Below, one piece after another: positions 1-64,000 of a DNA stretch of 64,000 nucleotides. Position 1 is the first letter of the stretch, and each line of letters begins with the position of its first letter. A model generated the notes under the pieces. That model was given only the letters and a program-made list of their open reading frames with translations, did not search any database and had not been told where the DNA came from. The DNA is from Terriglobus aquaticus (GTDB taxonomy: Bacteria; Acidobacteriota; Terriglobia; Terriglobales; Acidobacteriaceae): positions 1,488,001-1,552,000 of the forward strand of contig NZ_JAGSYB010000001.1 of the NCBI RefSeq assembly GCF_025685415.1, in the 5' to 3' direction. Position numbers and translations under genes: made by a program.

Positions 1-1364
1 TTTGTGTTGGGAGCGGTCGCCGTCAGAACCACATCTTCCGGTGTAACGGTGCTCGTAACGATGTTGCTGGTCCCTGGCGCAAACGTAGCGTCACCGCTAT
101 AGGTCCCAGACAGGTCATAGACATCGCCCGGCAGCGTAGTAGTGCTGAAGGAGGCAACGCCTTTCGAATCCAGAGAGCTGGGCCCGAGCGTGGCCGTACC
201 GCCAGACCGGCCCTTGAGCGTCGCCGTAACCGTGCCGGTCGGCGTTCCACCGGTGCCTGTAACGGTATACGTCAGCCCCAACGCCTGCCCGTGCGTGACC
301 GTCGTGTTTGACACAGCAAGAGCGACATTCACGCCTGTTGCGCCGGTTGCCAGCGCTCTCACCAGGGCCGCCACGTTCACGGCTCCCAGGCCGTCGGTCG
401 CCGTCCATGTCCCCTCCGGCGCGTTCGGGTCTTCGTGCGTGAAGATGCCGTGACCCACGGCCAGCCGATACAGTTGCGGCGCCAGCGGACCCACTCGCCC
501 GTGCTGCACGGCAAACGTCTGCAACGCCTGCAAAAGCCCTGCAACATCCGGCAACACCCCATCCGGCAGAGCGCGATTTCCATCGGCAGGCAATCCTGCA
601 GCCGCCTGCCACTCGGGTCGGCTCGTCGCATCCTGAGAGGTCTGCACAAGCCCAGCCGCATTCGACAACATCGCCACGCTGGCGGTGTCGCTGCCGGCGC
701 CGCCACTGGTCGTCTGCAGGACGGTGATGCCCTCCGCTGCCGCTTCGGCGAGCAGTTCCTGCCACTCCTGGGCAGCACTCGCGTCCACGGGTGGCACGGT
801 CACAGCTGCCGCTGCATTCGACTCAACCGCATCCGCCAACACGGAAACGGCGTCGCCGGCGATCACCACTTGCGCTCCCGGGATACGGTCCAACTTCGGA
901 CGCGAATCCGCAGCAAACGACACCGTCGCCGCCCCCACGGCCGCTCGGGGCGCCAAGTCCACTCGGAATGCCCGACGCACCTGTGCCGCGGTCCCGCGGA
1001 ACGCGATACGCATTCCGTTCGTCGCCGTGCCGTCCACCTGGAATCCCTGCTGCCGAAGCCAATCAGCGGCAGCCTGCCGGGTGGTCGCGTCCGGCGCAAA
1101 CCGGTTTGCGAACTCTTCGGGCGTAATCCAGCGGCGATACTCTGCCGCCCCCGGCGTCTGCTGCGCCTTCAGCAGCGCCTCAAGGGAGGCCTGCTGCTCG
1201 TCCGTACGCTTCAACGTCAGCCGCAGACCACTTACCGGCAGCGAATCGGGGACCGCGCCCTGGGCGTGCACCGTGGTCGGGAACAGCATTGCAAGCGCGG
1301 CGAACACACACGCCCACACGGCGAAAAGGACCCTGCGGGGAACACGGTCGGCAAGTGGCGGCAT
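1..1364 (-). CDS. Secreted sedolisin-like (S53) protein with degenerate protease domain and Ig-like repeat, 3' end outside window
   Basis: Starts at the ATG at 1364 and runs off the left edge, leaving about 454 codons visible. An N-terminal hydrophobic segment ending in AHAQG looks like a signal peptide. Residues about 40-165 read as a pro-kumamolisin activation domain (LRLTLKRTDEQQASLEALL, then YRRWITPEEFANRFAP). The following 150 residues resemble pieces of an S53 domain (EWQELLAEAAAEGITVL, then LPADGNRALPD), but I see no Glu/Asp pair, no SSGD oxyanion region and no GTSxxxP serine motif. The protein then moves into a bacterial Ig-like domain (VSNTTVTHGQALGLTYTVTG). I infer a secreted, probably non-proteolytic protein with an adhesin- or scaffold-like role. 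It is divergent from glmU. The family assignment is fairly secure; loss of activity is inferred from missing motifs. Confidence 0.72.
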   Translation of the reverse strand, partial: MPPLADRVPRRVLFAVWACVFAALAMLFPTTVHAQGAVPDSLPVSGLRLTLKRTDEQQASLEALLKAQQTPGAAEYRRWITPEEFANRFAPDATTRQAAADWLRQQGFQVDGTATNGMRIAFRGTAAQVRRAFRVDLAPRAAVGAATVSFAADSRPKLDRIPGAQVVIAGDAVSVLADAVESNAAAAVTVPPVDASAAQEWQELLAEAAAEGITVLQTTSGGAGSDTASVAMLSNAAGLVQTSQDATSRPEWQAAAGLPADGNRALPDGVLPDVAGLLQALQTFAVQHGRVGPLAPQLYRLAVGHGIFTHEDPNAPEGTWTATDGLGAVNVAALVRALATGATGVNVALAVSNTTVTHGQALGLTYTVTGTGGTPTGTVTATLKGRSGGTATLGPSSLDSKGVASFSTTTLPGDVYDLSGTYSGDATFAPGTSNIVTSTVTPEDVVLTATAPNT

Positions 1365-1464
1365 AGATGGAATCAGTGTGGAGGAGCTGCCGCAGGGCGG
1401 CAATAGTCCCGATGGGGGACACGAAACGGGGTTCGGCACCGCAGCCTCGAGGCTTCCCAGCGGC

Positions 1465-1470
1465 TACTCT
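1465..1470 (+). promoter_or_regulatory. Candidate -10 hexamer of glmU (leaderless)
   Basis: TACTCT lies exactly six bases upstream of the glmU ATG, which would put the transcription start at or next to the start codon. No Shine-Dalgarno sequence is visible. The same spacing recurs at five other genes in the window. Confidence 0.45.
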
Positions 1471-1476
1471 AGGTGC

Positions 1477-2904
1477 ATGGAAGCGCTCGGAATCGTCATC
1501 ATGGCCGCCGGCAAAGGCACTCGCCTCAAAAGCAGCCGTCCCAAGGTCCTACACGCCGTCGGCGGCAAGCTGCTGCTGCAACACGTGATCGATGCTGCGC
1601 TCCAGATCGTGCCGGCATCTGCGATACAGATTGTGATCGGACACCAGGCCGAGATGGTGCGGCAGGCCGTGCAGCACACCGGCGTTCGCTTCGTCCTGCA
1701 GGCGGAGCAGCTCGGTACGGGCCACGCCCTCCAGTGCGTCAAGCAGTCCTACCTCGCGGATCGAGTCGCCCCGCCCGAGAACCTCATCGTCCTCTCCGGT
1801 GACGTACCCCTGATTCGGCCCGAGACCATCGACCGGCTCTGGCAGACCCACACCCGCGAGTCCGCCGCCATGACGATCCTGACCGCCGTGCCCGACAACC
1901 CTCACGGCTACGGCCGAGTGCTGCGCACTGCCCCGGGCTCGGCTGAGGTTCGCGCCATTGTGGAACAGAAATCGCTGACTCCCGAGCAGCTCGCCCAGCC
2001 GGAGCAGATCAGCGAGATCAACAGCGGCATCTACGCCTTTCGCACCAAGTCCCTCTTCCAGAGCCTGGACGCCCTCACCAACACCAACAGCGCCGGCGAG
2101 TTCTACCTGACCGACGTTGCCGCACTGCTTACCTCGGCCGGCGAGCGAGTAGTCGCAGTGGCCGCTGACTCCGTTGACGAAGTCTTGGGCGCCAACACTA
2201 TCGCCGAGATGATGCACCTGGACGCCGCCCTGCGCCGCGCCACGGCCGACCGACTGATGGCGGCTGGCGTCACAATCTTCCGGCCAGACACCGTGGTCAT
2301 CGACAGCACGGTTGAAGTCGGCCCGGACACGGTTGTCGAACCGTACGTCCAGCTTCTTGGAAAGACCCGCATCGGCTCGCACTGCCGCATCCGGTCCTAC
2401 AGCACACTCGAAAACAGCACGGTTGGCGACGGCGTCCTGATCCGCAACGGCTGCGTTCTCGACTCGGCGGAGGTGGCGTCCAACGCCCTCCTTGGCCCTT
2501 ACGCCCACCTGCGGCCACAAAGCCGCATCGGCGAGGGCGCCCACGTCGGCAACTTCGTTGAGACGAAGAAGGCGACCTTGGGGGCGGGCTCCAAGGCCAA
2601 TCACCTCAGCTACTTAGGCGACGCGGAGATTGGTGCCGGCGTCAACATCGGCGCTGGTGTCATCACATGCAATTACGACGGCGTCAACAAACACGTGACC
2701 CGCATCGGCGACCGCAGCTTCATCGGATCGGACAGCACCCTGGTCGCTCCGCTGACCGTCGAGTCGGAAAGCTACGTCGCCGCCGGTAGTTGCATCACCG
2801 AGACGGTCCCGAGCGGCGCCTTGGCCCTGGGCCGGGCACGCCAGGTGACCAAACCGGGATGGGCCGAGCGCCGCAAAGCCGAGCAGCGTAGCCAAAAGGA
2901 CTAA
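1477..2904 (+). CDS. glmU: Bifunctional UDP-N-acetylglucosamine pyrophosphorylase / glucosamine-1-phosphate N-acetyltransferase
   Basis: A 475-residue cytoplasmic enzyme making UDP-GlcNAc for peptidoglycan and LPS: it acetylates GlcN-1-P and then uridylylates the product. The N-terminal pyrophosphorylase domain shows IVIMAAGKGTRLKSSRPKVLH at residues 5-25 and LSGDVPLI near 105. The C-terminal left-handed beta-helix (about 265-455) has hexapeptide repeats such as IGEGAHVGNFVETKKATLG and IGAGVNIGAGVITCNYDG, the latter carrying the usual acetyl-CoA-site residues. The open frame extends far upstream, but family similarity begins at MEALGIVI and the ATG at 1477 has a TACTCT hexamer six bases before it. 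Length is slightly above the usual 456 residues. It is divergent from the sedolisin-like gene. Confidence 0.96.
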   Translation: MEALGIVIMAAGKGTRLKSSRPKVLHAVGGKLLLQHVIDAALQIVPASAIQIVIGHQAEMVRQAVQHTGVRFVLQAEQLGTGHALQCVKQSYLADRVAPPENLIVLSGDVPLIRPETIDRLWQTHTRESAAMTILTAVPDNPHGYGRVLRTAPGSAEVRAIVEQKSLTPEQLAQPEQISEINSGIYAFRTKSLFQSLDALTNTNSAGEFYLTDVAALLTSAGERVVAVAADSVDEVLGANTIAEMMHLDAALRRATADRLMAAGVTIFRPDTVVIDSTVEVGPDTVVEPYVQLLGKTRIGSHCRIRSYSTLENSTVGDGVLIRNGCVLDSAEVASNALLGPYAHLRPQSRIGEGAHVGNFVETKKATLGAGSKANHLSYLGDAEIGAGVNIGAGVITCNYDGVNKHVTRIGDRSFIGSDSTLVAPLTVESESYVAAGSCITETVPSGALALGRARQVTKPGWAERRKAEQRSQKD

Positions 2905-2999
2905 TTCCTGCTCACCTCCGGTTCTCTCGCCCGTCCGGTCGCGTCATTCTATGAACTTTGGAAGACTTTTGCATTTTTCTGTAGAAAGGGGAAACTAAC

Positions 3000-3148
3000 A
3001 GCCCCAATCTGCGTCATACTGAGTGTGGGCGATGAGAAGTTCCAAAGCCCATTCGAGTTTCGCGGACGGTAGAGCGCACATCCCGCCGCAGCAAGTTGCG
3101 TCACTGGCCTCCCCCGTATGGGTGTCACAACCCATACGGGCTTTTTTT
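3000..3148 (+). ncRNA. Possible small RNA ending in the terminator at 3113-3148
   Basis: The 288-base gap between glmU and the next gene has an AT-rich stretch at about 2945-3000, then a region with several short inverted repeats (TGGGC near 3036 with GCCCA near 3057; GCGG near 3062 with CCGC near 3085), and ends in a textbook terminator. This could be a 3' UTR or an independent small RNA. I do not recognise it as 6S, SRP or tmRNA, and no known consensus is matched. Confidence 0.2.
3113..3148 (+). terminator. Rho-independent terminator
   Basis: A perfect 11-bp stem (CCCGTATGGGT with ACCCATACGGG), a 6-base loop and then C plus seven T. It lies 209 bases after the glmU stop and ends transcription from glmU or from an intergenic small RNA. 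Confidence 0.9.
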
Positions 3149-3180
3149 GCTTCCGCGAAGGTCCCCGGCGCCGAAACCGA

Positions 3181-3186
3181 TAAACT
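3181..3186 (+). promoter_or_regulatory. Candidate -10 hexamer (leaderless) of the PCYCGC-type gene
   Basis: TAAACT lies exactly six bases before the ATG at 3193, with no ribosome binding site between them. Confidence 0.45.
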
Positions 3187-3192
3187 CGACTC

Positions 3193-3630
3193 ATGAAGCG
3201 TTATCTCGCTCTGGCCGCCATCGCCTTCGCGACCGTTGCAGCCTCCGCCCAATGGGGCAATCCCGCCGAAGACATTCCCGCCTACAACGCTGCGGCGCCG
3301 CACGCTCCGCTGCCGCCCGTCCTGTCAGGTGGCCAGCTCAGCGGTCCTTACTTCGCGCACCCGTACCAGGTCACCACGTACCAGATGGCGCAGAAGATCC
3401 CGACCGTCCTGCACCAGTTGCCCTGCTATTGCCGCTGTGACCGCGCCATGGGCCACAACAGTCTGCATTCCTGCTTTGAGGGAACGCACGGCGCTGCGTG
3501 CTCCACCTGCATGAAGGAAGACGTGTACGCCTACCAGCAGACGAAACTGGGCCGCACCCCAGCGCAAATTCGCACCGGCATCGAAAAAGGCGAGTGGATG
3601 AACATCGACCTGGAGGCTGCGAAGCTCTAG
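3193..3630 (+). CDS. Secreted PCYCGC-motif (CYCXC-type) protein
   Basis: A 145-residue protein with a signal peptide (MKRYLALAAIAFATVAASAQ). The conserved part at about 75-105 reads PCYCRCDRAMGHNSLHSCFEGTHGAACSTC, matching the PCYCGC/CYCXC family of exported small proteins found in Gram-positive bacteria and acidobacteria. The usual PCYCGC core is PCYCRC here, so Gly is replaced by Arg. Seven cysteines and several histidines suggest metal or redox chemistry, but the family function is unknown to me. The preceding sequence (ALPPVLSGGQLSGPYFAHPYQVTTYQMAQKIPTVLHQLPCY, in part) is typical of these proteins. It is transcribed alone, with a terminator upstream and a convergent ROK gene downstream. 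Confidence 0.8.
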   Translation: MKRYLALAAIAFATVAASAQWGNPAEDIPAYNAAAPHAPLPPVLSGGQLSGPYFAHPYQVTTYQMAQKIPTVLHQLPCYCRCDRAMGHNSLHSCFEGTHGAACSTCMKEDVYAYQQTKLGRTPAQIRTGIEKGEWMNIDLEAAKL

Positions 3631-3666
3631 CCGCTGCAGCGCTCGCAGAGCAGCACCCGGCGAGCG

Positions 3667-4602
3667 CTACACCATCGGTTTGGACGCATTCGCGTCCAAC
3701 GGCCAGAGCCAGGCTGCTCCGCGAACACCACTCGCGTCGCCATGCACCGCCTGCAGGATCGGCGTTTCCACCGGCCCGCCAAACGTGTACTGGTTCAACA
3801 GCCTCGGGACATTGCGATACAGCCGGGCCAGGCGCGAAAGCCCGCCACCAATCACAAACGCGTCTGGGTCCAGAATGTGGACCAGCCCCGCCAGGGAACG
3901 CGCCACTCGATCTTCGAGCCGCTGCAGGGCGGCCTCTGCTTCGGCATCGCCCTTCTCACTCAGCGATACGATCTCCGGCCCGCGTAGTGCTTTGCCCGTC
4001 GCCTGCTGAAAGTCCCGCTCGAGGCCACTCCCCGAAATCCACTTCTCAATACATCCACGCCGACCGCAGTAGCATTCAGGTCCGGGCCACTCCTCGGGTG
4101 ATTGCAGCGGAAGCGGGTTGTGTCCCCATTCGCCCCCGAGCCCGTTGGGCCCGCTGTGAACCCGTCCCTCGATCGAAACACCGCCACCACAGCCAGTCCC
4201 CAGGATTACGCCAAACACCACCGGGTACCCGGCAGCCGCGCCGTCGATTGCTTCTGAGATCGCGAGGCAGTTCGCGTCGTTCGCGCAGCGCACTTCCCTG
4301 CTCATCCGCGCGGAGAGATCGCGCTCGAGTGGCATACCGTTGAGCCACGTCGAGTTCGCATTCTTGACCAGGCCGGTCGACCGAACGACCGTTCCCGGGA
4401 TGCCTACGCCCACTGTGCCCTTCACGCCGGCCCGGGTCTCCAGAGCCTCCGCCGTGGATGCAATCGCCTCGATCGTCCCGGGGTAGTCGCCCTTCGGCGT
4501 CGCCACCCGGATACGGTCCAGTTCCTTGCCGTCCGCGTCAAACGCGCGGCCTTCGATCTTTGTTCCGCCCAGGTCTATCCCGATCCGTATGCGTTCGCGC
4601 AC
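3667..4602 (-). CDS. ROK-family sugar kinase (fructokinase/N-acetylhexosamine kinase type)
   Basis: A 311-residue ROK kinase phosphorylating a hexose, most like Mak-type fructokinases. Visible motifs are the ATP phosphate loop GIDLGGTKIEG near the start, the ROK signature GVILGTGCGGGV, the histidine of EWGHNPLP, and the zinc-binding CYCGRRGCIEKWISGSGL. I place the start at the GTG at 4602 because AGGAG precedes it at normal spacing and family members begin just before GIDLGGT. A longer frame starts at a TTG at 4647, directly abutting the hldD stop. It is downstream of hldD on the same strand, probably co-transcribed. Substrate is inferred, not visible. Confidence 0.88.
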   Translation of the reverse strand: MRERIRIGIDLGGTKIEGRAFDADGKELDRIRVATPKGDYPGTIEAIASTAEALETRAGVKGTVGVGIPGTVVRSTGLVKNANSTWLNGMPLERDLSARMSREVRCANDANCLAISEAIDGAAAGYPVVFGVILGTGCGGGVSIEGRVHSGPNGLGGEWGHNPLPLQSPEEWPGPECYCGRRGCIEKWISGSGLERDFQQATGKALRGPEIVSLSEKGDAEAEAALQRLEDRVARSLAGLVHILDPDAFVIGGGLSRLARLYRNVPRLLNQYTFGGPVETPILQAVHGDASGVRGAAWLWPLDANASKPMV

Positions 4603-4647
4603 CCTCTGCTCCTGACCCTTTTTCAATCCCGTATCGAACCACAGCAA

Positions 4648-5637
4648 TCACGACCGCGCGTTGAGATACGTGGTCACATAATCGCGCACACCCTCTTCCA
4701 GAGTCGTAAAGGGCTGGTTATACCCGGCAGCGCGCAGTTTATCCATCTTTGCTTCTGTGAAGTACTGGTACTTGCCCTGCAAAGTTTCCGGCATGTCGAT
4801 GTATTCAATCTGCGGCCGGTGTCCCATGGCCGCATACACAGCGGTCACCAGGTCGTTCCAGGTGCGCGCAGTGCCGGTGCCGCAGTTGAACAGGCCTCCA
4901 ATCTCCCGGTGCTCGGCCAGGTACAGCGTCACATCCACCGCATCCTTTACGTAGACAAAATCCCGCATCTGTTCACCGTCGCGGTAGTCCTGGCGGTGAC
5001 TCTTGAACAGTTGCACCTTGCCACTGCCGTCCCCGATCTGCCCGAAGCTCTTGTTCACCACGGATCGCATGTCATCCTTGTGGTCCTCATACGGCCCGTA
5101 CACGTTGAAGTACTTCAATCCGGCGATCGGGTTCTCGCTTTTCGTGAACAGACCATGCTTCAGCGCCCACAAGTCAAACATATGCTTGGAGTAGCCGTAC
5201 ATGTTCAGCGGCTTCAAACCCGGTGTCAGCGCATCGCTGTCGTCGTAGCCCAGGCTGCCATCGCCATACGTGGCCGCCGACGACGCATACACAAGTCGCA
5301 CACCCTTAGCCTGCGACCACTCACACAGCGCGCGGGTGTACGCATAGTTGTTACGCAAAAGGAAGTCCGCATCCCGCTCAGTCGTCGACGAACACGCTCC
5401 CAGATGAACGATGCTGTCGATCTCGGGCAGTTCCGCTTCGCCCAGGTCGTGCAGACGATCCAGAAACTCCTCCGGTGAAATCAGATGTTCGTACTCGAGG
5501 CCGACCAGGTTTTTCCACCGCTCGTCCGTTCCCAGCCGGTCCACCAGCAGAAGTTCCGCATTGCCACGCCGGTTCAATTCCGCCACCACGTTGCGCCCAA
5601 TAAAGCCGGCAGCGCCGGTTACCACGGTCGTCTTCAT
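4648..5637 (-). CDS. hldD: ADP-L-glycero-D-manno-heptose 6-epimerase
   Basis: A 329-residue NAD(P)-dependent extended SDR that converts ADP-D-glycero-D-manno-heptose to the L-glycero form for LPS inner core. It begins MKTTVVTGAAGFIGRNV (Rossmann GxxGxxG), has the catalytic SSAATYGDG and YGYSKHMFD (YxxxK) motifs, and the HldD-type C-terminus GKYQYFTEAKMDKLRAAGY. Start at 5637, where GGGGATG precedes the ATG; a longer frame from 5664 adds nine residues without family similarity. TAGAAT, a good -10 match, lies ten bases upstream. Its presence implies a heptose-containing LPS. A ROK kinase follows. Confidence 0.92.
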   Translation of the reverse strand: MKTTVVTGAAGFIGRNVVAELNRRGNAELLLVDRLGTDERWKNLVGLEYEHLISPEEFLDRLHDLGEAELPEIDSIVHLGACSSTTERDADFLLRNNYAYTRALCEWSQAKGVRLVYASSAATYGDGSLGYDDSDALTPGLKPLNMYGYSKHMFDLWALKHGLFTKSENPIAGLKYFNVYGPYEDHKDDMRSVVNKSFGQIGDGSGKVQLFKSHRQDYRDGEQMRDFVYVKDAVDVTLYLAEHREIGGLFNCGTGTARTWNDLVTAVYAAMGHRPQIEYIDMPETLQGKYQYFTEAKMDKLRAAGYNQPFTTLEEGVRDYVTTYLNARS

Positions 5638-5780
5638 CGCATCCCCGATTCTAAGCGCGAGCAATGCGGCACACAGCCGCTTGACAGTCTTGCCGCCTCC
5701 ATCAGTATGCTCGGGGTGCAGGCGCGCCGAAACGTTTTTCGTTCAGGTGTGCCTCTATCGCTTCCTTCCGCGGAGTTCTC

Positions 5781-7139
5781 TTGGCCACCGTGCAACGCCC
5801 CGCAATGTCGCAGGACACCCCGGTCCAGCAGAACCAGCTTCGCTGGGTGGTCTGCGGCCTGCTCTTTCTGGCAACGACCATCAACTACATGGATCGGTCG
5901 GTCTTCTCGCTGATCGAGCCCAAACTGCACGATTTGCCCTTTATGGGCTGGAACCCCGCCGACCCGACGCACAGCGTCTTTAATAACAACTTCGGCAACG
6001 TCCTCATCTTTTTCCAGATCGCCTACGGGGTGGGCCTGCTGGTCAGCGGACGGATTATCGACCGCCTCGGCACCAAGGTGGGCTACGCGCTGGCGATCCT
6101 CATCTGGGGCATCTCCAGCATGAGCCATGCCTTTGTCGGATCGGTGGCCGGCTTCTGCATCGCGCGGTTTATGCTCGGTCTCGGCGAAAGCGGCAACTTC
6201 CCCGCCGCCCTCAAATCGACCAGCGAATGGTTCCCGCAGAGCGAGCGAGCGCTGGCCACAGGTATCTGGAACTCCGGCGCGAACGTCTCCGCCATCATCG
6301 CGCCGCTGCTTATCCCATTCGTTGTCGCGAAGTACGGCTGGCACGCGGCTTTCATCACCACGGGGTCCTTCGGCATGCTGTGGCTCGTGCTGTGGCTGCT
6401 GTTCCCCTATGACAGGCTGCGCCGGGGATCCACCCAGACCCAGCAAAATCTCGAGCTTCCCGTCCGCAAGGCCGGCCTCCAGCCCGACCGCATTCCCCTG
6501 GGCTACATTCTTCGCGAGCGCGGCACCTGGGCCTTCGCTCTGGGCAAGTTCCTTACCGATCCCATCTGGTGGTTTTACCTCTTCTGGCTTCCCAAGTACT
6601 TCCACGAGAATTACGGTCTGTCGCTGAACGAGCTGTATAAGCCGTTGATCGTGGTGTACCTGTCGTCGTCGGTCGGGTCGATCGTCGCCGGTTATCTGCC
6701 GGGCGCGCTCATGCGCAGCGGCATGACGGTCAACAAGGCGCGCAAGCTCGCCATGCTCATCTGCGCCTGCTGCGTTCTGCCCGTGGCCGCAGTTCCGTAC
6801 ATGGCAGCGCATCACATCGGCCTGTGGCCGACTATCGCGCTGTTCTCGCTTGCCGCCGCGGCTCACCAGGGCTGGTCGGCCAACCTCATGACCACACCAA
6901 GTGACGTTGTGCCGTCCACTGCCGTGTCAACCGTCGTCGGTGTGGGTGGTGCGTTTGGCGCAGTCGGCGGTGCTCTCTTCACGGCAGTCGTGAAGAAGAA
7001 CATCACGACTCATCCGCTTGTCCTGTTCGCCTTCGCAGCATGTGCCTACCTGCTGTCGCTTGTCTTCATTCAATTGCTGGTGCCACGCCTCGGCGCACCT
7101 TCCGCGCAGCTCGAAGCCGACGCTGACGTGCTGCCGTAG
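5781..7139 (+). CDS. MFS transporter, anion:cation symporter (hexuronate/ExuT-like) type
   Basis: A 452-residue major facilitator protein of the inner membrane with about 12 hydrophobic segments. It has LRWVVCGLLFLATTINYMDR at the start of TM1, the loop motif GRIIDRLGTKVGYALAI, and the RFMLGLGESGNFPAALKSTSEWFP signature of the ACS family (ExuT, GarP, GudP). A sugar-acid substrate such as a hexuronate is likely. The TTG at 5781 is preceded by GGAG five bases away; an in-frame ATG at 5805 is the alternative. It is divergent from hldD and followed by a terminator, so it is probably monocistronic. Confidence 0.87.
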   Translation: MATVQRPAMSQDTPVQQNQLRWVVCGLLFLATTINYMDRSVFSLIEPKLHDLPFMGWNPADPTHSVFNNNFGNVLIFFQIAYGVGLLVSGRIIDRLGTKVGYALAILIWGISSMSHAFVGSVAGFCIARFMLGLGESGNFPAALKSTSEWFPQSERALATGIWNSGANVSAIIAPLLIPFVVAKYGWHAAFITTGSFGMLWLVLWLLFPYDRLRRGSTQTQQNLELPVRKAGLQPDRIPLGYILRERGTWAFALGKFLTDPIWWFYLFWLPKYFHENYGLSLNELYKPLIVVYLSSSVGSIVAGYLPGALMRSGMTVNKARKLAMLICACCVLPVAAVPYMAAHHIGLWPTIALFSLAAAAHQGWSANLMTTPSDVVPSTAVSTVVGVGGAFGAVGGALFTAVVKKNITTHPLVLFAFAACAYLLSLVFIQLLVPRLGAPSAQLEADADVLP

Positions 7140-7160
7140 ACATCGGCGTACCCCGACCGG

Positions 7161-7190
7161 AAAGGGCATAGCTGCAGCTATGCCTTTTTT
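7161..7190 (+). terminator. Rho-independent terminator
   Basis: A hairpin with stem GGCATAGC/GCTATGCC and loop TGCA, followed by six T. It lies 25 bases after the MFS stop and shares its core with the hairpins at 38231-38260 and 45005-45032. Confidence 0.85.
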
Positions 7191-7275
7191 CTCGCTGCTT
7201 GAACGGCCCAAGCCGCTGAGACGCAGGCGCAGCGCAGAATCAGAAGGCCGCGCTGCTAAACTTCAGTGAGTCCGC

Positions 7276-9471
7276 ATGCCTTCGAAGTTCTACGTCACCA
7301 CTCCTATCTACTACGTGAACGCGCGGCCACACATTGGCCATGCCTACACGACCATTGCCGCCGACGTGCTCGCCCTGCACGCCCGCATGCAGGGCCGCGA
7401 CACCTGGTTCCTGACCGGCACCGACGAGCACGGCCAAAAGGTGCAGCGCTCTGCACAGGCTGCCGGCGTCAGCCCGCAACAGTTCGCGGACGAGGTCTCC
7501 TCAAGCTTCCGCGCGCTCTGGCAACGCATGGGCATCAGCTACGACCAGTACATCCGCACCACGGACAAGGCGCACCGCCGCGGCGCTCAGCAGCTTTTCT
7601 CCACCCTCTACGAGCGTGGGCAAATCTACCTCGACAGCTACACCGGCCAGTACTGCGTCTCCGAGGAGATGTTCGTCGAAGGTCCCCCGGGCACCATTGG
7701 TCCCGACGGCCGGCCCACCGAGACCGTCACCGAAGAGAACTTCTACTTCCGCCTCTCCGCCTTTCAGAAGCCGCTGATCGACCTCATCGAGTCGGGCCAG
7801 CTTGCCATCGAGCCCGAGTCGCGGAAGAACGAAGTTCTCTCGTTCCTGCGCGGCAATGTCAACAGCGGCGCTGAAACCCTTCTCAGCGACACCGGGGTGC
7901 CGTACGTCCCCGGCGCTCTGAAAGATCTTTCCGTCTCCCGCACCAGCTTCGACTGGGGCATCCCCGTTCCCGAGCCCGCAGCCAACACGACCGAGCAGAA
8001 GCACGTCATCTATGTCTGGCTCGATGCGCTCGCCAACTACATCACGGCGCTCGGCTACGGCGACTCCTCCGAAGAGGCGCGCGAGAAGCTTGCTCGCTTC
8101 TGGCCCGCCGACGTACAGCTTGTCGGCAAGGAGATCGTTCGCTTCCACTGCGTCTACTGGCCCGCCTTCCTGCTCGCGGCTGGCCTGCCCTTGCCGAAGA
8201 AGATCCTCGCTCACGGCTGGCTGCTGTTCGAAGAATCGAAGATGTCCAAGTCGCGCGGCAACATCGTGCGCTCCGAGACGATCCTCGATGCCTTCGGCGC
8301 GCTTCGCCCCGACCTCGACAAGGAGCTGCAGGACCTCTTCGGCGCCGACGTCCTTCGCTACTTCCTCCTGCGCGAAATCTCGTTCGGCCAGGACGGCTCG
8401 TTCAGCTTCGACGCCCTCATCACGCGCTACAACAGCGATCTCGCAAACGGCTACGGCAACCTGGTTAGCCGCACGCTCAAGATGGTCGAGCAGTACTTCG
8501 TCGGCACCGTGCCGGAAGCCGGCCTGAGCACTGAACTCACCGTCGCAACAACGGACGCGATCCGCTCGGTCGGCGAGGCGCTCGCGCAACAGCAGTTCAC
8601 CGCTGCCGTCACCGCCTGCGCCACGCTAGTCACGGCCATCGACGGCTACATCACAATCAACGCGCCGTGGAAGCTGGCAAAAGATGAGACACAGCGCAAC
8701 CGGCTCGCCTCCGTTCTGCGCACCGCCGTCAAAGCGATCCGCATTCTCACCGCGTTGCTGCACCCCGTGCTTCCCTTCACCACCGAAGCTGTGTGGCAGC
8801 AGCTTGGTCTGGGCTCGCTGCGGCGCGCCGTTGCGAATGGCGAACTCACTGATCTGACTCACGGCGGCTTTCCCGCCAACGCGCGCCTGGGCACGCTCAA
8901 GCCGCTCTTCCCCCGCGCCGACAAGGAGACACTCACCCGCATGACCGACGCCGAACAGAAGCCCAACGCGCCTACAACCGATCCGGAAGCACCCAACACG
9001 CACGCCGAGCAGGTCGACCCGAACACACAAACGCTCGCGCCCATGACCGAGGCCACGACCGGCAACGCACCCGCCGCGCAAAGCACCTCGGCCGATTCGA
9101 CAGGTACTGCGCCCGCAGCAGACGCACCCGCGGAGCCCGACACCCCGCAGATCACCATCGACGACTTCGCCAAGGTAGACCTTCGCGTCGCCCAGGTACT
9201 CTTCGCCGAACGCGTTCCCAAATCCGACAAGCTCCTCCGCCTTGAAGTCGATCTAGGCTACGAGAAGCGCCAGGTCCTCGCCGGCATTGCTGCCTACTAC
9301 GAGCCCGAAAAGCTCATCGGCCGCAAGGTCGTCATCGTTGCCAACCTTGCCCCACGCAAGCTCCGCGGCTACGAGTCGCAGGGCATGGTCGTTGCCGCCA
9401 GCGTAGGCGACGGCACACCCGCCCTCGCCAGCTTCCTCGAAGACATCGAGATCGGGGCACGTCTCCGCTAG
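7276..9471 (+). CDS. metG: Methionyl-tRNA synthetase with C-terminal tRNA-binding domain
   Basis: A 731-residue class I aminoacyl-tRNA synthetase charging tRNA-Met. The HIGH signature is HIGHAYTT near residue 19, and KMSKSRGN is at about 323-330. The connective peptide (QYCVSEEMFVEG...GPDGRPTETVTEENFYFRLSAF, in part) lacks the zinc-knuckle cysteines, as in the Bacillus/Thermus zinc-poor types. Residues about 556-624 are a low-complexity Thr/Ala/Pro/Glu linker. Residues 625-731 form an EMAP/Trbp111-type OB fold (KVDLRVAQVLFAERVPKSDKLL) that binds tRNA and supports dimerisation. The start is the ATG at 7276; a TAAACT lies 13 bases upstream and no clear Shine-Dalgarno is seen. tatD follows after 5 bases. 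Confidence 0.96.
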   Translation: MPSKFYVTTPIYYVNARPHIGHAYTTIAADVLALHARMQGRDTWFLTGTDEHGQKVQRSAQAAGVSPQQFADEVSSSFRALWQRMGISYDQYIRTTDKAHRRGAQQLFSTLYERGQIYLDSYTGQYCVSEEMFVEGPPGTIGPDGRPTETVTEENFYFRLSAFQKPLIDLIESGQLAIEPESRKNEVLSFLRGNVNSGAETLLSDTGVPYVPGALKDLSVSRTSFDWGIPVPEPAANTTEQKHVIYVWLDALANYITALGYGDSSEEAREKLARFWPADVQLVGKEIVRFHCVYWPAFLLAAGLPLPKKILAHGWLLFEESKMSKSRGNIVRSETILDAFGALRPDLDKELQDLFGADVLRYFLLREISFGQDGSFSFDALITRYNSDLANGYGNLVSRTLKMVEQYFVGTVPEAGLSTELTVATTDAIRSVGEALAQQQFTAAVTACATLVTAIDGYITINAPWKLAKDETQRNRLASVLRTAVKAIRILTALLHPVLPFTTEAVWQQLGLGSLRRAVANGELTDLTHGGFPANARLGTLKPLFPRADKETLTRMTDAEQKPNAPTTDPEAPNTHAEQVDPNTQTLAPMTEATTGNAPAAQSTSADSTGTAPAADAPAEPDTPQITIDDFAKVDLRVAQVLFAERVPKSDKLLRLEVDLGYEKRQVLAGIAAYYEPEKLIGRKVVIVANLAPRKLRGYESQGMVVAASVGDGTPALASFLEDIEIGARLR

Positions 9472-9476
9472 TTCGC

Positions 9477-10328
9477 ATGCATATCGTCGACTCGCACGCT
9501 CATCTCGACTTCCAGACCCTCGCCGGAGACCTCGACGGCGTTCTCGAACGGGCCCTCGCTGCGGACGTCCGCACCATCCTGGCTGTCGGCATCGGCGACG
9601 GCCCCGACACGATGCATCGCGCCCGCGACCTCGCCGCTAGTTTCAGCGGTAACACAAAGGCACCCCGCATCGTCGCCAGCGCAGGCATCCACCCCCAGGA
9701 AGCCAACGCTGCCACGCCCCAAGCGCTGGCCAAGCTGCGCGAACTCGCTGCCGATCCGCTCGTCGTCGCCATCGGCGAGATCGGCCTCGACTACTACCAC
9801 GCCGACAACCCGGACATCTCCGTTCAGCAAGACGCCTTCCTCGCCCAGCTCGACATCGCGCGTTACGTACGCAAGCCGATCCTCATCCACTGCCGCACCA
9901 GCGAGCTTGCAACGCCGCAGGCGAAGGCGCGCTTCGGCACGGCTGACGCCGCCGAAGACCTCTTCCGCCTCATCGAGCAGCACTGGACACCGCACAACAT
10001 CGGCGGCGTCATGCACTGCTTCAGCGGAACCGCCGCGCAGGCTCGGCGCTCGCTCGATCTGGGCTTTCACGTCTCCTTCGCCGGTAACAGCACCTACCCG
10101 CGCTTCCCCTTTATCCGCGAAGCCATTCAAGTCGTCCCGCTAGACCGCATGCTGGTCGAGACCGACTCGCCATTCCTCGCGCCGGTACCGCACAAGGGAG
10201 AGCGCAACGAACCGGCACGCACCCGCATCACCGCCGAGTTTGTCGCAAAAGAGCGCGCCATTTCTATCGAAGAGCTCGCCGCCGCGACCACCGCCAATTT
10301 CAACCGACTCTTCGCGCTCGACGAATAG
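9477..10328 (+). CDS. tatD: TatD-family metal-dependent deoxyribonuclease
   Basis: A 283-residue TIM-barrel hydrolase of the TatD/YcfH family (3'-5' DNase or D-aminoacyl-tRNA deacylase-like activities are reported for the family). Metal ligands are visible: the HxH of VDSHAHLDF at residues 4-11, Glu in AIGEIGLDYY, His in ILIHCRTS, His in VMHCFSG and Asp in LVETDSPFLAP. It begins five bases after metG, a common metG-tatD arrangement, and is translationally coupled. Length is slightly above the usual 255-265. Confidence 0.93.
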   Translation: MHIVDSHAHLDFQTLAGDLDGVLERALAADVRTILAVGIGDGPDTMHRARDLAASFSGNTKAPRIVASAGIHPQEANAATPQALAKLRELAADPLVVAIGEIGLDYYHADNPDISVQQDAFLAQLDIARYVRKPILIHCRTSELATPQAKARFGTADAAEDLFRLIEQHWTPHNIGGVMHCFSGTAAQARRSLDLGFHVSFAGNSTYPRFPFIREAIQVVPLDRMLVETDSPFLAPVPHKGERNEPARTRITAEFVAKERAISIEELAAATTANFNRLFALDE

Positions 10329-10407
10329 GCGCACGGTCCCCAATTTCCGCATCCATTAACCTTGAAGAGACTCGGGCCGATCGGCCCACCGCACGAGAGG
10401 AACATCC

Positions 10408-10908
10408 ATGGCACAGGACAACAGCTTCGACGTGGTCAGCAAGGTCGAAGTGCAGGAAGTGAAGAACGCCATCGATCAGGCACAGAAGGAAGTCAACGCC
10501 CGCTTCGACTTGAAGAACTCCAAGTCAACGATGGCTCTCGAAGGTCAGGACGTCATCCAGCTTGCTTCGCAAGACGAATACACGTTGAAGGCGATTACCG
10601 AAATCCTGCAGCAGAAGCTGGTCAAGCGCAATGTGTCGCTCAAGAACCTGGAGTACGAAAAGGTCGAGCCCGCAGCCAACAGCTCCGTTCGGCAGAAGAT
10701 CAAGCTCAAGCAGGGCATTCCGTCCGAAGCCGCGAAGAAGATCACGGCCCTGGTCAAGGACTCCAAGAAGAAAGCACAAGCGTCCATCCAGGGCGACACC
10801 GTCCGCATCGCCTCGAAAGACCGCGACACGCTCCAGGAAGTCATGGCTTTGCTCCGGGGCAAAGACTTCGGTGTGGAACTTCAGTTCACCAATTACCGCA
10901 GCAATTAG
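10408..10908 (+). CDS. yajQ: YajQ-family nucleotide (c-di-GMP)-binding protein
   Basis: A 166-residue cytoplasmic protein with two ferredoxin-like subdomains. It begins MAQDNSFDVVSKVEVQEVKNAIDQ, ends with VELQFTNYRSN, and contains the family core ARFDLKNSKSTM. YajQ proteins bind nucleotides, and in Xanthomonas a member is a c-di-GMP-responsive transcription co-regulator; which ligand applies here is unknown. GAGAGGAAC precedes the ATG at good spacing. It is 79 bases after tatD, so it may be a separate unit. Confidence 0.93.
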   Translation: MAQDNSFDVVSKVEVQEVKNAIDQAQKEVNARFDLKNSKSTMALEGQDVIQLASQDEYTLKAITEILQQKLVKRNVSLKNLEYEKVEPAANSSVRQKIKLKQGIPSEAAKKITALVKDSKKKAQASIQGDTVRIASKDRDTLQEVMALLRGKDFGVELQFTNYRSN

Positions 10909-10966
10909 CGGCCGGGCTGTGGCCACGCTCTGCATCTGCCTTTCCCGTGTGAGAATCTGAATCAAC

Positions 10967-11956
10967 GTGTCGCCTTTGTCCATTGCGAGTGCCGCTGAAG
11001 TGGAGCACCTGCTCCATGACGATCTACAGGCTGTAGAGCAGGAGTTCGCTCGGCAGTCCCAATCGCAGGTGGAAGTCATTACCGAAATTGGCGACTATCT
11101 GCTGGCTGGCGGTGGCAAACGCATCCGCCCCCTGCTTCTGCTGCTTTCTGCCAAGAGCCTTGGCTTCGACGGTGAAAGCCGCATCCGCATGGGCGCGGTA
11201 GTGGAGATGCTGCACACCGCGACGCTGGTCCACGACGACATCATCGACAATGCCACCACGCGCCGCGGCCGCCCGAGCACCAACGCAAAGTGGGGGAATT
11301 CCAAATGCGTGCTCGCCGGCGATTGGCTCTACATGCAGAGCTTCCAGACGGCTCTGCGCGAGCGCAATTTTCACGTTCTCGACCTGCTCATCACTCTGAC
11401 GCAGCAGATGGTTGAAGGCGAACTGCTGCAGACCGAAAAGCTCGGCCACCTGATCAACGAGGAAGAATACTTCGACCTCATCTATCGCAAGACCGCCTGC
11501 CTGTTCAAGGTGAGCATGCAGCTTGGCGCCGCGCTCGCCGGCTCAGAGGATGTGATCGAGCAGCGACTTGGCGAGTACGGCCGTAACCTCGGTATCGCCT
11601 TCCAGATTGTGGATGATGTTCTGGACCTGACAGCGACCACGGCCAAGCTGGGCAAGCCGGCCGCCAGCGATCTTCGCGAGGGTAAGGCTACCCTGGCGGT
11701 CATTCACGCGCTGGAGCGTGGCACGGGTGCAGAACGCGAATGCATCCGGACGGTGCTCAACGATCGCGGCTTCGATCGCGTCACGCACGCTACCATTCTG
11801 GACATCCTGAAGCGTCACGGGTCCATCGCCTATGCCATGGACGCTGCACGCGCCTATGCCGAGGCAGCTCGGCAGTCCATCGCAGAGATGCCACGCTCAG
11901 CCGCCCAGCGCGCCCTGCTCTGGGTTCCCGGCTTTGTAGTCAATCGCGAAAACTAG
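10967..11956 (+). CDS. Trans-polyprenyl diphosphate synthase (octaprenyl/heptaprenyl type)
   Basis: A 329-residue all-helical prenyltransferase elongating FPP with IPP to a long chain, most likely the side chain of menaquinone or ubiquinone. The first aspartate-rich motif is LVHDDIIDNATTRRGRPS near residues 86-103; the second is FQIVDDVLDLT near 214. GGGKRIRPLLLLL carries the IPP-binding Lys-Arg. Small or Leu residues before the first motif fit long-chain products. The start codon is GTG at 10967. It is followed by a 134-base gap with a palindromic element. Confidence 0.9.
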   Translation: MSPLSIASAAEVEHLLHDDLQAVEQEFARQSQSQVEVITEIGDYLLAGGGKRIRPLLLLLSAKSLGFDGESRIRMGAVVEMLHTATLVHDDIIDNATTRRGRPSTNAKWGNSKCVLAGDWLYMQSFQTALRERNFHVLDLLITLTQQMVEGELLQTEKLGHLINEEEYFDLIYRKTACLFKVSMQLGAALAGSEDVIEQRLGEYGRNLGIAFQIVDDVLDLTATTAKLGKPAASDLREGKATLAVIHALERGTGAERECIRTVLNDRGFDRVTHATILDILKRHGSIAYAMDAARAYAEAARQSIAEMPRSAAQRALLWVPGFVVNREN

Positions 11957-11991
11957 CGACCTCCCTTAGCGATCTTCGAGCTTCCACGATG

Positions 11992-12060
11992 GTGTCATTT
12001 CGACCCGGAGCAGGACAGCTTTACGGTCCTGCGCAGTGGAGAGATCCGCTTTTTCTGATG
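11992..12060. repeat. Candidate dispersed intergenic palindromic element
   Basis: The gap between two convergent genes contains GTCATTTCGACCCGGAGC, a hairpin GCAGGAC/GTCCTGC, and AGTGGAGAGATCCGCTTTTT. The GTCATTTCGACC...GTGGAGA pattern resembles intergenic repeats I recall from acidobacterial genomes. I see only this one copy here, so calling it a repeat rests on memory. It may also act as a terminator for either gene. Confidence 0.4.
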
Positions 12061-12090
12061 CAGCACGGAGTGGAGCGCGTCCAAACCGCG

Positions 12091-13344
12091 TCACCCACCC
12101 CGGACCGTGTTCCACACCAGGGCCGTCGATAGAACAATCACGATCACTGCCGTTCCCCACGCGACTGCGTTGAACCATCGCGAGTTGGTGTGTTCGCCCA
12201 TCAGCTCCTTGTCGTTCACCAGCTTCAACATGAAGTACAGGATCACCGGCAGCAGCAATCCGTTCAGCACCTGCGACAAGATCGCCATGCTCACAATGTT
12301 GAAGCGGGGCAGCAGCACCACCCCTGCTCCCAAGGCCAGCAGCAGCGTGTAGAACCAGTAGAAGATCGGTGCCTGCTTCCAGCTTCGGTCTAGACCGCTT
12401 TCAAAGCCCAGCCCCTCACACACTGTATAGGCCGTGGTCAGCGGCAGGATGGACGCCGCAAACAACGAAGCGTTCAGCAGCCCCGCCGCGAACAGCAGAA
12501 ATGCGTAATCCCCCGCAATGGGGCGCATCGCCTCTGCCGCATCCGCCGGCACGCCGATGTTGCGTACGCCATGGACGAACAGCGTCGCCGCGCACACCAC
12601 CACGATGAACCACGCCACCACGTCGGTGAAGATGGACCCGATGATCACGTCCAGTCGCGACGCCTTGAACTGCCGCACCGTTACGCCCTTCTCCACGATC
12701 GAGGACTGCAGATAAAACTGCATCCACGGCGTGATCGTCGTGCCAATCACCGCGATGGTGGAGTACAGGTATGCGTGGTCGCGCCATGCCGAGCGCGGCG
12801 GCAGCTTCACTGTCTGCACCAGGGCTTCGTGCCAGTCGGGGCGCCCCAGCACACCAGCAACGATGTAGGCCAGGTACACCACGCTGGCAAACAGGAAGAT
12901 CTTTTCCACACTCTTGTAGTCGCCGCGCACCACCAGCGCCCACACCAGCAGCGCTCCGATCGGTACGCTGATGAATTTCGACACATGAAAGAGCTGCATC
13001 GATCCGGCAATGCCCGCGAACTCGGTCACCACGTTCGTGAAGTTCACCACGACCAGCAGCAGCATGCAGACCGCAGTCACGCGCAACCCGAACTCTTCGC
13101 GGATCAGGTCGCTCAGTCCCTTGCCCGTCACCGCGCCCATGCGCGCGCACATCTCCTGCACCACGATCAGCGCCAGCGTGATCGGAATCATCGTCCACAG
13201 CAGCGAGTAACCGTACTGCGCACCCGCCTGAGAGTACGTAAAGATGCCACCCGCGTCGTTGTCCACGTTGGCGGTGATGAACCCAGGCCCCAGCGCCGCG
13301 AGGAAGAACAGGATGCGGCCGCGCCAACTGCGCCACAGGCTCAC
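12091..13344 (-). CDS. Nramp-related transporter with NRMT-type (Mg2+) binding-site substitutions
   Basis: A 417-residue inner-membrane protein of the Nramp/SLC11 fold with about 11 hydrophobic segments. The TM1 motif that reads DPGN in Mn/Fe transporters is DNDA here (residues 28-31): the Asp is kept and the Asn becomes Ala. The TM6 MPH motif is TPW (205-207), so the transition-metal-coordinating Met is lost. The TM3 region TEFAGIAGS is recognisable. These changes are what is described for the NRMT clade of Nramp-related Mg2+ transporters, so Mg2+ uptake is the best prediction. Its start overlaps the stop of the CgeB-like gene by four bases. It sits in one operon with a soluble MgtE-N/CBS protein, which supports Mg2+. 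Confidence 0.85.
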   Translation of the reverse strand: MSLWRSWRGRILFFLAALGPGFITANVDNDAGGIFTYSQAGAQYGYSLLWTMIPITLALIVVQEMCARMGAVTGKGLSDLIREEFGLRVTAVCMLLLVVVNFTNVVTEFAGIAGSMQLFHVSKFISVPIGALLVWALVVRGDYKSVEKIFLFASVVYLAYIVAGVLGRPDWHEALVQTVKLPPRSAWRDHAYLYSTIAVIGTTITPWMQFYLQSSIVEKGVTVRQFKASRLDVIIGSIFTDVVAWFIVVVCAATLFVHGVRNIGVPADAAEAMRPIAGDYAFLLFAAGLLNASLFAASILPLTTAYTVCEGLGFESGLDRSWKQAPIFYWFYTLLLALGAGVVLLPRFNIVSMAILSQVLNGLLLPVILYFMLKLVNDKELMGEHTNSRWFNAVAWGTAVIVIVLSTALVWNTVRGG

Positions 13345-14417
13345 GCGTACACCTCGCCATCCCGTGCATGTGACGCCGCACCGCGCCCTCGGGTCAGCGG
13401 CGCCACGCGTTCCAGAATGAGCCTGACCTGCGTGTCATTGTCATAGCCACTCGTCCACGCGCGTCTCTGTCCTGCCAGCGCAATGCGATTGCGCGCCGCC
13501 TCGTCCGGCAGGTATCGCCGCACCTTTGCCAGCAGCTCGTCGTAGCCATGAAAGAACACGGCCTCCTCATCCTCTACGAACCGTGCCGTGTGCCCGGGGC
13601 TGCGCTCCGCAAGTAGAAACCCGCCGCAAGCCGCGATCTCAAAGCTCTTGTGCACGAACTCGTCCGCGTTGCTGTGGGTGAGAAAACTCAGGTTGATTCT
13701 GGATCGCCAGATCGCCGACCGGTACTGATCCCGGTACAATTCGCCCTCACGATACAGAGCCGCAAACTCCTCCGCGCTCAGCTTCGGCTTCCAATGCTGC
13801 GGCCCGCCGCTAATCGCCACCGGCAAGCCCTCGCGTGCCAGCCGTGTCAATGTCTCCGCTCGCTGGTCATACGCCGTTCCGATGAACGAGACACCGCGAT
13901 CCCTCTGCGCGTCCGTGTACGGCTTTTCCGCGGGGAAATGGATGGTGGGTTCAAACGCGGTTTGAATCTTGATCACATCCCGAGCGCCTGCAGCCATGTA
14001 CTCGGGCACATTCGCGTCGCGCTGGGTGCAGTGCAGATCGAACAGCGGGATCGTCTTCGCATACAGTCGCCAGCCCGGATCCCGTCGCGGCCCGAAGAAG
14101 TTGTCGATCATGTAGCTGATGGTGGGAATGCCCATCGCGCGGAATGCGTCCAGGGTGGCGGGCTGCAGAAATAGCGCCTTGTCGCACCACAGCACATCGG
14201 GCCGGTGCTGCCTCGCGAGCGCGATCAGGTCACGGTTGAACCGCCGCACCTCCGGGCCTGCTACCAGCCGATGCTCCACTTTGCGGAGCAAAACCTGCTT
14301 CATGCCGTAGCCATATTGATTGACCGGAATGCACGTATGCCCCCCACGTTCCAGTGCAAGCCTGCGGTACTCCGCTGAATCGTTGGGCGACAAGTGCGCC
14401 ACGTACAGAACCCGCAC
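13341..14417 (-). CDS. CgeB-like glycosyltransferase
   Basis: A 358-residue protein resembling the CgeB/Glyco_trans_1_2 group of GT-B glycosyltransferases. It opens with MRVLYVAHLSPNDSAEYRR (first Rossmann strand). In the C-terminal half it has INLSFLTHSNADEFVHKSFEIAACGGFLLAERSPGHTARF, quoted only in part here: the E-AACGGFLL stretch is the nucleotide-sugar site typical of the group. Substrate is unknown. It lies between the MgtE-N/CBS gene, whose stop it directly follows, and the Nramp gene, which it overlaps by four bases. Tight coupling suggests co-expression, but I see no obvious functional link to metal transport. Confidence 0.75.
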   Translation of the reverse strand: MRVLYVAHLSPNDSAEYRRLALERGGHTCIPVNQYGYGMKQVLLRKVEHRLVAGPEVRRFNRDLIALARQHRPDVLWCDKALFLQPATLDAFRAMGIPTISYMIDNFFGPRRDPGWRLYAKTIPLFDLHCTQRDANVPEYMAAGARDVIKIQTAFEPTIHFPAEKPYTDAQRDRGVSFIGTAYDQRAETLTRLAREGLPVAISGGPQHWKPKLSAEEFAALYREGELYRDQYRSAIWRSRINLSFLTHSNADEFVHKSFEIAACGGFLLAERSPGHTARFVEDEEAVFFHGYDELLAKVRRYLPDEAARNRIALAGQRRAWTSGYDNDTQVRLILERVAPLTRGRGAASHARDGEVYA

Positions 14418-15689
14418 CTATCGCTCCTCCCGCAGCAGCGCGATCACGTGCTCAGCGTAGATCACGCCTTCCAGCTTGCCTTGTTCGTCCACCACCGCCA
14501 GGGAACGCAGGTTGTACTTGTCGAACTGCTCGGCGATCTGCTTCGCCGTCATATCCACGCGGCAACAGTGAATGCGCTCTTCCTGCACCTCGCGCAGCGG
14601 AGTATCGGCACTGGCCAGCAGGAGGCGAGCCAGGTTCACCACGCCACACAAACCGCCGTGTGCGTTCGTGATGAAGATCTCAGTAACGGTCTCCACATCC
14701 CCTTCAAAGTCGCGCAACGCCTGTACAGCCGAGGCTACGGTAGAGCCTTCCGGAAGCGCTACCAGGTCGCTCGTCATCATGCCGGCCGCCACGTCTTCCG
14801 CAAACTCCAGCAGTTCCTCTACGTCCTGCCGTTCCTCCGGCTCCATCTGACGCAGAATCGCGTCCGAACGCTCCTCCGGCAGCTCCGAGAGCAGATCCGC
14901 CGCTGCCGCCGGATCCATTTCCTCCACAATGTCGGCCACGCGGCTGGACTCCATGTGCTCCAGCAGCGATCTCTGCAGCTTCGGCTCAATCTCCTCCAGC
15001 GCCTCGGCCGCAACCTCTTCATCCAGCGACTTGAAAATCGCATCGCGCTCTGCCGGTGCCAAGTCCTCCAGGATGTCCGCGATGTCCGACGGGTGCATCT
15101 TCGACAAACGGTCCTGCTCCACCGTCAGCCGGACGCGGCGCGCCGGGTCGCGATCAATCAGGTCGACAAACTCCCACGGGATCACGCGCGGCATAAACCG
15201 ATGCGCCACCGACTCCACGGCGGCCGGCGGCAAACCGTGCAGGAGCCTGCGCATGGCGCCGCGCATGCCGACCTCTACCTCCGCGATGCGCAGGTCACAC
15301 GCCCGCCCGTCTTCGCACTCCCACACCAGGTCCACGTCGTTCACGCGCACCACCTTGTGGCCGTGCACGTCAATGATCTGTTGGTCGAGCACGTCGCGTT
15401 CCAGCAACACGCTTGTGGCATCTTCCACCAGCGGCTCCGGCGTGTAATCTTCTGCGACGAGCATCGACGCATCGGCTTGCAGGTGCAGGTGCTCCGTCCG
15501 AACCGTAACCGCTTCTGATCCGCGGAACCGGCCGTTGCGAGTGAGCACCAGGGCGTACACATGCGTGGTGCTTTGCAGGCCGCGAAACAGAAACTCTGCG
15601 ATCCGGCCGGCGCTGCTGCCGTCCTTGCGCAGCACGGGGCGGCCCAGCAGCGTCGCTACGGTGGTGCGCCGTGCATGAACTGCTGACAC
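14418..15689 (-). CDS. Soluble PRC-barrel / MgtE N-domain / tandem CBS protein
   Basis: A 423-residue soluble protein. Residues about 10-60 (TLLGRPVLRKDGSSAGRIAEFLF) and about 93-130 (RDVLDQQIIDVHGHKVVRVNDVDL) look like PRC-barrel-type domains. Residues about 195-295 repeat the MgtE N-domain superhelix (MHPSDIADILEDLAP, MESSRVADIVEEMDP). Two CBS domains follow, starting at MMTSDLVALPEGSTV and at RVDMTAKQIAEQFDK. The C-terminal Mg2+ channel helices of MgtE are absent: the protein ends at VIALLREER with no membrane segment. In MgtE, the N and CBS domains sense Mg2+ and close the pore. Here they probably gate the Nramp-like transporter of the same operon. The GTG at 15689 is chosen because GGGAGG precedes it; the frame stays open to 15797. 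Confidence 0.82.
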   Translation of the reverse strand: MSAVHARRTTVATLLGRPVLRKDGSSAGRIAEFLFRGLQSTTHVYALVLTRNGRFRGSEAVTVRTEHLHLQADASMLVAEDYTPEPLVEDATSVLLERDVLDQQIIDVHGHKVVRVNDVDLVWECEDGRACDLRIAEVEVGMRGAMRRLLHGLPPAAVESVAHRFMPRVIPWEFVDLIDRDPARRVRLTVEQDRLSKMHPSDIADILEDLAPAERDAIFKSLDEEVAAEALEEIEPKLQRSLLEHMESSRVADIVEEMDPAAAADLLSELPEERSDAILRQMEPEERQDVEELLEFAEDVAAGMMTSDLVALPEGSTVASAVQALRDFEGDVETVTEIFITNAHGGLCGVVNLARLLLASADTPLREVQEERIHCCRVDMTAKQIAEQFDKYNLRSLAVVDEQGKLEGVIYAEHVIALLREER

Positions 15690-15939
15690 TGTCGCACCCT
15701 CCCACGGTCTGCCCTGGCCTGCGCCTATGGGCAGTCTAACTCGCCATGCAGCCTGCAGTTGGCGCTCCGGTCCGGCCAGCAGCAATGACTGCCACAAAGC
15801 TTGGAACCGCTGCTGATTGCTCTGCGTACCTCAGTTACGGCAAACACGACACCTTGACTTTCCGCACCCGCACAAGCACACTGCCCCCAGAACGCGGTTG
15901 TAGGTCAACCACTTCGAACGCATTCCGTTTCTTCTCCAG

Positions 15940-16428
15940 ATGGTGCATGTGAGCGACTCCATGAACGAATCCCTGAACGGTTCCGTAGACGGCTCGGAAG
16001 GCCGTTCCCTCGCAGGCCGGATCGAGCTCACGCTGCCTTCAACCCTGGCCACGGTCGACCGCATGGAGCAGGAAGCGGAACGCTTCGCCACGGAACACGG
16101 CTTCGGCGAAGACGACGCCGCCAACATCGCCATGGCCGCCCGCGAGGCCGCCGTAAATGCTGTCATGCACGGCAACAGCTACAGCAGCGACAAACAGGTG
16201 CACGTGCAGCTCACGTCTGATCAGGCGGCTCTCACCCTCTCCATCCAGGACGAAGGTGCCGGTTTCAACGCAGCTCTTCTGCCGGACCCACTCCTGCCGG
16301 AAAACATCCTGCGCAGCTCGGGCCGGGGCATCTTCCTCATGCGTGCTCTCATGGATGAGGTAAACTTTCGCCAATTGAACCCCGGCACGGAGCTGGTGAT
16401 GACCAAGCGCCGGCAGCCGACATCGTAG
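15940..16428 (+). CDS. RsbW-like anti-sigma factor / GHKL ATPase
   Basis: A 162-residue HATPase_c_2 protein of the RsbW/SpoIIAB group. The N box is AREAAVNAVMHGN near residues 67-79, the G1 box DEGAGF near 107 and the G2 box SGRGIFLMRALMDEV near 128. Such proteins bind a sigma factor or effector and phosphorylate a STAS antagonist. The next gene, 61 bases downstream, encodes a STAS protein, so the two form a partner-switching pair. No sigma factor or PP2C phosphatase gene is nearby. The start is uncertain: ATG at 15940 or ATG at 15961, neither with a clear ribosome binding site. Confidence 0.85.
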   Translation: MVHVSDSMNESLNGSVDGSEGRSLAGRIELTLPSTLATVDRMEQEAERFATEHGFGEDDAANIAMAAREAAVNAVMHGNSYSSDKQVHVQLTSDQAALTLSIQDEGAGFNAALLPDPLLPENILRSSGRGIFLMRALMDEVNFRQLNPGTELVMTKRRQPTS

Positions 16429-16489
16429 AAACCATCAGTCTGGCAGATTGGCGGAACCACGCCACGCAACTCTCCCCGGAGGAAAGACC

Positions 16490-16837
16490 ATGAGCATGAA
16501 GGTAAGCACGCGCCAGGTGGACGGCGTAACCATTCTCGACCTGAGCGGCCGCATTACCCTCGGCGAAGGCAGTGTCACCCTGCGCGATGCCATCCGCGAC
16601 CTCGTCAACAAGGGCGAAAAGCACATCCTGGTGAACCTCGGCGACGTGAGCTACCTCGATAGTTCGGGTCTCGGCGAACTTGTGAGCGCATACACCAGTG
16701 TGAAGAACGCAGGCGGCGAACTTAAGCTGCTGAACCTGACCAAGAAGGTCCACGACCTGCTGCAGATCACCAAGCTCTACACAGTGTTCGACGTCAAGGA
16801 CGACGAAGCCAGCGCTGTTGGCTCCTTCTCCAAGTAG
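16490..16837 (+). CDS. STAS-domain anti-sigma factor antagonist
   Basis: A 115-residue SpoIIAA/RsbV-like protein consisting of one STAS domain. The phosphorylation site is in VSYLDSSGLGELV, where the second Ser is the usual target of the RsbW-type kinase. The opening KVSTRQVDGVTILDLSGRITLGEG is typical. The ATG at 16490 is preceded by GGAGGAAAG; an upstream in-frame ATG at 16448 lacks such a site. It is the partner of the kinase gene just upstream; when dephosphorylated it should bind that kinase and release its target. A bidirectional terminator follows. Confidence 0.92.
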   Translation: MSMKVSTRQVDGVTILDLSGRITLGEGSVTLRDAIRDLVNKGEKHILVNLGDVSYLDSSGLGELVSAYTSVKNAGGELKLLNLTKKVHDLLQITKLYTVFDVKDDEASAVGSFSK

Positions 16838-16857
16838 TCACACACGTTCTCCAAAGC

Positions 16858-16889
16858 AAGAAGGCCGTCGCACTCGCGACGGCCTTCTT
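16858..16889. terminator. Bidirectional hairpin terminator
   Basis: A perfect 14-bp stem (AAGAAGGCCGTCGC with GCGACGGCCTTCTT) and loop ACTC between the convergent STAS and lemA genes. The stem's own A- and T-rich ends supply short U tracts on both strands. Confidence 0.8.
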
Positions 16890-16905
16890 CGGTTTCAGCG
16901 CTTCT

Positions 16906-17490
16906 TTACGACCCGAAGTCCACCTTGGGCGCGGCTTTCGAAGCGGGATCGGCTTCGAAGTAACCGGTCTTCTTCTGGAATCCGGCGATTCCTGCCCACA
17001 CGCTGTTCGGAAACACCGTAACTGTGTTGTTGTAGTCGAGGATCGCCTGGTTATAGCGTCGACGCGCCACCGCAACCCGGTTCTCCGTCCCGCTCAGCTC
17101 GTCTTCCAGCCGTAGGAACTGCTGGTTGCTCTTCAGGTCCGGATAGTTCTCCTGCATCCGCAGCAACGGCAGGATCGCCGTGTTCAGCCGGTCGTTGGCC
17201 GCCAGCTTCTCATTCGGCGTCTGCGCCTGCAGCAAACCCGAACGCGCCTCCGCGATCGCCGTAATGATCTGCGTCTCTACCTTGGCGTACTGCTTCACCG
17301 TGCTCACCAGGTTCGGAATCAGGTCCGCACGCCGCTGCAATTGAATCCCGATTTCGCTCGACGCCTCGTCGACCGCGTTGCTCTTCACTGCCATGCTGTT
17401 CCGGGCAGACACATAGCTGCCGCCCACCAGAACCACGCCCAGCACCAGCAGTACCACTACAACAAGGCCTGCAATCGTTCCCTTACGCAT
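16906..17490 (-). CDS. lemA: LemA family protein
   Basis: A 194-residue membrane-anchored protein. An N-terminal transmembrane segment (GLVVVVLLVLGVVLVGG) is followed by the coiled LemA domain: YVSARNSMAVKSNAVDEASSE, then QLQRRADLIPNLVSTVKQYA, and near the end ARRRYNQAILDYNNTVTVFP. Function is not established; LemA is commonly paired with TPM-domain proteins, as here (the TPM gene ends 58 bases upstream on the same strand). The start at MRKGTIAGL (17490) follows AGGAAC; a longer frame from 17529 adds 13 residues. Confidence 0.93.
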   Translation of the reverse strand: MRKGTIAGLVVVVLLVLGVVLVGGSYVSARNSMAVKSNAVDEASSEIGIQLQRRADLIPNLVSTVKQYAKVETQIITAIAEARSGLLQAQTPNEKLAANDRLNTAILPLLRMQENYPDLKSNQQFLRLEDELSGTENRVAVARRRYNQAILDYNNTVTVFPNSVWAGIAGFQKKTGYFEADPASKAAPKVDFGS

Positions 17491-17548
17491 CGTTCCTCGC
17501 TCCGTATTTCCGTTCAGCATCTGTGCCATCGCTCAAACCTCCGCCTGA

Positions 17549-18403
17549 CTACCAGCCGCCACCAGCGCCACCGCCGCCGGAACTGCCACCGTCTCCGCCA
17601 CCGAAACTACCACCGCCGTCGCCGCCGCCCCAACCACCGCCGCCGCCATCTCCCCAGCCGCCTCCGCGGCCGCCCCAACTGCGGCCTCCGCCCAGCAGAT
17701 TGCCCAGGATCAGCCCCGAGAGGAAACCTCCGCCACCGCCCCCACCGTACCCACCACCGCCACGTCCGCCTCGACCGCCGCGAAACAGCAGGAAGAGGAT
17801 GAACAGCAGAAACAGGGAGCCAAACAGCCCAAACCCGCCGCTGCTCTGCGATGATCCCTCGCGGTGGTACGTGTGCTTGGGCTGAGTGTCCAGCGTCACG
17901 CCAGCGTCTTTCGCGATCACATCGGCGATCTCGTTCACGCCGGCGCGAACCGCACCGTCATAGTTCGCGGCCTGCAGATCCGGCACCATGTCACGGCCGA
18001 TGTCGCCTGTCTTGCCGTCCGGCAGGATGCCTTCCAGGCCATAGCCGACCTCGATCCAGCGCTTTCGGTCCTCAATGGAGAAAACCATCAGTACGCCGCG
18101 ATCCGTCTTGGCCCCGCCCGGCTTCCACTTGGCGAATAGCTCATTGGCGAACTGCTCCACCGGCTCGTCATCGTCGATCTTGTGGACCGTCACGACGAAC
18201 ACCTGCGCCTTGGCCTGCGTGTCCAGCGCCTTCAGCAGCGTGTTCAGGTCGCTCTGCGTGCTCGGGTTCAGCACACCGGCCAAGTCCGTCACGTAATTCG
18301 ACGGCGGGCCCATCGTTTTCACGGACTCGGCATGCAGCACCGGCCAGAACAGGCCCAGGCAGCACAGCAGCACAACGTACAGTCGCGATTGCCTCGTGGC
18401 CAT
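17549..18403 (-). CDS. TPM-domain (YgcG-like) membrane protein with glycine-rich tail
   Basis: A 284-residue protein with a signal peptide (LYVVLLCCLGLFWPVLHAES), an extracytoplasmic TPM domain at about 35-175 (NYVTDLAGVLNPSTQSDLNTLL, VFVVTVHKIDDDEPVEQFANELF, GVLMVFSIEDRKRWIEVGYGLEG), a transmembrane segment (FGLFGSLFLLFILFLLF) and a C-terminal Gly-rich tail of about 75 residues. TPM proteins have been linked to membrane-protein maintenance and, in plants, phosphatase activity. It is transcribed ahead of lemA. TATTAT lies eight bases before the ATG at 18403, divergent from the oligopeptidase promoter. The Gly-rich tail is normal for this family. Confidence 0.88.
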   Translation of the reverse strand: MATRQSRLYVVLLCCLGLFWPVLHAESVKTMGPPSNYVTDLAGVLNPSTQSDLNTLLKALDTQAKAQVFVVTVHKIDDDEPVEQFANELFAKWKPGGAKTDRGVLMVFSIEDRKRWIEVGYGLEGILPDGKTGDIGRDMVPDLQAANYDGAVRAGVNEIADVIAKDAGVTLDTQPKHTYHREGSSQSSGGFGLFGSLFLLFILFLLFRGGRGGRGGGGYGGGGGGGFLSGLILGNLLGGGRSWGGRGGGWGDGGGGGWGGGDGGGSFGGGDGGSSGGGGAGGGW

Positions 18404-18513
18404 CACACTGGATAATACGCGGGCGATCCCGTAGCGGTTCCTTGCAGACACATCCCATTCGGATGACGTTTGTCATGCGAACGTCAGCCGGTCGCGACAA
18501 TCCTTCGACCCGC

Positions 18514-18519
18514 TATCCT
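18514..18519 (+). promoter_or_regulatory. Candidate -10 hexamer (leaderless) of the oligopeptidase gene
   Basis: TATCCT lies exactly six bases before the ATG at 18526, with no ribosome binding site visible. Confidence 0.45.
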
Positions 18520-18525
18520 GATCGC

Positions 18526-20613
18526 ATGTCGCTCGTACCTCAGCCACCTGTTGCCCGCCGCGAACCACACCCCACGCACCTGCACGGCCAAACGCTGGAA
18601 GACGACTACTTCTGGCTCCGCAACAAGGAATCGGAAGAGGTCCTGAACTACCTGCGATCGGAGAACGAGTACACCGCTGCCGTCATGGCCGGCACCGAGC
18701 CGCTGCAGGACGAACTCTACCGCGAGATGCTCTCGCACATCAAGGAGACGGACACCAGCATCCCGTACCGCGATGGCGACTGGTTCTACTACACGCACAC
18801 CATCGAGGGACGCCAGTACCCGATCCACTGCCGGCGTCGCGCGAACGCCGCGCGTGAGTACGACGAGTCAGCTCCCGAACAAGTTCTGGTCGACGTGAAC
18901 CAACTTGCCGAGGGCAAGCCCTTCCTGTCGCTTGGCGCACTCTCCGTCAGCCCAGACGGCAACCTGCTCGCCTACACCACCGACGAGACCGGCTTTCGCC
19001 AGTACACGCTGCATATCAAGGACCTGCGCACCGGTGACCTGCTGCCCGACACCGCCGAACGGGTCGGTTCCCTCACCTGGACGCCCGACAACACCATGCT
19101 CTTCTACTCGGTCGAAGACGAGCAGACCAAGCGCCAGCACCAGGTCTACCGCCACACCCTGGGCGACACGGCAGACCGCGACGCTCTCATCTTCCAAGAG
19201 CCAGACGAGCGCTTCAACGTCGGCGTGGGCCGCACCCGGGATCGCAAGTACATCCTGATCGAGTGCGGCAGCCACACCACGAGCGAATACCGCTACGTCG
19301 AAGCGAGCCTTGCCACCGAGCCGTTCCGTATCCTTGCCGAGCGCGTTCCTGACCAGGAGTACTACCCCGATCACCGCGACGGTCTCTTCTACATCCGCGT
19401 CAACGACACCGGTAAGAACTTTCGCGTCGTCACGGCACCCGTGAACGATCCTTCTCGTGAATCCTGGACGGAGCTTCTGCCTGAGCAGCAGGACATTCCG
19501 CTGGACGACTTTGAAGTGTTCCAGAACTTCGCAGTCGCCGCGGAGATCGTTCAGGGTCTCGACCGCCTGCGCGTGTACCGCTTCAATCACAACATCCTGG
19601 ACACCTCGACGCCGCAGACGGTTGACTTCCCCGAGCCCGCGTACAGCGCCGGCCTGCATGTGAACCGCGAGTTCGACGCGACCGGTTTCCGCTACAGCTA
19701 TCAGTCGCTCGTTTCACCCGCGTCCGTCTTCTTCTACGACGTCGCAACAGGCGACAGCACCCTGCTGAAACAGCAGGAGGTGCCCGGCGGCTTTGACCGG
19801 GAACGCTATGCCTCCGAACGCGTCTGGATTACGGCGGCAGACGGCGTGCGCGTTCCCGTGTCGCTTGTCTACAAGCGCGACAGCTTCCACAAGGACGGCA
19901 CGAATCCGCTCTACCTCTACGGCTACGGCTCGTACGGCTTTGGCCTGCCCATCGGCTTCTCCGCCACGCGGCTTGCCCTGCTGGATCGCGGCATCGTCTA
20001 CGCCTACGCGCACATTCGTGGGGGTGGCGACCTGGGCGACGCTTGGCACGATGCCGGCAAGATGATGCAGAAGCGCAACACCTTCACTGACTTCATCGCG
20101 TGCGCCGAGCAACTGGTGGCGCAAGGCTACGGTGCAAGGGACAAGGTCGTCATCGAAGGCGGCAGCGCCGGCGGCCTCCTGATGGGTGCCGTCGCAAATA
20201 TGCGGCCTGACCTGTTCCGCGTCGTCGTCTCCCACGTTCCGTTCGTGGACGTGATGAACACCATGCTCGACGCGTCCCTGCCACTCACCGTGGCCGAATA
20301 CGAGGAGTGGGGCAATCCGAATGAGCCGGACGCCTTCGCCTACATGCGCAGCTATTCGCCATACGACAACCTGCAGACGGGCGCCTACCCCGCGACGCTG
20401 GTCAAGACCAGCCTGAACGACTCGCAGGTCATGTACTGGGAGCCGGCGAAATTTGTAGCCAAGCTTCGCACGCTCAAGACGAACCCGGACCAACCGCTCC
20501 TGCTGCACACCAACATGGACGCGGGCCACGGCGGCGCCTCCGGCCGCTACGACTACCTGAAAGAGATTGCGCTCGATTACGCCTTTGTTCTAAAGCAACT
20601 GGGCATGGCGTAG
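18526..20613 (+). CDS. S9A-family serine peptidase, oligopeptidase B-like
   Basis: A 695-residue prolyl-oligopeptidase-fold enzyme: a seven-bladed propeller (about 70-400) followed by an alpha/beta-hydrolase domain. The catalytic triad is visible as Ser547 in GGSAGGLLMG, Asp632 in TSLNDSQV and His668 in NMDAGHGGASGRY. The N-terminal DDYFWLRNKESEEVLNYLRSEN (in part) and DGDWFYYTHTIEGRQYPIHCRR point to oligopeptidase B (PtrB), which cleaves short peptides after Arg or Lys. No signal peptide is seen, so it is probably cytoplasmic. The frame is open upstream to 17851, but similarity starts at 18526. Confidence 0.93.
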   Translation: MSLVPQPPVARREPHPTHLHGQTLEDDYFWLRNKESEEVLNYLRSENEYTAAVMAGTEPLQDELYREMLSHIKETDTSIPYRDGDWFYYTHTIEGRQYPIHCRRRANAAREYDESAPEQVLVDVNQLAEGKPFLSLGALSVSPDGNLLAYTTDETGFRQYTLHIKDLRTGDLLPDTAERVGSLTWTPDNTMLFYSVEDEQTKRQHQVYRHTLGDTADRDALIFQEPDERFNVGVGRTRDRKYILIECGSHTTSEYRYVEASLATEPFRILAERVPDQEYYPDHRDGLFYIRVNDTGKNFRVVTAPVNDPSRESWTELLPEQQDIPLDDFEVFQNFAVAAEIVQGLDRLRVYRFNHNILDTSTPQTVDFPEPAYSAGLHVNREFDATGFRYSYQSLVSPASVFFYDVATGDSTLLKQQEVPGGFDRERYASERVWITAADGVRVPVSLVYKRDSFHKDGTNPLYLYGYGSYGFGLPIGFSATRLALLDRGIVYAYAHIRGGGDLGDAWHDAGKMMQKRNTFTDFIACAEQLVAQGYGARDKVVIEGGSAGGLLMGAVANMRPDLFRVVVSHVPFVDVMNTMLDASLPLTVAEYEEWGNPNEPDAFAYMRSYSPYDNLQTGAYPATLVKTSLNDSQVMYWEPAKFVAKLRTLKTNPDQPLLLHTNMDAGHGGASGRYDYLKEIALDYAFVLKQLGMA

Positions 20614-20649
20614 GTCCGCCTTCCGCAACCTGCCAAGAAGAAGGGCGAC

Positions 20650-22563
20650 CTACCGGGCCGCCGCTACTTCTTCGATCGTGTCGCCTTCTCCCGGCGCCAG
20701 GAACAGGTTCGTTTCCAGACCGTGCTGCTTGTCGTACAGCTCACGGTAGCGACCGTGAAGCGCGAACAGCTCGGCATGATCTCCCCGCTCGACGATGTGT
20801 CCCTGCTCGACGACGAGGATCTGGTCCGCGTTGCGAATGGTCGATAGCCGATGCGCGATGACAAAGGTCGTCCGCCCCTGCATCAGGTAGCTCAACCCGT
20901 GCTGAATCATCGCTTCGCTCTCGCTGTCGAGCGAGCTCGTCGCCTCATCCAGGATAAGAATGCGCGGGTTCGCCAGAATGGCACGGGCAATCGAGAGCCG
21001 CTGCCGCTGGCCGCCGCTCAGCTTCACGCCACGTTCGCCAACGATCGTGGCGTAGCCCTCGCTAAAGCGGTTCACGAACTCGTCCACGCGCGCGATCCGA
21101 CAGGCCTGCTCAAACTCTTCTTCTGTGGCTTCAGGACGCGAAAACAGGATGTTCTCGCGCACGGTGCCGTCGAACAAAAAGGTCTCCTGCAGAACCACAC
21201 CTAGTTGCGACCGGTAGGTTCGCAGATCGACCGTTGCAAGGTCATGTCCATCCACCAGCACGGCCCCGCTGTTCGCATCATGGAAGGCGCAAATCAGCGA
21301 GATGATCGTCGACTTGCCCGATCCGGATGAACCGACCAGGGCAGTCACCGTGCCCGGTTTCGCCTCAAAGCTGATGTCGTGCAGCACCGGCTTGCCCGCT
21401 TCGTATTCGAAGCCGACATCCACAAACCGCAGGTCCCCTTCAATCACCGGCAATTTCACAGACCGCCGGGTGTCTCCATTCTCCTCGCGCTCGCCCATGA
21501 TTTCGCTCGTGCGATCCAGGCCGGCAAACGCTTCAGTGATCTGCGTCCCAATCGAAACAAGCCCCGCGACAGGCGCGATCATGAACGCCAGAAACAGGGT
21601 GTACGTCACGTAGCCGCCAGTCGTCAGCGTTCCCGCGACCACCTGCCGCGCCCCCATCCACATGATGAGCGAACCGACCACGCCAAGCACTGTTGTGCTC
21701 GACAGTGACATGACCGACTGCGCCGTGAGCGTGCGCAAGACATTTTCCAGCAGCCGCCCGGCATTGCCTGCAAACACGCGAGCTTCGCTCTCTTCCGCGT
21801 GGTATCCCTTAATCACGCGGACGCCACCGAGCGATTCCGTCAAGCGACCGGTCACCTCGGCATTCAGCTTCGCCCGCTCGCGGAAGATGGGACGGATCGT
21901 CTTGAAGGCTCGCCCAAGAATCACGGCGAAAATCACCATGACCAGGAACGTCAACAGCGTCATCCTGACTGACAGGAACAGCAGGTAGCCAAACGCAAAA
22001 ATCGCGGTCAGCAGGCCGCCGACGAACTCCACCAGGCCCGTGCCGATCAGGTTGCGCACGCCCTCTACGTCCGTCATGATGCGCGCGACCAGGTTGCCGG
22101 TCCGGTTCGCGTCGTAGAAAGCGACCGGCAGCCTGCCCACGTGCTGCTGCACCTGGATGCGCAAGTCCGTGATGAGCCTCTGCCCCGCCTTTGAAAGCAT
22201 CTGCGTCAGCGCATAGCTCGTCACGCCCTGCAACAGCGTCGCCGCCAGCACTGCACCCACGATCCAAGGCAGCAGGTACAGGTGATGCTGCCGCATCACC
22301 CCGTCAATCAGGTAACGCGTCGACGCCGGCAGGACCAGGCCGCTGGCGCGGTTAACGATCATGATCAGGAAGCTGACCGTAATCAGGCCCAGCCGCGGCC
22401 GGGCCAGCTTCTTGACCTCCGGCCAAACCTTCCGCAGCGATGGCTTCGGTTTGGCCGCGGTCATGTCTGCCGATACCGACCGATTCGCATTGCGCGGCGT
22501 CCGCTCGCCGCGGGCCCCGCCATGACTGCCGCCACCCAACGATCCGTGCCCAAACGATCCCAT
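20650..22563 (-). CDS. ABC transporter, fused permease-ATPase (MsbA/multidrug type)
   Basis: A 637-residue half-transporter exporting a lipid or drug as a dimer. A 40-residue Gly/His/Arg-rich N-terminal extension precedes an ABC_membrane domain (about 55-340, six TM helices). The nucleotide-binding domain has Walker A VGSSGSGKST, Q-loop VVLQETFLFDGTVRENI, signature LSGGQRQRLSIARA, Walker B ILILDEATSSLD and switch His in FVIAHRLSTI. The start at 22563 has AGGAAG before the ATG. It lies downstream of the sco-type gene and a small membrane protein on the same strand. Substrate cannot be told from sequence. Confidence 0.9.
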   Translation of the reverse strand: MGSFGHGSLGGGSHGGARGERTPRNANRSVSADMTAAKPKPSLRKVWPEVKKLARPRLGLITVSFLIMIVNRASGLVLPASTRYLIDGVMRQHHLYLLPWIVGAVLAATLLQGVTSYALTQMLSKAGQRLITDLRIQVQQHVGRLPVAFYDANRTGNLVARIMTDVEGVRNLIGTGLVEFVGGLLTAIFAFGYLLFLSVRMTLLTFLVMVIFAVILGRAFKTIRPIFRERAKLNAEVTGRLTESLGGVRVIKGYHAEESEARVFAGNAGRLLENVLRTLTAQSVMSLSSTTVLGVVGSLIMWMGARQVVAGTLTTGGYVTYTLFLAFMIAPVAGLVSIGTQITEAFAGLDRTSEIMGEREENGDTRRSVKLPVIEGDLRFVDVGFEYEAGKPVLHDISFEAKPGTVTALVGSSGSGKSTIISLICAFHDANSGAVLVDGHDLATVDLRTYRSQLGVVLQETFLFDGTVRENILFSRPEATEEEFEQACRIARVDEFVNRFSEGYATIVGERGVKLSGGQRQRLSIARAILANPRILILDEATSSLDSESEAMIQHGLSYLMQGRTTFVIAHRLSTIRNADQILVVEQGHIVERGDHAELFALHGRYRELYDKQHGLETNLFLAPGEGDTIEEVAAAR

Positions 22564-22621
22564 GTCTTCCTATCAGATGGTTCGGGAGTAGAAACGGTCC
22601 AGTCGGCTGGCGAACACTAGA

Positions 22622-23008
22622 TTAAGCGGCGGTTCGCGTGATGCGCGCGCGAATGAACGAACGCACGCACAGGGCCGTGAAAACCAAGCAGATCAGCGCC
22701 ATCGCCATGGACTCCTCCACGGCGAGCGGCCGGAGCACCTGATCCGCGTGTCCGGTCAGCAGCTTCACCGCACCGCCGATCGACCGCACAAACGGCAACA
22801 GGAAACCGACCAAGCCCAGCGTTACGGCGATGTGCATCCACAGCATGCGACGCTTCGCATCTTCGGTGTTCGCCAGCGCGCCGCACACCAGCAGCGCAAC
22901 TCCGAAGTACGCGGGAATCAGCGCCGTCGGAGCATGCGCCATCCCCACGTACACGCCCACACCCAGCAGTACCAGCAGCACACCTACCGCCATCGTCAGT
23001 CTCGCCAC
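22622..23008 (-). CDS. Small four-TM membrane protein, unknown function
   Basis: A 128-residue hydrophobic protein with four predicted transmembrane segments (about 4-24, 30-48, 58-78 and 97-118). A polar loop, GALANTEDAKRRMLWMH, separates helices 2 and 3. I do not recognise a named family. It starts nine bases after the stop of the Sco-like gene, so it is almost certainly co-transcribed with it. An accessory role in copper delivery or respiratory-complex assembly is possible from context alone. Confidence 0.75.
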   Translation of the reverse strand: MARLTMAVGVLLVLLGVGVYVGMAHAPTALIPAYFGVALLVCGALANTEDAKRRMLWMHIAVTLGLVGFLLPFVRSIGGAVKLLTGHADQVLRPLAVEESMAMALICLVFTALCVRSFIRARITRTAA

Positions 23009-23017
23009 AACGCTCTC

Positions 23018-23923
23018 CTATGCCTTTGCTGCCGTTTCCATCGCCTGCACCACCTCTGCTGGCTTCCAATCGTTGCCCGGATACCAGTCCAGGATGCGGC
23101 CATCCTTGCCGACCAGCACCGTCGACAGCGAATGTTGAATCTGGGTACCGCTGCCGGTCACACCCACGTTGAAGAACTGCTCCACCGCCGGCAGGTCCGC
23201 CTTGCTCGGCGCAGCGAACTGCCAGTGATCGAACTTCTCCTGCGTGTACTTGCCCGTGTACGCTCCGCCATACGATCGCAGCACAGCCGGCGTGTCATAC
23301 ACCGGATCGAACGAGATCGAGAGCAGGTCGGTCTTCGCATAGGCCGCTTGATCCTTCTGCAATGCGGCATTCACCTCGGCGAAGTTACGGCTCATCTTGG
23401 GGCAGAAATCACCCAGCGGGCAGCGGGTATAGATGAACGTCAGCAGCACCGCCTTACCTCGCAGGTCGCTCAGGTGCATCACTTTGCCATCCTGGTTTAG
23501 CAGCGCAAAGTCCTGAACAGCATCGCCTTTCTGCGGCACATGGTATTGCTTCTGCGGCACGGCATCAGGCCGCGCCTGCCCAACGATCACGATGTTGCGC
23601 AGGCGAGCGTGATGGAAGTCGCCATCGCTATCCTTGTCGACCACGATCTGCGCCGAAATGGTGTCGCCAGGGTGCACCTCGCCCAGCGCCGCGGCGTCCA
23701 CGCTCTTGTAGGGCATGGTCATGGCTTCCATGAAGCCCGGCACCGCCTCATGCGCCAGCATGATCTCCTGCGTATTGGCGTCCACGCTGATGACCCGGCC
23801 GCGCACCGGGTAAGCCGCTTCTGTCATGCCGGATGGCTTGCCATCGCCGCCATACCTGCAACCGGAAACTCCCGTCAGCAGCGGCAATGCCAGCAAAGCT
23901 GTCCATAGTGCGCGTCTCTTCAC
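23018..23923 (-). CDS. CusF-like copper-binding domain fused to Sco1/SenC thioredoxin-fold lipoprotein
   Basis: A 301-residue lipoprotein: signal peptide with lipobox VSGC (Cys22). Residues 38-115 resemble CusF/DUF-type copper chaperones, with His58, Met65, Met68 and Met70 placed as Cu(I) ligands (AHEAVPGFMEAMTMPY). Residues 130-300 are a Sco1 domain with Cys168 and Cys174 in CPLGDFCP and the copper-binding His264 in QIQHSLST. Sco proteins load Cu_A of cytochrome oxidase or act as thiol reductases. The GTG at 23923 is chosen because TATCAT lies exactly six bases upstream; the frame is open to 23977. The fusion makes a two-site copper carrier plausible. Confidence 0.88.
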   Translation of the reverse strand: MKRRALWTALLALPLLTGVSGCRYGGDGKPSGMTEAAYPVRGRVISVDANTQEIMLAHEAVPGFMEAMTMPYKSVDAAALGEVHPGDTISAQIVVDKDSDGDFHHARLRNIVIVGQARPDAVPQKQYHVPQKGDAVQDFALLNQDGKVMHLSDLRGKAVLLTFIYTRCPLGDFCPKMSRNFAEVNAALQKDQAAYAKTDLLSISFDPVYDTPAVLRSYGGAYTGKYTQEKFDHWQFAAPSKADLPAVEQFFNVGVTGSGTQIQHSLSTVLVGKDGRILDWYPGNDWKPAEVVQAMETAAKA

Positions 23924-23929
23924 ACCCTG

Positions 23930-23935
23930 ATGATA
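23930..23935 (-). promoter_or_regulatory. Candidate -10 hexamer (leaderless) of the Sco-like gene
   Basis: On the minus strand TATCAT is followed by six bases and then the GTG start. This supports choosing GTG at 23923 over the ATG at 23977. Confidence 0.45.
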
Positions 23936-24058
23936 CGTCCCTAAATCCGGCCCGGGCACCCTCGCTTTCGAGCGCATGGAAGCGATGGGATGAGGAACGC
24001 GCCGATTGCCGGGCTGCTATCGTTGACCTCGGGACGAGCTTTCGCCTGCAAAGGACCG

Positions 24059-25345
24059 ATGCCGGACACACACAATTTCACCTCCTCCACGGGTGCACTG
24101 GGGGCGCCGCTGGCTGCCCATGGGCACCAGATGGAACAGCCACGTCGCACGCCTGCTCCCGCCGAAGCCATCCCGCGTTCGCCACTGCTGCACTATGCTG
24201 CGCTTCTATCCGGGTTCGGCACCGCCTTTCTCGGCCCATCGCTGCCAGCGCTCAGCGCCGGCCTCCACCTGTCGGACCGCGGTGGCGGAGCCCTGTTTGC
24301 AGCCCAGTTCACGGGCGCCTTTCTAGGCGGCTGGTTTACGCGTGCTCCGCTCCGGCGATGCATGCTGCGCGGTTTCACCTGTGCCGCGGTGGGCTTTGCC
24401 GCGTTATCTTCCACGCTGGCGTTCCACGCCGCCCTGGCCTGGGCACTGGCAGCCCTGCTCCTGCTCGGCTTCGGCGTGGGCCAGATCATCACGTCGAATA
24501 ACCTGCTGGCCTCGCTGCTTTGGGCACACCGCCGGGGAGCCGCGCTGACCCTGTTGAACTTTACTTGGAGCGCCGGCGCCCTATGCTCCCCGTTGTTCGT
24601 GCCTGCACTGGTTCGCGCCAGTGGTCCGGCGCCTGTTCTCGCAGGCTTTGCCAGCCTGCTGTTCGTTGGCCTGATCGCAGTCTTCGCGTTGCCACCGGCG
24701 CCGAACCCGCTAACTTCGGTGACTGAGTCGTCGAGAGCACAGACCGGACTGTCTCAGCGCACCTTTCTTTTCTTCTGCCTGCAGCTTTTCCTTTACGGCG
24801 GCGTGGAAACCAGTCTGGACGGTTGGCTGCACACCTACGATCTGCGCTACACCCACGCCACGCACGCCTTTGCAGCATCCACAGCGGCCTTCTGGTTCTG
24901 CCTGGCGGGGACGCGCGCCGCAGCTTCCGCTCTGCTGCTGCGTCTGCCTGAGCGCCAGTTCCTCCGTGGCGGTCTGGCCCTTGCCGTCCTAGCTTTGGCA
25001 ACGCTGCTGGCGCTAGGACCCGGCCGGGGCAATCTCATTCCCGTGCTGGCCGGGATCACCGGAGCGGCCTTGGCGCCGTGGTTCCCTCTCCTCTTCTCCG
25101 GGCTGGTTAGCGAGGGCCCGACCGCACCCCAAGCGGGACGCATCGTCGCTGTCTCCGGCCTGGGCGCGGCCGCGATCCCATGGCTGGTCGGCCAGATTTC
25201 TGCCGGCACAGGATCGCTCCGCACGGCACTGCTACTTCCCATTGCAGGCGTTCTCTTTTTGCTTCTGCTTAGCTTCCGCAGAAGATCGCGGGAGCTTGCC
25301 GCCGAGGAAATCCCGTCCCAAATCAAAAGCGGCGCAGGCGTATAA
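24059..25345 (+). CDS. MFS transporter, FucP/sugar-permease-like
   Basis: A 428-residue inner-membrane protein with about 12 hydrophobic segments. It resembles the fucose/glucose permease branch: SGFGTAFLGPSLPALSAGLHLSDRGGGALF (in part), then GFGVGQIITSNNLLAS and NFTWSAGALCSPLFVP. Substrate is not determinable. The start at 24059 has AAAGGA at close spacing; in-frame ATGs at 23990 and 24131 are alternatives, and the one at 23990 would lie within the promoter region of the divergent Sco-like gene. The next gene starts nine bases after the stop. Confidence 0.82.
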   Translation: MPDTHNFTSSTGALGAPLAAHGHQMEQPRRTPAPAEAIPRSPLLHYAALLSGFGTAFLGPSLPALSAGLHLSDRGGGALFAAQFTGAFLGGWFTRAPLRRCMLRGFTCAAVGFAALSSTLAFHAALAWALAALLLLGFGVGQIITSNNLLASLLWAHRRGAALTLLNFTWSAGALCSPLFVPALVRASGPAPVLAGFASLLFVGLIAVFALPPAPNPLTSVTESSRAQTGLSQRTFLFFCLQLFLYGGVETSLDGWLHTYDLRYTHATHAFAASTAAFWFCLAGTRAAASALLLRLPERQFLRGGLALAVLALATLLALGPGRGNLIPVLAGITGAALAPWFPLLFSGLVSEGPTAPQAGRIVAVSGLGAAAIPWLVGQISAGTGSLRTALLLPIAGVLFLLLLSFRRRSRELAAEEIPSQIKSGAGV

Positions 25346-25354
25346 AAGACGAAG

Positions 25355-28057
25355 ATGCTGGACGCAGAACAACTCTTCCGTCAGGCTCGCGAAGGCGCGC
25401 TGCTGCTGACGCCCAACATGCGTTCTTCGCGGAATCTGCGGTCCCGCATCGTTCAGTTCGCAACAGATCCCGCAGAGGCGGCACTGGTTTCAGAACGTGT
25501 CCTCCCATGGCGTGCCTGGACCTCGCATCTGTGGCGGCAGGCCCTCCTGCAAGGCTGGGACGAGCGCATCCTGATGCAGCCCCTTCAGGAACGCCTAGTG
25601 TGGGAGACGATCCTCGACGCGGACCCGGAGGTGGAACGGAACGACGCCCTTCTTGGCTTGTGCCAGACGGCAGCCGACCTGCTCTACCAATACGAGGCCA
25701 TCGCGTTTGCACGTTTCGACACATCGGCCGAGGCGGCATCCGACCCGGCTCGCTTCGCCCGCTGGTTTCGCACCTTCCAGCAGCACTGCCAGCGCGAGCT
25801 GCTGCTGCCGCAGGCGGCCCTGGAAACGGCGCTCGCCGGCCACACTGCCGCATTCCCGGCGCAAACTATCGTTCGCTGCGGCTTAGCCGGTCTGCCGCCA
25901 GCGCAAGAAAATCTACTGACTTCCTTTGCCAGCAGCGGATCGGCAGTCCTCGAAGCTCGCTCAGAGCCAACTGCCGCTTCCCGCACGCTTCTGCGCTGCG
26001 GGGACGAACGGGCTGAACTCCGTGCGCTGGCCGAACACCTTTCTGCTTCGCTGGCCTCACCAACCCGGCCGAGCGTCGCCATTGTCGTTCCCGACCTTTC
26101 CTCTGCCCGCGACCGCATCGACCGCACCCTGCGCGAACATCTTCAGTCCGCCACTGTCGCCAGGAGCTTCACGAGAGATCGCAACCCGCTCTGGGAGTTC
26201 TCGACCGGCCGGCCTCTCGCGTCCTTGGCCGTGATCGCGGACGCGCTCTATCTGCTCGCCTGGAGCGTGCGCGACCTGGACGGAGAAGAGGTCTCCCGCG
26301 TCTTGCGATCGCCGCACCTGCAATGGCCGTTGGACGCGGAGGCGGTCGCCTCGCTCGAAGCAGCCCTGCTGCGCCGCAAACCGCACCTGAGCGGCACCTG
26401 GAGCGCTCGTTCCGTCGCACGCATGCTCGCGGAAAGGAGCCCTGCGCTGGCCGGCAGCCTGACCGATTGCAGCCGACTGTGGCAGGGTCTGCGCTCCACC
26501 ACCTCCAATTACGGCAGCTTTGTTGAGCGCGCCCGTCACGTGCTGCGCGACTGCGGCTGGCTCCGCTCCGGCGAACGTTCCAGCGCCGAGTTTCAGGCGG
26601 TCAAGCGTTTTGAAAGTCTATTGGACGAGCTTGCCGCGCTGGATGTCGTGAGCGCCGCGCAGCCGGCGTGGCCAGAGTTTGTCCACCGCCTGACGGCAGC
26701 AGCACGCTCCACGCGCTTCGCGCCGGAAAATACCGGAGCTCCAGTCCAGATCCTCACACCCGACGAAAGCACGGGCCTCTACGCCGACGAACTATGGTTC
26801 CTCCACGCCGACGAAAGCCGCTGGAGCAGTTACACCCCAGCGCACCCACTGCTGCCCTCTGCCCTGCAGAGGCGCTTCGGCATGCCTAGCGCAGATCCCG
26901 CTCTGGACCAGCTCCGCCACCGCGAACAGACAGAGCGCATCGCCGGCATCGCCTCTCGCGCCACGTTCAGCTTTGCAGAGTCCGGTGAGTCCGGCGATCT
27001 CCGTCCGTCTGCAGTGGTCGCCGCCTTGCCCTCACTGCAGCACAGCGTCGCCGGCCCTTCCGGTGCTATCGCCCAACTCCAGGCAAGCGCCGAGCTGGAA
27101 AGATTTGAAGATGGCGAGCTAATTCCTGTCGCTCTCTCGGAAAACATGGGGCCAATCTCCGGTGGTGTCAGCACGCTGCAGAGTCAAGCTGCATGCGCGT
27201 TCCGCGCGTTTGCGGAGCGCCGGCTGGGGTCGGCCGGTCTAGACTCGCGCGATCTCGGAATGGACGCACGGGACCGCGGCAGCCTTCTTCACAACGCGCT
27301 GCAGATCTTCTGGCAGCACACGCAAACCAGCGATAACCTGCATTCTCTTATCGCGGAAGACCGGCTCAATGCACAGATTCATCGCGCCGTAGATCTGGCC
27401 CTGCGCGGGCAACGCGAACCGGGTGATCCCTGGACCGAGTCTTACCTGGAAATCCAGCGGACGCGTCTCGAGTCGCTGATGCTCCGCTGGCTCCGCAAAG
27501 AAGCGGAACGTCCGCCATTCCGGATCGCGCACCTGGAACGCGAGGTAACAGTTACGGTTGGCGGCTTGCCGCTGAAGGTCCGCGTTGACCGCGTGGACAC
27601 CGTGACCTTGCCCGAGCTCGGCACAGCTCACGTGATCGTCGACTACAAGACAGGCGACCCGAGCGCGCGCAAGTGGGAAGGTGACCGGCCAGACGAACCG
27701 CAACTCCCCCTTTACGCCACCTCTGCCGTGACGGAGATAGCAGACAGCCCGGAAACTCCCGTGGGTGCCATCGCGTTCGGCGTAGTCCGCGCCGGCGACA
27801 AGCTCAACTTCGTCACCGCGCCACGCAACTCCGCCTGGCTGGTCGCTGGGCCGAAGGCGAACGCGATCACCCTGGACGGCGAGATGAAGAAATGGCGCAA
27901 CACCCTGACAACCCTGGCCGAAGAGTTCCGTAGCGGAATCGCCGCAGTCGGCCCCAAGGAGTATCCCGCGACCTGCCGTTACTGCGAACAGCGCCTGCTG
28001 TGCCGGCTGAAACCTGCACTGCTGGACGCCGAAGAGTCCGCTGAGGTGGACGGGTGA
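25355..28057 (+). CDS. AddB-like PD-(D/E)XK nuclease with inactivated helicase fold (probable DNA repair protein)
   Basis: A 900-residue protein. The N-terminal 600 residues follow the AddB-like helicase fold without a Walker A motif (GALLLTPNMRSSRNLRSRI). The C-terminal nuclease domain has RGSLLHNALQIFWQH, VIVDYKTGDP and QLPLYA, the RecB-family motifs. One Cys (QAACAFRAF, about 611) plus C-x2-C-x5-C near 870 (TCRYCEQRLLC) are placed to hold an AddB-type iron-sulphur cluster. It resembles the 'probable DNA repair protein' family found next to UvrD-type helicases. Its stop overlaps the start of the helicase gene by four bases. Together they should process double-strand ends for recombination. 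Confidence 0.86.
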   Translation: MLDAEQLFRQAREGALLLTPNMRSSRNLRSRIVQFATDPAEAALVSERVLPWRAWTSHLWRQALLQGWDERILMQPLQERLVWETILDADPEVERNDALLGLCQTAADLLYQYEAIAFARFDTSAEAASDPARFARWFRTFQQHCQRELLLPQAALETALAGHTAAFPAQTIVRCGLAGLPPAQENLLTSFASSGSAVLEARSEPTAASRTLLRCGDERAELRALAEHLSASLASPTRPSVAIVVPDLSSARDRIDRTLREHLQSATVARSFTRDRNPLWEFSTGRPLASLAVIADALYLLAWSVRDLDGEEVSRVLRSPHLQWPLDAEAVASLEAALLRRKPHLSGTWSARSVARMLAERSPALAGSLTDCSRLWQGLRSTTSNYGSFVERARHVLRDCGWLRSGERSSAEFQAVKRFESLLDELAALDVVSAAQPAWPEFVHRLTAAARSTRFAPENTGAPVQILTPDESTGLYADELWFLHADESRWSSYTPAHPLLPSALQRRFGMPSADPALDQLRHREQTERIAGIASRATFSFAESGESGDLRPSAVVAALPSLQHSVAGPSGAIAQLQASAELERFEDGELIPVALSENMGPISGGVSTLQSQAACAFRAFAERRLGSAGLDSRDLGMDARDRGSLLHNALQIFWQHTQTSDNLHSLIAEDRLNAQIHRAVDLALRGQREPGDPWTESYLEIQRTRLESLMLRWLRKEAERPPFRIAHLEREVTVTVGGLPLKVRVDRVDTVTLPELGTAHVIVDYKTGDPSARKWEGDRPDEPQLPLYATSAVTEIADSPETPVGAIAFGVVRAGDKLNFVTAPRNSAWLVAGPKANAITLDGEMKKWRNTLTTLAEEFRSGIAAVGPKEYPATCRYCEQRLLCRLKPALLDAEESAEVDG

Positions 28058-31000
28058 GCGCAACCTTGCTGGAGTTCCCCAGCCCAAACCAGACCTCCGC
28101 AACTGAACCAGCAGACGCCGCAGAGCGCGCGAGCGCGCTCGACCCCGAACGCTCCTTCCTCGTGGAGGCGCCCGCAGGTTCCGGCAAGACCGGCCTGCTC
28201 GTTCAGCGTTTGCTCGCGCTGCTGTGCCGCGTCCAGCGTCCCGAGTCGGTGCTGGCACTTACGTTTACCAACAAGGCCACAGCGGAGATGCGCGAACGCG
28301 TGCTGAAAGCGCTCGATCTTCCGCAGAAAAATCCGTCCACGCTCAGCGACTTCGAGCGCACCACCCACAGGCTTGCGAGCGCCCTGCTGCAGCACGATCA
28401 GGCACTCGGATGGAACCTGCAGGCCAACAGCCACCGCCTGAATATCCGCACCATCGACTCGCTTTGCGGTGAGATCGCCCGCTCGCTTCCGCTCACCTCG
28501 GGTGCTGTCGGCCAGATGACTCCGGCGGAGGATGCGCGGCCTCTGTACCGCCGCGCCGCCCGCGCTGTCATGCTCCGCCTGGGCGGCGAGGATGCGGTCC
28601 TGAACAACGCGCTTCGCACCGTCTTGCTTCATCGCGATGCCGATCTCCATAACTGCGAGTCGCTCCTCGCAGAGATGCTTGGAACCCGCGAGCAGTGGCG
28701 CCGCCTTATCCCACTCACGCGCGACGAACTCACGGACGAGTTCCTGGATCGCGTGGTCAAGCCTCGACTTGACCAGACGCTCGAGACCATCATTTGCACC
28801 GCTCTCACCTCGCTGGAGAGGGCTTTCCCGCCAGACCTGCTGCACGACCTGACCGCCTTGGCGACGCAACTCTCAGCCGCAGACGGCCACAACGGTGCGC
28901 CGAACCCGATCGCGAGATGCGCCGCACTCCGCAACCCACCGGGAACGCGAGCAGCAGACGCGGAGCACTGGGCGCTGCTTGCGGGGCTACTTCTGAATAC
29001 CAGTAGCCCACACACTTGGCGCAAGAGCATGAAGAAGAACCACCTGGGTCTAGTCGCTACGCCCAAGCAAAAGAAGCACCTGACAGACCTGATCGAGACT
29101 CTTTCCTCCAACGACACGTTGCACCGGCACCTCTGCGATCTGCGCAACCTGCCTCCGGCGGCCATGCCAGCCGACGACTGGCGCATGACTAAGGCGCTGT
29201 TCCAATTGCTGCTTGCTGCGCTGCAGGAACTGCACGCCATTTTCCGCGACACGAACACCTGCGACTTCACGGAACGCTCGCTGGCAGCGCATGCTGCCCT
29301 GAACCCCGCAAACGCCGGACCAGAATCCGGCCTGCGTGAGCACAGCGAATTGCAGCACCTGCTGGTGGACGAGATGCAGGACACCTCCAGCGCTCAATAC
29401 GAGCTACTGGAATCGCTGACCCGCGGATGGGATGGCACCTCCCGCACCGTGTTCCTCGTCGGCGATCCGAAACAGTCCATCTACCTGTTCCGCCAGGCAC
29501 GCGTGGAGCGTTTTCTCGGCAGCCTTGCCTCCGGCCGGCTCGGCAGCATCCCGTTGACCGCCCTGCGCCTCACCACCAACTTCCGCTCCGCGGCCCCGCT
29601 CGTCGACTCCCTTAATCAGCTCTTCGATCCGATCTTCCGCGCAGTCGGAAACGGAGAGATTCAGTACACGCCTGCCACCGCTGCCCGCACGGCCCAGCAC
29701 GGTGAACTTCACTGGCACATCGACCCTCTCTGGGGCGAGGTTGGCAGCGAAGAACGCGGTACCAGCCAACGAGAAGTGCAGCGACAGCAGGCCGAGCACA
29801 TCGTCCATACCATCCTCCGATTGCGCGAGGACGAGGACGCCAACAAGCCGCTCACGTTTGCCGTTCTAGTCCGCGCCCGCGAACACGCTACACACATCAC
29901 GCGACTGTTCCGCGAGAGCGGCATCGCCTTCCGGGGCGTTGAGCTGGAAGCGCTGAACGAGCGGCCCGAGGTGCTCGACTCGCTCGCACTCACCCGTACG
30001 CTGCTTCACCCGGCGGACCGCGTCGCATGGCTTGCCGTGCTGCGCGCGCCCTGGTGCGGCGCGACTCTGGCGGACCTGTATCACCTGACCGGCGCAGATC
30101 AAGGGGACCGCAACACTACCGCTCCGCGAAAGCTTTTCCGCGAGCGTGCCCCTGGCCTGCCTGCCGCATCCCAAGCCCGGGTTCTGTGCACCCTGGACGT
30201 TCTGGACGCGGCAGTGGACGCGGTTGGCCGCATGCCGCTTGCTGAGGTGGTAGAGCGAGCCGGGCGCGCTCTTGGCACCGACCACTTCCGCACCGCTGCC
30301 GAGCGCACCAACGTTCAGCGATTCCTTGAACTCTTGGAGCAGGCCGAGGCCGAGCTGCAGGTCCTTGACGCACAGGATCTGCAAGCGCGGCTCTCACGGC
30401 TCTACGCCGAGCCTGACACTGTCCCGGGAGCGGTCGAGGTTATGACGATTCACAAGGCCAAAGGCCTGGAGTGGGACGTCGTCTTCCTCCCGGAGTTGCA
30501 GCGCTCCTCCGGCCGCAACGGGCAACGGCTGCTGGACTGGCTGGAAGTCCCGGGGTCGGACGCGGCGCAAGGCTCCAGTGCGGGACTCCTGCTTGCTCCC
30601 GTTCCGCCGCGCGGCACGAAAGCTTCCGAGCTCCCCTGCTACGTCCGCTCCGCGCGGGAGCGCCAAACGGAGGCGGAACTTGCCCGGCTTTTCTATGTCG
30701 CGGTCACGCGAGCGCGGCGGCAGCTTCACCTCTACGCAGCTCCAGCGCTCAAGAAGGACTCACACGAGGCTTCGCACCGCGCGGGCACTCTGCTCCGCAC
30801 CGCTTGGCCCGCCGCTGAGGCGACCGTGCAGGAACAGGTCCAACGCAAATCCCAGCCGGAAACCCTAGAGATGCTGCGGGCGACCGCTGCAGAACACGAC
30901 GGCGGAACAGGAAATCTGGCAGACCTCTCCCGCGTCTCCGCCAGCTTCGATCCCACGGCACTCGAGCAGAAGATCAGCCTTCCCTGGCTCCAGGCCAGCG

Positions 31001-31683
31001 CCGCTGAGGCGCCCGCCACAGCCAACCCCGCGCAGCCTCTGGAAGCGGTCACGCGACCGGAAGGTTCGCTAGGTTCCCGCGCTCTCGGAACTGCAGTCCA
31101 CCTCTTGCTTGACCAGCTTGCGCAGGAGATCGCCACCGCGCCGGCTCGGCCAGCGTCAGCCCTGGCTGACACGATCGCGGGGTGGCGGGGCCGCATACGC
31201 GCAACTCTTCGCAGCCTCGGCACCGGCAAGTCCGCCATCGAACGGGATACGGACACCGTACTGCTCGCGCTGGACAATACCTTGCGGAGCCCGGAAGGCT
31301 TCTGGTTGTTGCAGCCGCACGCGCGCGCCATCAGCGAACGGGCGCTTGCGGCGGAAGACAACGATGGTGGACCGCTCCGCACCCTGCGGCTGGACCGCAG
31401 CTTCCTCGCAGGCGCGCGTCCCGGCACGACCGCCGATCCAGGGCAGGAAACGCTTTGGATCGTGGAATACAAGACCGCCACTGCGGGCAACATGCCACTC
31501 GATCAGTTCCTGGCCGAGCAGCGACTCCGCTACGCTCCGCAGCTTCGAAACTATGCGCGCCTGCTCGCCGCATCTGACGGCGCAGCAAGGCGGGTCATGC
31601 TGGCGCTCTTCTTCCCGTTGCAACCGGCGTTCGACTCCTGGGAATTGGAGAGCGGCGACGTACCAGCGTTGACCCCTGCTTGA
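28054..31683 (+). CDS. UvrD/AddA-like helicase-nuclease
   Basis: A 1209-residue SF1 helicase fused to a RecB-type nuclease. Walker A is EAPAGSGKTGLL near residue 40; motif Ia LALTFTNKATAEM; motif II LLVDEMQDTSSAQYELL; motif III FLVGDPKQSIYLFRQA; motif V VMTIHKAKGLEWDVVF; motif VI LFYVAVTRARRQLHLYA. The C-terminal nuclease shows LGTAVHLLLDQL, LWIVEYKTA and RYAPQLRNYARLL (QxxxY). The usual catalytic Asp of DYKT is Glu here, which RecB-family members tolerate to an unknown extent. The GTG start lies in a GTGA overlap with the nuclease gene, so the two are coupled. This pair is the likely AddAB/RecBCD substitute. Confidence 0.9.
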   Translation: MSATLLEFPSPNQTSATEPADAAERASALDPERSFLVEAPAGSGKTGLLVQRLLALLCRVQRPESVLALTFTNKATAEMRERVLKALDLPQKNPSTLSDFERTTHRLASALLQHDQALGWNLQANSHRLNIRTIDSLCGEIARSLPLTSGAVGQMTPAEDARPLYRRAARAVMLRLGGEDAVLNNALRTVLLHRDADLHNCESLLAEMLGTREQWRRLIPLTRDELTDEFLDRVVKPRLDQTLETIICTALTSLERAFPPDLLHDLTALATQLSAADGHNGAPNPIARCAALRNPPGTRAADAEHWALLAGLLLNTSSPHTWRKSMKKNHLGLVATPKQKKHLTDLIETLSSNDTLHRHLCDLRNLPPAAMPADDWRMTKALFQLLLAALQELHAIFRDTNTCDFTERSLAAHAALNPANAGPESGLREHSELQHLLVDEMQDTSSAQYELLESLTRGWDGTSRTVFLVGDPKQSIYLFRQARVERFLGSLASGRLGSIPLTALRLTTNFRSAAPLVDSLNQLFDPIFRAVGNGEIQYTPATAARTAQHGELHWHIDPLWGEVGSEERGTSQREVQRQQAEHIVHTILRLREDEDANKPLTFAVLVRAREHATHITRLFRESGIAFRGVELEALNERPEVLDSLALTRTLLHPADRVAWLAVLRAPWCGATLADLYHLTGADQGDRNTTAPRKLFRERAPGLPAASQARVLCTLDVLDAAVDAVGRMPLAEVVERAGRALGTDHFRTAAERTNVQRFLELLEQAEAELQVLDAQDLQARLSRLYAEPDTVPGAVEVMTIHKAKGLEWDVVFLPELQRSSGRNGQRLLDWLEVPGSDAAQGSSAGLLLAPVPPRGTKASELPCYVRSARERQTEAELARLFYVAVTRARRQLHLYAAPALKKDSHEASHRAGTLLRTAWPAAEATVQEQVQRKSQPETLEMLRATAAEHDGGTGNLADLSRVSASFDPTALEQKISLPWLQASAAEAPATANPAQPLEAVTRPEGSLGSRALGTAVHLLLDQLAQEIATAPARPASALADTIAGWRGRIRATLRSLGTGKSAIERDTDTVLLALDNTLRSPEGFWLLQPHARAISERALAAEDNDGGPLRTLRLDRSFLAGARPGTTADPGQETLWIVEYKTATAGNMPLDQFLAEQRLRYAPQLRNYARLLAASDGAARRVMLALFFPLQPAFDSWELESGDVPALTPA

Positions 31684-31744
31684 CGGCGAGCGTAGCAAAG
31701 CACAATCGTCGACGGCGGTTCTTCCGCCCACTCCGAGAGACGTT

Positions 31745-32452
31745 CTAGTGGATCGGCGGACGTTCCTCAAGCGGTTCGGGAACTGTCATGCTCACGCCTG
31801 CCGAACTGTGGCGAACGTCGCTTCCACTGACCCAGAAAATTACGTCTTCCGCGATATTGGTCGCATGGTCGCCAACCCGCTCCAGGTTGCGCGCGATCAT
31901 GATGGCGTTCAGCGCCTGGGGAGTGTCTGCCGGCTTCTGCTTGATGCGCTGACTCAGGGCTCGGAACGCAGCCCGGTTGATCTCGTCCACTTCGGTGTCG
32001 AGGGTCAACACGCGCTCCGCCAGCAATGCATCGCCATCGATGAAGGCCTCAATGGCTTTGCGCACCATGGCAGCGGCCAGCGTTCCAAGCTTGGGGATGT
32101 CCACGGGCAGATCCGCCTCGCCCATCTGGGTCATCTCTCGCGCGCGAATCGCAATGTTCACCGCCAGATCGCCCACCCGTTCCAGGTCGGCATTGATGCG
32201 GATCACCGAGAGGATGAAGCGCAGGTCAACCGCCATGGGCTGCTGCATCGCCAACAGATCCAGGGCCGCCGCATCGATCTCGCGCTCCAGCAGGTTGATC
32301 GCCGGCTCCGACCGTCGCACTAGCTCTACCAGCGACGTGTCGCGAGTACGGTAGGCCTCGATCGAACGCTGGATCGACTGCTCTGCAAAGCCAGCCATCA
32401 CCAGCAGCTTCTCTTTGAGAAGGTCCAGTGATTGATGAAACCGCGTCCGCAT
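31745..32452 (-). CDS. phoU: Phosphate signalling complex protein PhoU
   Basis: A 235-residue cytoplasmic protein made of two PhoU three-helix bundles. Metal-binding E/D motifs are visible in each: DLRFILSVIRINADLERVGDLAVNIA near 75-100 and ALNAIMIARNLERVGDHATNIAEDVI near 180-205. PhoU dampens PhoR signalling through the Pst transporter and controls phosphate uptake. GGGAG precedes the ATG at 32452. It lies downstream of phoB-phoR on the same strand, separated by 272 bases. No pst genes are in the window. Confidence 0.95.
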   Translation of the reverse strand: MRTRFHQSLDLLKEKLLVMAGFAEQSIQRSIEAYRTRDTSLVELVRRSEPAINLLEREIDAAALDLLAMQQPMAVDLRFILSVIRINADLERVGDLAVNIAIRAREMTQMGEADLPVDIPKLGTLAAAMVRKAIEAFIDGDALLAERVLTLDTEVDEINRAAFRALSQRIKQKPADTPQALNAIMIARNLERVGDHATNIAEDVIFWVSGSDVRHSSAGVSMTVPEPLEERPPIH

Positions 32453-32598
32453 CCGTCAATCTCCCTTTCACCGCTCCGGGTTGGGGGCACCGGGCTGCTG
32501 TTGCTGTTGTGACCGGCGCTAGTTCAACGCACGGCCTTCTCGAGTGTTCGCGATCCGTCTGCTGCGCAGAAGCTGTTCGGCGTGCAGAATCCACCATC

Positions 32599-32623
32599 GA
32601 GCAGGTTGGCAATCAACCTACTC
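32599..32623. promoter_or_regulatory. Inverted repeat in the phoR-phoU gap
   Basis: AGGTTG and CAACCT flank GCAAT, extended by GAG/CTC after one mismatch. It could be an operator for phoU or an attenuator behind phoR. I saw no clear Pho box in the 272-base gap (32453-32724), and no gene. Confidence 0.3.
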
Positions 32624-32724
32624 TACATGGATGAATTTGCCATAAACAGTGTGCAATTGGCTGCGTCTGACATTGACGCCCTTTCACTCACCACGGACCA
32701 CCGAGTGCAACGGGCCTGTCCGGC

Positions 32725-34056
32725 TCAGAAAGCCTCGTCCGCTGTGTCCGCTCCGACGGCGGAGCTTGCTACCGGCAGAGTAAAGCGAAACTCAGACCCG
32801 CGTCCAAGAGCGCTGTCGAGCGTGATAGTGCCGCCGTTCTCCTCAATGAGGAGGCGGGCGATCGCCAGGCCAAGTCCCGTCCCGCCGCTCTCGCGCGAGC
32901 GGGCCTTGTCGACCCGGTAAAAGCGCTCAAACAAGCGGCTGTGGTGCTCCATAGCAATGCCCGGCCCAAAGTCACGCACCCGGAACAGCACCATGCCGTT
33001 GCCCGTGTCTTCTGCCGCGACCTCGATCCGAGGCTCAGAACCGTCGCTCGGCCGGCCGTACTTGGCCGCGTTCTCCAGCAAGTTGGCCAGCACCTGCTGC
33101 ACCGCAATCTCATCCGCCAGCACCGGTGTGGAAGTTGCACCCGATACTGTAAGTCTAGCGGAATCGCTGGTGAAGTTGCGCACGGCATCCTCGATCAACG
33201 TGCTCGCAGCGATGGACCGCCGCAGTGGCTTGCGGTCCGGAGCCTCCGTGCGCGCCAGCACCAGCAGATCCTCCGTCAGCCGCGACATCCGATCCACGTT
33301 CTTCAGGACGATCTCAACCCACGGCTCGGCTTCTGGCGCGATCAAACCACTGTCGAGCAAGGTTTCAGAGTAGCCACGGACGGACGTGAGCGGCGTGCGC
33401 AACTCGTGCGACACGTTCGCGACGAACTCGCGCTGCGCCCGCTCCAGCGCCTCAGCGCGGGTCACATCCCGCAACACCAGGACCGCGCCGCCGTTCGGCA
33501 AGGGCGCGGCATTCACATCGAAGATCCGGCCCGGCAGCAGCGTACTTGTTCGCAGGCTCGCCGGCGCGCGGTCCTCTACGACACGATCGACCAGCTCCAG
33601 CAGCGCGGGATCACGCAAGGTATGCGCCAGCGACCGACCCATGCGGATGACCGCACCCAGCCCGTGTGTGTCCAGGATCCGGCCCATCTCCGCATTGGTC
33701 CACGCCACGCGTCCGCCGCTGTCCACGCCCAGGACGCCGTCCTGCATGCCCTCCAGCAGGACTTCCAGTTGCAGACGCTTGTCGTCGGCGGCTTGCAGTT
33801 CCTGCCTGGCCTGAGCCTCACGGCTAGCCGCGAGCGCAACTACGGGTTGCAGTTCGTCCAGTACGGGACGTCCCTGCGCCAGGGCTTCAATCTCTGCCCG
33901 CAGACGCCGTTGGACCAGGCCGCTAACCAGCAGAGCTAGCACGACCGCCCCCGCCGCTCCCAGCCAGGGCCGCACCACCGCCGCAGCCAATGACAGCAGG
34001 GTTGCCGTCAGCACCAGCAGGCGTACGCGACCGGTCAGCGATCGAACTTGCAGCAA
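32725..34056 (-). CDS. phoR: Phosphate regulon sensor histidine kinase PhoR-like
   Basis: A 443-residue inner-membrane kinase with two N-terminal hydrophobic segments (about 12-46) and almost no periplasmic domain, as in PhoR. A PAS domain (about 95-200) is followed by HisKA with His217 in FVANVSHELRTPLTSVRGYSE, and a HATPase domain with N box QQVLANLLENAAKYG, DFGPGIAMEHHSRLFERFYR and GGTGLGLAI. It is encoded directly after phoB with a 91-base gap, and phoU follows, so phosphate sensing through PhoU/Pst is likely. The start at 34056 is the first in-frame candidate before the hydrophobic segment. Confidence 0.9.
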   Translation of the reverse strand: MLQVRSLTGRVRLLVLTATLLSLAAAVVRPWLGAAGAVVLALLVSGLVQRRLRAEIEALAQGRPVLDELQPVVALAASREAQARQELQAADDKRLQLEVLLEGMQDGVLGVDSGGRVAWTNAEMGRILDTHGLGAVIRMGRSLAHTLRDPALLELVDRVVEDRAPASLRTSTLLPGRIFDVNAAPLPNGGAVLVLRDVTRAEALERAQREFVANVSHELRTPLTSVRGYSETLLDSGLIAPEAEPWVEIVLKNVDRMSRLTEDLLVLARTEAPDRKPLRRSIAASTLIEDAVRNFTSDSARLTVSGATSTPVLADEIAVQQVLANLLENAAKYGRPSDGSEPRIEVAAEDTGNGMVLFRVRDFGPGIAMEHHSRLFERFYRVDKARSRESGGTGLGLAIARLLIEENGGTITLDSALGRGSEFRFTLPVASSAVGADTADEAF

Positions 34057-34147
34057 AGGTTCCCCTCAGGAGTGGTTCAGCGCAGTGGAGAAGGCGGCTT
34101 TGGCACCTTGGACGCGCGATAGCGCCGCACGGTGCAGCGCCGCCTTA

Positions 34148-34843
34148 CTAAGCGTCTGCGCGTTCGAAGCGGTACCCGGCTCCGCGCATGGTCTTTAGAA
34201 AGCGCGGGTTCTCCGCGTCCTCTTCCATCTTTTCGCGGATTCGCCGGACGTAAACGTCTACCGATCGCGGCGTCACAAACCGGGCATCGCCCCAAACCGC
34301 ATCCAGCAACTGATCGCGCGAGAACACGCGTCCGGGGTGCCGTGCCAGGTAGTCCAGCAGCCGGAACTCTGTCGCGGTCATCGTGACGACTTCACCGCGC
34401 AGCCGCATCTGCATGGCGCCGCCGTCCAGCTCCACATCGCCGAAGCGAATTACATCCGGCGATGCCGGCCGTTCGAATCGCCGCAGCACGGCTCGCACGC
34501 GGGCGACCATCTCGCGGGGGCTGAACGGCTTGGTGATGTAATCATCCGCGCCCAGTTCCAGACCCTGCACACGATCCGCCTCTGCGGCCATGGCGGTTAG
34601 AAAGATGACCGGGGTCGTGCTCAACTTTGCGTTCTGCCGGATGCGCCGACACACATCCAGACCGCCGCCACCCGGGACCATGATGTCCAGGAGAAACAGC
34701 GCGGGGGTCTCCCGCTCCGCCGCGGGCAGCACGTCCGCCGCGTGGTCAAAGCTGCGAACCGCAAATCCTGCGCTTTCCAGGTTCAGCCGAACTAAATCCG
34801 CGATGTCGGCTTCGTCTTCCAGTACAAACACGATCTGTGACAA
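34148..34843 (-). CDS. phoB: PhoB-like response regulator
   Basis: A 231-residue OmpR/PhoB-family regulator. The receiver domain has the acidic pair ED (residues 9-10), phospho-acceptor Asp53 in LLDIMVPGGGG, Thr in FLTAMAAE and Lys in DDYITKPFSPREMVARVRAVLRR (in part). The winged-helix domain ends with RSVDVYVRRIREKMEEDAENPRFLKTMRGAGYRFE (in part). TTG at 34843 is chosen as start because GGGAG precedes it and it gives MSQIVFVLEDE; the frame is open to an ATG at 34879. First gene of the phoB-phoR unit. Confidence 0.9.
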   Translation of the reverse strand: MSQIVFVLEDEADIADLVRLNLESAGFAVRSFDHAADVLPAAERETPALFLLDIMVPGGGGLDVCRRIRQNAKLSTTPVIFLTAMAAEADRVQGLELGADDYITKPFSPREMVARVRAVLRRFERPASPDVIRFGDVELDGGAMQMRLRGEVVTMTATEFRLLDYLARHPGRVFSRDQLLDAVWGDARFVTPRSVDVYVRRIREKMEEDAENPRFLKTMRGAGYRFERADA

Positions 34844-34952
34844 ACATTGCTCCCGTGGCGGCCGGACGGCGCGCAGCACGCCCTCAGCCTAGCGCACACG
34901 GAAGTCGCCTTTGCAAACAGCCGATGAAATTCCGGCAGTTCGCTTCCCCGGA

Positions 34953-35930
34953 TTACGCCTGCATCGATTCTTCCGAGGGCCGCAGCCGCACCATCCGCTC
35001 CACGGCGTAGGGTGCGCGGCTGGCACCTGAATGGAAGTGCCGCACCTGCAGTTCTCCCAGGAGGCCGATGCCCATCAACTGGATGCCGGCCAGCAGCAGA
35101 ACGCCACTGATCACAAACAGCGGACCGTGGGCCAGCAGCACGTGTCCGCCGGTCCAGATTTTTGCAATCAGCAGGTACAGCGCCAGCAGGCCGCCGCCCA
35201 GGATGCTCAGACCGCCGATCGATCCGAAAAAGTGCAGAGGCCGCGTCAGGTATTTCAGCAAAAAGCGAATGGTCAGCAGGTCGAAAAACACCCGAAACGT
35301 ACGCGAGATTCCATAGTGACTCTTGCCATACAACCGGGCAGGATTGGAGATCGGTACTTCGCAGATCGAAGCGCCGTACCAGGAGGCCAGCGCCGGGATA
35401 AACCGGTGCATCTGGCCGTACAGCGGGATGTTCTGAATGACCTCGCGACGGTACGCCTTGAACGTGGTGCCGAAGTCGTGAATGCTCACGCCGCTCAGCT
35501 TGGCCATAATCCAGTTGGCCGCGCGCGAAGGAATGCGGCGCAGAACGAAGTTATCGCCGCGCTGGGCGCGCCAACCGCTGACAACGTCGTAGCCTTCTTC
35601 CAGCTTCGCGAGGAAATTGGGGATCTCCGTCGGATCATGCTGCAGATCGCCGTCCATGGCGATGACGAACTCGCCGTTCGCATGATCGAAGCCTGCTGCC
35701 AGGGCGCTGGTCTGACCGAAGTTTCTGCGGAGCTTGATGACCAGGACTCGGCTGTCGACCGCTGCGATCTCTTCCAGAAGGCGGTAGGTCCGGTCACGCG
35801 AACCATCATCCACAAACAGCATCTCGAACGTGTCGCCTACCTGCTCCATTACGTCCTTCAAGCGGTCGTACAGGGCGGTCACGTTATTTTCTTCGTTGTG
35901 AAACGGGACTACTACGGAGTATTTCGGCAC
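34953..35930 (-). CDS. Glycosyltransferase family 2 with C-terminal membrane segments (polyprenol-phosphate sugar transferase-like)
   Basis: A 325-residue GT2 enzyme of the DPM1/GtrB/ArnC type, transferring a sugar from a nucleotide donor to a polyprenyl phosphate. The catalytic domain shows YSVVVPFHNEENNV, FVDDGSRDRTY and MDGDLQHDPTEI (DxD), and two C-terminal TM helices follow (about 230-300). GTG at 35930 is chosen because TACCAT lies exactly six bases upstream and GT2 similarity starts at VPKYSVVVP; the frame is open to 36023. It stands alone here, divergent from a small membrane protein. Confidence 0.87.
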   Translation of the reverse strand: MPKYSVVVPFHNEENNVTALYDRLKDVMEQVGDTFEMLFVDDGSRDRTYRLLEEIAAVDSRVLVIKLRRNFGQTSALAAGFDHANGEFVIAMDGDLQHDPTEIPNFLAKLEEGYDVVSGWRAQRGDNFVLRRIPSRAANWIMAKLSGVSIHDFGTTFKAYRREVIQNIPLYGQMHRFIPALASWYGASICEVPISNPARLYGKSHYGISRTFRVFFDLLTIRFLLKYLTRPLHFFGSIGGLSILGGGLLALYLLIAKIWTGGHVLLAHGPLFVISGVLLLAGIQLMGIGLLGELQVRHFHSGASRAPYAVERMVRLRPSEESMQA

Positions 35931-35936
35931 AGTAAT

Positions 35937-35942
35937 ATGGTA
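35937..35942 (-). promoter_or_regulatory. Candidate -10 hexamer (leaderless) of the GT2 gene
   Basis: On the minus strand TACCAT is followed by ATTACT and then the GTG start at 35930. Confidence 0.4.
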
Positions 35943-36108
35943 CGCCTTTGGCAAACGCAAACGACGGCAAAGGACAGCGCGTACGCCCCCGCTTTTCTGC
36001 ATCCGTGCGCTAGCGGGATGCATCCACTTTGATTCTGTTGACTACCGATGAACTGCACCTGGATTGGTTCCTTCGAAACCCTCCTACGGTGCTACCGTCA
36101 GACAGACC

Positions 36109-36597
36109 ATGGCGAAACGAATCGTAGCGGCGTTCATCCTGCTCGCAGTTCTCGCGGCAAGCTACTGGGCTTACCAGCGCCACCAGCTCGCTGCCCGCCT
36201 GCGTAACGGGGATGTCACGACATCCGAAGTGCGCGATAGCGACGGCGACATCGCACACGCAACGCCCAGCCGGTCCGACACGCCCGGCACCATCAACACG
36301 GAGCCTGTGGCAGCAGCAAAGACCCGCAACGCCAGCACTCAATCCGCTTCCCTGTCGCAGTTGCAAAGCGAAGCCACGGCAGCGATCGACAACGTAGCGG
36401 CTCCCGCCACAGACACCGAGGCGCCAAACGCACCCAACGGTGCGCGCTTCGCCGGTTCGGGACGCTTCCAGATCTATCGCCAGGGCAACCTCACCTGGCG
36501 CGTCAACACCGACGACGGATCGTCCTGCATCCTCTTCGCCACTGACCAGGAGTGGCGCAAGCCCATCGTGTACAACCACGGTTGCCCCAACAGCTAG
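36109..36597 (+). CDS. Membrane-anchored or secreted protein, unknown function
   Basis: A 162-residue protein with one N-terminal hydrophobic segment (MAKRIVAAFILLAVLAASYW), a low-complexity Ala/Thr/Ser-rich stretch at about 35-110, and a small C-terminal module rich in aromatic residues (GRFQIYRQGNLTWRVNTDDGSS, ending EWRKPIVYNHGCPNS) with two cysteines that could form a disulphide. I do not recognise a family. The start at 36109 is chosen because the hydrophobic segment begins there. Its last four bases overlap the end of the convergent S4-domain gene. Confidence 0.65.
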   Translation: MAKRIVAAFILLAVLAASYWAYQRHQLAARLRNGDVTTSEVRDSDGDIAHATPSRSDTPGTINTEPVAAAKTRNASTQSASLSQLQSEATAAIDNVAAPATDTEAPNAPNGARFAGSGRFQIYRQGNLTWRVNTDDGSSCILFATDQEWRKPIVYNHGCPNS

Positions 36598-36974
36598 AAT
36601 CGCTCGCGCACGTTGTCCATGCGGCGCCGATCTTTCTTCGACGGCTTTCCTTCGTGCAGCACCTCGAAGACTGGCATCATGCGCCGCTGTTCCGCAGCCT
36701 CGGCGCGTTTCGCCTTGCTTTCCTCGGTCTCTTCATACAGTTGCTGCGCAACACTTGCCGGACCCCGCTGGTCGCTCAGCCCCAGCACGCGTACCGTAAA
36801 CTCGGCTGAATCGGTGCGAACACGAAGCACATCGCCCGGCGAGATATTCCGCGACGCCTTGGCCGCGTGATCCTGCACGGAGACCCGGTTAAGCTCGCAC
36901 GCCCTCGCCGAAAGCGTCCGAGTCTTGAAAAACCGCGCTGCCCAAAGCCATTTGTCTAAACGAACACCCGTCAT
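36594..36974 (-). CDS. hslR: S4-domain RNA-binding protein, HslR (Hsp15)-like
   Basis: A 126-residue protein beginning MTGVRLDKWLWAARFFKTRTLSARAC, the S4 domain of Hsp15 proteins, with SPGDVLRVR following and a basic tail (GKPSKKDRRRMDNVRERF). Hsp15 rescues stalled 50S subunits carrying peptidyl-tRNA. The ATG at 36974 overlaps the stop of the upstream gene in an ATGA, so the two are translationally coupled. The frame stays open to 37091 but without similarity. Confidence 0.9.
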   Translation of the reverse strand: MTGVRLDKWLWAARFFKTRTLSARACELNRVSVQDHAAKASRNISPGDVLRVRTDSAEFTVRVLGLSDQRGPASVAQQLYEETEESKAKRAEAAEQRRMMPVFEVLHEGKPSKKDRRRMDNVRERF

Positions 36975-37612
36975 CTGCTGTCTTTGGATGCGGTCCAAGC
37001 CGCCGCGTAGCAACGGTGCATCTCGCCGGGAAAGAGCCGGGATGCGGCCCGCAGCCACCGCTCGCCAGCCATCCTCTCTGCCAAGGCGCACCCGCTAAGC
37101 TGTTCCAGCAACTCAGCATCGATCGCGCGCAGCTCACGCCAGGTTTGCGCGGTTCGTGCAAGGATGCCGTCCGCATCCGCGACGACCAGCCTCTCTGCTC
37201 CGCGCTCTATCAGCACTCCACCGGCCTCAGCGTCCTTGTCACCGGGCCACACGGCATCCGGCTGCACGCCCCGGGCCGCTGCCTCTCCCCACACGGTTCC
37301 AGCCGCATCCAGCACAGCCACGCTCACGGGCAGGCCCTTGCGGATCTCGTTCTTCAGAATGCGCAATGCCTCGCCAAGCGTGGTCACCTGAAAATCGCTG
37401 AGACCCTGGAGCCCGCTCTCGCGCAGGCTGGTCTCGTCCGCGCACACCCAAAGCACTGCGCCACCCGTGGCCAGCACCGCCATGGCAAAGGCAGCCGCTT
37501 CGTCACTGGCGGAGAGCAGTACCAGCCGCCCTGACCACGTGTCGTGCCGCTGCATCAACGACAGAAATGCCGCCAGGGAGCGCCGCTGCAGGGTGTTCTC
37601 ACTCCGGTCCAC
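36971..37612 (-). CDS. Conserved-looking protein of unknown function upstream of hslR
   Basis: A 213-residue soluble protein that I do not recognise. It has alternating hydrophobic strands and helices (SGRLVLLSASDEAAAFAMAV, GGAVLWVCADETSLRES, LPVSVAVLDAAGTVWGEAAARG) that suggest an alpha/beta Rossmann-like fold, but no glycine-rich nucleotide loop. The start is GTG at 37612 with GGAGGAG seven bases before it. It overlaps hslR by four bases, which points to co-translation with a ribosome-rescue factor, and is divergent from the DUF4149 gene by 35 bases. Confidence 0.7.
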   Translation of the reverse strand: MDRSENTLQRRSLAAFLSLMQRHDTWSGRLVLLSASDEAAAFAMAVLATGGAVLWVCADETSLRESGLQGLSDFQVTTLGEALRILKNEIRKGLPVSVAVLDAAGTVWGEAAARGVQPDAVWPGDKDAEAGGVLIERGAERLVVADADGILARTAQTWRELRAIDAELLEQLSGCALAERMAGERWLRAASRLFPGEMHRCYAAAWTASKDSR

Positions 37613-37635
37613 ACCGCTCCTCCGTACAAGCAGCC

Positions 37636-37641
37636 TAAACT
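37636..37641 (+). promoter_or_regulatory. Candidate -10 hexamer (leaderless) of the DUF4149 gene
   Basis: TAAACT lies exactly six bases before the ATG at 37648, in a gap of only 35 bases between two divergent starts. Confidence 0.45.
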
Positions 37642-37647
37642 GGGCCC

Positions 37648-38202
37648 ATGCAGACGTTGTTACGCTCCATCCGCTCGCTCGCGCTCACCTTCTGGATCGG
37701 CAGCATCCTGTTTTTTGGCGCCGTGGTGGCACCCCGCGCCTTCCAGTTGCTCGGCAAACAGGCGGACTTTGGCACCTTCATTGGAGCCTGCCTCCTCACG
37801 CTGCACGGCGCGGGTCTGTGGTGCGGCGTGCTCATCCTGGTAGCGGTCCGGCTGCTGAAACATCACGCTCGCCTGCCGCTGGTACAGGTCGCGCTCGTGT
37901 TTGTCATGATGGCGCTCACCTGGGCCAGCAACCGCTTCATCATTGCGCCCATGGAGCATGACCGCGCACTCGCGGGCGGCCAGATTGAAGCACTGCTGCC
38001 CGGCTCACCGTTGCGCACCGACTTTGACGCGCGTCACAAGTGGTCTACGACGGTGGAAGGCATCGTCCTTCTGCTCGGCGTGGTGGAGATCATCCTCGCC
38101 AGCAGCGAGCGCGAAGAAGTGCTCATCGTCGACCGAGACACGGAACGCCCCGGTGCGCTGCCGCCAGTCCGCAAGCGTCCGCTCGGCCTGGACGAACTGT
38201 AG
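37648..38202 (+). CDS. DUF4149 (TMEM205-like) membrane protein
   Basis: A 184-residue inner-membrane protein with four hydrophobic segments. The opening SLALTFWIGSILFFGAVVAPRAFQ and the later ALTWASNRFIIAPMEHDRA and DARHKWSTTVEGIVLLLGVVEI match the DUF4149/TMEM205-like family, in which a conserved R-x-F-x-Lys/His pattern recurs; function is unknown. A polar tail of about 30 residues follows. It appears monocistronic, with a leaderless-type promoter and a terminator behind it. Confidence 0.82.
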   Translation: MQTLLRSIRSLALTFWIGSILFFGAVVAPRAFQLLGKQADFGTFIGACLLTLHGAGLWCGVLILVAVRLLKHHARLPLVQVALVFVMMALTWASNRFIIAPMEHDRALAGGQIEALLPGSPLRTDFDARHKWSTTVEGIVLLLGVVEIILASSEREEVLIVDRDTERPGALPPVRKRPLGLDEL

Positions 38203-38230
38203 CCCTCGCAACACGGGCACATTCAAAGCA

Positions 38231-38260
38231 AACGAGGCAGAGCTTGAGCTCTGCCTCGTT
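38231..38260. terminator. Bidirectional hairpin terminator
   Basis: A 13-bp perfect stem (AACGAGGCAGAGC with GCTCTGCCTCGTT) and loop TTGA between convergent genes. It shares the GCANAGC-N4-GCTNTGC core with two other hairpins in the window. Confidence 0.8.
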
Positions 38261-38284
38261 CTCCTGCCGCCGTAATTGCCTCGA

Positions 38285-39451
38285 CTACTCCACCGGCATC
38301 CTCGCTTTGTACCCGTCGCGAGCCGCCACGGTGTACTTCACCTTCTTATTCTTCTCGTCGACCATTTGCAGCGGCATACCTTCGTTGTCGACCAGTTCCA
38401 CCTTGATCTTGCGATAGGTGCCATCCTGGGCAGTGTTCGTCGGCCGGTACGTGATGATGTACTGGTTCCGAATCGACTGGTTGATCTCGCTGAAGATGTC
38501 CGGCAGTTCACCCTCGAAGCGCGGGAAGTACGCCCGGCCGCCTGTCATCTGCGCAAACGTCCGCATCTGGTTATCGGCCTGCAGGTAGTCCATGCGCGCA
38601 ATCGCGCCCATGCGGCCGTCCGCCAGCGTGCGCAACAGGCCCCCCGTGCTGATGCAGTAGATGCTCACGTTTTGTGCGCTTTGCACCTTTTTCAGCATGG
38701 TGTCCAGCGTGATCTTCGAGAAGGTATCGCGGCCACTCGAGATCAGGATGATGTACTTGCGGCCGTCGATCCGGCTCACCCGATCCAGCGTCTCGTACAG
38801 GGCATCGAACTCGTCAGTGTCGCTGAAACCAGGGATGGTCAGCGTCTGCAGCGCCTGCGCGGTGACCTGCTTGTCCTTGGTGAAGTCCGTCAAAATGTGG
38901 GTACGCAGGTCATACGTAATGACCGCGATGTAGTCCTCCGGCTTAAGCGACTTGAAGAACACATACGAGGATTGCCGCATGTCCTGGATGAAGGCCCAGC
39001 TATTCGCGGCGAACTCCAGCAGCATCACGGCCGTGATCGGTGCAGTGGTCTGCCGCACCTCAGTGATGCGCTGCGGCACACCATCCTCGAGCACGCGGAA
39101 ATTACCGGCCTTCAAACCGGGAACGAACTGGCGCGTCTTGTCGAGCTGAACGCTCACGTCCACGTTCACTACGGGAACGTCGACGCGCAACGTGTAGTTC
39201 TGCAGTTCTTTCGGCGTCTTGTCCTTCGGCTGTTCCGGCGCTGGCGGTTCTGGCTCGGGATCGGCGTACTTGCGCTTCCGCACCACGGGAGCGTTGTCCT
39301 GCACGGGACCCTGGTCGGGCTGCGCCTGCGGAGTCTGCTGTGCAGGCGGGGTCTGTGGCTGCTGTTGCGCGCCAGTTGCGGGGCAAAGAGCGCCGGCGCT
39401 CAACAGCGTGGCGGCGAGCACAAGCGTTTGGGAAGTCCGGAAAGGAAGCAC
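38285..39451 (-). CDS. Secreted VWFA-related acidobacterial-domain protein
   Basis: A 388-residue exported protein: signal peptide (LVLAATLLSAGALCPATGAQ), a Pro/Gln/Glu-rich linker (about 28-80), then the VWFA-related domain characteristic of acidobacteria (LRVDVPVVNVDVSVQLDK, FRVLEDGVPQRITEV, YDLRTHILTDFTKD, RKYIILISSGRDTFSK). The classical DxSxS metal site is not intact: the equivalent stretch reads LLEFAANSW. The family is greatly expanded in acidobacteria, with no assigned role. Start is a GTG at 39451 behind GAGGAC. It is divergent from the S55 gene. Confidence 0.9.
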   Translation of the reverse strand: MLPFRTSQTLVLAATLLSAGALCPATGAQQQPQTPPAQQTPQAQPDQGPVQDNAPVVRKRKYADPEPEPPAPEQPKDKTPKELQNYTLRVDVPVVNVDVSVQLDKTRQFVPGLKAGNFRVLEDGVPQRITEVRQTTAPITAVMLLEFAANSWAFIQDMRQSSYVFFKSLKPEDYIAVITYDLRTHILTDFTKDKQVTAQALQTLTIPGFSDTDEFDALYETLDRVSRIDGRKYIILISSGRDTFSKITLDTMLKKVQSAQNVSIYCISTGGLLRTLADGRMGAIARMDYLQADNQMRTFAQMTGGRAYFPRFEGELPDIFSEINQSIRNQYIITYRPTNTAQDGTYRKIKVELVDNEGMPLQMVDEKNKKVKYTVAARDGYKARMPVE

Positions 39452-39588
39452 GGGATCAGGTCCTCAAGCAAAACTGTAAGCGAAACGTCCGGAGCAGCGT
39501 AGACGATGTCCGCGCGGTTGCGTCCGGCCAAAGACAAGTGGCGCCTGCGCATTGGCAACACTGCCGCAACGTCTCTACTCTGGTAGAC

Positions 39589-41457
39589 GTGATTGGTCGC
39601 GCAACGGTTCCAGCAACGGAGAAGCCCTGGCGGCGAGCCGCGTTCCGTCTCTGCTGGACGCTGGCCCTTTGCGCCGTTGGTGCCGGCTCGCCCGCCCTGC
39701 GCGCGCAGGCCGCTGCAGCGTCCGCCGGGCCGCCGCTCCACGCTGAGCCCTTTCCGCTGAGCGAAGTGCGCCGCGGCCAGCACGGCACTGCGTGGACCGT
39801 GTTTGAAGGCCGTGTTCCGGAGCCCATGGACGTCGAGATCCTGGGCCGCATGCCCAACAGCATCGGCCCCGGTCAAGACATGATCCTTGCCCGGCTGCAC
39901 GGCACCAAGCCAGACTTCACGGGCGTGGTCGCCGGCATGAGCGGATCGCCCGTGTACATCGACGGCAAGCTGCTGGGCGCACTCAGCTTTCGCATCGGCC
40001 AGTTCAGCAAAGAGCCCATCTGCGGCATCACGCCGATCGAGTACATGCTGCAGGTCCGCGATTTGCCGAACGCTCTGAACCCCACAGCGCCGGAGCGTCC
40101 TGCCCCGCCCGCCACCCCCGCTGAACCCGTGGCTGCCCTCGCACCTTCCTTTAGCCCTGCACGCAACGACGGCCTAACGCCCATCGCCACCCCGCTTGTC
40201 TTCAGCGGCTTCTCCGCAGACACCCTGGACCGTTTCGGTGCAAATTTTCGCGCGCTCGGCCTTGAACCAGTCAGCGGCCTGGGTTCCGCGTCGCCGGACA
40301 CGCCCCAGCCGGAGCCGATCGTGCCCGGTTCAGCGGTTTCCGCGGTTCTGGCGCGGGGTGACCTGAACATCGCAGCCACCTGCACGGTGACTTACCTCGA
40401 TGCGAAGCAACTGCTGGCCTGCGGGCACCCCATCACACAATACGGCGACATCGACGTGCCCATGACCAAGGCTGAGGTGCTCGCCACCCTGCCGTCGCCC
40501 CAGAACGCCTTCAAGATCGTCAACACGACCGAAACTGTAGGCGCGTTCACTGAAGATCGCTCCAACGCAATCGCCGGTTCGTTTCGGGTACAGGCACCCA
40601 TGATCCCGGTCGCGGTCGAGCTTGCGCCCGTCGCCGGTTCCGGCCTTCCTGCCCGCACCCTGCACTTCCAGGTACTCAACAATCGCGAGCTGACGCCCCA
40701 GGTGCTGCTGGCCGGGGTATACCAGGCGCTCAGCGGAACCAACACCTCGGGCAGCGAGATGAGCCTGCGTCTTACCGGCTCGGTCGCCATCGCCAACCAC
40801 GAGCCGCTCCGTCTGGATGCCACTCTTTCCTCCGGCGAGGGCCAGCCCGCAGCCGTGGGAGCTGCCGTGCTGCTGGCGCAGCGTTTCAGCCGTGTCTACG
40901 GCAACGCTCTGGAACAGCCGGTGATTACGGCAGTGGACCTGCACGCCGCTGTCGTACCCACCCGCGAGTCCATCCAAATCGAATCCGCCCGCCTGTCCAC
41001 CGACGAGGCTCGCCCCGGAGACACCGTCGTGGTGCAGGCGACCATCCGCCCGTGGCAGCAGTCGGCCCGCGTCGTGGAAGTGCCCATCAAGCTGCCGACC
41101 ACGTTGGAGAACGGCCCTTTGCGCATCGTCGTAGGAGACAGCACGACCATGGATCGCCTGGTCGCGCCTCCAGCTGGCAGCGCGCCGCATCCGCTTGACC
41201 TGGCCGACACCATCACCCAACTGAACCGCACCCACACCAACGACCGGCTCTACGTGGCCCTGCTCGATCACGAGACGCAGGGGGTCACCGCCGCCGCGGC
41301 ACTGCCGTCCTTGCCGCCGGATGTGGTGAACACCCTGCAACCGCTCCGCGACTCGCGGGAAATCTCTTTCACCTCTGAAACCGCCAAAGAAGCTGGCTCC
41401 GTTCCGCTGGACGCTGCCGTCAGCGGCTCCCAGGTCCTTACCCTTCGCATCCGCTAG
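39589..41457 (+). CDS. SpoIVB-type S55 peptidase-domain protein, apparently circularly permuted
   Basis: A 622-residue exported protein with a signal peptide (CWTLALCAVGAGSPALRAQ). GMSGSPVYIDGKLLGAL at 116-132 holds the presumed nucleophilic Ser; the His motif LACGHPITQYG (His280) comes later. In SpoIVB from Bacillus the GH motif precedes GMSGSP, so the order is reversed here. The C-terminal 300 residues look like beta-rich domains. Substrate is unknown; the cell is not a spore-former by anything seen here. GTG at 39589 is chosen because it starts the signal peptide and TACTCT lies seven bases upstream; the frame is open to 39340. The next gene begins 33 bases after the stop. Confidence 0.82.
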   Translation: MIGRATVPATEKPWRRAAFRLCWTLALCAVGAGSPALRAQAAAASAGPPLHAEPFPLSEVRRGQHGTAWTVFEGRVPEPMDVEILGRMPNSIGPGQDMILARLHGTKPDFTGVVAGMSGSPVYIDGKLLGALSFRIGQFSKEPICGITPIEYMLQVRDLPNALNPTAPERPAPPATPAEPVAALAPSFSPARNDGLTPIATPLVFSGFSADTLDRFGANFRALGLEPVSGLGSASPDTPQPEPIVPGSAVSAVLARGDLNIAATCTVTYLDAKQLLACGHPITQYGDIDVPMTKAEVLATLPSPQNAFKIVNTTETVGAFTEDRSNAIAGSFRVQAPMIPVAVELAPVAGSGLPARTLHFQVLNNRELTPQVLLAGVYQALSGTNTSGSEMSLRLTGSVAIANHEPLRLDATLSSGEGQPAAVGAAVLLAQRFSRVYGNALEQPVITAVDLHAAVVPTRESIQIESARLSTDEARPGDTVVVQATIRPWQQSARVVEVPIKLPTTLENGPLRIVVGDSTTMDRLVAPPAGSAPHPLDLADTITQLNRTHTNDRLYVALLDHETQGVTAAAALPSLPPDVVNTLQPLRDSREISFTSETAKEAGSVPLDAAVSGSQVLTLRIR

Positions 41458-41490
41458 ACCGAGCCGACGAACTCAAGACGAGGTATTGCT

Positions 41491-43734
41491 TTGCCATTTC
41501 GAACGGAGCGTTCCCGGATACAGCCTGGCTTTCGCGCAGGCAGATTCGGACTTCTGCTCACCTTCGCCTGCCTGCTGCCCGTGTTTCCCGCTCTCCGGGC
41601 GCAGGGCACGCAGCAATGGACGACCCAGCGTTTTGAGGATTTCGAACGCGGCACCGCGACCGGCGTCGCCATCCGGAACGACGGTCGCCTGGAACCCGCT
41701 CCGCACCTGGAAACGATCGCCAGCACGAAGGCCACCTATCTCTGGTCTCTGCTACCGCAGCGCGACGGCTCGACCCTGGTGGGCACGGGTGTGGCCAGCG
41801 GAGGTTCGCAGCTCCTGCGCATCGACCCGAAAGGCGCCACTACAACGGTGGCCGACTTTAAGGAACTTACCGTAACCGCAATCGCGCAGGCCCCCGATGG
41901 CAGCACCCTGGTCGCCACAGCTCCGGATGGGAAGGTATACCGCATCGGACCGGGCGGGAAACCGGAAGTAATCTTTGATCCGACACTTACAGCGGAGAAG
42001 CCGAAGTATCTCTGGAGCCTGGCTGTAACCCCGTCCGGCGATATCCTCGTTGCAGCCGGTGCGCCCGCCGCGATCTATCGAATCGCTCATGGGGCCGCTT
42101 TAGGAACAAAGCCCGAACTCCTCTTCCAGTCTGGCGACCAGCACATTCGCACCCTGCTGCTAAGTGCGGACGGCAACACCCTGTTCGCCGGTTCCGATGG
42201 CAGCGGCATCGTCTACCGCATCCCGCTGAACACACCCGGTCACAAGGCCTTCGCTCTGTACACCGCCCCGAAGCACGAGATCACCTCGCTCGCCCTCGAT
42301 CCCGCCGGAAATCTCTACCTGGCGGCCATCGGCGACCGACGCCCGCCGGCACTGCCGCCGTTGCCCGCCGCGGGGGAGCCCCGCATCTCCATCACCTTCA
42401 CCCAGCCCGGCTCTTCCGTCGCCGCGCCCACGAACGCCCTCGTTCCGGATGGCTCTGAGATCGACCGCATCGCGCCAGACGACACACCAACCCGCCTGCT
42501 GAACCTGCGGGAAGAGATCACCTACGCCCTTGCGTGGCGCGGCAACGCCCTGCTTGCCGCTACCGGCAATCGCGGCCACATCTATCGCATCGACCCTTCC
42601 CGCCCTGGCAGCTATACCGACGTGGCCCACACCGAGGCCAACCAGGCCGTAGCCATGGCCGCTACGGCCAATGGTGTGCGCATCGTCACCGCTAACTCCG
42701 GCCGCCTGCTCGAGCTGCAGGACACGCCGGCCGCGGACTCCACCTACACGTCCGACGTGTTTGACGGCACGTTCGCAACGCAGTGGGGGCGTGCGGAACT
42801 GACGGGAACCCGCGATCGCATCGATCTATTCGCGCGTTCCGGCAACGTGGAGAACAATCGCAGCGGCCTCGGCGACCTGTGGTCCGACTGGCAGCCGGTT
42901 CGCCCTGACCAGACCCCGCTACCGGTGCCCGTGGCCCGGTACCTGCAGTGGAAGGCCGTGCTTCACCCGGGCGCAGTTCTGAACGCCGTCGCCGTCAACT
43001 ACCTGCAACGGAATGTGCCACCGACGGTTGAGGACGTCGTGGTGCAACCGGGCGCTCGCGTCCCGTCCTCCTCTCCCGCGACACCGCCCACAACGGTGCC
43101 GGTCACATTTCGTGCCAATGGAACGTCGGCCCCGACGCCACCCGCCGAGATCACGCCCGGTCCCCTGCTGGCCCAGCGCGACCCGAAGGCGGTCACGGTC
43201 CGTTGGATTGCCCGCGATCCTAACGGCGACGACCTGATGTTTGCCGTGTATGCCCGCGGCATCGGAGAGCAAACCTGGCGCCTGCTGAAGGACCACATCT
43301 CCGAACGGGTCTACAGCTTCGACTCCTCGCTGCTGCCCGACGGCCAGTACGAGATCCGCATCGTCGCCTCGGACGCACCCGTCCACAGCGATGCCGACGC
43401 CTTGACCGCCGAGCGCATCTCCGAGCCATTCATCATCGACACCACGCCGCCTACCATCAGCCCACTCACCGCGGCCCTGCGCGACGGCAGACTCACCGCA
43501 GCCTTTGAGGCGCACGACGCTACCTCGCCCATCAGTCATGCCGAGTTCTCCATCGACGCCGGTCCGTGGCAGTACCTGGAGCCGATCGGCCGGCTCAGCG
43601 ACTCTCTCGCGGAGCACTACCTCCTTGACGTGCCGATGGCCAGCACAACCCCAAGCGCAGGCGAACACACGGTCGCTGTTCGCGTGTTCGATCGCAACGA
43701 AAACACGACCAGCGCCAAGGCACTTGTCCGATGA
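41491..43734 (+). CDS. Secreted beta-propeller protein with Ig/fibronectin-like C-terminus
   Basis: A 747-residue exported protein with a signal peptide (LLLTFACLLPVFPALRAQG). Residues about 60-410 form a six- or seven-bladed propeller of WD40/NHL-type repeats (LVGTGVASGGSQLLRID, LVATAPDGKVYRIGPGG, LFAGSDGSGIVYRIPL, LLAATGNRGHIYRIDP). The rest contains beta-sandwich stretches (VTVRWIARDPNGDDLMF; YSFDSSLLPDGQYEIRIVASD). The start is TTG with GAGG at good spacing. It lies between the S55 gene and the LolC-like permease, with short gaps, so the three may form one envelope-related operon. No enzymatic motif is seen. Confidence 0.78.
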   Translation: MPFRTERSRIQPGFRAGRFGLLLTFACLLPVFPALRAQGTQQWTTQRFEDFERGTATGVAIRNDGRLEPAPHLETIASTKATYLWSLLPQRDGSTLVGTGVASGGSQLLRIDPKGATTTVADFKELTVTAIAQAPDGSTLVATAPDGKVYRIGPGGKPEVIFDPTLTAEKPKYLWSLAVTPSGDILVAAGAPAAIYRIAHGAALGTKPELLFQSGDQHIRTLLLSADGNTLFAGSDGSGIVYRIPLNTPGHKAFALYTAPKHEITSLALDPAGNLYLAAIGDRRPPALPPLPAAGEPRISITFTQPGSSVAAPTNALVPDGSEIDRIAPDDTPTRLLNLREEITYALAWRGNALLAATGNRGHIYRIDPSRPGSYTDVAHTEANQAVAMAATANGVRIVTANSGRLLELQDTPAADSTYTSDVFDGTFATQWGRAELTGTRDRIDLFARSGNVENNRSGLGDLWSDWQPVRPDQTPLPVPVARYLQWKAVLHPGAVLNAVAVNYLQRNVPPTVEDVVVQPGARVPSSSPATPPTTVPVTFRANGTSAPTPPAEITPGPLLAQRDPKAVTVRWIARDPNGDDLMFAVYARGIGEQTWRLLKDHISERVYSFDSSLLPDGQYEIRIVASDAPVHSDADALTAERISEPFIIDTTPPTISPLTAALRDGRLTAAFEAHDATSPISHAEFSIDAGPWQYLEPIGRLSDSLAEHYLLDVPMASTTPSAGEHTVAVRVFDRNENTTSAKALVR

Positions 43735-43755
43735 GAGCCGGCAGGAGCGGGATCG

Positions 43756-44988
43756 ATGCGCTTTGAATTGTTCGTGGCTGCCCGCTACCTGCGTGCGCGC
43801 CGGCGCCAGGCGGTCATAGGCGTCATCACCGCCATCTCTGTCATCGGGGTTGCGGCTGGCGTAGCCGCGCTGATCATCGCACTCGCCATCACCAATGGCA
43901 TGCGGCGCGACCTGCAGTCGCGGCTGCTCGGCTCCACCGCGCACGTAGACCTGATGCGCGTTTCTGGCGACGGCATTCGCGACTGGCGCTCGCTCGTGCA
44001 GCGGATGCGGCAACAGCCCCACGTGACCGCCGTTGCACCAGGCCTGTACGGCCAGGTGCTCATCTCGCGCGGTCCACGCTCCGGCGGAGCCCTAATTAAA
44101 GGTGTCGTTCCCGCCGACGAGAAGACCGTCTCCGACCTGTTGAACCACGTTCAGAAGGGCTCCGCAGACGCCTTTTCCAGCGATGCGACGTCCGCCTTGC
44201 CACCAGTCGTGATCGGCTCCGATCTGGCGGAGACGCTGGGTGCCGCGGTGAACGACTCAGTGTTGGTGACAAGCCCACAGGGCGAACTCACTCCACTTGG
44301 GCTGCAGCCCCGCTACGCACGCTATCGCGTGGTCGGCATTTTCCACTCCGGCTTCTACCAGTACGACAGCAGCTACGCCTTCATGCGCCTGGCCGACGCC
44401 CAGCGCCTGTTCAGCGAACCCGACCTTGTGTCGGTGCTGAGTTTCAAGGTGGACGATCTGTACCAGGCCGCCGCGATTGGCCGCCAACTGGAAGCCGCCG
44501 CCGGACCTGGCTACCAGACGACCAACTGGATGGACCAGAACCGCGAGCTGTTCCGCGCGCTCAAGCTGGAGCAGGTGGTCACCTTCATCGTGATCGGCCT
44601 GATTGTTTGCGTCGCCGCGCTGAACATCCTGATCGCGCTCACCATGCTCGTTATGGAGAAGACTCGCGACATTGCCGTGCTGATGAGCTTCGGCGTTCGC
44701 CCCGACCAGGTGCGCCGCATCTTCCTATTGCAAGGCCTGCTGATCAGCGCAACTGGAACCGTGATCGGCCTTGTGATCGGGTACGGCGTGTCCTGGGCCG
44801 GATCGCACTACCGCTTCATCCCGTTATCGGAAGCGGTGTACAGCATCGACTACCTGCCCTTTGCGCCGCGAGTGATCGACGCCGTGATCGTCAGCGTTGT
44901 TTCCCTGCTGACGGCGCTCGTGGCTACGCTCTACCCCAGCAACTCCGCCGCGAAGATCCTGCCCGCCGAAGCGCTCCGCTACGAGTAG
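43756..44988 (+). CDS. LolC/LolE-family ABC transporter permease
   Basis: A 410-residue inner-membrane permease: MRFELFVAARYLRARRRQAVIGVITAISVIGVAAGVAAL (in part) is the LolC/E N-terminus, a periplasmic MacB-like domain spans about 45-270, and an FtsX domain with three TM helices follows (VTFIVIGLIVCVAALNILI, MEKTRDIAVLMSFGVRPDQV). With a LolD ATPase it would extract lipoproteins from the inner membrane. No lolD gene is adjacent. AGGAG precedes the ATG. It follows the propeller protein by 21 bases. Confidence 0.9.
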   Translation: MRFELFVAARYLRARRRQAVIGVITAISVIGVAAGVAALIIALAITNGMRRDLQSRLLGSTAHVDLMRVSGDGIRDWRSLVQRMRQQPHVTAVAPGLYGQVLISRGPRSGGALIKGVVPADEKTVSDLLNHVQKGSADAFSSDATSALPPVVIGSDLAETLGAAVNDSVLVTSPQGELTPLGLQPRYARYRVVGIFHSGFYQYDSSYAFMRLADAQRLFSEPDLVSVLSFKVDDLYQAAAIGRQLEAAAGPGYQTTNWMDQNRELFRALKLEQVVTFIVIGLIVCVAALNILIALTMLVMEKTRDIAVLMSFGVRPDQVRRIFLLQGLLISATGTVIGLVIGYGVSWAGSHYRFIPLSEAVYSIDYLPFAPRVIDAVIVSVVSLLTALVATLYPSNSAAKILPAEALRYE

Positions 44989-45004
44989 CGATTGTCTGCA
45001 AAAG

Positions 45005-45032
45005 AGGAAGCACAGCCGAAGCTGTGCCTCCT
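45005..45032. terminator. Bidirectional hairpin
   Basis: Stem GCACAGC/GCTGTGC with loop CGAA, extended by AGGA/TCCT past one mismatch, between convergent genes. No long T run, so strength is uncertain. Confidence 0.6.
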
Positions 45033-45053
45033 ATGCCGCCGAGAGTTGAACGC

Positions 45054-46007
45054 CTACAGCGCCCACCCATTCACCCGCAGCCACGCGTACAACAGATCGG
45101 GCCACGCATTCACCTCCGGCACCGTCTGGGCAAGGCCCAAGCCGTGCCGTCCGTGCGGAAAGATGTGGAGCTCTGCAGAAACCTTGTTCTTCAGTAGCGC
45201 CTGGTAGAAGAGCACGGAATTCATCACCGGCACCACGGCATCATCCGTCGTGGACCAGAGGAACGTGGGAGGCGTCTGGGCTGTCACACGCTCATCCGCG
45301 CTCATCGATGAACGCTGCTCCGCAGTCGGCGCATCGCCCAGCAGGTACTTGACCGAGCCCTCGTGCGCCACGCCCTGCTCCATGCTGATCACGGGATAGC
45401 ACAGCACCAGGAAGTCCGGCCGGCTGCTCACGCGATCGATCGGATCCTCCGCTGACGGGTTCCCGCTGTCGAACATCGTCCCGGTACTCGCCGTCAGGTG
45501 GCCACCTGCCGAGAATCCGAGCATGCCGACGTGGTCTGGCGAGATGCCCATCTGTGCCGCGTGCGAGCGCACATACCGCACCGCGCGTTGCGCATCGCCC
45601 AGTTCGATGGGGTGGTGATAGGTGGGGCCCAGACGATACTTCAGCACCACCGCCGCCACGCCGTGCGCGTTCAGCCACTGCGCCACCTGTAGACCTTCGT
45701 GATCCATCGCAAGATGCGCGTAGCCACCACCGGGGGCCACCACAATCGCGGTGTGCGTGGGGTTGGCCGCGGGCAGGTACACCGCCACCGTCGGTATGTC
45801 GGGGTCCGCTTTGCCCACCGCGCCGGGCGCGCCGTTCGGCCACAGCGGAATCGCCGCGTGAACATCCAGCGGTTGATCCATGGACGCGGGCTTCGCTGGC
45901 GGCACGGGCATGCCTACCGACGGGGCTGCGGTTGTGTCCTGCGCACGCACACCGATCGAGAGACAGGCAGCGCACAGCAGCGTTGCCACTTGGGTAAACT
46001 TCCGCAT
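45054..46007 (-). CDS. Exported alpha/beta-hydrolase, carbohydrate-esterase-like
   Basis: A 317-residue protein with a signal peptide (FTQVATLLCAACLSIGVRAQ). Its fold is an esterase/lipase of the acetylxylan-esterase-like group: oxyanion region VVAPGGGYAHLAMDHEG, nucleophile elbow MLGFSAGGHL, acid in STTDDAVVPV and His in FPHGRHGLGL. PLWPNGAPGA near the start is typical of these periplasmic plant-polysaccharide esterases. AGGAA precedes the ATG at 46007. It is last on the minus-strand run below gtrA and may be transcribed with it. Confidence 0.86.
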   Translation of the reverse strand: MRKFTQVATLLCAACLSIGVRAQDTTAAPSVGMPVPPAKPASMDQPLDVHAAIPLWPNGAPGAVGKADPDIPTVAVYLPAANPTHTAIVVAPGGGYAHLAMDHEGLQVAQWLNAHGVAAVVLKYRLGPTYHHPIELGDAQRAVRYVRSHAAQMGISPDHVGMLGFSAGGHLTASTGTMFDSGNPSAEDPIDRVSSRPDFLVLCYPVISMEQGVAHEGSVKYLLGDAPTAEQRSSMSADERVTAQTPPTFLWSTTDDAVVPVMNSVLFYQALLKNKVSAELHIFPHGRHGLGLAQTVPEVNAWPDLLYAWLRVNGWAL

Positions 46008-46055
46008 CCGGCAGATTCCTCCAGCACTTAACCGCTCAGAAAAGACAAACACTCG

Positions 46056-46514
46056 TCAGGGTAACGGATGCGCTTTTTTCCGGAACGTGATGTTCTTATG
46101 TCCCAAAAACTGCGGCACGATCGCCACTGCGATGATGCACGCCTGAGCCGCATAGGGAGCCAGAGCGGGCCGCGGCAGCCAATGCGACAACAAGGCCGCT
46201 AGCGGGCCGACGGCAAACGTGCTCAGCAGCAGGCTAGGCACGTACACCACGAAGCTGCGGCTGTATTCCTGCCAGTAGTTGCCGCGGGTGTGGAACACAA
46301 ACCACTTGTACGTCAGGAACGACACGGTGATGTTGATGCACATGGCGACCAGCGCGGCCACGCTGGTCATGGTCGCCGCGTGATCCGGCCTGAGCCGGAC
46401 GAAGATCCAGGTAAACAGAAACGTATCCAGCATGCCGAACAGCGTGTTGCTGGCGCCGGCCATCAGGAAGCGCAGAGCTTCGCCTTTCGGAATGCGGTCT
46501 GCCAAACCAGCCAT
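46056..46514 (-). CDS. GtrA-family membrane protein (flippase-like)
   Basis: A 152-residue protein with four TM helices of the GtrA/DPMS family: LRFLMAGASNTLFGMLDTFLF, then NITVSFLTYKWFVF and a C-terminal FLGHKNITFRKK. Such proteins are thought to translocate polyprenyl-phosphate-linked sugars. Its start abuts the stop of the GT2 gene, forming a GtrB/GtrA-like pair that would attach a side-branch sugar to a glycan in the periplasm. Confidence 0.88.
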   Translation of the reverse strand: MAGLADRIPKGEALRFLMAGASNTLFGMLDTFLFTWIFVRLRPDHAATMTSVAALVAMCINITVSFLTYKWFVFHTRGNYWQEYSRSFVVYVPSLLLSTFAVGPLAALLSHWLPRPALAPYAAQACIIAVAIVPQFLGHKNITFRKKAHPLP

Positions 46515-47444
46515 TTAGAAGTTGATCCGTTCCTTCTCCGTCACCAGCGGCCTGTTCTGCACGATCGTATGGATCGACCCAATGTATTCGCCAATGATGC
46601 CGATAGCGATCAACTGGATCGACCCTAGAAAGAACAGGCCGATCATCGTCGGAGCGAGGCCCAGCTCAAAGTGGTTCCAGAAGAGCAGCTTTGCGATCAG
46701 GTAGAAAAACCCGATGAGCAGGCTGATGCCGGCAAAGACGAAGCCGCCAAACGTGACCAGGCGCAGCGGCACCTTCGACAGGTTCGTGATGCCCAGCATC
46801 GCCATGTCGTACAGCGTGTAGAAGTTGTTCTTGGTGATCCCGCGCTCGCGCCGCTTCTGCCCGTAGGCAATCTGCTTAATGGGAAAGCCGACCTCTGCAA
46901 CCATGCCCCGGAAGTACGGGTACGGATCGCCATAGCGGCGGACCACTTCCATCACCTGCCGGTCGTACAGACCGAAGCCCGTGTAGTGCCGCAACACCTG
47001 CACGCTCGTCAGCCGCTCCACCGTGCGGTAATACGTGGTCCGGATACGGTACATCAGACCGCTTTCCTCGGACGAGGTCTTCACACCGACAACGACCTTC
47101 CAACCCTTTTCCCATTCGCGGACAAACTGCTCGATCAGCTCCGGCGGATCCTGCAGGTCGCTCAGCAACACGACCACCGCGTCTCCCTTAGCCTCCAGCA
47201 TGGCGTGGTGCGGCGAGCGGATGTGTCCGAAGTTCCTCGCATTCACGATGACCTTCACGTGCGGATCGTCCGCCGCAAGCACGCGCAGTTCATCTACTGT
47301 CGTGTCCGTGGAGGCGTTGTCGATGATGATGTGCTCGTAGTCGTACTCCGGCATGCGCCGAAACACTTCGCGCACCCGCTCGACCAGCGGCTGCACATTG
47401 CCGGATTCGTTGTAGGCCGGGCTGACGACGCTGATCTTTTTCAT
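46515..47444 (-). CDS. GT2 polyprenol-phosphate glycosyltransferase (GtrB-like)
   Basis: A 309-residue enzyme: catalytic GT2 domain with ISVVSPAYNESGNV, IIDNASTDTTV and LLSDLQDPPELIEQF (the DxD-like acidic motif), followed by two C-terminal TM helices (LVTFGGFVFAGISLLIGFF; MIGLFFLGSIQLIAIGIIG). It likely charges undecaprenyl phosphate with a sugar. The start is the ATG at 47444, eight bases after AGGAG; a GTG at 47453 is too close to that site. It is immediately followed by gtrA and preceded by the epimerase gene by 31 bases. Confidence 0.88.
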   Translation of the reverse strand: MKKISVVSPAYNESGNVQPLVERVREVFRRMPEYDYEHIIIDNASTDTTVDELRVLAADDPHVKVIVNARNFGHIRSPHHAMLEAKGDAVVVLLSDLQDPPELIEQFVREWEKGWKVVVGVKTSSEESGLMYRIRTTYYRTVERLTSVQVLRHYTGFGLYDRQVMEVVRRYGDPYPYFRGMVAEVGFPIKQIAYGQKRRERGITKNNFYTLYDMAMLGITNLSKVPLRLVTFGGFVFAGISLLIGFFYLIAKLLFWNHFELGLAPTMIGLFFLGSIQLIAIGIIGEYIGSIHTIVQNRPLVTEKERINF

Positions 47445-47475
47445 GTCTCGCACTCCTGGCTCAGGTCTGTTCTGC

Positions 47476-48549
47476 TCAAGCTCGTTTCCAACCGTACCAT
47501 CCTGCCGTGCGCTGAATGGTCTCCCGCAGGTCGACTGTCACGCGCAGCCCCAGCTCTCGTTCCGCCCGCTCCACGCTGGGAACATAGCGCGACACGGGCG
47601 CGCCCGCCGCGGCCTGCTGCCGCACCTCAACCGCGGCACCTGGCGCCAGAACATCGCGCACGGCTTCGGCAACCTGCCGCAGATTCAGGCTTTCGGGAGA
47701 ACCCAGGTTGTACGCGCGCCCACTCGGCGCCTGGAACAGCATCCGCCACATCCAGGCCACGGCATCGCCGGCGTACAGATACGATCGCGTCGGAGTTCCA
47801 TCGCCCTCCAAAATGATCGGTCCACCACGCATCGCATCTCGGATGAAGTTGCCCAGGGCGAAGTGGCTGTCCAGGGGCAGATGCGGGCCGCCCAACGCGA
47901 AGATGCGAGCGCTCACATGCTCCACGCCGTACTCCCGTTCGGCCAGTGCTCCAAGCAGTTCGGAGACGCGCTTCCCCTCCCCGTACACACTCTTCACCGT
48001 CATGGAGTCGGGCGCGCCAGCATACTCTTCCGGCAGGTTCACCACATCACTCGGCTGCCGCCCGTACACCGCGCCAGAGCTCGTCTGCAGCATGCGCTTC
48101 GTACCGTGTGTGCGCGCAAACTCCACCGTGCGCTGCATGCCCGCAAGGATCGTGCTCCACATCTCCTGCGGCTCTTCGGCGAGTTGTTTTGCGCTGGCCT
48201 CCGTTGCCGCCGCGATCAGGTATTTGTGCTCGCCTTCAGGGAAGGCGAAGTCACGCACGTCCCCCGCAACCAGGTCGATGCCGCAATCGCCCGAGAACAG
48301 GTGAGGCATCTTCGCTCGAAACGCGTCCGGCCGGCGAGACAGAGCGGTCACGCGGGTATCCAGCTCCAGTTCGCGGCGCACCCAAACGAAACTCTCCAAG
48401 AGCCAAGAACCCAGAAACCCGGTGCCACCGGTGATCAGGATGCGCTCGCCGCGCGCTTGCTCCCACAGGTCTCTTGTTTGCTCCAGCACAGCACGGAGGT
48501 CGGCATGCGCGATCGGGCGCGCCACAGTTCCGCTGCCCGCACCGCTCAA
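47476..48549 (-). CDS. NAD-dependent sugar epimerase/dehydratase
   Basis: A 357-residue extended SDR. NAD-binding ILITGGTGFLGSWLLES near 35-50, catalytic Ser in LQTSSGAVYGR, and YGEGKRVSE (YxxxK). It resembles the dTDP- and CDP-sugar epimerases of O-antigen loci. The start is probably the TTG at 48549 in a TTGA overlap with the TPP-enzyme stop; a GTG at 48525 is possible. It is the last sugar-modifying enzyme of the operon and may reduce or epimerise the product. Confidence 0.84.
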   Translation of the reverse strand: MSGAGSGTVARPIAHADLRAVLEQTRDLWEQARGERILITGGTGFLGSWLLESFVWVRRELELDTRVTALSRRPDAFRAKMPHLFSGDCGIDLVAGDVRDFAFPEGEHKYLIAAATEASAKQLAEEPQEMWSTILAGMQRTVEFARTHGTKRMLQTSSGAVYGRQPSDVVNLPEEYAGAPDSMTVKSVYGEGKRVSELLGALAEREYGVEHVSARIFALGGPHLPLDSHFALGNFIRDAMRGGPIILEGDGTPTRSYLYAGDAVAWMWRMLFQAPSGRAYNLGSPESLNLRQVAEAVRDVLAPGAAVEVRQQAAAGAPVSRYVPSVERAERELGLRVTVDLRETIQRTAGWYGWKRA

Positions 48550-50357
48550 GCAGTCACCTTGGTCACAGGATCGGCCGCAAGATACCGGAAGACCTTTGCC
48601 GCAGTCTCCGGTGGCAGGTCTGGCGACATGAAGTGCAAGGGGTTCGACTCCATGCTGCCCGCTTCCGTGATACGGCTCGTGATCTTCGGCCAATACGTCT
48701 GCTTCGGATCGATGTTGACCAGGAAGGCGGCGGGCCCGTCAGAGTGGAAACGCTCCAGGAAGAGCGGGTCGTTCTCGAAGCCTGGCTGCAGCGTCATCAC
48801 CGGGATGGAGTACGCCGGGAACAACTGGTGCCAGTCGGGCAGACCGAGGCCGGTCTCGATGTCGCAGCCGACGTAGTGTCCCTTGAAGTAGTTGATCTGG
48901 GACATGCGGATCGATGCATAGCCGTGGTCGTCGTTGAGGAAGATCTTCAGCTTCAGCTTCTGCGCCCGGACGGTGCCCAGCTCCTGCAGGTTCTGAGAGA
49001 AACCACCGTCTCCCTCCATCAGGATGGTCCGCCGCGGCCGCATGCCGATTGCGGCTCCGATCGCCGCGCTTAGGCCGTATCCCATGCTGGCCAGGCTCTT
49101 GTTGGTCTGGCTACGCTGGCCACGTTTCAGATTCCAAACCTGCATCGCACTGGTAAATGCGCCGCCACTCGAACACGGGATCACGATGTCGTTCTCGTCG
49201 CAAAGCGAGCTGAGCGTGTGGTTGAACACGAACGAGGACAGGTACGGCTCCTGCACCTTGTTCTCGGGATCGAGCAGCGGCACCTCGCTGCGCACCATCC
49301 GGCAGAACTCAAGCCACTCGTCCCAGTCCCCGGGTTGCACCGTGGCTAACTCGCGAAGTACCGCGTTCGCATCGCCGTGAATTGGCATGTCTACCCGCGG
49401 ATGGCCCTTGGCAAGCTCACGAGCATCGATCTCAACCTGGACCAGTTTTCCAACAGGCACATACTGTTGCCAGTTGAAGCCGGTCTGCTGAAGTCCTAAC
49501 CGCGTGCCCAGCGCGATGACCAGGTCTGCCTGCTGCTGCAGAATGTTGGCCGATCGCTGCCCCCACGTATTCGGCCGCCCGAAGTAGTACGGGTGCTCGG
49601 AGGGCACACGATCCATGCCGTTCCAGGTCACCATTAGCGGCAGCCGCGTCCGTTCCAGTGAGGGCATCAACTGCTCTGCCACAGCGCGGTCCACACCGCC
49701 GCCCAGCAGTACCACCGGCCGCTTTGCTTCCGCAAGCATAGCCTTCAACTTCGCGATCTGATCGGCAGACGGCGTAGGCAGCGCAGGCAATTCAACGACG
49801 GCCTTGCCGTCCTTCGATGCGTTCGTGAGCTCCGCCTCGTCAACCGGAGCACCCTGCAGGTCCAATGGCACTTCCACAAAGACCGGACCTTTGCGACCCG
49901 AGCTTCCCGCCTGCGTCCATGCGTTAAACGTGCGCTGATCGATGATCTTCTCCATCAGCACCGACTTCACCGAAACAGGACCGGCAATGGCGACGCCGTC
50001 CACCTCCTGGATGCCCCGCTGCCGCACGTCTCCGCGGTTCAGGTCGGCCACCTTCACCTGTCCTCCCAGCACAAGCAGTTCGTGGCTTTCGAGGAATGCT
50101 CCGGCGAGCGCGGTGATCAGGTTGGTCATGCCGGGACCCGCTGTGACTAGCGCAAAGGCGCGCGCTCCGTCGCTGATCTCGGTTAGGTATTCCGCAGCGA
50201 CACCCGCCGCTACCTCATGGACGATGGGCACGCAGGTGAAGCGGTGGCTGCAGCTTTCCAGCAGGTGCATGATGTTGCCGCCCGCCAGGTAGAAGCAATG
50301 CGTATAGCCAAGCTGCACGAGCCATTCGGCCATCAAGTCGGAGTATTTTGTGCTCAT
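48546..50357 (-). CDS. Acetolactate-synthase-like ThDP enzyme of a sugar locus (YerE-like candidate)
   Basis: A 603-residue three-domain ThDP enzyme. The catalytic Glu is Glu48 in PIVHEVAAGVAAEYL; ALVTAGPGMTNLITALAG is the conserved glycine region; the ThDP motif is MEGDGGFSQNLQELG...FLNDD (GDG then ND). It resembles acetolactate synthase, but its partners are sugar genes. YerE of Yersinia is such an enzyme and adds a two-carbon unit from pyruvate to a CDP-4-keto-3,6-dideoxyhexose, the very product of the RfbF-G-H genes nearby. The same role is inferred here. The operon also carries a DHQ-synthase-like gene, not in the yersiniose set as I know it. Confidence 0.85.
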   Translation of the reverse strand: MSTKYSDLMAEWLVQLGYTHCFYLAGGNIMHLLESCSHRFTCVPIVHEVAAGVAAEYLTEISDGARAFALVTAGPGMTNLITALAGAFLESHELLVLGGQVKVADLNRGDVRQRGIQEVDGVAIAGPVSVKSVLMEKIIDQRTFNAWTQAGSSGRKGPVFVEVPLDLQGAPVDEAELTNASKDGKAVVELPALPTPSADQIAKLKAMLAEAKRPVVLLGGGVDRAVAEQLMPSLERTRLPLMVTWNGMDRVPSEHPYYFGRPNTWGQRSANILQQQADLVIALGTRLGLQQTGFNWQQYVPVGKLVQVEIDARELAKGHPRVDMPIHGDANAVLRELATVQPGDWDEWLEFCRMVRSEVPLLDPENKVQEPYLSSFVFNHTLSSLCDENDIVIPCSSGGAFTSAMQVWNLKRGQRSQTNKSLASMGYGLSAAIGAAIGMRPRRTILMEGDGGFSQNLQELGTVRAQKLKLKIFLNDDHGYASIRMSQINYFKGHYVGCDIETGLGLPDWHQLFPAYSIPVMTLQPGFENDPLFLERFHSDGPAAFLVNIDPKQTYWPKITSRITEAGSMESNPLHFMSPDLPPETAAKVFRYLAADPVTKVTA

Positions 50358-50401
50358 ACCAGTTCTCTATCTTCCTGCGGTTGCGCTCGCTCCGGAGGCA
50401 A

Positions 50402-51478
50402 TCAGGCGTAACTTTCAACCACTTCCTGCACCGCGCTTCGCGCCCGCTCCAGCGTTTCCGGAGTTCGCGGCAGCCGTGCCAATTCCACGCGCCCGTCCGG
50501 GGCAATCAGGATGAACGTGTAGAAATCTTTGCCGTGCTTCTTATCCGATCCGATGCGATCCAGCACATCGTCCAGATCCAGCGTCGGCAGCACCGACCTG
50601 ACCGTCGCATCCGACGCCATCATGGTTCGCAGGTGCTCGCGCAGCCGCGTCACACTCGGCACTGCGCTGTAATCGACACCGGCGCGCTCCTGCATGGCAA
50701 TGGCGCACTGAATGCCCAGCCCCACCCCAATGCCATGTGCAATGGCAAAGTGCGAGGCGCCCTCCATCGCATGACCGAACGTGTGCCCAAAATTCAGCAG
50801 CAATCGTTCCTTACGGTCGAACTCGTCGATCTCGATGAACCACTTCTTGGATCGGAGGCTGTTCAGGATCAGCCCTTCCAGAGCGTCCGTACTCATGTCC
50901 ACAGAAGGCTCAAAGCTCATGTGCTTTGCGAATGATTCCTCGCCGTGGCAAAAGCAGATCTTCACCGCTTCAATGAGCCCGCTTGCGCGCTGATCCGGAG
51001 GCAGGGTATGAACGAACTCCGGATCCACCAGCACTCGCTCCGGCGGATGAAACGTCCCCACAAGATTCTTGTAGGGCCCCACGTTGATGCTCGACTTGCC
51101 ACCGATGCACGAATCCACCATCGCCAGCACGGTCGTCGGAACATACGTCCACTTCAGGCCGCGCATGTAGACCGACGCGATGAACGCTGACAAGTCCTGG
51201 ATAATGCCGCCGCCCACGGCGACCAACTCCGTGGATCGGTTTGCACCTCCACGCCGCATCTGCTCAATCAGCGCCGGCGAAGCTTCGAGCGCCTTATTGG
51301 TTTCGAGCGCCTCTACAAACACCGGATGCGCCGCCTCGCTCGGCCACGCACTTCGGAAGAACTGATCCGCGATGACCGCGGAACCCGCGAACTCACCCGC
51401 CCAGCGCGCGAAGCCGCCGGCCTCCACGTGCACGCTGTACTCACCACTGGACGACTGGACGCTAAAGGATGCGGACAC
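50402..51478 (-). CDS. 3-dehydroquinate-synthase-like cyclase in a sugar locus
   Basis: A 358-residue protein of the AroB/sugar-phosphate-cyclase superfamily. NAD-binding VAVGGGIIQDLSAFIASVYMRG, TTVLAMVDSCIGGKSSINVGPYKNLVG (substrate phosphate and Lys sites), and metal ligands in SGLIEAVKICF (Glu) and LLNFGHTFGHAME (His) are all present, so it should be active. The genomic context (aldolase, SDR, ThDP enzyme, RfbH) argues against a housekeeping AroB. It may cyclise a chain-extended keto sugar. The start is probably GTG at 51478, overlapping the SDR gene by 17 bases; the frame extends to 51613. Confidence 0.84.
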   Translation of the reverse strand: MSASFSVQSSSGEYSVHVEAGGFARWAGEFAGSAVIADQFFRSAWPSEAAHPVFVEALETNKALEASPALIEQMRRGGANRSTELVAVGGGIIQDLSAFIASVYMRGLKWTYVPTTVLAMVDSCIGGKSSINVGPYKNLVGTFHPPERVLVDPEFVHTLPPDQRASGLIEAVKICFCHGEESFAKHMSFEPSVDMSTDALEGLILNSLRSKKWFIEIDEFDRKERLLLNFGHTFGHAMEGASHFAIAHGIGVGLGIQCAIAMQERAGVDYSAVPSVTRLREHLRTMMASDATVRSVLPTLDLDDVLDRIGSDKKHGKDFYTFILIAPDGRVELARLPRTPETLERARSAVQEVVESYA

Positions 51479-52169
51479 GGCTGAACCCCAGATCGGCCGC
51501 AACAAACTGGCCGGTAATGCCGGTGTTCTCCGGCGAACACAAATACAGCACTGCGGACGCGACATCCTCGAGCGTCGACAGGCGGCCAAACAAGGTGGCA
51601 GACTCCAGCACACCGATCTGCTCCGCCGTCAGGTTCTTTCGCGTCATCGGAGTGTCGAGCGCACCCGGCAGCACGGCGTTCACCAGGTGCCCCTCCGCCC
51701 CCAGGTCCGCCGCAAGCGACAACACCAGCCCCTGCAACGCCGCCTTGGTCATCCCATAGGTCAACTTGTTCTGACGCGCGATGGTCTGCCAGATGGAGCT
51801 GATCACGCACAGCTTCGCCGGCGCGGTGAGTAGCTCGGCCTGAAGCAAACCCTGCAGAGTGACAAGGATGTAGCCACAGTTCGCGCGGTAGACCTCTTCG
51901 TGCCTGGCGAGGTCCACGGTTCGGATGCTGTCGTTGACGTTGGCTCCCTGTGCCCAGCAAACCGCGTCAAATGGACCGGCAGCTGCAAGGTCGGATCCGG
52001 CCAACTCCTCCGCGAACGGGTCATGGGTGAGCGCAGTGACACCAGGCCCGGTCACAGTGGGTTGTGTGCGTGCTACCGCGACCGTGTGCCAGCCTCGCTC
52101 GGCGGCGGCGATAACGATCGCGCTTCCGATCGCACCGCTCGCCCCGAAGACCAGAAGACGGTGCGCCAT
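51462..52169 (-). CDS. Short-chain dehydrogenase/reductase
   Basis: A 235-residue classical SDR. NAD(P)-binding LLVFGASGAIGSAIV, CWAQGANVNDS in place of NNAG, Ser in CVISSIWQ and the YGMTK catalytic pair are visible. A reductase of a ketosugar or a carbon-chain ketone is expected. Its start overlaps the aldolase stop by one base and its end overlaps the cyclase gene by 17, so it belongs to the same transcript. In yersiniose synthesis a reductase (YerF) follows YerE; this SDR or the epimerase could play that part. Confidence 0.86.
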   Translation of the reverse strand: MAHRLLVFGASGAIGSAIVIAAAERGWHTVAVARTQPTVTGPGVTALTHDPFAEELAGSDLAAAGPFDAVCWAQGANVNDSIRTVDLARHEEVYRANCGYILVTLQGLLQAELLTAPAKLCVISSIWQTIARQNKLTYGMTKAALQGLVLSLAADLGAEGHLVNAVLPGALDTPMTRKNLTAEQIGVLESATLFGRLSTLEDVASAVLYLCSPENTGITGQFVAADLGFSRVRIL

Positions 52170-52966
52170 TAACGGTTCAGTACCGCCCAGCGCTTTTCGA
52201 GCATGTCGATACGCTTGGCGTCTTCCTGCTGAATCGAACCGTAGTAGTCCCGCTTGTTCAACAGCCAGAGCAGTTCAAAGTGAACCGCGTTCAGCAGGCC
52301 GTGATCGATGTGCGGCTGCTTTGCCGATTGCGCATCGAAGATCACCTTGCGCGTCTCGAACCGGGTCAGGTGTACGTCGACCATCTCCTTCAACACGGGG
52401 ATCGAATCGCTCGAAACACCGCCGCCGACTACCAGGTCGATTCCCTTGGCCTTTGCTGCCGCAGCCGTCTTCAGAACGTAGTCCGTTACTTCGCGACCGT
52501 TGATCGCGTCACGTCCCAAACCGGCGGACAGCGAGAAGTCCACACGACCGAACACCACGCCGGCAATTTCCGGCGCCTTCGCCGCGAACTCGGTCATGTC
52601 GTCCAGGTGCTCGAACGCGTTGATCGTTTCCAGGTTGAAGAGGAAGTCCGTGTCTTCCTGCTCTTCCTTGCTGTACACCTTATCCACTGCTTCAGCGAAC
52701 TTCGACAACGCGTAACGACTCTCGATCATGGGCGCGATGATGTAGTCGACGCCGATCTGCTTGGTCTCGATCAGGTCGCGCATGGCCTCGCAGCCGCCGA
52801 TCTTGATCGCCAGCTTCAGCCCGGCTTTGCGGCAGATTTCTACCAGCCGCAGCATCTCGTCGACGCGCGTGCCTTCCGCTTCATACTCCGCCTTCACCGC
52901 CAGGTAGCCATACTCCTGCCGTCCCTTGGTCAGCAGATCCAGCATTTTGCGCTCGCGCCCGTTCAT
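52169..52966 (-). CDS. HpcH/HpaI-type aldolase/citrate-lyase-family protein
   Basis: A 265-residue TIM-barrel protein related to HpcH/HpaI class II aldolases and citrate lyase beta. Visible are [31 protein letters not shown] (in part), the metal-binding Glu in [13 protein letters not shown], and VVFGRVDFS. Family members add or remove pyruvate or acetyl units through an enolate. A carbon-carbon bond on a keto sugar is a reasonable role here. The ATG at 52966 follows AGGAGAACAAAGG; the frame stays open to 53206 without similarity. First gene of the tight operon after the hairpin at 53013-53036. Confidence 0.8.
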
Positions 52967-53012
52967 CCTTTGTTCTCCTGAAACCGAAAACCCCGAGGGG
53001 CTGCAAAAGTTA

Positions 53013-53036
53013 TGCCGGGGACGACAATCCCCGGCA
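53013..53036 (-). terminator. Hairpin between rfbH and the aldolase gene
   Basis: Stem TGCCGGGGA/TCCCCGGCA with a six-base loop, five bases after the rfbH stop; read on the minus strand it is followed by ATAACTTTTGC. A weak or leaky terminator, perhaps tuning expression of the operon behind it. Confidence 0.55.
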
Positions 53037-53040
53037 GGCA

Positions 53041-54384
53041 TTATGCCGTGATCGGCAACACGGCGCTTTGTTCCGCAAAGGCATGCATCGTCTCTGCGAT
53101 GTAGTCCAGCATCGGCTCCGTCAGGCCCGGGAACACACCTACCCAGAACACCTGGTTCATCACGAAATCGGTGTTCGTCAGTTCGCCCACGACGCGGTAC
53201 TCCCAACCCTCATAGGCCGGTTGACGCAGCAGGTTGCCGGCAAAGATCAAACGCGTCCCGATCTTTTTCGCATCCAGCGTCTTCGTCAATTGGTCGCGCG
53301 TGAACGGAGCCTCCGGCTTCACCGCGATGGGAAATCCGAACCAGCTCGCGTCGCATCCGGGCGTTGCCTCCGGCAGCACCAGCCAGCGCTCCATTCCAAG
53401 GGACTGCAGCTTGGTTCTCAGATAGGCAAAGTTCTGCTTGCGGCGTTCGATGAACTGCGGCAATTTCGCAATCTGCGACACGCCCAGCGCGGCCTGCATG
53501 TCAGTCGCCTTCAGGTTGTAGCCAACGTGCGAGTACGTGTACTTGTGATCGTAGCCACAGGGCAGCGTGCCCAGTTGCCAGTCAAACCGCTTGCCGCAAG
53601 TGTTATCCACGCCCGGCTCGCACCAGCAGTCCCGGCCCCAGTCGCGAAAGCTTTCAATCAGCACCTTCAGCGCGGGCTTGTCCGTCAGCACGGCTCCGCC
53701 CTCACCCATGGTGATGTGGTGCGCCGGGTAGAAGCTGACCGTGGCGATGTCGCCGAACGTGCCAACCTTCTTGCCATTGAACTCTGTGCCCAGCGCGTCG
53801 CAGCAGTCCTCGACCAGCCACAGGTTGTGCTTCTTGCAGAACTCACTCACCGCTTCCACATCAAAGGCGTTGCCCAGCGTGTGCGCGATCATCACAGCCT
53901 TGGTCTTCTCGCTGCGCGCCGCTTCCAGCTTGGAGATATCGACTTCGTAGTGCGGCAGCGTCACATCGATGAACACCGGAACGCAACGGTTTTGCAGGAT
54001 CGGATTTACGGTCGTCGGAAATCCCGCTGCAACGGTGATCACTTCGTCGCCGGGCTTGATCTGCCGGTCGCCCAGCTTTGGGGATGTGAGCGCCGAAAAC
54101 GCCACCAGGTTCGCCGAAGATCCGGAGTTCACCAGCGAGGCCGACCGCAGCCCGAAGAAGCGCGCAAGCTTGCGCTCGAATTCCTTCGCCCATCGACCTG
54201 TTGTGAACCAACCGTCCAGCGCCGAGTCGACCACCGCGGCCATATCGTCGCCGTCGATCACCTTGCCGGAAACGGGTACCGTGGATGCGCCTGCCTCGAA
54301 CTCGCGCGCCGGAAACGCCTCGCTCTGAAACTCCCGCGTCAGAGCCAATATCTGTTCGCGAAGGGCTTGTGCTTTTTCTGTCAT
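53041..54384 (-). CDS. rfbH: CDP-6-deoxy-L-threo-D-glycero-4-hexulose-3-dehydrase (E1)
   Basis: A 447-residue DegT-fold PMP enzyme that removes the 3-hydroxyl of CDP-4-keto-6-deoxyglucose with electrons from a ferredoxin reductase. Two hallmarks of E1 are intact: the PLP lysine is replaced by His ([13 protein letters not shown], His222-223), and the [2Fe-2S] set C-X57-C-X1-C-X7-C is met by Cys195, Cys253, Cys255 and Cys263. It is not a damaged aminotransferase. No E3 reductase gene (rfbI/ddhD) is seen in the window, so electrons must come from elsewhere. It is divergent from rfbF. Confidence 0.95.
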
Positions 54385-54450
54385 GACCTGCCCCTAGCTT
54401 ACACAACACCGGGAGCGTGCGATGCATTCTCACCTACCACTTGCGTTACA

Positions 54451-54479
54451 TTGGAACGAAGGTTCCACCGACCTAAACT
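54451..54479 (+). promoter_or_regulatory. Candidate sigma-70 promoter of rfbF with overlapping inverted repeat
   Basis: TTGGAA and TAAACT are separated by 17 bases. The -35 lies in the inverted repeat TGGAAC-GAAG-GTTCCA (54452-54467), a possible operator between the divergent rfbF and rfbH genes. Confidence 0.4.
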
Positions 54480-54539
54480 CGCTACAACATCCGCCCAGTC
54501 ACCGCATTTCAGCGCAGTGACTATGGCATCGGGGTACGC

Positions 54540-55310
54540 ATGAAGGCAGTGATTCTGGCCGGAGGTCTTGGAACCCGGCTCAGCGAAGAAACATCCGTTC
54601 GACCCAAGCCCATGGTCGAGATTGGCGGCAGGCCGATCCTCTGGCACATCATGAAGATCTACTCGCACTACGGCATCAACGATTTCATCGTGTGCTGCGG
54701 GTACAAGGGCTACGTCATCAAGGAGTACTTCGCCAACTACTATCTCCACATGTCCGACGTGACCTTTGACATGGAAAAAAATTCCATGACGGTGCATGGT
54801 TCCGTCGCAGAACCCTGGAAAGTAACTCTGGTGGATACTGGCGATGGTACCGGAACGGGCGGTCGCCTTCGCCGCGTGGGCAAGTACCTGGAGGGCGAAG
54901 AGGCCTTCTGCATGACCTACGGGGACGGCGTTTCCGACGTCAACATCGCAGAGCTGATCGAATTCCACAAATCGCACGGCAAGGAAGTCACCTTGACCTC
55001 CGTTCAGCCTCAGGCCCGATTTGGCGCTCTTGGTCTGAAAGACTCACACGTCTACGCCTTCCAGGAGAAGCCCAAGGACGAGGGCGGTTGGATCAACGGC
55101 GGCTTCTTCGTTCTGTCCCCACGCGTTCTGGCAGAAGTAACGGACGACGAGTGGATGTTTGAGCGCGAACCCATGGAAGCACTCGTCGCCAAGGGCGAGG
55201 TGCAGGCCTTCTTTCACCATGGCTTCTGGCAGGCAATGGATGCGCTGCGCGACAAGCACCAGTTAGAAGAGCTGTGGGCGAAAGGCAAGGCGCCGTGGAA
55301 GCTTTGGTAA
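54540..55310 (+). CDS. rfbF: Glucose-1-phosphate cytidylyltransferase
   Basis: A 256-residue nucleotidyltransferase forming CDP-glucose from CTP and glucose-1-phosphate, the first step of the CDP-3,6-dideoxyhexose pathway. [37 protein letters not shown] (in part) is the diagnostic N-terminus; [13 protein letters not shown] and [15 protein letters not shown] follow. Family length is about 257. GGGG precedes the ATG. It is followed by rfbG with a small overlap. Confidence 0.96.
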
Positions 55311-56413
55311 GCGCCGCCGGCAGTGTGATCGGCCCGGACCGCGCCGTCTGGCAGAACCGTCGCGTCTTTCTTACTGGACACACCGGATTCAAAGGTGGCT
55401 GGCTCTCTCTATGGCTCGCGCAACTGGGTGCACGAGTTCGCGGTTATGCGCAGGACCCCTACACCACGCCCAACCTTCTGGAGGCGGCGAAGATCCCGTC
55501 CGTGATTGAGGACGTACGCGGCGACATCCTCGATCGGGCCAAACTCGAAGCAGCGATGACGGAGTTCCAGCCGGAGATCGTCATCCACATGGCCGCACAG
55601 CCGCTGGTTCGCCTCTCCTACGTGGACCCGCTTGGCACTTACGCGACCAATGTGCTTGGTACGGGTCACGTTCTGGAGGCCGTGCGCAAGACACCTTCGG
55701 TGCGTGCCGTTGTCTCCGTCACGACCGACAAGTGCTACGAGAACAAGGAGTGGCACTGGGGCTACCGGGAGAACGATCCCCTCGGCGGGTACGATCCGTA
55801 TTCCTCGTCTAAGGCCTGCGCAGAACTGGTTACGGCAGCATACCGTCAGTCGTTCTTCAACGTCGCCAAGTTCGCGGAGCATCGCTGCGGCATCGCCTCA
55901 GCACGCGCCGGCAACGTCATCGGGGGTGGAGACTGGTCTGACGATCGGCTGATCCCCGATCTCGTCAAGGGCTTCCTGCGTGGCGAGGCTGTCCGCATCC
56001 GCCGTCCCAACAGCATCCGTCCCTGGCAGCACGTGCTCGAACCTCTCTGGGGCTATATCCGCATTGCCGAAGAACTGTACAAAGGGAACGCGTCGGCCGC
56101 ATCGGCCTGGAACTTCGGACCGGCCGATGACGATGCTTGGCCCGTTGGGCGCATCGCGGAGAAGATGGTGCAGGTCTGGGGTGATGGTGCGAAGTGGATC
56201 CTGGACGCCGATCCCGGTGCCCATGAAGCCGGCTACCTGAAACTGGACGCCAGCAAGGCTCGCGCCGAACTCGGTTGGCACCCATCGCTTCACATCGGCA
56301 CCACGCTCGAGTGGCTCGTCAACTGGTACCGGGCACAGGACCGCGGCGAAGACATGCAGGCGTACACCCTCAACCAGATCACCGCCTACGAAGATCTCCT
56401 GAAAGCGTCGTGA
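55295..56413 (+). CDS. rfbG: CDP-glucose 4,6-dehydratase
   Basis: A 372-residue extended SDR converting CDP-glucose to CDP-4-keto-6-deoxyglucose. NAD-binding [17 protein letters not shown], catalytic Thr in [14 protein letters not shown] and [12 protein letters not shown] (YxxxK) match RfbG. The start is uncertain: GTG at 55295 overlaps rfbF by 16 bases, and the frame is open to 55274. A strong hairpin follows. Confidence 0.94.
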
Positions 56414-56419
56414 CCTTTG

Positions 56420-56456
56420 CCCATTTCCGCCGCGAGCCTCTCGCGGCGGAAGTGGG
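56420..56456. terminator. Bidirectional hairpin terminator
   Basis: A 17-bp stem (one G-T pair) with loop CCT between the convergent rfbG and XRE genes. No T run, so it may work as a barrier rather than a classical terminator. Confidence 0.65.
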
Positions 56457-56520
56457 CGGACCTGCCAGAACTTGGTACCAAGAGGCGCGGTTCAGCGAGA
56501 CAGCCGCACCCGGACGACCT

Positions 56521-56721
56521 TTACTCCGCCTCAAACCAAAACACCCGGTCCAAGGCCACCTGCAACATCGCCGCAATCAGGAACGCCACTTCCAGCGAGG
56601 GCGAGTACTTCCCGCCTTCGATTGCGTTCAGCGTCTGGCGGGACACCCCGATGCGGCTCGCCACGTCCTGCTGCGTCAAGCCCCGCTCCGCTCGCAGTTC
56701 GCGCAACCGGTTCCGGATCAT
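56521..56721 (-). CDS. Small XRE-family transcriptional regulator
   Basis: A 66-residue protein that is essentially one helix-turn-helix: NRLRELRAERGLTQQDVASRIGVSRQTLNAIEGGKYSPSLEVAF (in part). It belongs to the YozG/PlcR-like short XRE type that is usually coupled to a small membrane-protein gene. Its ATG overlaps the stop of that gene in an ATGA. Two TGTCAA-N6-TTGACA palindromes upstream of the pair are likely its own binding sites. Confidence 0.88.
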   Translation of the reverse strand: MIRNRLRELRAERGLTQQDVASRIGVSRQTLNAIEGGKYSPSLEVAFLIAAMLQVALDRVFWFEAE

Positions 56722-57122
56722 GCTGTCCGCCGGTACAGCGCCATTTGCGTTGCCAGCTTCGTCAGTTCCGCCACTGCGATGGCAAACAGCAGCGTATTGA
56801 TGACCGCTGCCGCGCTCAAGGCCGCGAGAAAGCCCAGGTGGTGTGCCGTCGAAGCGATCGTCACCATCAGACCGGCCAGCAGCACAGAGTACCCTACCCG
56901 GTACCCGCGGCTTTCGATCGCGCGGTCCCGCTCATCCCGCCATTCCGGATTGCTCGTCAGCGCCAGAAGTGACTGCAACACGATCTGGGCCACGATGAGC
57001 CCGAGTACGAGGTACAACGTTTCGACCAGGTGCACCTGCCGATGCCGAAGCATCCAGAAGTATGCCGCGTACAACAGTTGCGTCCCAAACAAGATCCAGA
57101 CTCGCTTCTCCTGATACCCCAT
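56718..57122 (-). CDS. Four-TM membrane protein co-transcribed with XRE regulator
   Basis: A 134-residue protein with four hydrophobic segments (about 9-25, 32-55, 78-95 and 100-122) and a charged loop LTSNPEWRDERDRAIESRGYRVGY between helices 2 and 3 (quoted in part of a longer stretch). The WRDERD...ESRG pattern resembles small membrane proteins often paired with XRE regulators (DUF2178-like), but I am not certain of the family. GGAGG precedes the ATG at 57122. Confidence 0.78.
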   Translation of the reverse strand: MGYQEKRVWILFGTQLLYAAYFWMLRHRQVHLVETLYLVLGLIVAQIVLQSLLALTSNPEWRDERDRAIESRGYRVGYSVLLAGLMVTIASTAHHLGFLAALSAAAVINTLLFAIAVAELTKLATQMALYRRTA

Positions 57123-57134
57123 GCCCAGCCTCCA

Positions 57135-57154
57135 GTGTCAAGAAAATTTGACAC
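57135..57154 (-). promoter_or_regulatory. Operator palindrome 1 of the XRE operon
   Basis: GTGTCAA-GAAAAT-TTGACAC, a 20-base near-perfect palindrome 13 bases upstream of the membrane-protein start. Shares TGTCAA-N6-TTGACA with the site at 57182. Confidence 0.7.
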
Positions 57155-57181
57155 AACCAAGCTACGTCTCAGCTCCTAAGA

Positions 57182-57199
57182 TGTCAAAAATCTTTGACA
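57182..57199 (-). promoter_or_regulatory. Operator palindrome 2 of the XRE operon, overlapping a -35
   Basis: TGTCAA-AAATCT-TTGACA, 46 bases from site 1. On the minus strand its left arm reads TTGACA and is followed after 17 bases by TAGCTT, so the site would cover the promoter. Confidence 0.7.
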
Positions 57200-57277
57200 C
57201 TACGTCGACTGACCAAGCCGACGTTTTCGTTCTCAAGGCGAGGAAGCGATCAACTGATGAGGCCGAGGCGGCAGACT

Positions 57278-58453
57278 TTACAGCTTCCGCAGTGCCTCGC
57301 AGGCTCGGTCCAGGTCGGCCTGCTGCTTGCCGAAGCAGAACCGCAGCATCGTTTCTCCCCTACCCTCTCGGAAGAACGCCGATCCTGCAACGGCGGCCAC
57401 GCCGGTCTCGCGCAGCAGCGTGCGTGCCCGCTCCGCAGCGTTCGCTCCCGGAATGCGCGACGCCTCCGCGAAGATGTAGTACGCGCCTTGCGGTTTCGGT
57501 GCGCCGAAACCGGCACTGGTCAGAACCTCGCAAAGTTGGTCTCGCTTGCGCAGATGCTCCGATTTCAGATCGTCGTAGAAGGAAGTTCCGGCAAGTTGGG
57601 TCAGCCCCGCTAAGGCTCCGTACTGCCCGGGCGAGGGCGGGCAGATGTACACCAGGTCGTGAAAGTACCCGATCGCCGGAACCAGGTCCGCCGGTGCAGT
57701 AAGGTACCCGATGCGCCAGCCAGTCACGCTGAACGTCTTCGATACTCCTGAAATCGTGATTGTGCGCTCGCGCATGCCCGGCAGCGTGGCCATCGACACA
57801 TGTTTCGCGTCGTCGTAGATGAAGTACTCGTAGATCTCGTCCACGATCACATACAGGTCGTGCTCCTGTGCCACGTCGGCAATCTGCTGCAGTTCTTCCC
57901 TGCTGTAGACCTTGCCGCATGGGTTTGCGGGTGTGTTGATGATGATGGCGCGCGTACGGTCGGTGATCGCATCTCGCAGAGCCTGCGCATCCAGCTTCCA
58001 GTCGGGTGGGGTCAGCGGAACGATTGTGGCGGACATGCGCAGGCTGACCACCGTACTCACGTGATACCCGTAGAACGGTTCGAAGAAGATGACCTCGTCG
58101 CCGGGATTCAGCAATGCCAAAAGCGTTGCATACAGCGCTCCCGTCGCCCCGTTCGTGACCAGCACTTCCTTCTCCGGATCGGCAACGATGCCGTTGTGCT
58201 CCTTCAGCTTTGCCGCGATGGCATCACGCAAAGCGGCGATCCCGTCCAGGCGGGTGTAGATATTGCGGCCGCCTAGGATCGCATCGATTGCCCCCTGCTG
58301 CACCACCGTGGGCGCGGGTGTGTCACAGATGCCTTGAGCCAGGTTCACACCACCCGCGGCGTCACAGGCCACGCTCATGGCGCGAATCTCCGATTGAACA
58401 ACGGCCGGGGCGATGTGGCTGAGGCGGGCGGGAACCTGGGAGCGTGCGGGCAT
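57278..58453 (-). CDS. PLP-dependent class I/II aminotransferase
   Basis: A 391-residue fold-type I aminotransferase of the aspartate/kynurenine (subgroup I-gamma) kind. NPGDEVIFFEPFYGYHV, NTPANPCGKVYSREEL and VDEIYEYFIYDD precede the Schiff-base Lys239 in SGVSKTFSVTGWRIGYL; the C-terminal carboxylate-binding Arg lies in ETMLRFCFGK. Substrate cannot be told. Its start is close to the divergent unknown gene at 58491; CACATT lies five bases before the ATG. Confidence 0.9.
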   Translation of the reverse strand: MPARSQVPARLSHIAPAVVQSEIRAMSVACDAAGGVNLAQGICDTPAPTVVQQGAIDAILGGRNIYTRLDGIAALRDAIAAKLKEHNGIVADPEKEVLVTNGATGALYATLLALLNPGDEVIFFEPFYGYHVSTVVSLRMSATIVPLTPPDWKLDAQALRDAITDRTRAIIINTPANPCGKVYSREELQQIADVAQEHDLYVIVDEIYEYFIYDDAKHVSMATLPGMRERTITISGVSKTFSVTGWRIGYLTAPADLVPAIGYFHDLVYICPPSPGQYGALAGLTQLAGTSFYDDLKSEHLRKRDQLCEVLTSAGFGAPKPQGAYYIFAEASRIPGANAAERARTLLRETGVAAVAGSAFFREGRGETMLRFCFGKQQADLDRACEALRKL

Positions 58454-58490
58454 GACTCAATGTGCCGGAAGTGACCGGGCGGAGGCAAGT

Positions 58491-59339
58491 GTGCCATCTC
58501 AGAACAGCCGCGCATCTCATGAGCCCATGAGCGAGCCGCGCCGATTCACGCTGCAACGGGAACAGATGTTCGATCTTCAGAAGACTGGCCGGCTGGCCGA
58601 GCTGTTCATGGTTCCGCGAGAACAGCGGACAGCCGCGTGGATCGACGCCTTCTTCGACGCAGTGTGGCACGCTTCTCTCGAAATCCCGGAGTCGCCCTTC
58701 TTCCAGGGGCCGGACACGTTTACCTACCTGCGCATGCACGTACCGTCGCCAGGCAAGCCGTTCCAATCGAACTCGCTGTCGAACGTGGGTTCTTTCGCAG
58801 TGGAACGCGGCGCTGGCGTTGCCATCTTCGCCTCTCCGGAGGCACCCGAGCCCGAATTCGTCCTCAGCATGGGCCGAGTCGATAGCTTGCTGCGCTACGA
58901 CTCCTGGCGTGGCGATCCGGTCGACCTGGAAGAGGTGGCCGCTAAAGCCGCAGCTCAGACGAAAGACGAGCACGGCATGGAGACCTTCACCGCGCAACGT
59001 GGAATGGAGGTGATGGTCGGTTCGCCAAACACCACTCTGCTGCCGCCACACACCGCGGGCATGTTGCACCGGCACCTGGCCGAAGGCTGGCGCATGTCTG
59101 ACCCGCGGATCGCCCTGATGATCGTGCCGGACATGGCGCCCAGCCGCAACCTTGTCCTCGGTAGGAAGTTGAGCGAGTTTCCAGATGCCGTCACTGCGGC
59201 GAGGCAGACGCAGTCACTGCTCTGGTATCTTCCGCCCTCGCGCAGCCTGGTGCTCATGCCCGAGAGCTGGACCCTCGACCAGATGCGGCCACTTACTGAG
59301 TTCTTCAAGAAGATCGAGGTCGGACCAACCGCTACCTAG
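58491..59339 (+). CDS. Protein of unknown function
   Basis: A 282-residue soluble protein that I do not recognise. It has mixed alpha/beta composition, no signal peptide and no obvious catalytic motif; stretches such as AWIDAFFDAVWHASLEIPESP, PGKPFQSNSLSNVGSFAVE and RNLVLGRKLSEFPDAVTAAR might mark a family. The GTG at 58491 is chosen because GGAGG stands five bases before it; ATGs at 58452 and 58527 are alternatives. Its end overlaps the convergent LLM gene by eight bases. Confidence 0.7.
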   Translation: MPSQNSRASHEPMSEPRRFTLQREQMFDLQKTGRLAELFMVPREQRTAAWIDAFFDAVWHASLEIPESPFFQGPDTFTYLRMHVPSPGKPFQSNSLSNVGSFAVERGAGVAIFASPEAPEPEFVLSMGRVDSLLRYDSWRGDPVDLEEVAAKAAAQTKDEHGMETFTAQRGMEVMVGSPNTTLLPPHTAGMLHRHLAEGWRMSDPRIALMIVPDMAPSRNLVLGRKLSEFPDAVTAARQTQSLLWYLPPSRSLVLMPESWTLDQMRPLTEFFKKIEVGPTAT

Positions 59340-60372
59340 CTGGGTCCAGAGGCTGGCTGCGAATCACCGTCTCGCCAAATCTCTCCATCTCTTCCAGTTG
59401 CGGGCTGAACTGCAGCAGCAACAAGTCGACGCCGGCACGCTCGAACTCGCCCACGCGGTCGGCAACCTGCTGCGGGGTTCCGGTCAGGCCGGAGCGCAGG
59501 CCACGGTTGGACACCGAGTACTCCTCGATCGACATCTGCCGTTCCAGCTGGGTTCCGCTCAGCCATTGCTGGTAGTTCGCAAAGCCCTTTGCGCTCGCGT
59601 TCACATCCGTGATGCGCGCCAGTTCCGCCTTCACCTCGGCTTCGGAGTCGCGCACGACGGCATATCCCGCCACCCCATACTCCATCGGCGGCAGGCCCAG
59701 GCGCTCCCGGCGCTCTCGCATGTCCGTGATCTTCGCTGCCACGTGCTCGGGAGAGTCGCCGTGCATGACATAGGCGTCACACTTCTGCGCGATCAGGTTC
59801 TTCGCGGCTTCGCTTTCGCCGCCGGCATAGATGGGAGGCCGTGGTGTTCGTACCGGCTTCGGTTCCATCACGGTGTCCGTAACGGTGTAGTGCTTGCCAG
59901 CGTGGCTGAAACGGGGCTCCGACCAGATGCCGTTAACCACGTCGAGCCACTCGCTAGTGCGGCCGTAGCGATCGTCGTGCTGGTCGAAGTGGACGCCGTA
60001 CATGGCAGCTTCCTGCTGCCACCACGACGACACGACGTTCAGGGCGAGACGGCCGTTCGAGATGCGGTCGATGCTGGCAGCCTGTTTGGCAAACAGGGCG
60101 GGAGCATGAAAGGTGGGGCGAACCGCGACCATGAGTTCCAGCGTCTCGGTGACGGCGGCCAGGGCCGCGGCCGTGGACCACGCGTCCAGGCTCGGTGCGT
60201 CGATACCCTTGATATCGTTCAGGTTCAGTTCCGCAATCAGCGACAGGTCGAAGCCGATCTGCTCGCTGCGCTGCGCAAGCCGCCGGGTATATGACCAGCT
60301 TGCTTCCATGCTTTCGTTTTCAACGTTGCGCAGCCAGCCACCAAAGACCGGCATCCAGTACCCGTAGCGCAT
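59332..60372 (-). CDS. LLM-class FMNH2-dependent oxidoreductase
   Basis: A 346-residue luciferase-like TIM-barrel monooxygenase. GYWMPVFGGWLRNVE at the N-terminus, FDLSLIAELNLNDIKG, RPTFHAPALFAKQAASIDRIS, GRLALNVVSSWWQQEA and PPIYAGGESEAAKNL place it among alkanesulfonate or dimethylsulfone monooxygenase-like enzymes (SsuD/SfnG group). A role in scavenging organosulphur compounds is likely but unproven. The ATG at 60372 follows GGGAG; a TTG at 60375 is adjacent. CATAAT lies about 20 bases upstream, next to a palindrome. Confidence 0.86.
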   Translation of the reverse strand: MRYGYWMPVFGGWLRNVENESMEASWSYTRRLAQRSEQIGFDLSLIAELNLNDIKGIDAPSLDAWSTAAALAAVTETLELMVAVRPTFHAPALFAKQAASIDRISNGRLALNVVSSWWQQEAAMYGVHFDQHDDRYGRTSEWLDVVNGIWSEPRFSHAGKHYTVTDTVMEPKPVRTPRPPIYAGGESEAAKNLIAQKCDAYVMHGDSPEHVAAKITDMRERRERLGLPPMEYGVAGYAVVRDSEAEVKAELARITDVNASAKGFANYQQWLSGTQLERQMSIEEYSVSNRGLRSGLTGTPQQVADRVGEFERAGVDLLLLQFSPQLEEMERFGETVIRSQPLDPAR

Positions 60373-60410
60373 CAAACTCTCCCTGCTCCTTCGATTATGC
60401 GGGAGGTTGA

Positions 60411-60425
60411 CGTGTGTTACACACG
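60411..60425. promoter_or_regulatory. Palindrome upstream of the LLM gene
   Basis: CGTGTG-TTA-CACACG lies between the WcaJ-type gene and the LLM gene. On the minus strand it sits just before a CATAAT -10, in the -35 region, so an operator is likely; a weak terminator for the upstream gene is the alternative. Confidence 0.4.
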
Positions 60426-60453
60426 ATGTGCGAGGGGCACGGGAATCGGAGGG

Positions 60454-62001
60454 CTAGGAAGCGCCACTGCCCCGCAGTACCGCAGGAAGGGTGCGCATCA
60501 GGATTCGCGCATCCATCAGCAGCGACCAGTGGTCAATGTAGTAAAGATCCAACTTGATCCAACCGTCAAAGCTGGTCGACGACCGTCCACTCACCTGCCA
60601 CAGGCCAGTCATGCCCGGCTTGACGCTGAACCGCCGCACCAGCGACAGCTCTGCGAAATTGCTCACGTCGCGCATGGGCAGTGGCCGTGGGCCAACCAGC
60701 GACATCTCTCCCCGCAGAACGTTCCACAACTGTGGCAACTCATCGAGCGACGTCTTGCGAAGCAGACGTCCGATGGGCGTGATGCGAGGATCTTCCTTGA
60801 TCTTGAACACCGGGCCACCGGTCTCGTTCAAGTGCTCCAGCCCGGCTTGCTGCTGCTCCGCATCCGGCACCATCGACCGAAACTTGAACATAGGAAATCG
60901 GCGCTTGTTGAGCCCGTAGCGGACCTGCGAAAAGAACACCGGGCCGGGGCTGGTTGCCTTGATGAGACCGGCAATCAGCAGCATGAGCGGCGAGAGCAAT
61001 AGCAGCCCGATCAGGGCACCGGCGACATCGAAACTGCGCTTGATAATCTGCCGCAAATCGCTGTGGACCATGTGGAAGACGACGCGCTCGGCGTTGTCTC
61101 CCTGGGACTGACGCCGCTTCGTGACAGACGTCGCAAATTGGTCCGACAGGTACTGCGACCGAACGCCGCTAGCCTCACACAACTGCAGAACCTCGCAGAT
61201 GTCCTCGTAGCACGACCGCACGGGCAGCGCGATCAGCACTTCGTCGATGTGCTCGCGCATGAGCAGGTCTTGCAGATCGGAGATGGTGCCCAGGATCGGC
61301 CGGCCCGCGAAAGTGCTTTCTGCAACAGGAACCGAGTCCACATACCCCACCACGTCATACCAGTACTGGCGATCCAAAGAGAGCCGCGCTGAAAGCTCGC
61401 GCGATCGCTCGCCTGTTCCGACAATGATGGTGCGCCGCGTCTCCCGTAGCATCGGGCGAACATAACGGTCTGAGCAAAGCGCCAGGCCACGGCTGAGCGC
61501 GGCCAGCATGTAGCTGCCCACGAAGAAGCTGAGCAGCGGCGTGATGATGCTGCTGTCCAGGTTGCGCAGGTGCAGCATGATCAGCGTCATGACGGAGCAG
61601 ATGCCAATGCCCGTGTACAAGCGCAATAGGAGGTTGCTGCCGTTCGTGATGCGACGGCCGTCGTACGCTCCGATCGAGTGCAACACGGAAGTCCAGAACA
61701 GGGCGCAAAGAGACAGAACAAGCAGGCCTTTGACTGGTACACGCAGCGCAAGAATGTAGGCAGGATGGTGCAGGGCGTTGCTCAACCCGGACGGCATCGT
61801 CAACGCACATAAGCACAGCGTAAGCAGCCCGACATCGGTCAGCTTCATGCACACGCCCAGAACGGGCTTGTAGGAAACTGCGGCCGATCGGGACGTGGCA
61901 AGCTGCTGCTTCATGCGGGCTAAGCGACTCCGTGAGTCCGCAGAAATGCTTTGCTGCGGCGTATGGACCCGGCCGACGATGATCTGTTCCTGCAACGTCA
62001 T
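60454..62001 (-). CDS. Undecaprenyl-phosphate sugar phosphotransferase (WcaJ/EpsE type)
   Basis: A 515-residue polyprenyl glycosylphosphotransferase that starts glycan repeat units on undecaprenyl phosphate. Four N-terminal TM helices (about 50-170), a Rossmann-like CoA-binding-type domain (TRRTIIVGTGERSREL) and the C-terminal catalytic domain with KRSFDVAGALIGLLLLSPLM, FKFRSMVPDAE, PRITPIGRLLRKTSLDELPQLWNVL and VGPRPLP. A glucose- or galactose-phosphate donor is typical. It is transcribed in the same direction as the two genes at 62112-63967, with a 110-base gap. Confidence 0.93.
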   Translation of the reverse strand: MTLQEQIIVGRVHTPQQSISADSRSRLARMKQQLATSRSAAVSYKPVLGVCMKLTDVGLLTLCLCALTMPSGLSNALHHPAYILALRVPVKGLLVLSLCALFWTSVLHSIGAYDGRRITNGSNLLLRLYTGIGICSVMTLIMLHLRNLDSSIITPLLSFFVGSYMLAALSRGLALCSDRYVRPMLRETRRTIIVGTGERSRELSARLSLDRQYWYDVVGYVDSVPVAESTFAGRPILGTISDLQDLLMREHIDEVLIALPVRSCYEDICEVLQLCEASGVRSQYLSDQFATSVTKRRQSQGDNAERVVFHMVHSDLRQIIKRSFDVAGALIGLLLLSPLMLLIAGLIKATSPGPVFFSQVRYGLNKRRFPMFKFRSMVPDAEQQQAGLEHLNETGGPVFKIKEDPRITPIGRLLRKTSLDELPQLWNVLRGEMSLVGPRPLPMRDVSNFAELSLVRRFSVKPGMTGLWQVSGRSSTSFDGWIKLDLYYIDHWSLLMDARILMRTLPAVLRGSGAS

Positions 62002-62111
62002 TCGCAGGTCAGTCTAGAGTTGTTCCCCTGCCCGCCCGATGCCCCGTAGGTGGTAGGCGAGAGCGCGGTGAACACTGCGTCGATGAGACCAAAAGCCTTA
62101 TCGGCTACATG

Positions 62112-62852
62112 CTATGCCAATTCAGTCCCGGGCTCGGAGAGAAGCCGGATCGCGGCGCGGTACCCATGCAGAGTGCCGGTATCCACGTACGAGCGTCCCG
62201 CCCGCACCCCGCATGCACGCCCGCCTTGTGCGAGCCATGCGTTCACCAGAGTTCCAAGGTATTCGTCTTGCCGGTCCGCTTGGCACCACAACGCATGCAG
62301 TTCATGGAAGACGCGGCCCGGCATCCGTAACGCACCCCAGATCCAGTGACTGGTGGCCTTTGGATCCTTAACCTGGATCTTTTCTACGTCGCCCGCCTCG
62401 GTGGTCACCACGGCGTCAAACAACTCCGGCCTCTCCACAGGAAACAGGAGAAACGAGAGGCGATCCTCAGGCAGTTGGGCGAGACCGTCATGCGGGAACC
62501 AAATCGTGTCCGGCAGACCGATTGCGACCGGTTCGTCCGGCCCGATCACCGGGGCCGCCCGAAACAGCGCATCACACAATCCGCCCGCTGCGGGCTGCAC
62601 GGCGTACACGATATCCGCGCCCCAGACCCGCGACCCGTAGTAGGCGAGGATGTCCGACTTGCCCGGAGAGATGACGAAGCAGAGCTTGTCGCAACCGGCC
62701 GCGATCAGGCGCTCCACCAAGTACTCGCTCACCGCTCGGGGCCGCTCCGTGCCGTCCGTTTCCACGCGGCTGCCCACCGGCAGCAGTTCTTTGCTAAACG
62801 CCAGCGGCTGGATGCGGCTGCCAAGACCGGCGGCCGGAATGATGCCCCACAT
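62112..62852 (-). CDS. Sugar nucleotidyltransferase (RmlA/GalU-like)
   Basis: A 246-residue NTP-transferase. MWGIIPAAGLGSRIQPLAFSKELLPVG carries the phosphate-binding G-G-R and Lys motif; AIGLPDTIWF is the metal-binding Asp region, and YVDTGTLHGYRAAIRLL is near the end. The sugar is not identifiable. Its ATG overlaps the upstream CgeB-like gene stop by one base (TGATG). The frame is open to 63092 without similarity. Confidence 0.87.
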   Translation of the reverse strand: MWGIIPAAGLGSRIQPLAFSKELLPVGSRVETDGTERPRAVSEYLVERLIAAGCDKLCFVISPGKSDILAYYGSRVWGADIVYAVQPAAGGLCDALFRAAPVIGPDEPVAIGLPDTIWFPHDGLAQLPEDRLSFLLFPVERPELFDAVVTTEAGDVEKIQVKDPKATSHWIWGALRMPGRVFHELHALWCQADRQDEYLGTLVNAWLAQGGRACGVRAGRSYVDTGTLHGYRAAIRLLSEPGTELA

Positions 62853-63967
62853 CAGCGTGCTCCCGCGATTGCTAGCGTTGGGACTGCTGGGTGCCAGGCC
62901 TGCTCCAGCAGGCTCTCCAGCGTCTTGGCGCGCGCGTCTGCGGTGTGCTCCACCAAGACCCGATCCCGCGCCTGCCGTGCGATGCGATTCCGCTCTTCCG
63001 GGGAACGCTGCAATGCATGCACCACGTCGTCCGGGGAGTCGACCAGCAGGATCTGCTCCCCGGGAGTCAGAAACGTGTCCAGGCCCTCCCACTGGTCACT
63101 CAGCAACGGCGTGCCACAGCTTGCCGCTTCGAACAGACGTCCCGACGGGCAAAACCCGTACTCCGCCATGGCTTCTCGCGTGATGTTGAGCGTCCACTGC
63201 GAAGACGAGAAGAACGCGGGGTGCGCCGCCGGTGGAACGTGACGATGGAAGAACAGATTGCTGGTCCACGGGAAGTCTGCCGGATACTGCGCTCCACCGA
63301 TTAGAAATGCGCGCTCAGGCAAACGCCGCGCTGTTTCAAGAAACAGTCGATCCAGCGCCGGCTGGCGATCGGGGGCGTAGGTGCCCAGGTACGACAGATC
63401 GCAGAGGTAATGCTCCTGAGGCGGCACCGGGTGGTGCTGCAACGGATCAACCCAGCCATACAGAGGCGCGACGTTCCTCGCACCGAGTCGCTGTTGCAAT
63501 TCCGTCAGGGCGCGGCCACCCGTGTAACTGAGCACCAGGTCGAAACCGGCCAGACCGTCCGGAGGCAGGTATTCGGGACGTTCCCCGGAGTCCAACGACC
63601 GCAACGTGACCGGCGTATCCAGGTCGTAGAACACCTTCAGACCAGCCTTGGATTCGAGCAGCATCTGCGCAACCTGGCTGCCTTCCGGACAGTAGCTGGT
63701 CACAATCGCCACGTCGGCACTGTCGAGCGCCTGCTGCGCTGCAGCACGGACGCCGTCAAGATCCGGGTAGAACTGCAGTTCGCCACCGCCCGGCAGCTCC
63801 GTCAGGTCACGTGCATCGCGATAGTACTGAACGTCTTTTTCAAAGAAGGTGACGTGGTGGCCGCGATCGGAGAGAGCCCGCAGCAAGCCGCGCCAGAGCG
63901 TGGCGTGGCCGTTGCCCCACGATGAGCTCACCGTCAGGCCGAAGATCGCAATGTTCCATCCAGACAA
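62852..63967 (-). CDS. CgeB-like glycosyltransferase
   Basis: A 371-residue GT-B glycosyltransferase of the CgeB/Glyco_trans_1_2 type. It starts WNIAIFGLTVSSSWGNGHATLWRGLL, and the C-terminal donor site reads MAEYGFCPSGRLFEAASCGTPLLSDQWEGLDTF (in part), with the E-AASCGTPLL signature. The start is probably the TTG at 63967 behind AGGGAA. It is coupled to the nucleotidyltransferase. The gene upstream lies outside the window; 63968-64000 holds nothing I can call. Confidence 0.86.
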   Translation of the reverse strand: MSGWNIAIFGLTVSSSWGNGHATLWRGLLRALSDRGHHVTFFEKDVQYYRDARDLTELPGGGELQFYPDLDGVRAAAQQALDSADVAIVTSYCPEGSQVAQMLLESKAGLKVFYDLDTPVTLRSLDSGERPEYLPPDGLAGFDLVLSYTGGRALTELQQRLGARNVAPLYGWVDPLQHHPVPPQEHYLCDLSYLGTYAPDRQPALDRLFLETARRLPERAFLIGGAQYPADFPWTSNLFFHRHVPPAAHPAFFSSSQWTLNITREAMAEYGFCPSGRLFEAASCGTPLLSDQWEGLDTFLTPGEQILLVDSPDDVVHALQRSPEERNRIARQARDRVLVEHTADARAKTLESLLEQAWHPAVPTLAIAGAR

Positions 63968-64000
63968 GCAGAGTTCCCTGAGAATGCTAACGGCGGTCGG

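Follow-up and report, generated by a model that had tools for sequence, protein, structure and literature searches.

A pore-less MgtE-like protein encoded with an NRMT-type carrier in Terriglobus aquaticus: a known gene pair and a probable regulator in trans

Terriglobus aquaticus is a soil bacterium. In a 64,000-nucleotide stretch of its genome (hereafter the window; contig NZ_JAGSYB010000001.1, positions 1,488,001 to 1,552,000), a gene for a soluble MgtE-like protein, which we refer to as the sensor, is followed on the minus strand by genes for a glycosyltransferase and an Nramp homologue. The sensor gene (14418..15689) encodes 423 amino acids from a GTG start at 15689; a TTG in the same frame, located at 15797, represents a possible, albeit less likely, start, and the open reading frame of one sensor orthologue (L037) starts at the same alignment point as the window sensor. 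The stop of the sensor gene abuts the start of the glycosyltransferase gene (13341..14417; Glyco_trans_1_2, PF13524, by domain match), the stop of which overlaps the start of the Nramp gene (12091..13344; 417 amino acids, SLC11 fold by homology) by 4 bases. The tight operon packing described in the first-pass annotation was therefore borne out. However, the sensor and Nramp genes that it had joined in one operon are not neighbors, with the glycosyltransferase gene (14417-13341) situated between them. A glycosyltransferase relative occupies this position in 13 of 53 pairs from named genomes, and the gene is probably a lineage-specific passenger that is unrelated to metals.

The Nramp homologue matches PF01566 with 311 bits, and its best match in the PDB is the NRMT of entry 7qia (384 bits, compared to 100-104 bits for the DraNramp chains). 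It is 48% identical over the aligned segment to this protein, EleNRMT (Ramanadane et al. 2022, PMC8806188), and 27% identical to the classical MntH of its own genome (L002), which, like DraNramp, belongs to the same family. NRMT proteins are defined by DxxG in TM1 and TxxA/T in TM6 (PMC8806188). Alignment placed DAGG in TM1 (13246..13257, minus strand) and TTIT-P-W in TM6 (12724..12741, minus strand) of the window carrier, with Trp207 substituting for the proton-coupling His. Thus, the classical DxxN/AxxM/His ion site is replaced in the carrier, whereas the Terriglobus MntH retains DPGN and MPH motifs, including the His after the TM6 motif. Each of 36 aligned NRMT rows contained DxxG, each had T, A or S in place of the Met, and each had W, Y or F in place of the His. 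The carrier shares with EleNRMT the DxxG-TxxA/T site, the Trp for His, the TM3 Glu and the TM10 Gln, and differs from it in bearing TxxT rather than TxxA in TM6. A midpoint-rooted tree of 38 rows, for which the program flagged long branches, grouped it with EleNRMT apart from MntH with a 100/100 split. Taken together, these findings identify the Nramp homologue as NRMT-type, in agreement with the Mg2+-type site changes initially ascribed to it.

We likewise compared the sensor with MgtE. It contains an MgtE_N domain (PF03448; 14793..15098, minus strand, residues 198-299; 98 bits, E 4e-28), which is the sole MgtE_N match in the Terriglobus genome, as well as a pair of CBS domains (14430..14783, minus strand, residues ~303-420; E 5e-14). 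The MgtE pore domain (PF01769) had no match anywhere in the genome, a result that confirms the absence of a channel from the sensor and leads us to reject the idea that the fragment serves a full-length MgtE encoded elsewhere. T. thermophilus MgtE (PDB 2yvx) aligned with sensor residues 193-422, spanning MgtE_N and the CBS pair; the sensor ends near MgtE residue 256, inside the plug helix (residues 246-263; PMC5882242), and lacks the pore. The original description of the sensor as the sensing parts of MgtE nevertheless accounts for only part of the protein, as its first ~185 residues constitute a PRC-barrel-type region (15135..15659, minus strand, residues ~11-185) that MgtE lacks. This assignment is based on conservation among 32 orthologues and on PF05239. 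The region contains a near-invariant DxxDxQIIDxxGxKVVRVND stretch in the 32 sensor orthologues. Pfam PRC (PF05239) was matched at E <= 0.1 by 27 of the 32 aligned orthologues, and the window sensor itself had no match at that threshold; a further scan found PF05239 in 8 of 8 sensors, above the cut-off in 7.

Using the list of cytosolic Mg2+ sites Mg2-Mg7 given for MgtE in PMC5882242, we asked which of these residues persist in the sensors. Position E59 (Mg7) is E or D in 31 of the 32 orthologues, and D95 (Mg6) is retained in all 32. In contrast, all 32 have N at position D226 and one of A, S, T, G or N at position D250, indicating that Mg5 is lost. Positions D91 and D247 are each D in 16 of the 32, and are A and H, respectively, in the window. 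The window sensor therefore retains E59 and D95 (its E229 and D265), lacks the Mg4 and Mg5 residues, and, like the Terriglobales sensors in general, terminates before the plug-helix residues E258 and D259 (Mg2 and Mg3), so that it carries an incomplete set of Mg2-Mg7; moreover, F227 of the MgtE ATP site is L in all 32 sensors. These findings bear on the reading proposed in the first-pass annotation, in which a dedicated Mg2+ importer is closed, in a manner resembling MgtE itself, when Mg2+ binds to a separate MgtE-like protein. While the retained Mg6 and Mg7 residues, the NRMT-type ion site and the lack of an MgtE pore in the genome are in line with this reading, the lost and truncated sites and the altered ATP site argue against it, as does the presence of CorA in the genome.

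We measured how often the two families occur together. In a sample of 119 Acidobacteriota genomes, 34 had an NRMT-like gene, and 32 of these also had a pore-less MgtE_N gene, compared to 5 of the 85 genomes lacking an NRMT-like gene. Ten MgtE_N rows, all below 35 bits, and thirteen PF01769 rows, none of which lay within 1 kb of a pore-less gene on its contig, were left out of this count; when the ten were counted as pore-less genes, the latter fraction rose from 5/85 to 8/85 (P about 4e-19, a value that ignores shared ancestry). The two exceptions (G157 and G236), examined afterwards, carry Nramp-like matches with DPSG/TISP motifs in which the TM3 Glu and TM10 Gln are replaced. Six unpaired carriers at 35-36% were likewise inspected only after the count, and extra NRMT-like copies in G016 and G002 (DAGA/TIAP) had no sensor nearby. 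Among Terriglobales, MgtE_N was found in 147 of 150 genomes and the MgtE pore above cut-off in only 5 of 150; G045 and G119, which are 99% complete and lack MgtE_N, have only weak carrier matches (E 1e-21 and 2e-15).

Recurrence was also evident in gene order. Of 144 Terriglobales genomes with a listed NRMT, 98 had the sensor gene no more than 10 kb upstream of the NRMT gene on the same strand; in 45 of the 144, the genes were separated by >10 kb, situated on other contigs or not listed together. Our scan of named genome contigs returned the best 80 of a larger number of matches, with Acidobacterium capsulatum not among them. Among the matches listed, the sensor was upstream on the same strand at 53 of 80 loci and absent from 18 of 80 that had at least 3 kb of upstream sequence; the class of direct neighbors at these loci had a gap limit of 700, with a largest gap of 344. 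In 10 genomes, a divergent NRMT-like clade displayed the opposite arrangement, with the carrier gene preceding the sensor gene. Although the glycosyltransferase gene between the two window genes might suggest a chance neighborhood of unrelated genes, we reject this extremely improbable explanation based on the 98/144, 53/80 and 32/34 versus 5/85 frequencies discussed above. Thus, the pairing recurs in Acidobacteriota, and an MgtE-type cytosolic module is linked to the NRMT-type carrier far beyond chance.

The pairing is not new. Shin et al. (2014, PMC4072509) reported that an MgtE-N-like gene adjoins most NrmT genes, and they tested the A. capsulatum pair ACP2976/ACP2977, contrary to the view that the two-protein system was undescribed. 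The window sensor resembles their fragment in having homology to the MgtE cytosolic region, no pore and a nearby NrmT gene, and the locus represents a Terriglobus version of the NrmT and MgtE-like-fragment pair known since 2014. The A. capsulatum pair (G084/L035) comprises the same two families, and its sensor gene likewise precedes its carrier gene; the two proteins are 50% (sensor) and 68% (carrier) identical to their window counterparts. However, its sensor gene is directly upstream of the NRMT gene, whereas the glycosyltransferase gene intervenes in the window. The Clostridium acetobutylicum Ca_c0685 operon described in the same report likewise contains the two families, and has an M-box that the window lacks. 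By term count, neither NrmT nor NRMT occurs in PMC13209247, which reviewed the Mg2+ transporters of bacteria in 2026, and our literature search found no paper joining a PRC barrel with NRAMP and the MgtE N-terminal domain.

We also searched for riboswitches. An Rfam scan of the window returned no matches and hence no M-box, placing the locus outside the subset of NrmT genes with this upstream Mg2+ riboswitch; according to PMC4072509, A. capsulatum similarly has no M-box. The M-box (RF00380) was absent from 15 related loci scanned and, with stricter filters, from all 150 Terriglobales genomes, in which no Mn riboswitch scored above cut-off and one weak match fell below it. Since neither riboswitch was found at the locus, riboswitches do not decide the substrate.

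The A. capsulatum transporter fully rescued Mn2+ uptake and partially rescued Mg2+, and co-expression of its MgtE-like partner gave no gain in rescue, including that of Mg2+ (PMC4072509). Together with the missing M-boxes and MgtE sites, these results cast doubt on a Mg2+-gated module for Mg2+ import, a reading that we regard as unlikely even though EleNRMT transports Mg2+. Shin et al. instead suggested that the A. capsulatum partner is retuned to Mn2+ or another divalent ion (PMC4072509). An Mn2+ importer with such a retuned partner is a possible reading that we hold only tentatively: it fits the complementation results and the absence from Terriglobales sensors of several of the Mg2+ sites of MgtE, and is weakened by the classical MntH already in the genome, the lack of a convincing Mn riboswitch and the ability of EleNRMT to carry both ions (PMC8806188). 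Because EleNRMT does so, rescue of Mn2+ uptake is also compatible with a role in Mg2+ transport. Based on homology to EleNRMT and the A. capsulatum transporter and on its ion-site residues, the window carrier probably moves Mn2+ and, at lower affinity, Mg2+ without proton coupling.

The failure of the A. capsulatum partner to improve rescue counts against regulation in trans, although no such improvement is to be anticipated from a negative regulator. Shin et al. surmised feedback regulation and named a chaperone role as an alternative (PMC4072509). In the latter case, the soluble protein would act off the carrier as a metal chaperone or buffer, or would serve another partner, with the two genes kept together because both respond to metal supply. 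The separation of the genes in many genomes, and the PRC-type region with its long near-invariant run lacking any counterpart in MgtE, are consistent with such a role; however, the almost one-to-one match in occurrence and the existence of both gene orders favor direct dependence, and we consider a role off the carrier rather doubtful. Our preferred interpretation, held with moderate confidence, is that the carrier of this NrmT and MgtE-fragment pair is under trans control by the fragment. The 45 Terriglobales genomes in which the genes are apart or not listed together, the 18 named loci with no upstream sensor and the sensor-free extra copies in G016 and G002 speak against it. The PRC-MgtE_N-CBS protein would then most likely be a cytosolic regulator: its MgtE_N/CBS part may respond to cytosolic divalent metal, its PRC-type part may dock it, and uptake would be lowered when metal is plentiful. 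The more general proposition, that a dedicated and separable regulatory subunit attaches to a carrier of SLC11 fold and adjusts its flux according to divalent metal in the cytosol, representing a gate transplanted from a channel family with its own PRC-type docking domain and two gene orders, strikes us as plausible but slightly short of probable.

With the pairing already in print, the finding as first stated is not new. Trans gating is nonetheless directly testable, given the near-complete co-occurrence, the existence of both gene orders and the PRC-type N-terminal region. If the fragment does gate the carrier in trans, then the sensor domain of an Mg2+ channel is able to govern a carrier whose fold is unrelated, which would hint at how an uncoupled divalent uniporter avoids overloading the cell.

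We found three genes lying head-to-tail on the minus strand, with stop/start junctions that abut or overlap, encoding a 423-aa pore-less protein with Pfam MgtE_N and CBS matches (15689–14418; the sensor), a glycosyltransferase (Pfam Glyco_trans_1_2; 14417–13341) and a 417-aa Nramp homologue (Pfam Nramp; 13344–12091; the carrier). The first-pass annotation had described the two outer genes as a pair; both are present, but the glycosyltransferase between them, recognized by Pfam, had been overlooked. The description of the sensor as MgtE-like likewise holds for its MgtE_N and CBS portions, but not for its first ~185 residues. A PRC-barrel model matched this region in 27 of 32 aligned orthologues (E <= 0.1), and returned no match at the same cut-off in the window sensor itself. 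PRC was found in all 8 sensors scanned singly, 7 of which lay outside the 32-orthologue alignment, and exceeded the model's own cut-off in 7 of the 8. The alignment of orthologues also revealed a long near-invariant run within the N-terminal region. Two genes lie divergent to the sensor gene (15940-16837), one encoding an HATPase_c_2 protein (RsbW-like) and the other a protein with a STAS domain.

The carrier was most similar, among PDB entries, to the NRMT of 7qia (384 bits by phmmer, vs 100–104 bits for DraNramp chains). In the alignment, TM1 of its ion site reads DAGG and TM6 reads TTIT, and the His that follows is replaced by Trp; NRMTs are described with an ion site of this type in PMC8806188, in keeping with the proposal of an Nramp homologue with Mg2+-type site changes. 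The D and G of TM1 were invariant in the 36 NRMT rows compared, and the Met position was occupied by T (13), A (20) or S (3). NRMTs and MntH separated with 100/100 support in a midpoint-rooted tree of 38 rows, in which the program flagged long branches. The nearest named NRMTs among the matches listed, which may omit the record of the window itself, came from a Terriglobus MAG (81% identical) and T. roseus (83%). The window genome also encodes a classical MntH (L002) and one CorA, and a profile search of it returned no match to the MgtE pore.

We measured recurrence of the pair within the order Terriglobales, taking distances from match to match. MgtE_N was matched in 147 of 150 genomes sampled, and the MgtE pore exceeded its cut-off in 5 of the 150. 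Among the 144 genomes with a listed NRMT, MgtE_N lay upstream on the same strand within 10 kb in 98 (34 within 1 kb, 31 at 1–2 kb and 33 at 2–10 kb), within 10 kb in another arrangement in 1, farther away on the same contig in 8, and on a different contig or not listed in 37. The distance was within 10 kb in all 12 Terriglobus genomes. Two genomes without MgtE_N, G045 and G119 (99% complete), had only weak carrier matches (E 1e-21 and 2e-15). Of 80 named-genome loci inspected, 53 carry the sensor gene upstream and in the same orientation as the carrier; no sensor was found upstream in 18 loci with at least 3 kb of upstream sequence, and the other 9 have less such sequence. A relative of the window glycosyltransferase separated sensor and carrier in 13 of the 53 named pairs; in 7 of these the gap measures about 1.1–1.2 kb, like that of the window, and in 6 it measures 3.8–5.5 kb. 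Two further inserts of the longer kind, from Terriglobales outside the named pairs, hold a three-gene cassette in which genes for a GMC oxidoreductase and an aldo/keto reductase follow the glycosyltransferase (L038 3444-7092, L066 2845-6502), whereas the window carries the glycosyltransferase only. The sensor–carrier pair is retained across the insertion. One genome, G080 (L067), has two tandem NRMT genes (2232-3524 and 3594-4835) that belong to two different Terriglobales subclades in the tree, and its sensor is on another contig.

We likewise sampled 119 Acidobacteriota genomes, 11 of them from the Acidobacteriaceae, with a threshold of E <= 1e-60 for NRMT-like matches. A pore-less MgtE_N gene was present in 32 of 34 genomes with such a match vs 5 of the 85 that lacked one (P about 2e-21 by Fisher's test, with ancestry not corrected for); adding ten weak MgtE_N rows excluded from this count raised the latter to no more than 8 of 85, for a P of about 4e-19. 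The five comprise a 136-aa frame lying at the end of a contig (G160), a 200-aa frame (G232), a 507-aa frame with no pore match (G223), and extra MgtE_N copies adjoining full MgtE (G199, G211). In the last two genomes, which have no NRMT match, the extra stretch directly precedes the full MgtE gene (G199:C3:122169-124240, G211:C3:129009-131098). The neighbourhood also recurred in the phylum: among 38 carrier matches, the pore-less gene was upstream, in the same orientation and no more than 12 kb away, in 15 and downstream in 10. For 7 further carriers (47–74% identical) it lay elsewhere in the genome, and for 6 (35–36% identical) none was near. Acidobacteriota-like pairs also occurred in MAGs filed as Rhodanobacteraceae (L088) and Bifidobacterium breve (L138), with carriers 72% and 62% identical; these are probably misbinned contigs.

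Ten reversed pairs, in which the carrier precedes a PRC-MgtE_N-CBS protein, spanned several Acidobacteriota families (L155-L163 and L182, in G249, G166, G151, G179, G210, G169, G216, G241, G176 and G257). Their carriers, all 35–37% identical to that of the window, bear the NRMT ion-site signature, and the nine placed in the 38-row tree fell on one side of a branch with 100/99 support as drawn. We term them NRMT-like because PF01566 also includes an Nramp outgroup distinct from NRMT (PMC9606685). Once the exceptions were known, we compared the ion sites of the six unpaired carriers post hoc. Four (L176, L177, L178 and L180, in G236, G157, G245 and G253) had DPSG in TM1 and TISPY in TM6 and lacked the TM3 Glu and TM10 Gln; this type, which is perhaps the Nramp outgroup, supplied the sole carrier matches of G157 and G236, the 2 of 34 genomes with an NRMT-like match that had no pore-less MgtE_N gene. 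DAGA and TIAPW were seen in the remaining two carriers, which are second copies in their genomes (G016 and G002).

We compared the sensors at the MgtE regulatory sites (PMC5882242) and ATP-site residues (PMC5529423), numbered as in T. thermophilus. Among the 32 Terriglobales sensors, position 59 was acidic (E or D) in 31, and D95 was conserved in all; D226 was N and the ATP-site F227 was L in all 32, and position 250 was acidic in none. D91 and D247 were each retained in 16 of 32; the window sensor has A and H, and terminates short of E258 and D259. Ten sensors from other families that go with sensor-first carriers, 2 of them from genomes with the two genes apart, all had D at both 91 and 247, and position 250 was E or D in each. 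All 9 reversed-order sensors compared had an acid at 247, and not at 91 or 250. Because of the residues kept and lost, the window sensor retains the architecture of MgtE, with its metal chemistry preserved only in part. Judged from sequence, it could plausibly sense some divalent metal; that it would simply copy MgtE gating is not plausible.

The pairing had been proposed as undescribed, which proved incorrect. Shin et al. 2014 (PMC4072509) report that most NrmT genes adjoin a gene whose product is a homologue of the cytosolic domain of MgtE, and speculate on feedback regulation or metal chaperoning by the MgtE-like protein. They tested the pair of Acidobacterium capsulatum, in which the sensor gene is directly upstream of the carrier gene (G084, L035; 50% and 68% identical, respectively, to those of the window). 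An Mn2+-transport mutant was fully rescued by the carrier; its rescue of an Mg2+-transport mutant was confined to low-millimolar Mg2+, and the MgtE-like protein gave no better Mg2+ rescue. Among the titles and starts of abstracts listed, we found no later work on the MgtE-like fragment; subscription literature was outside this search, and absence is not proven. Taken together, the sensor–carrier pairing is real, strongly recurrent and already described, and the window represents a further instance of it, in a Terriglobus genome.
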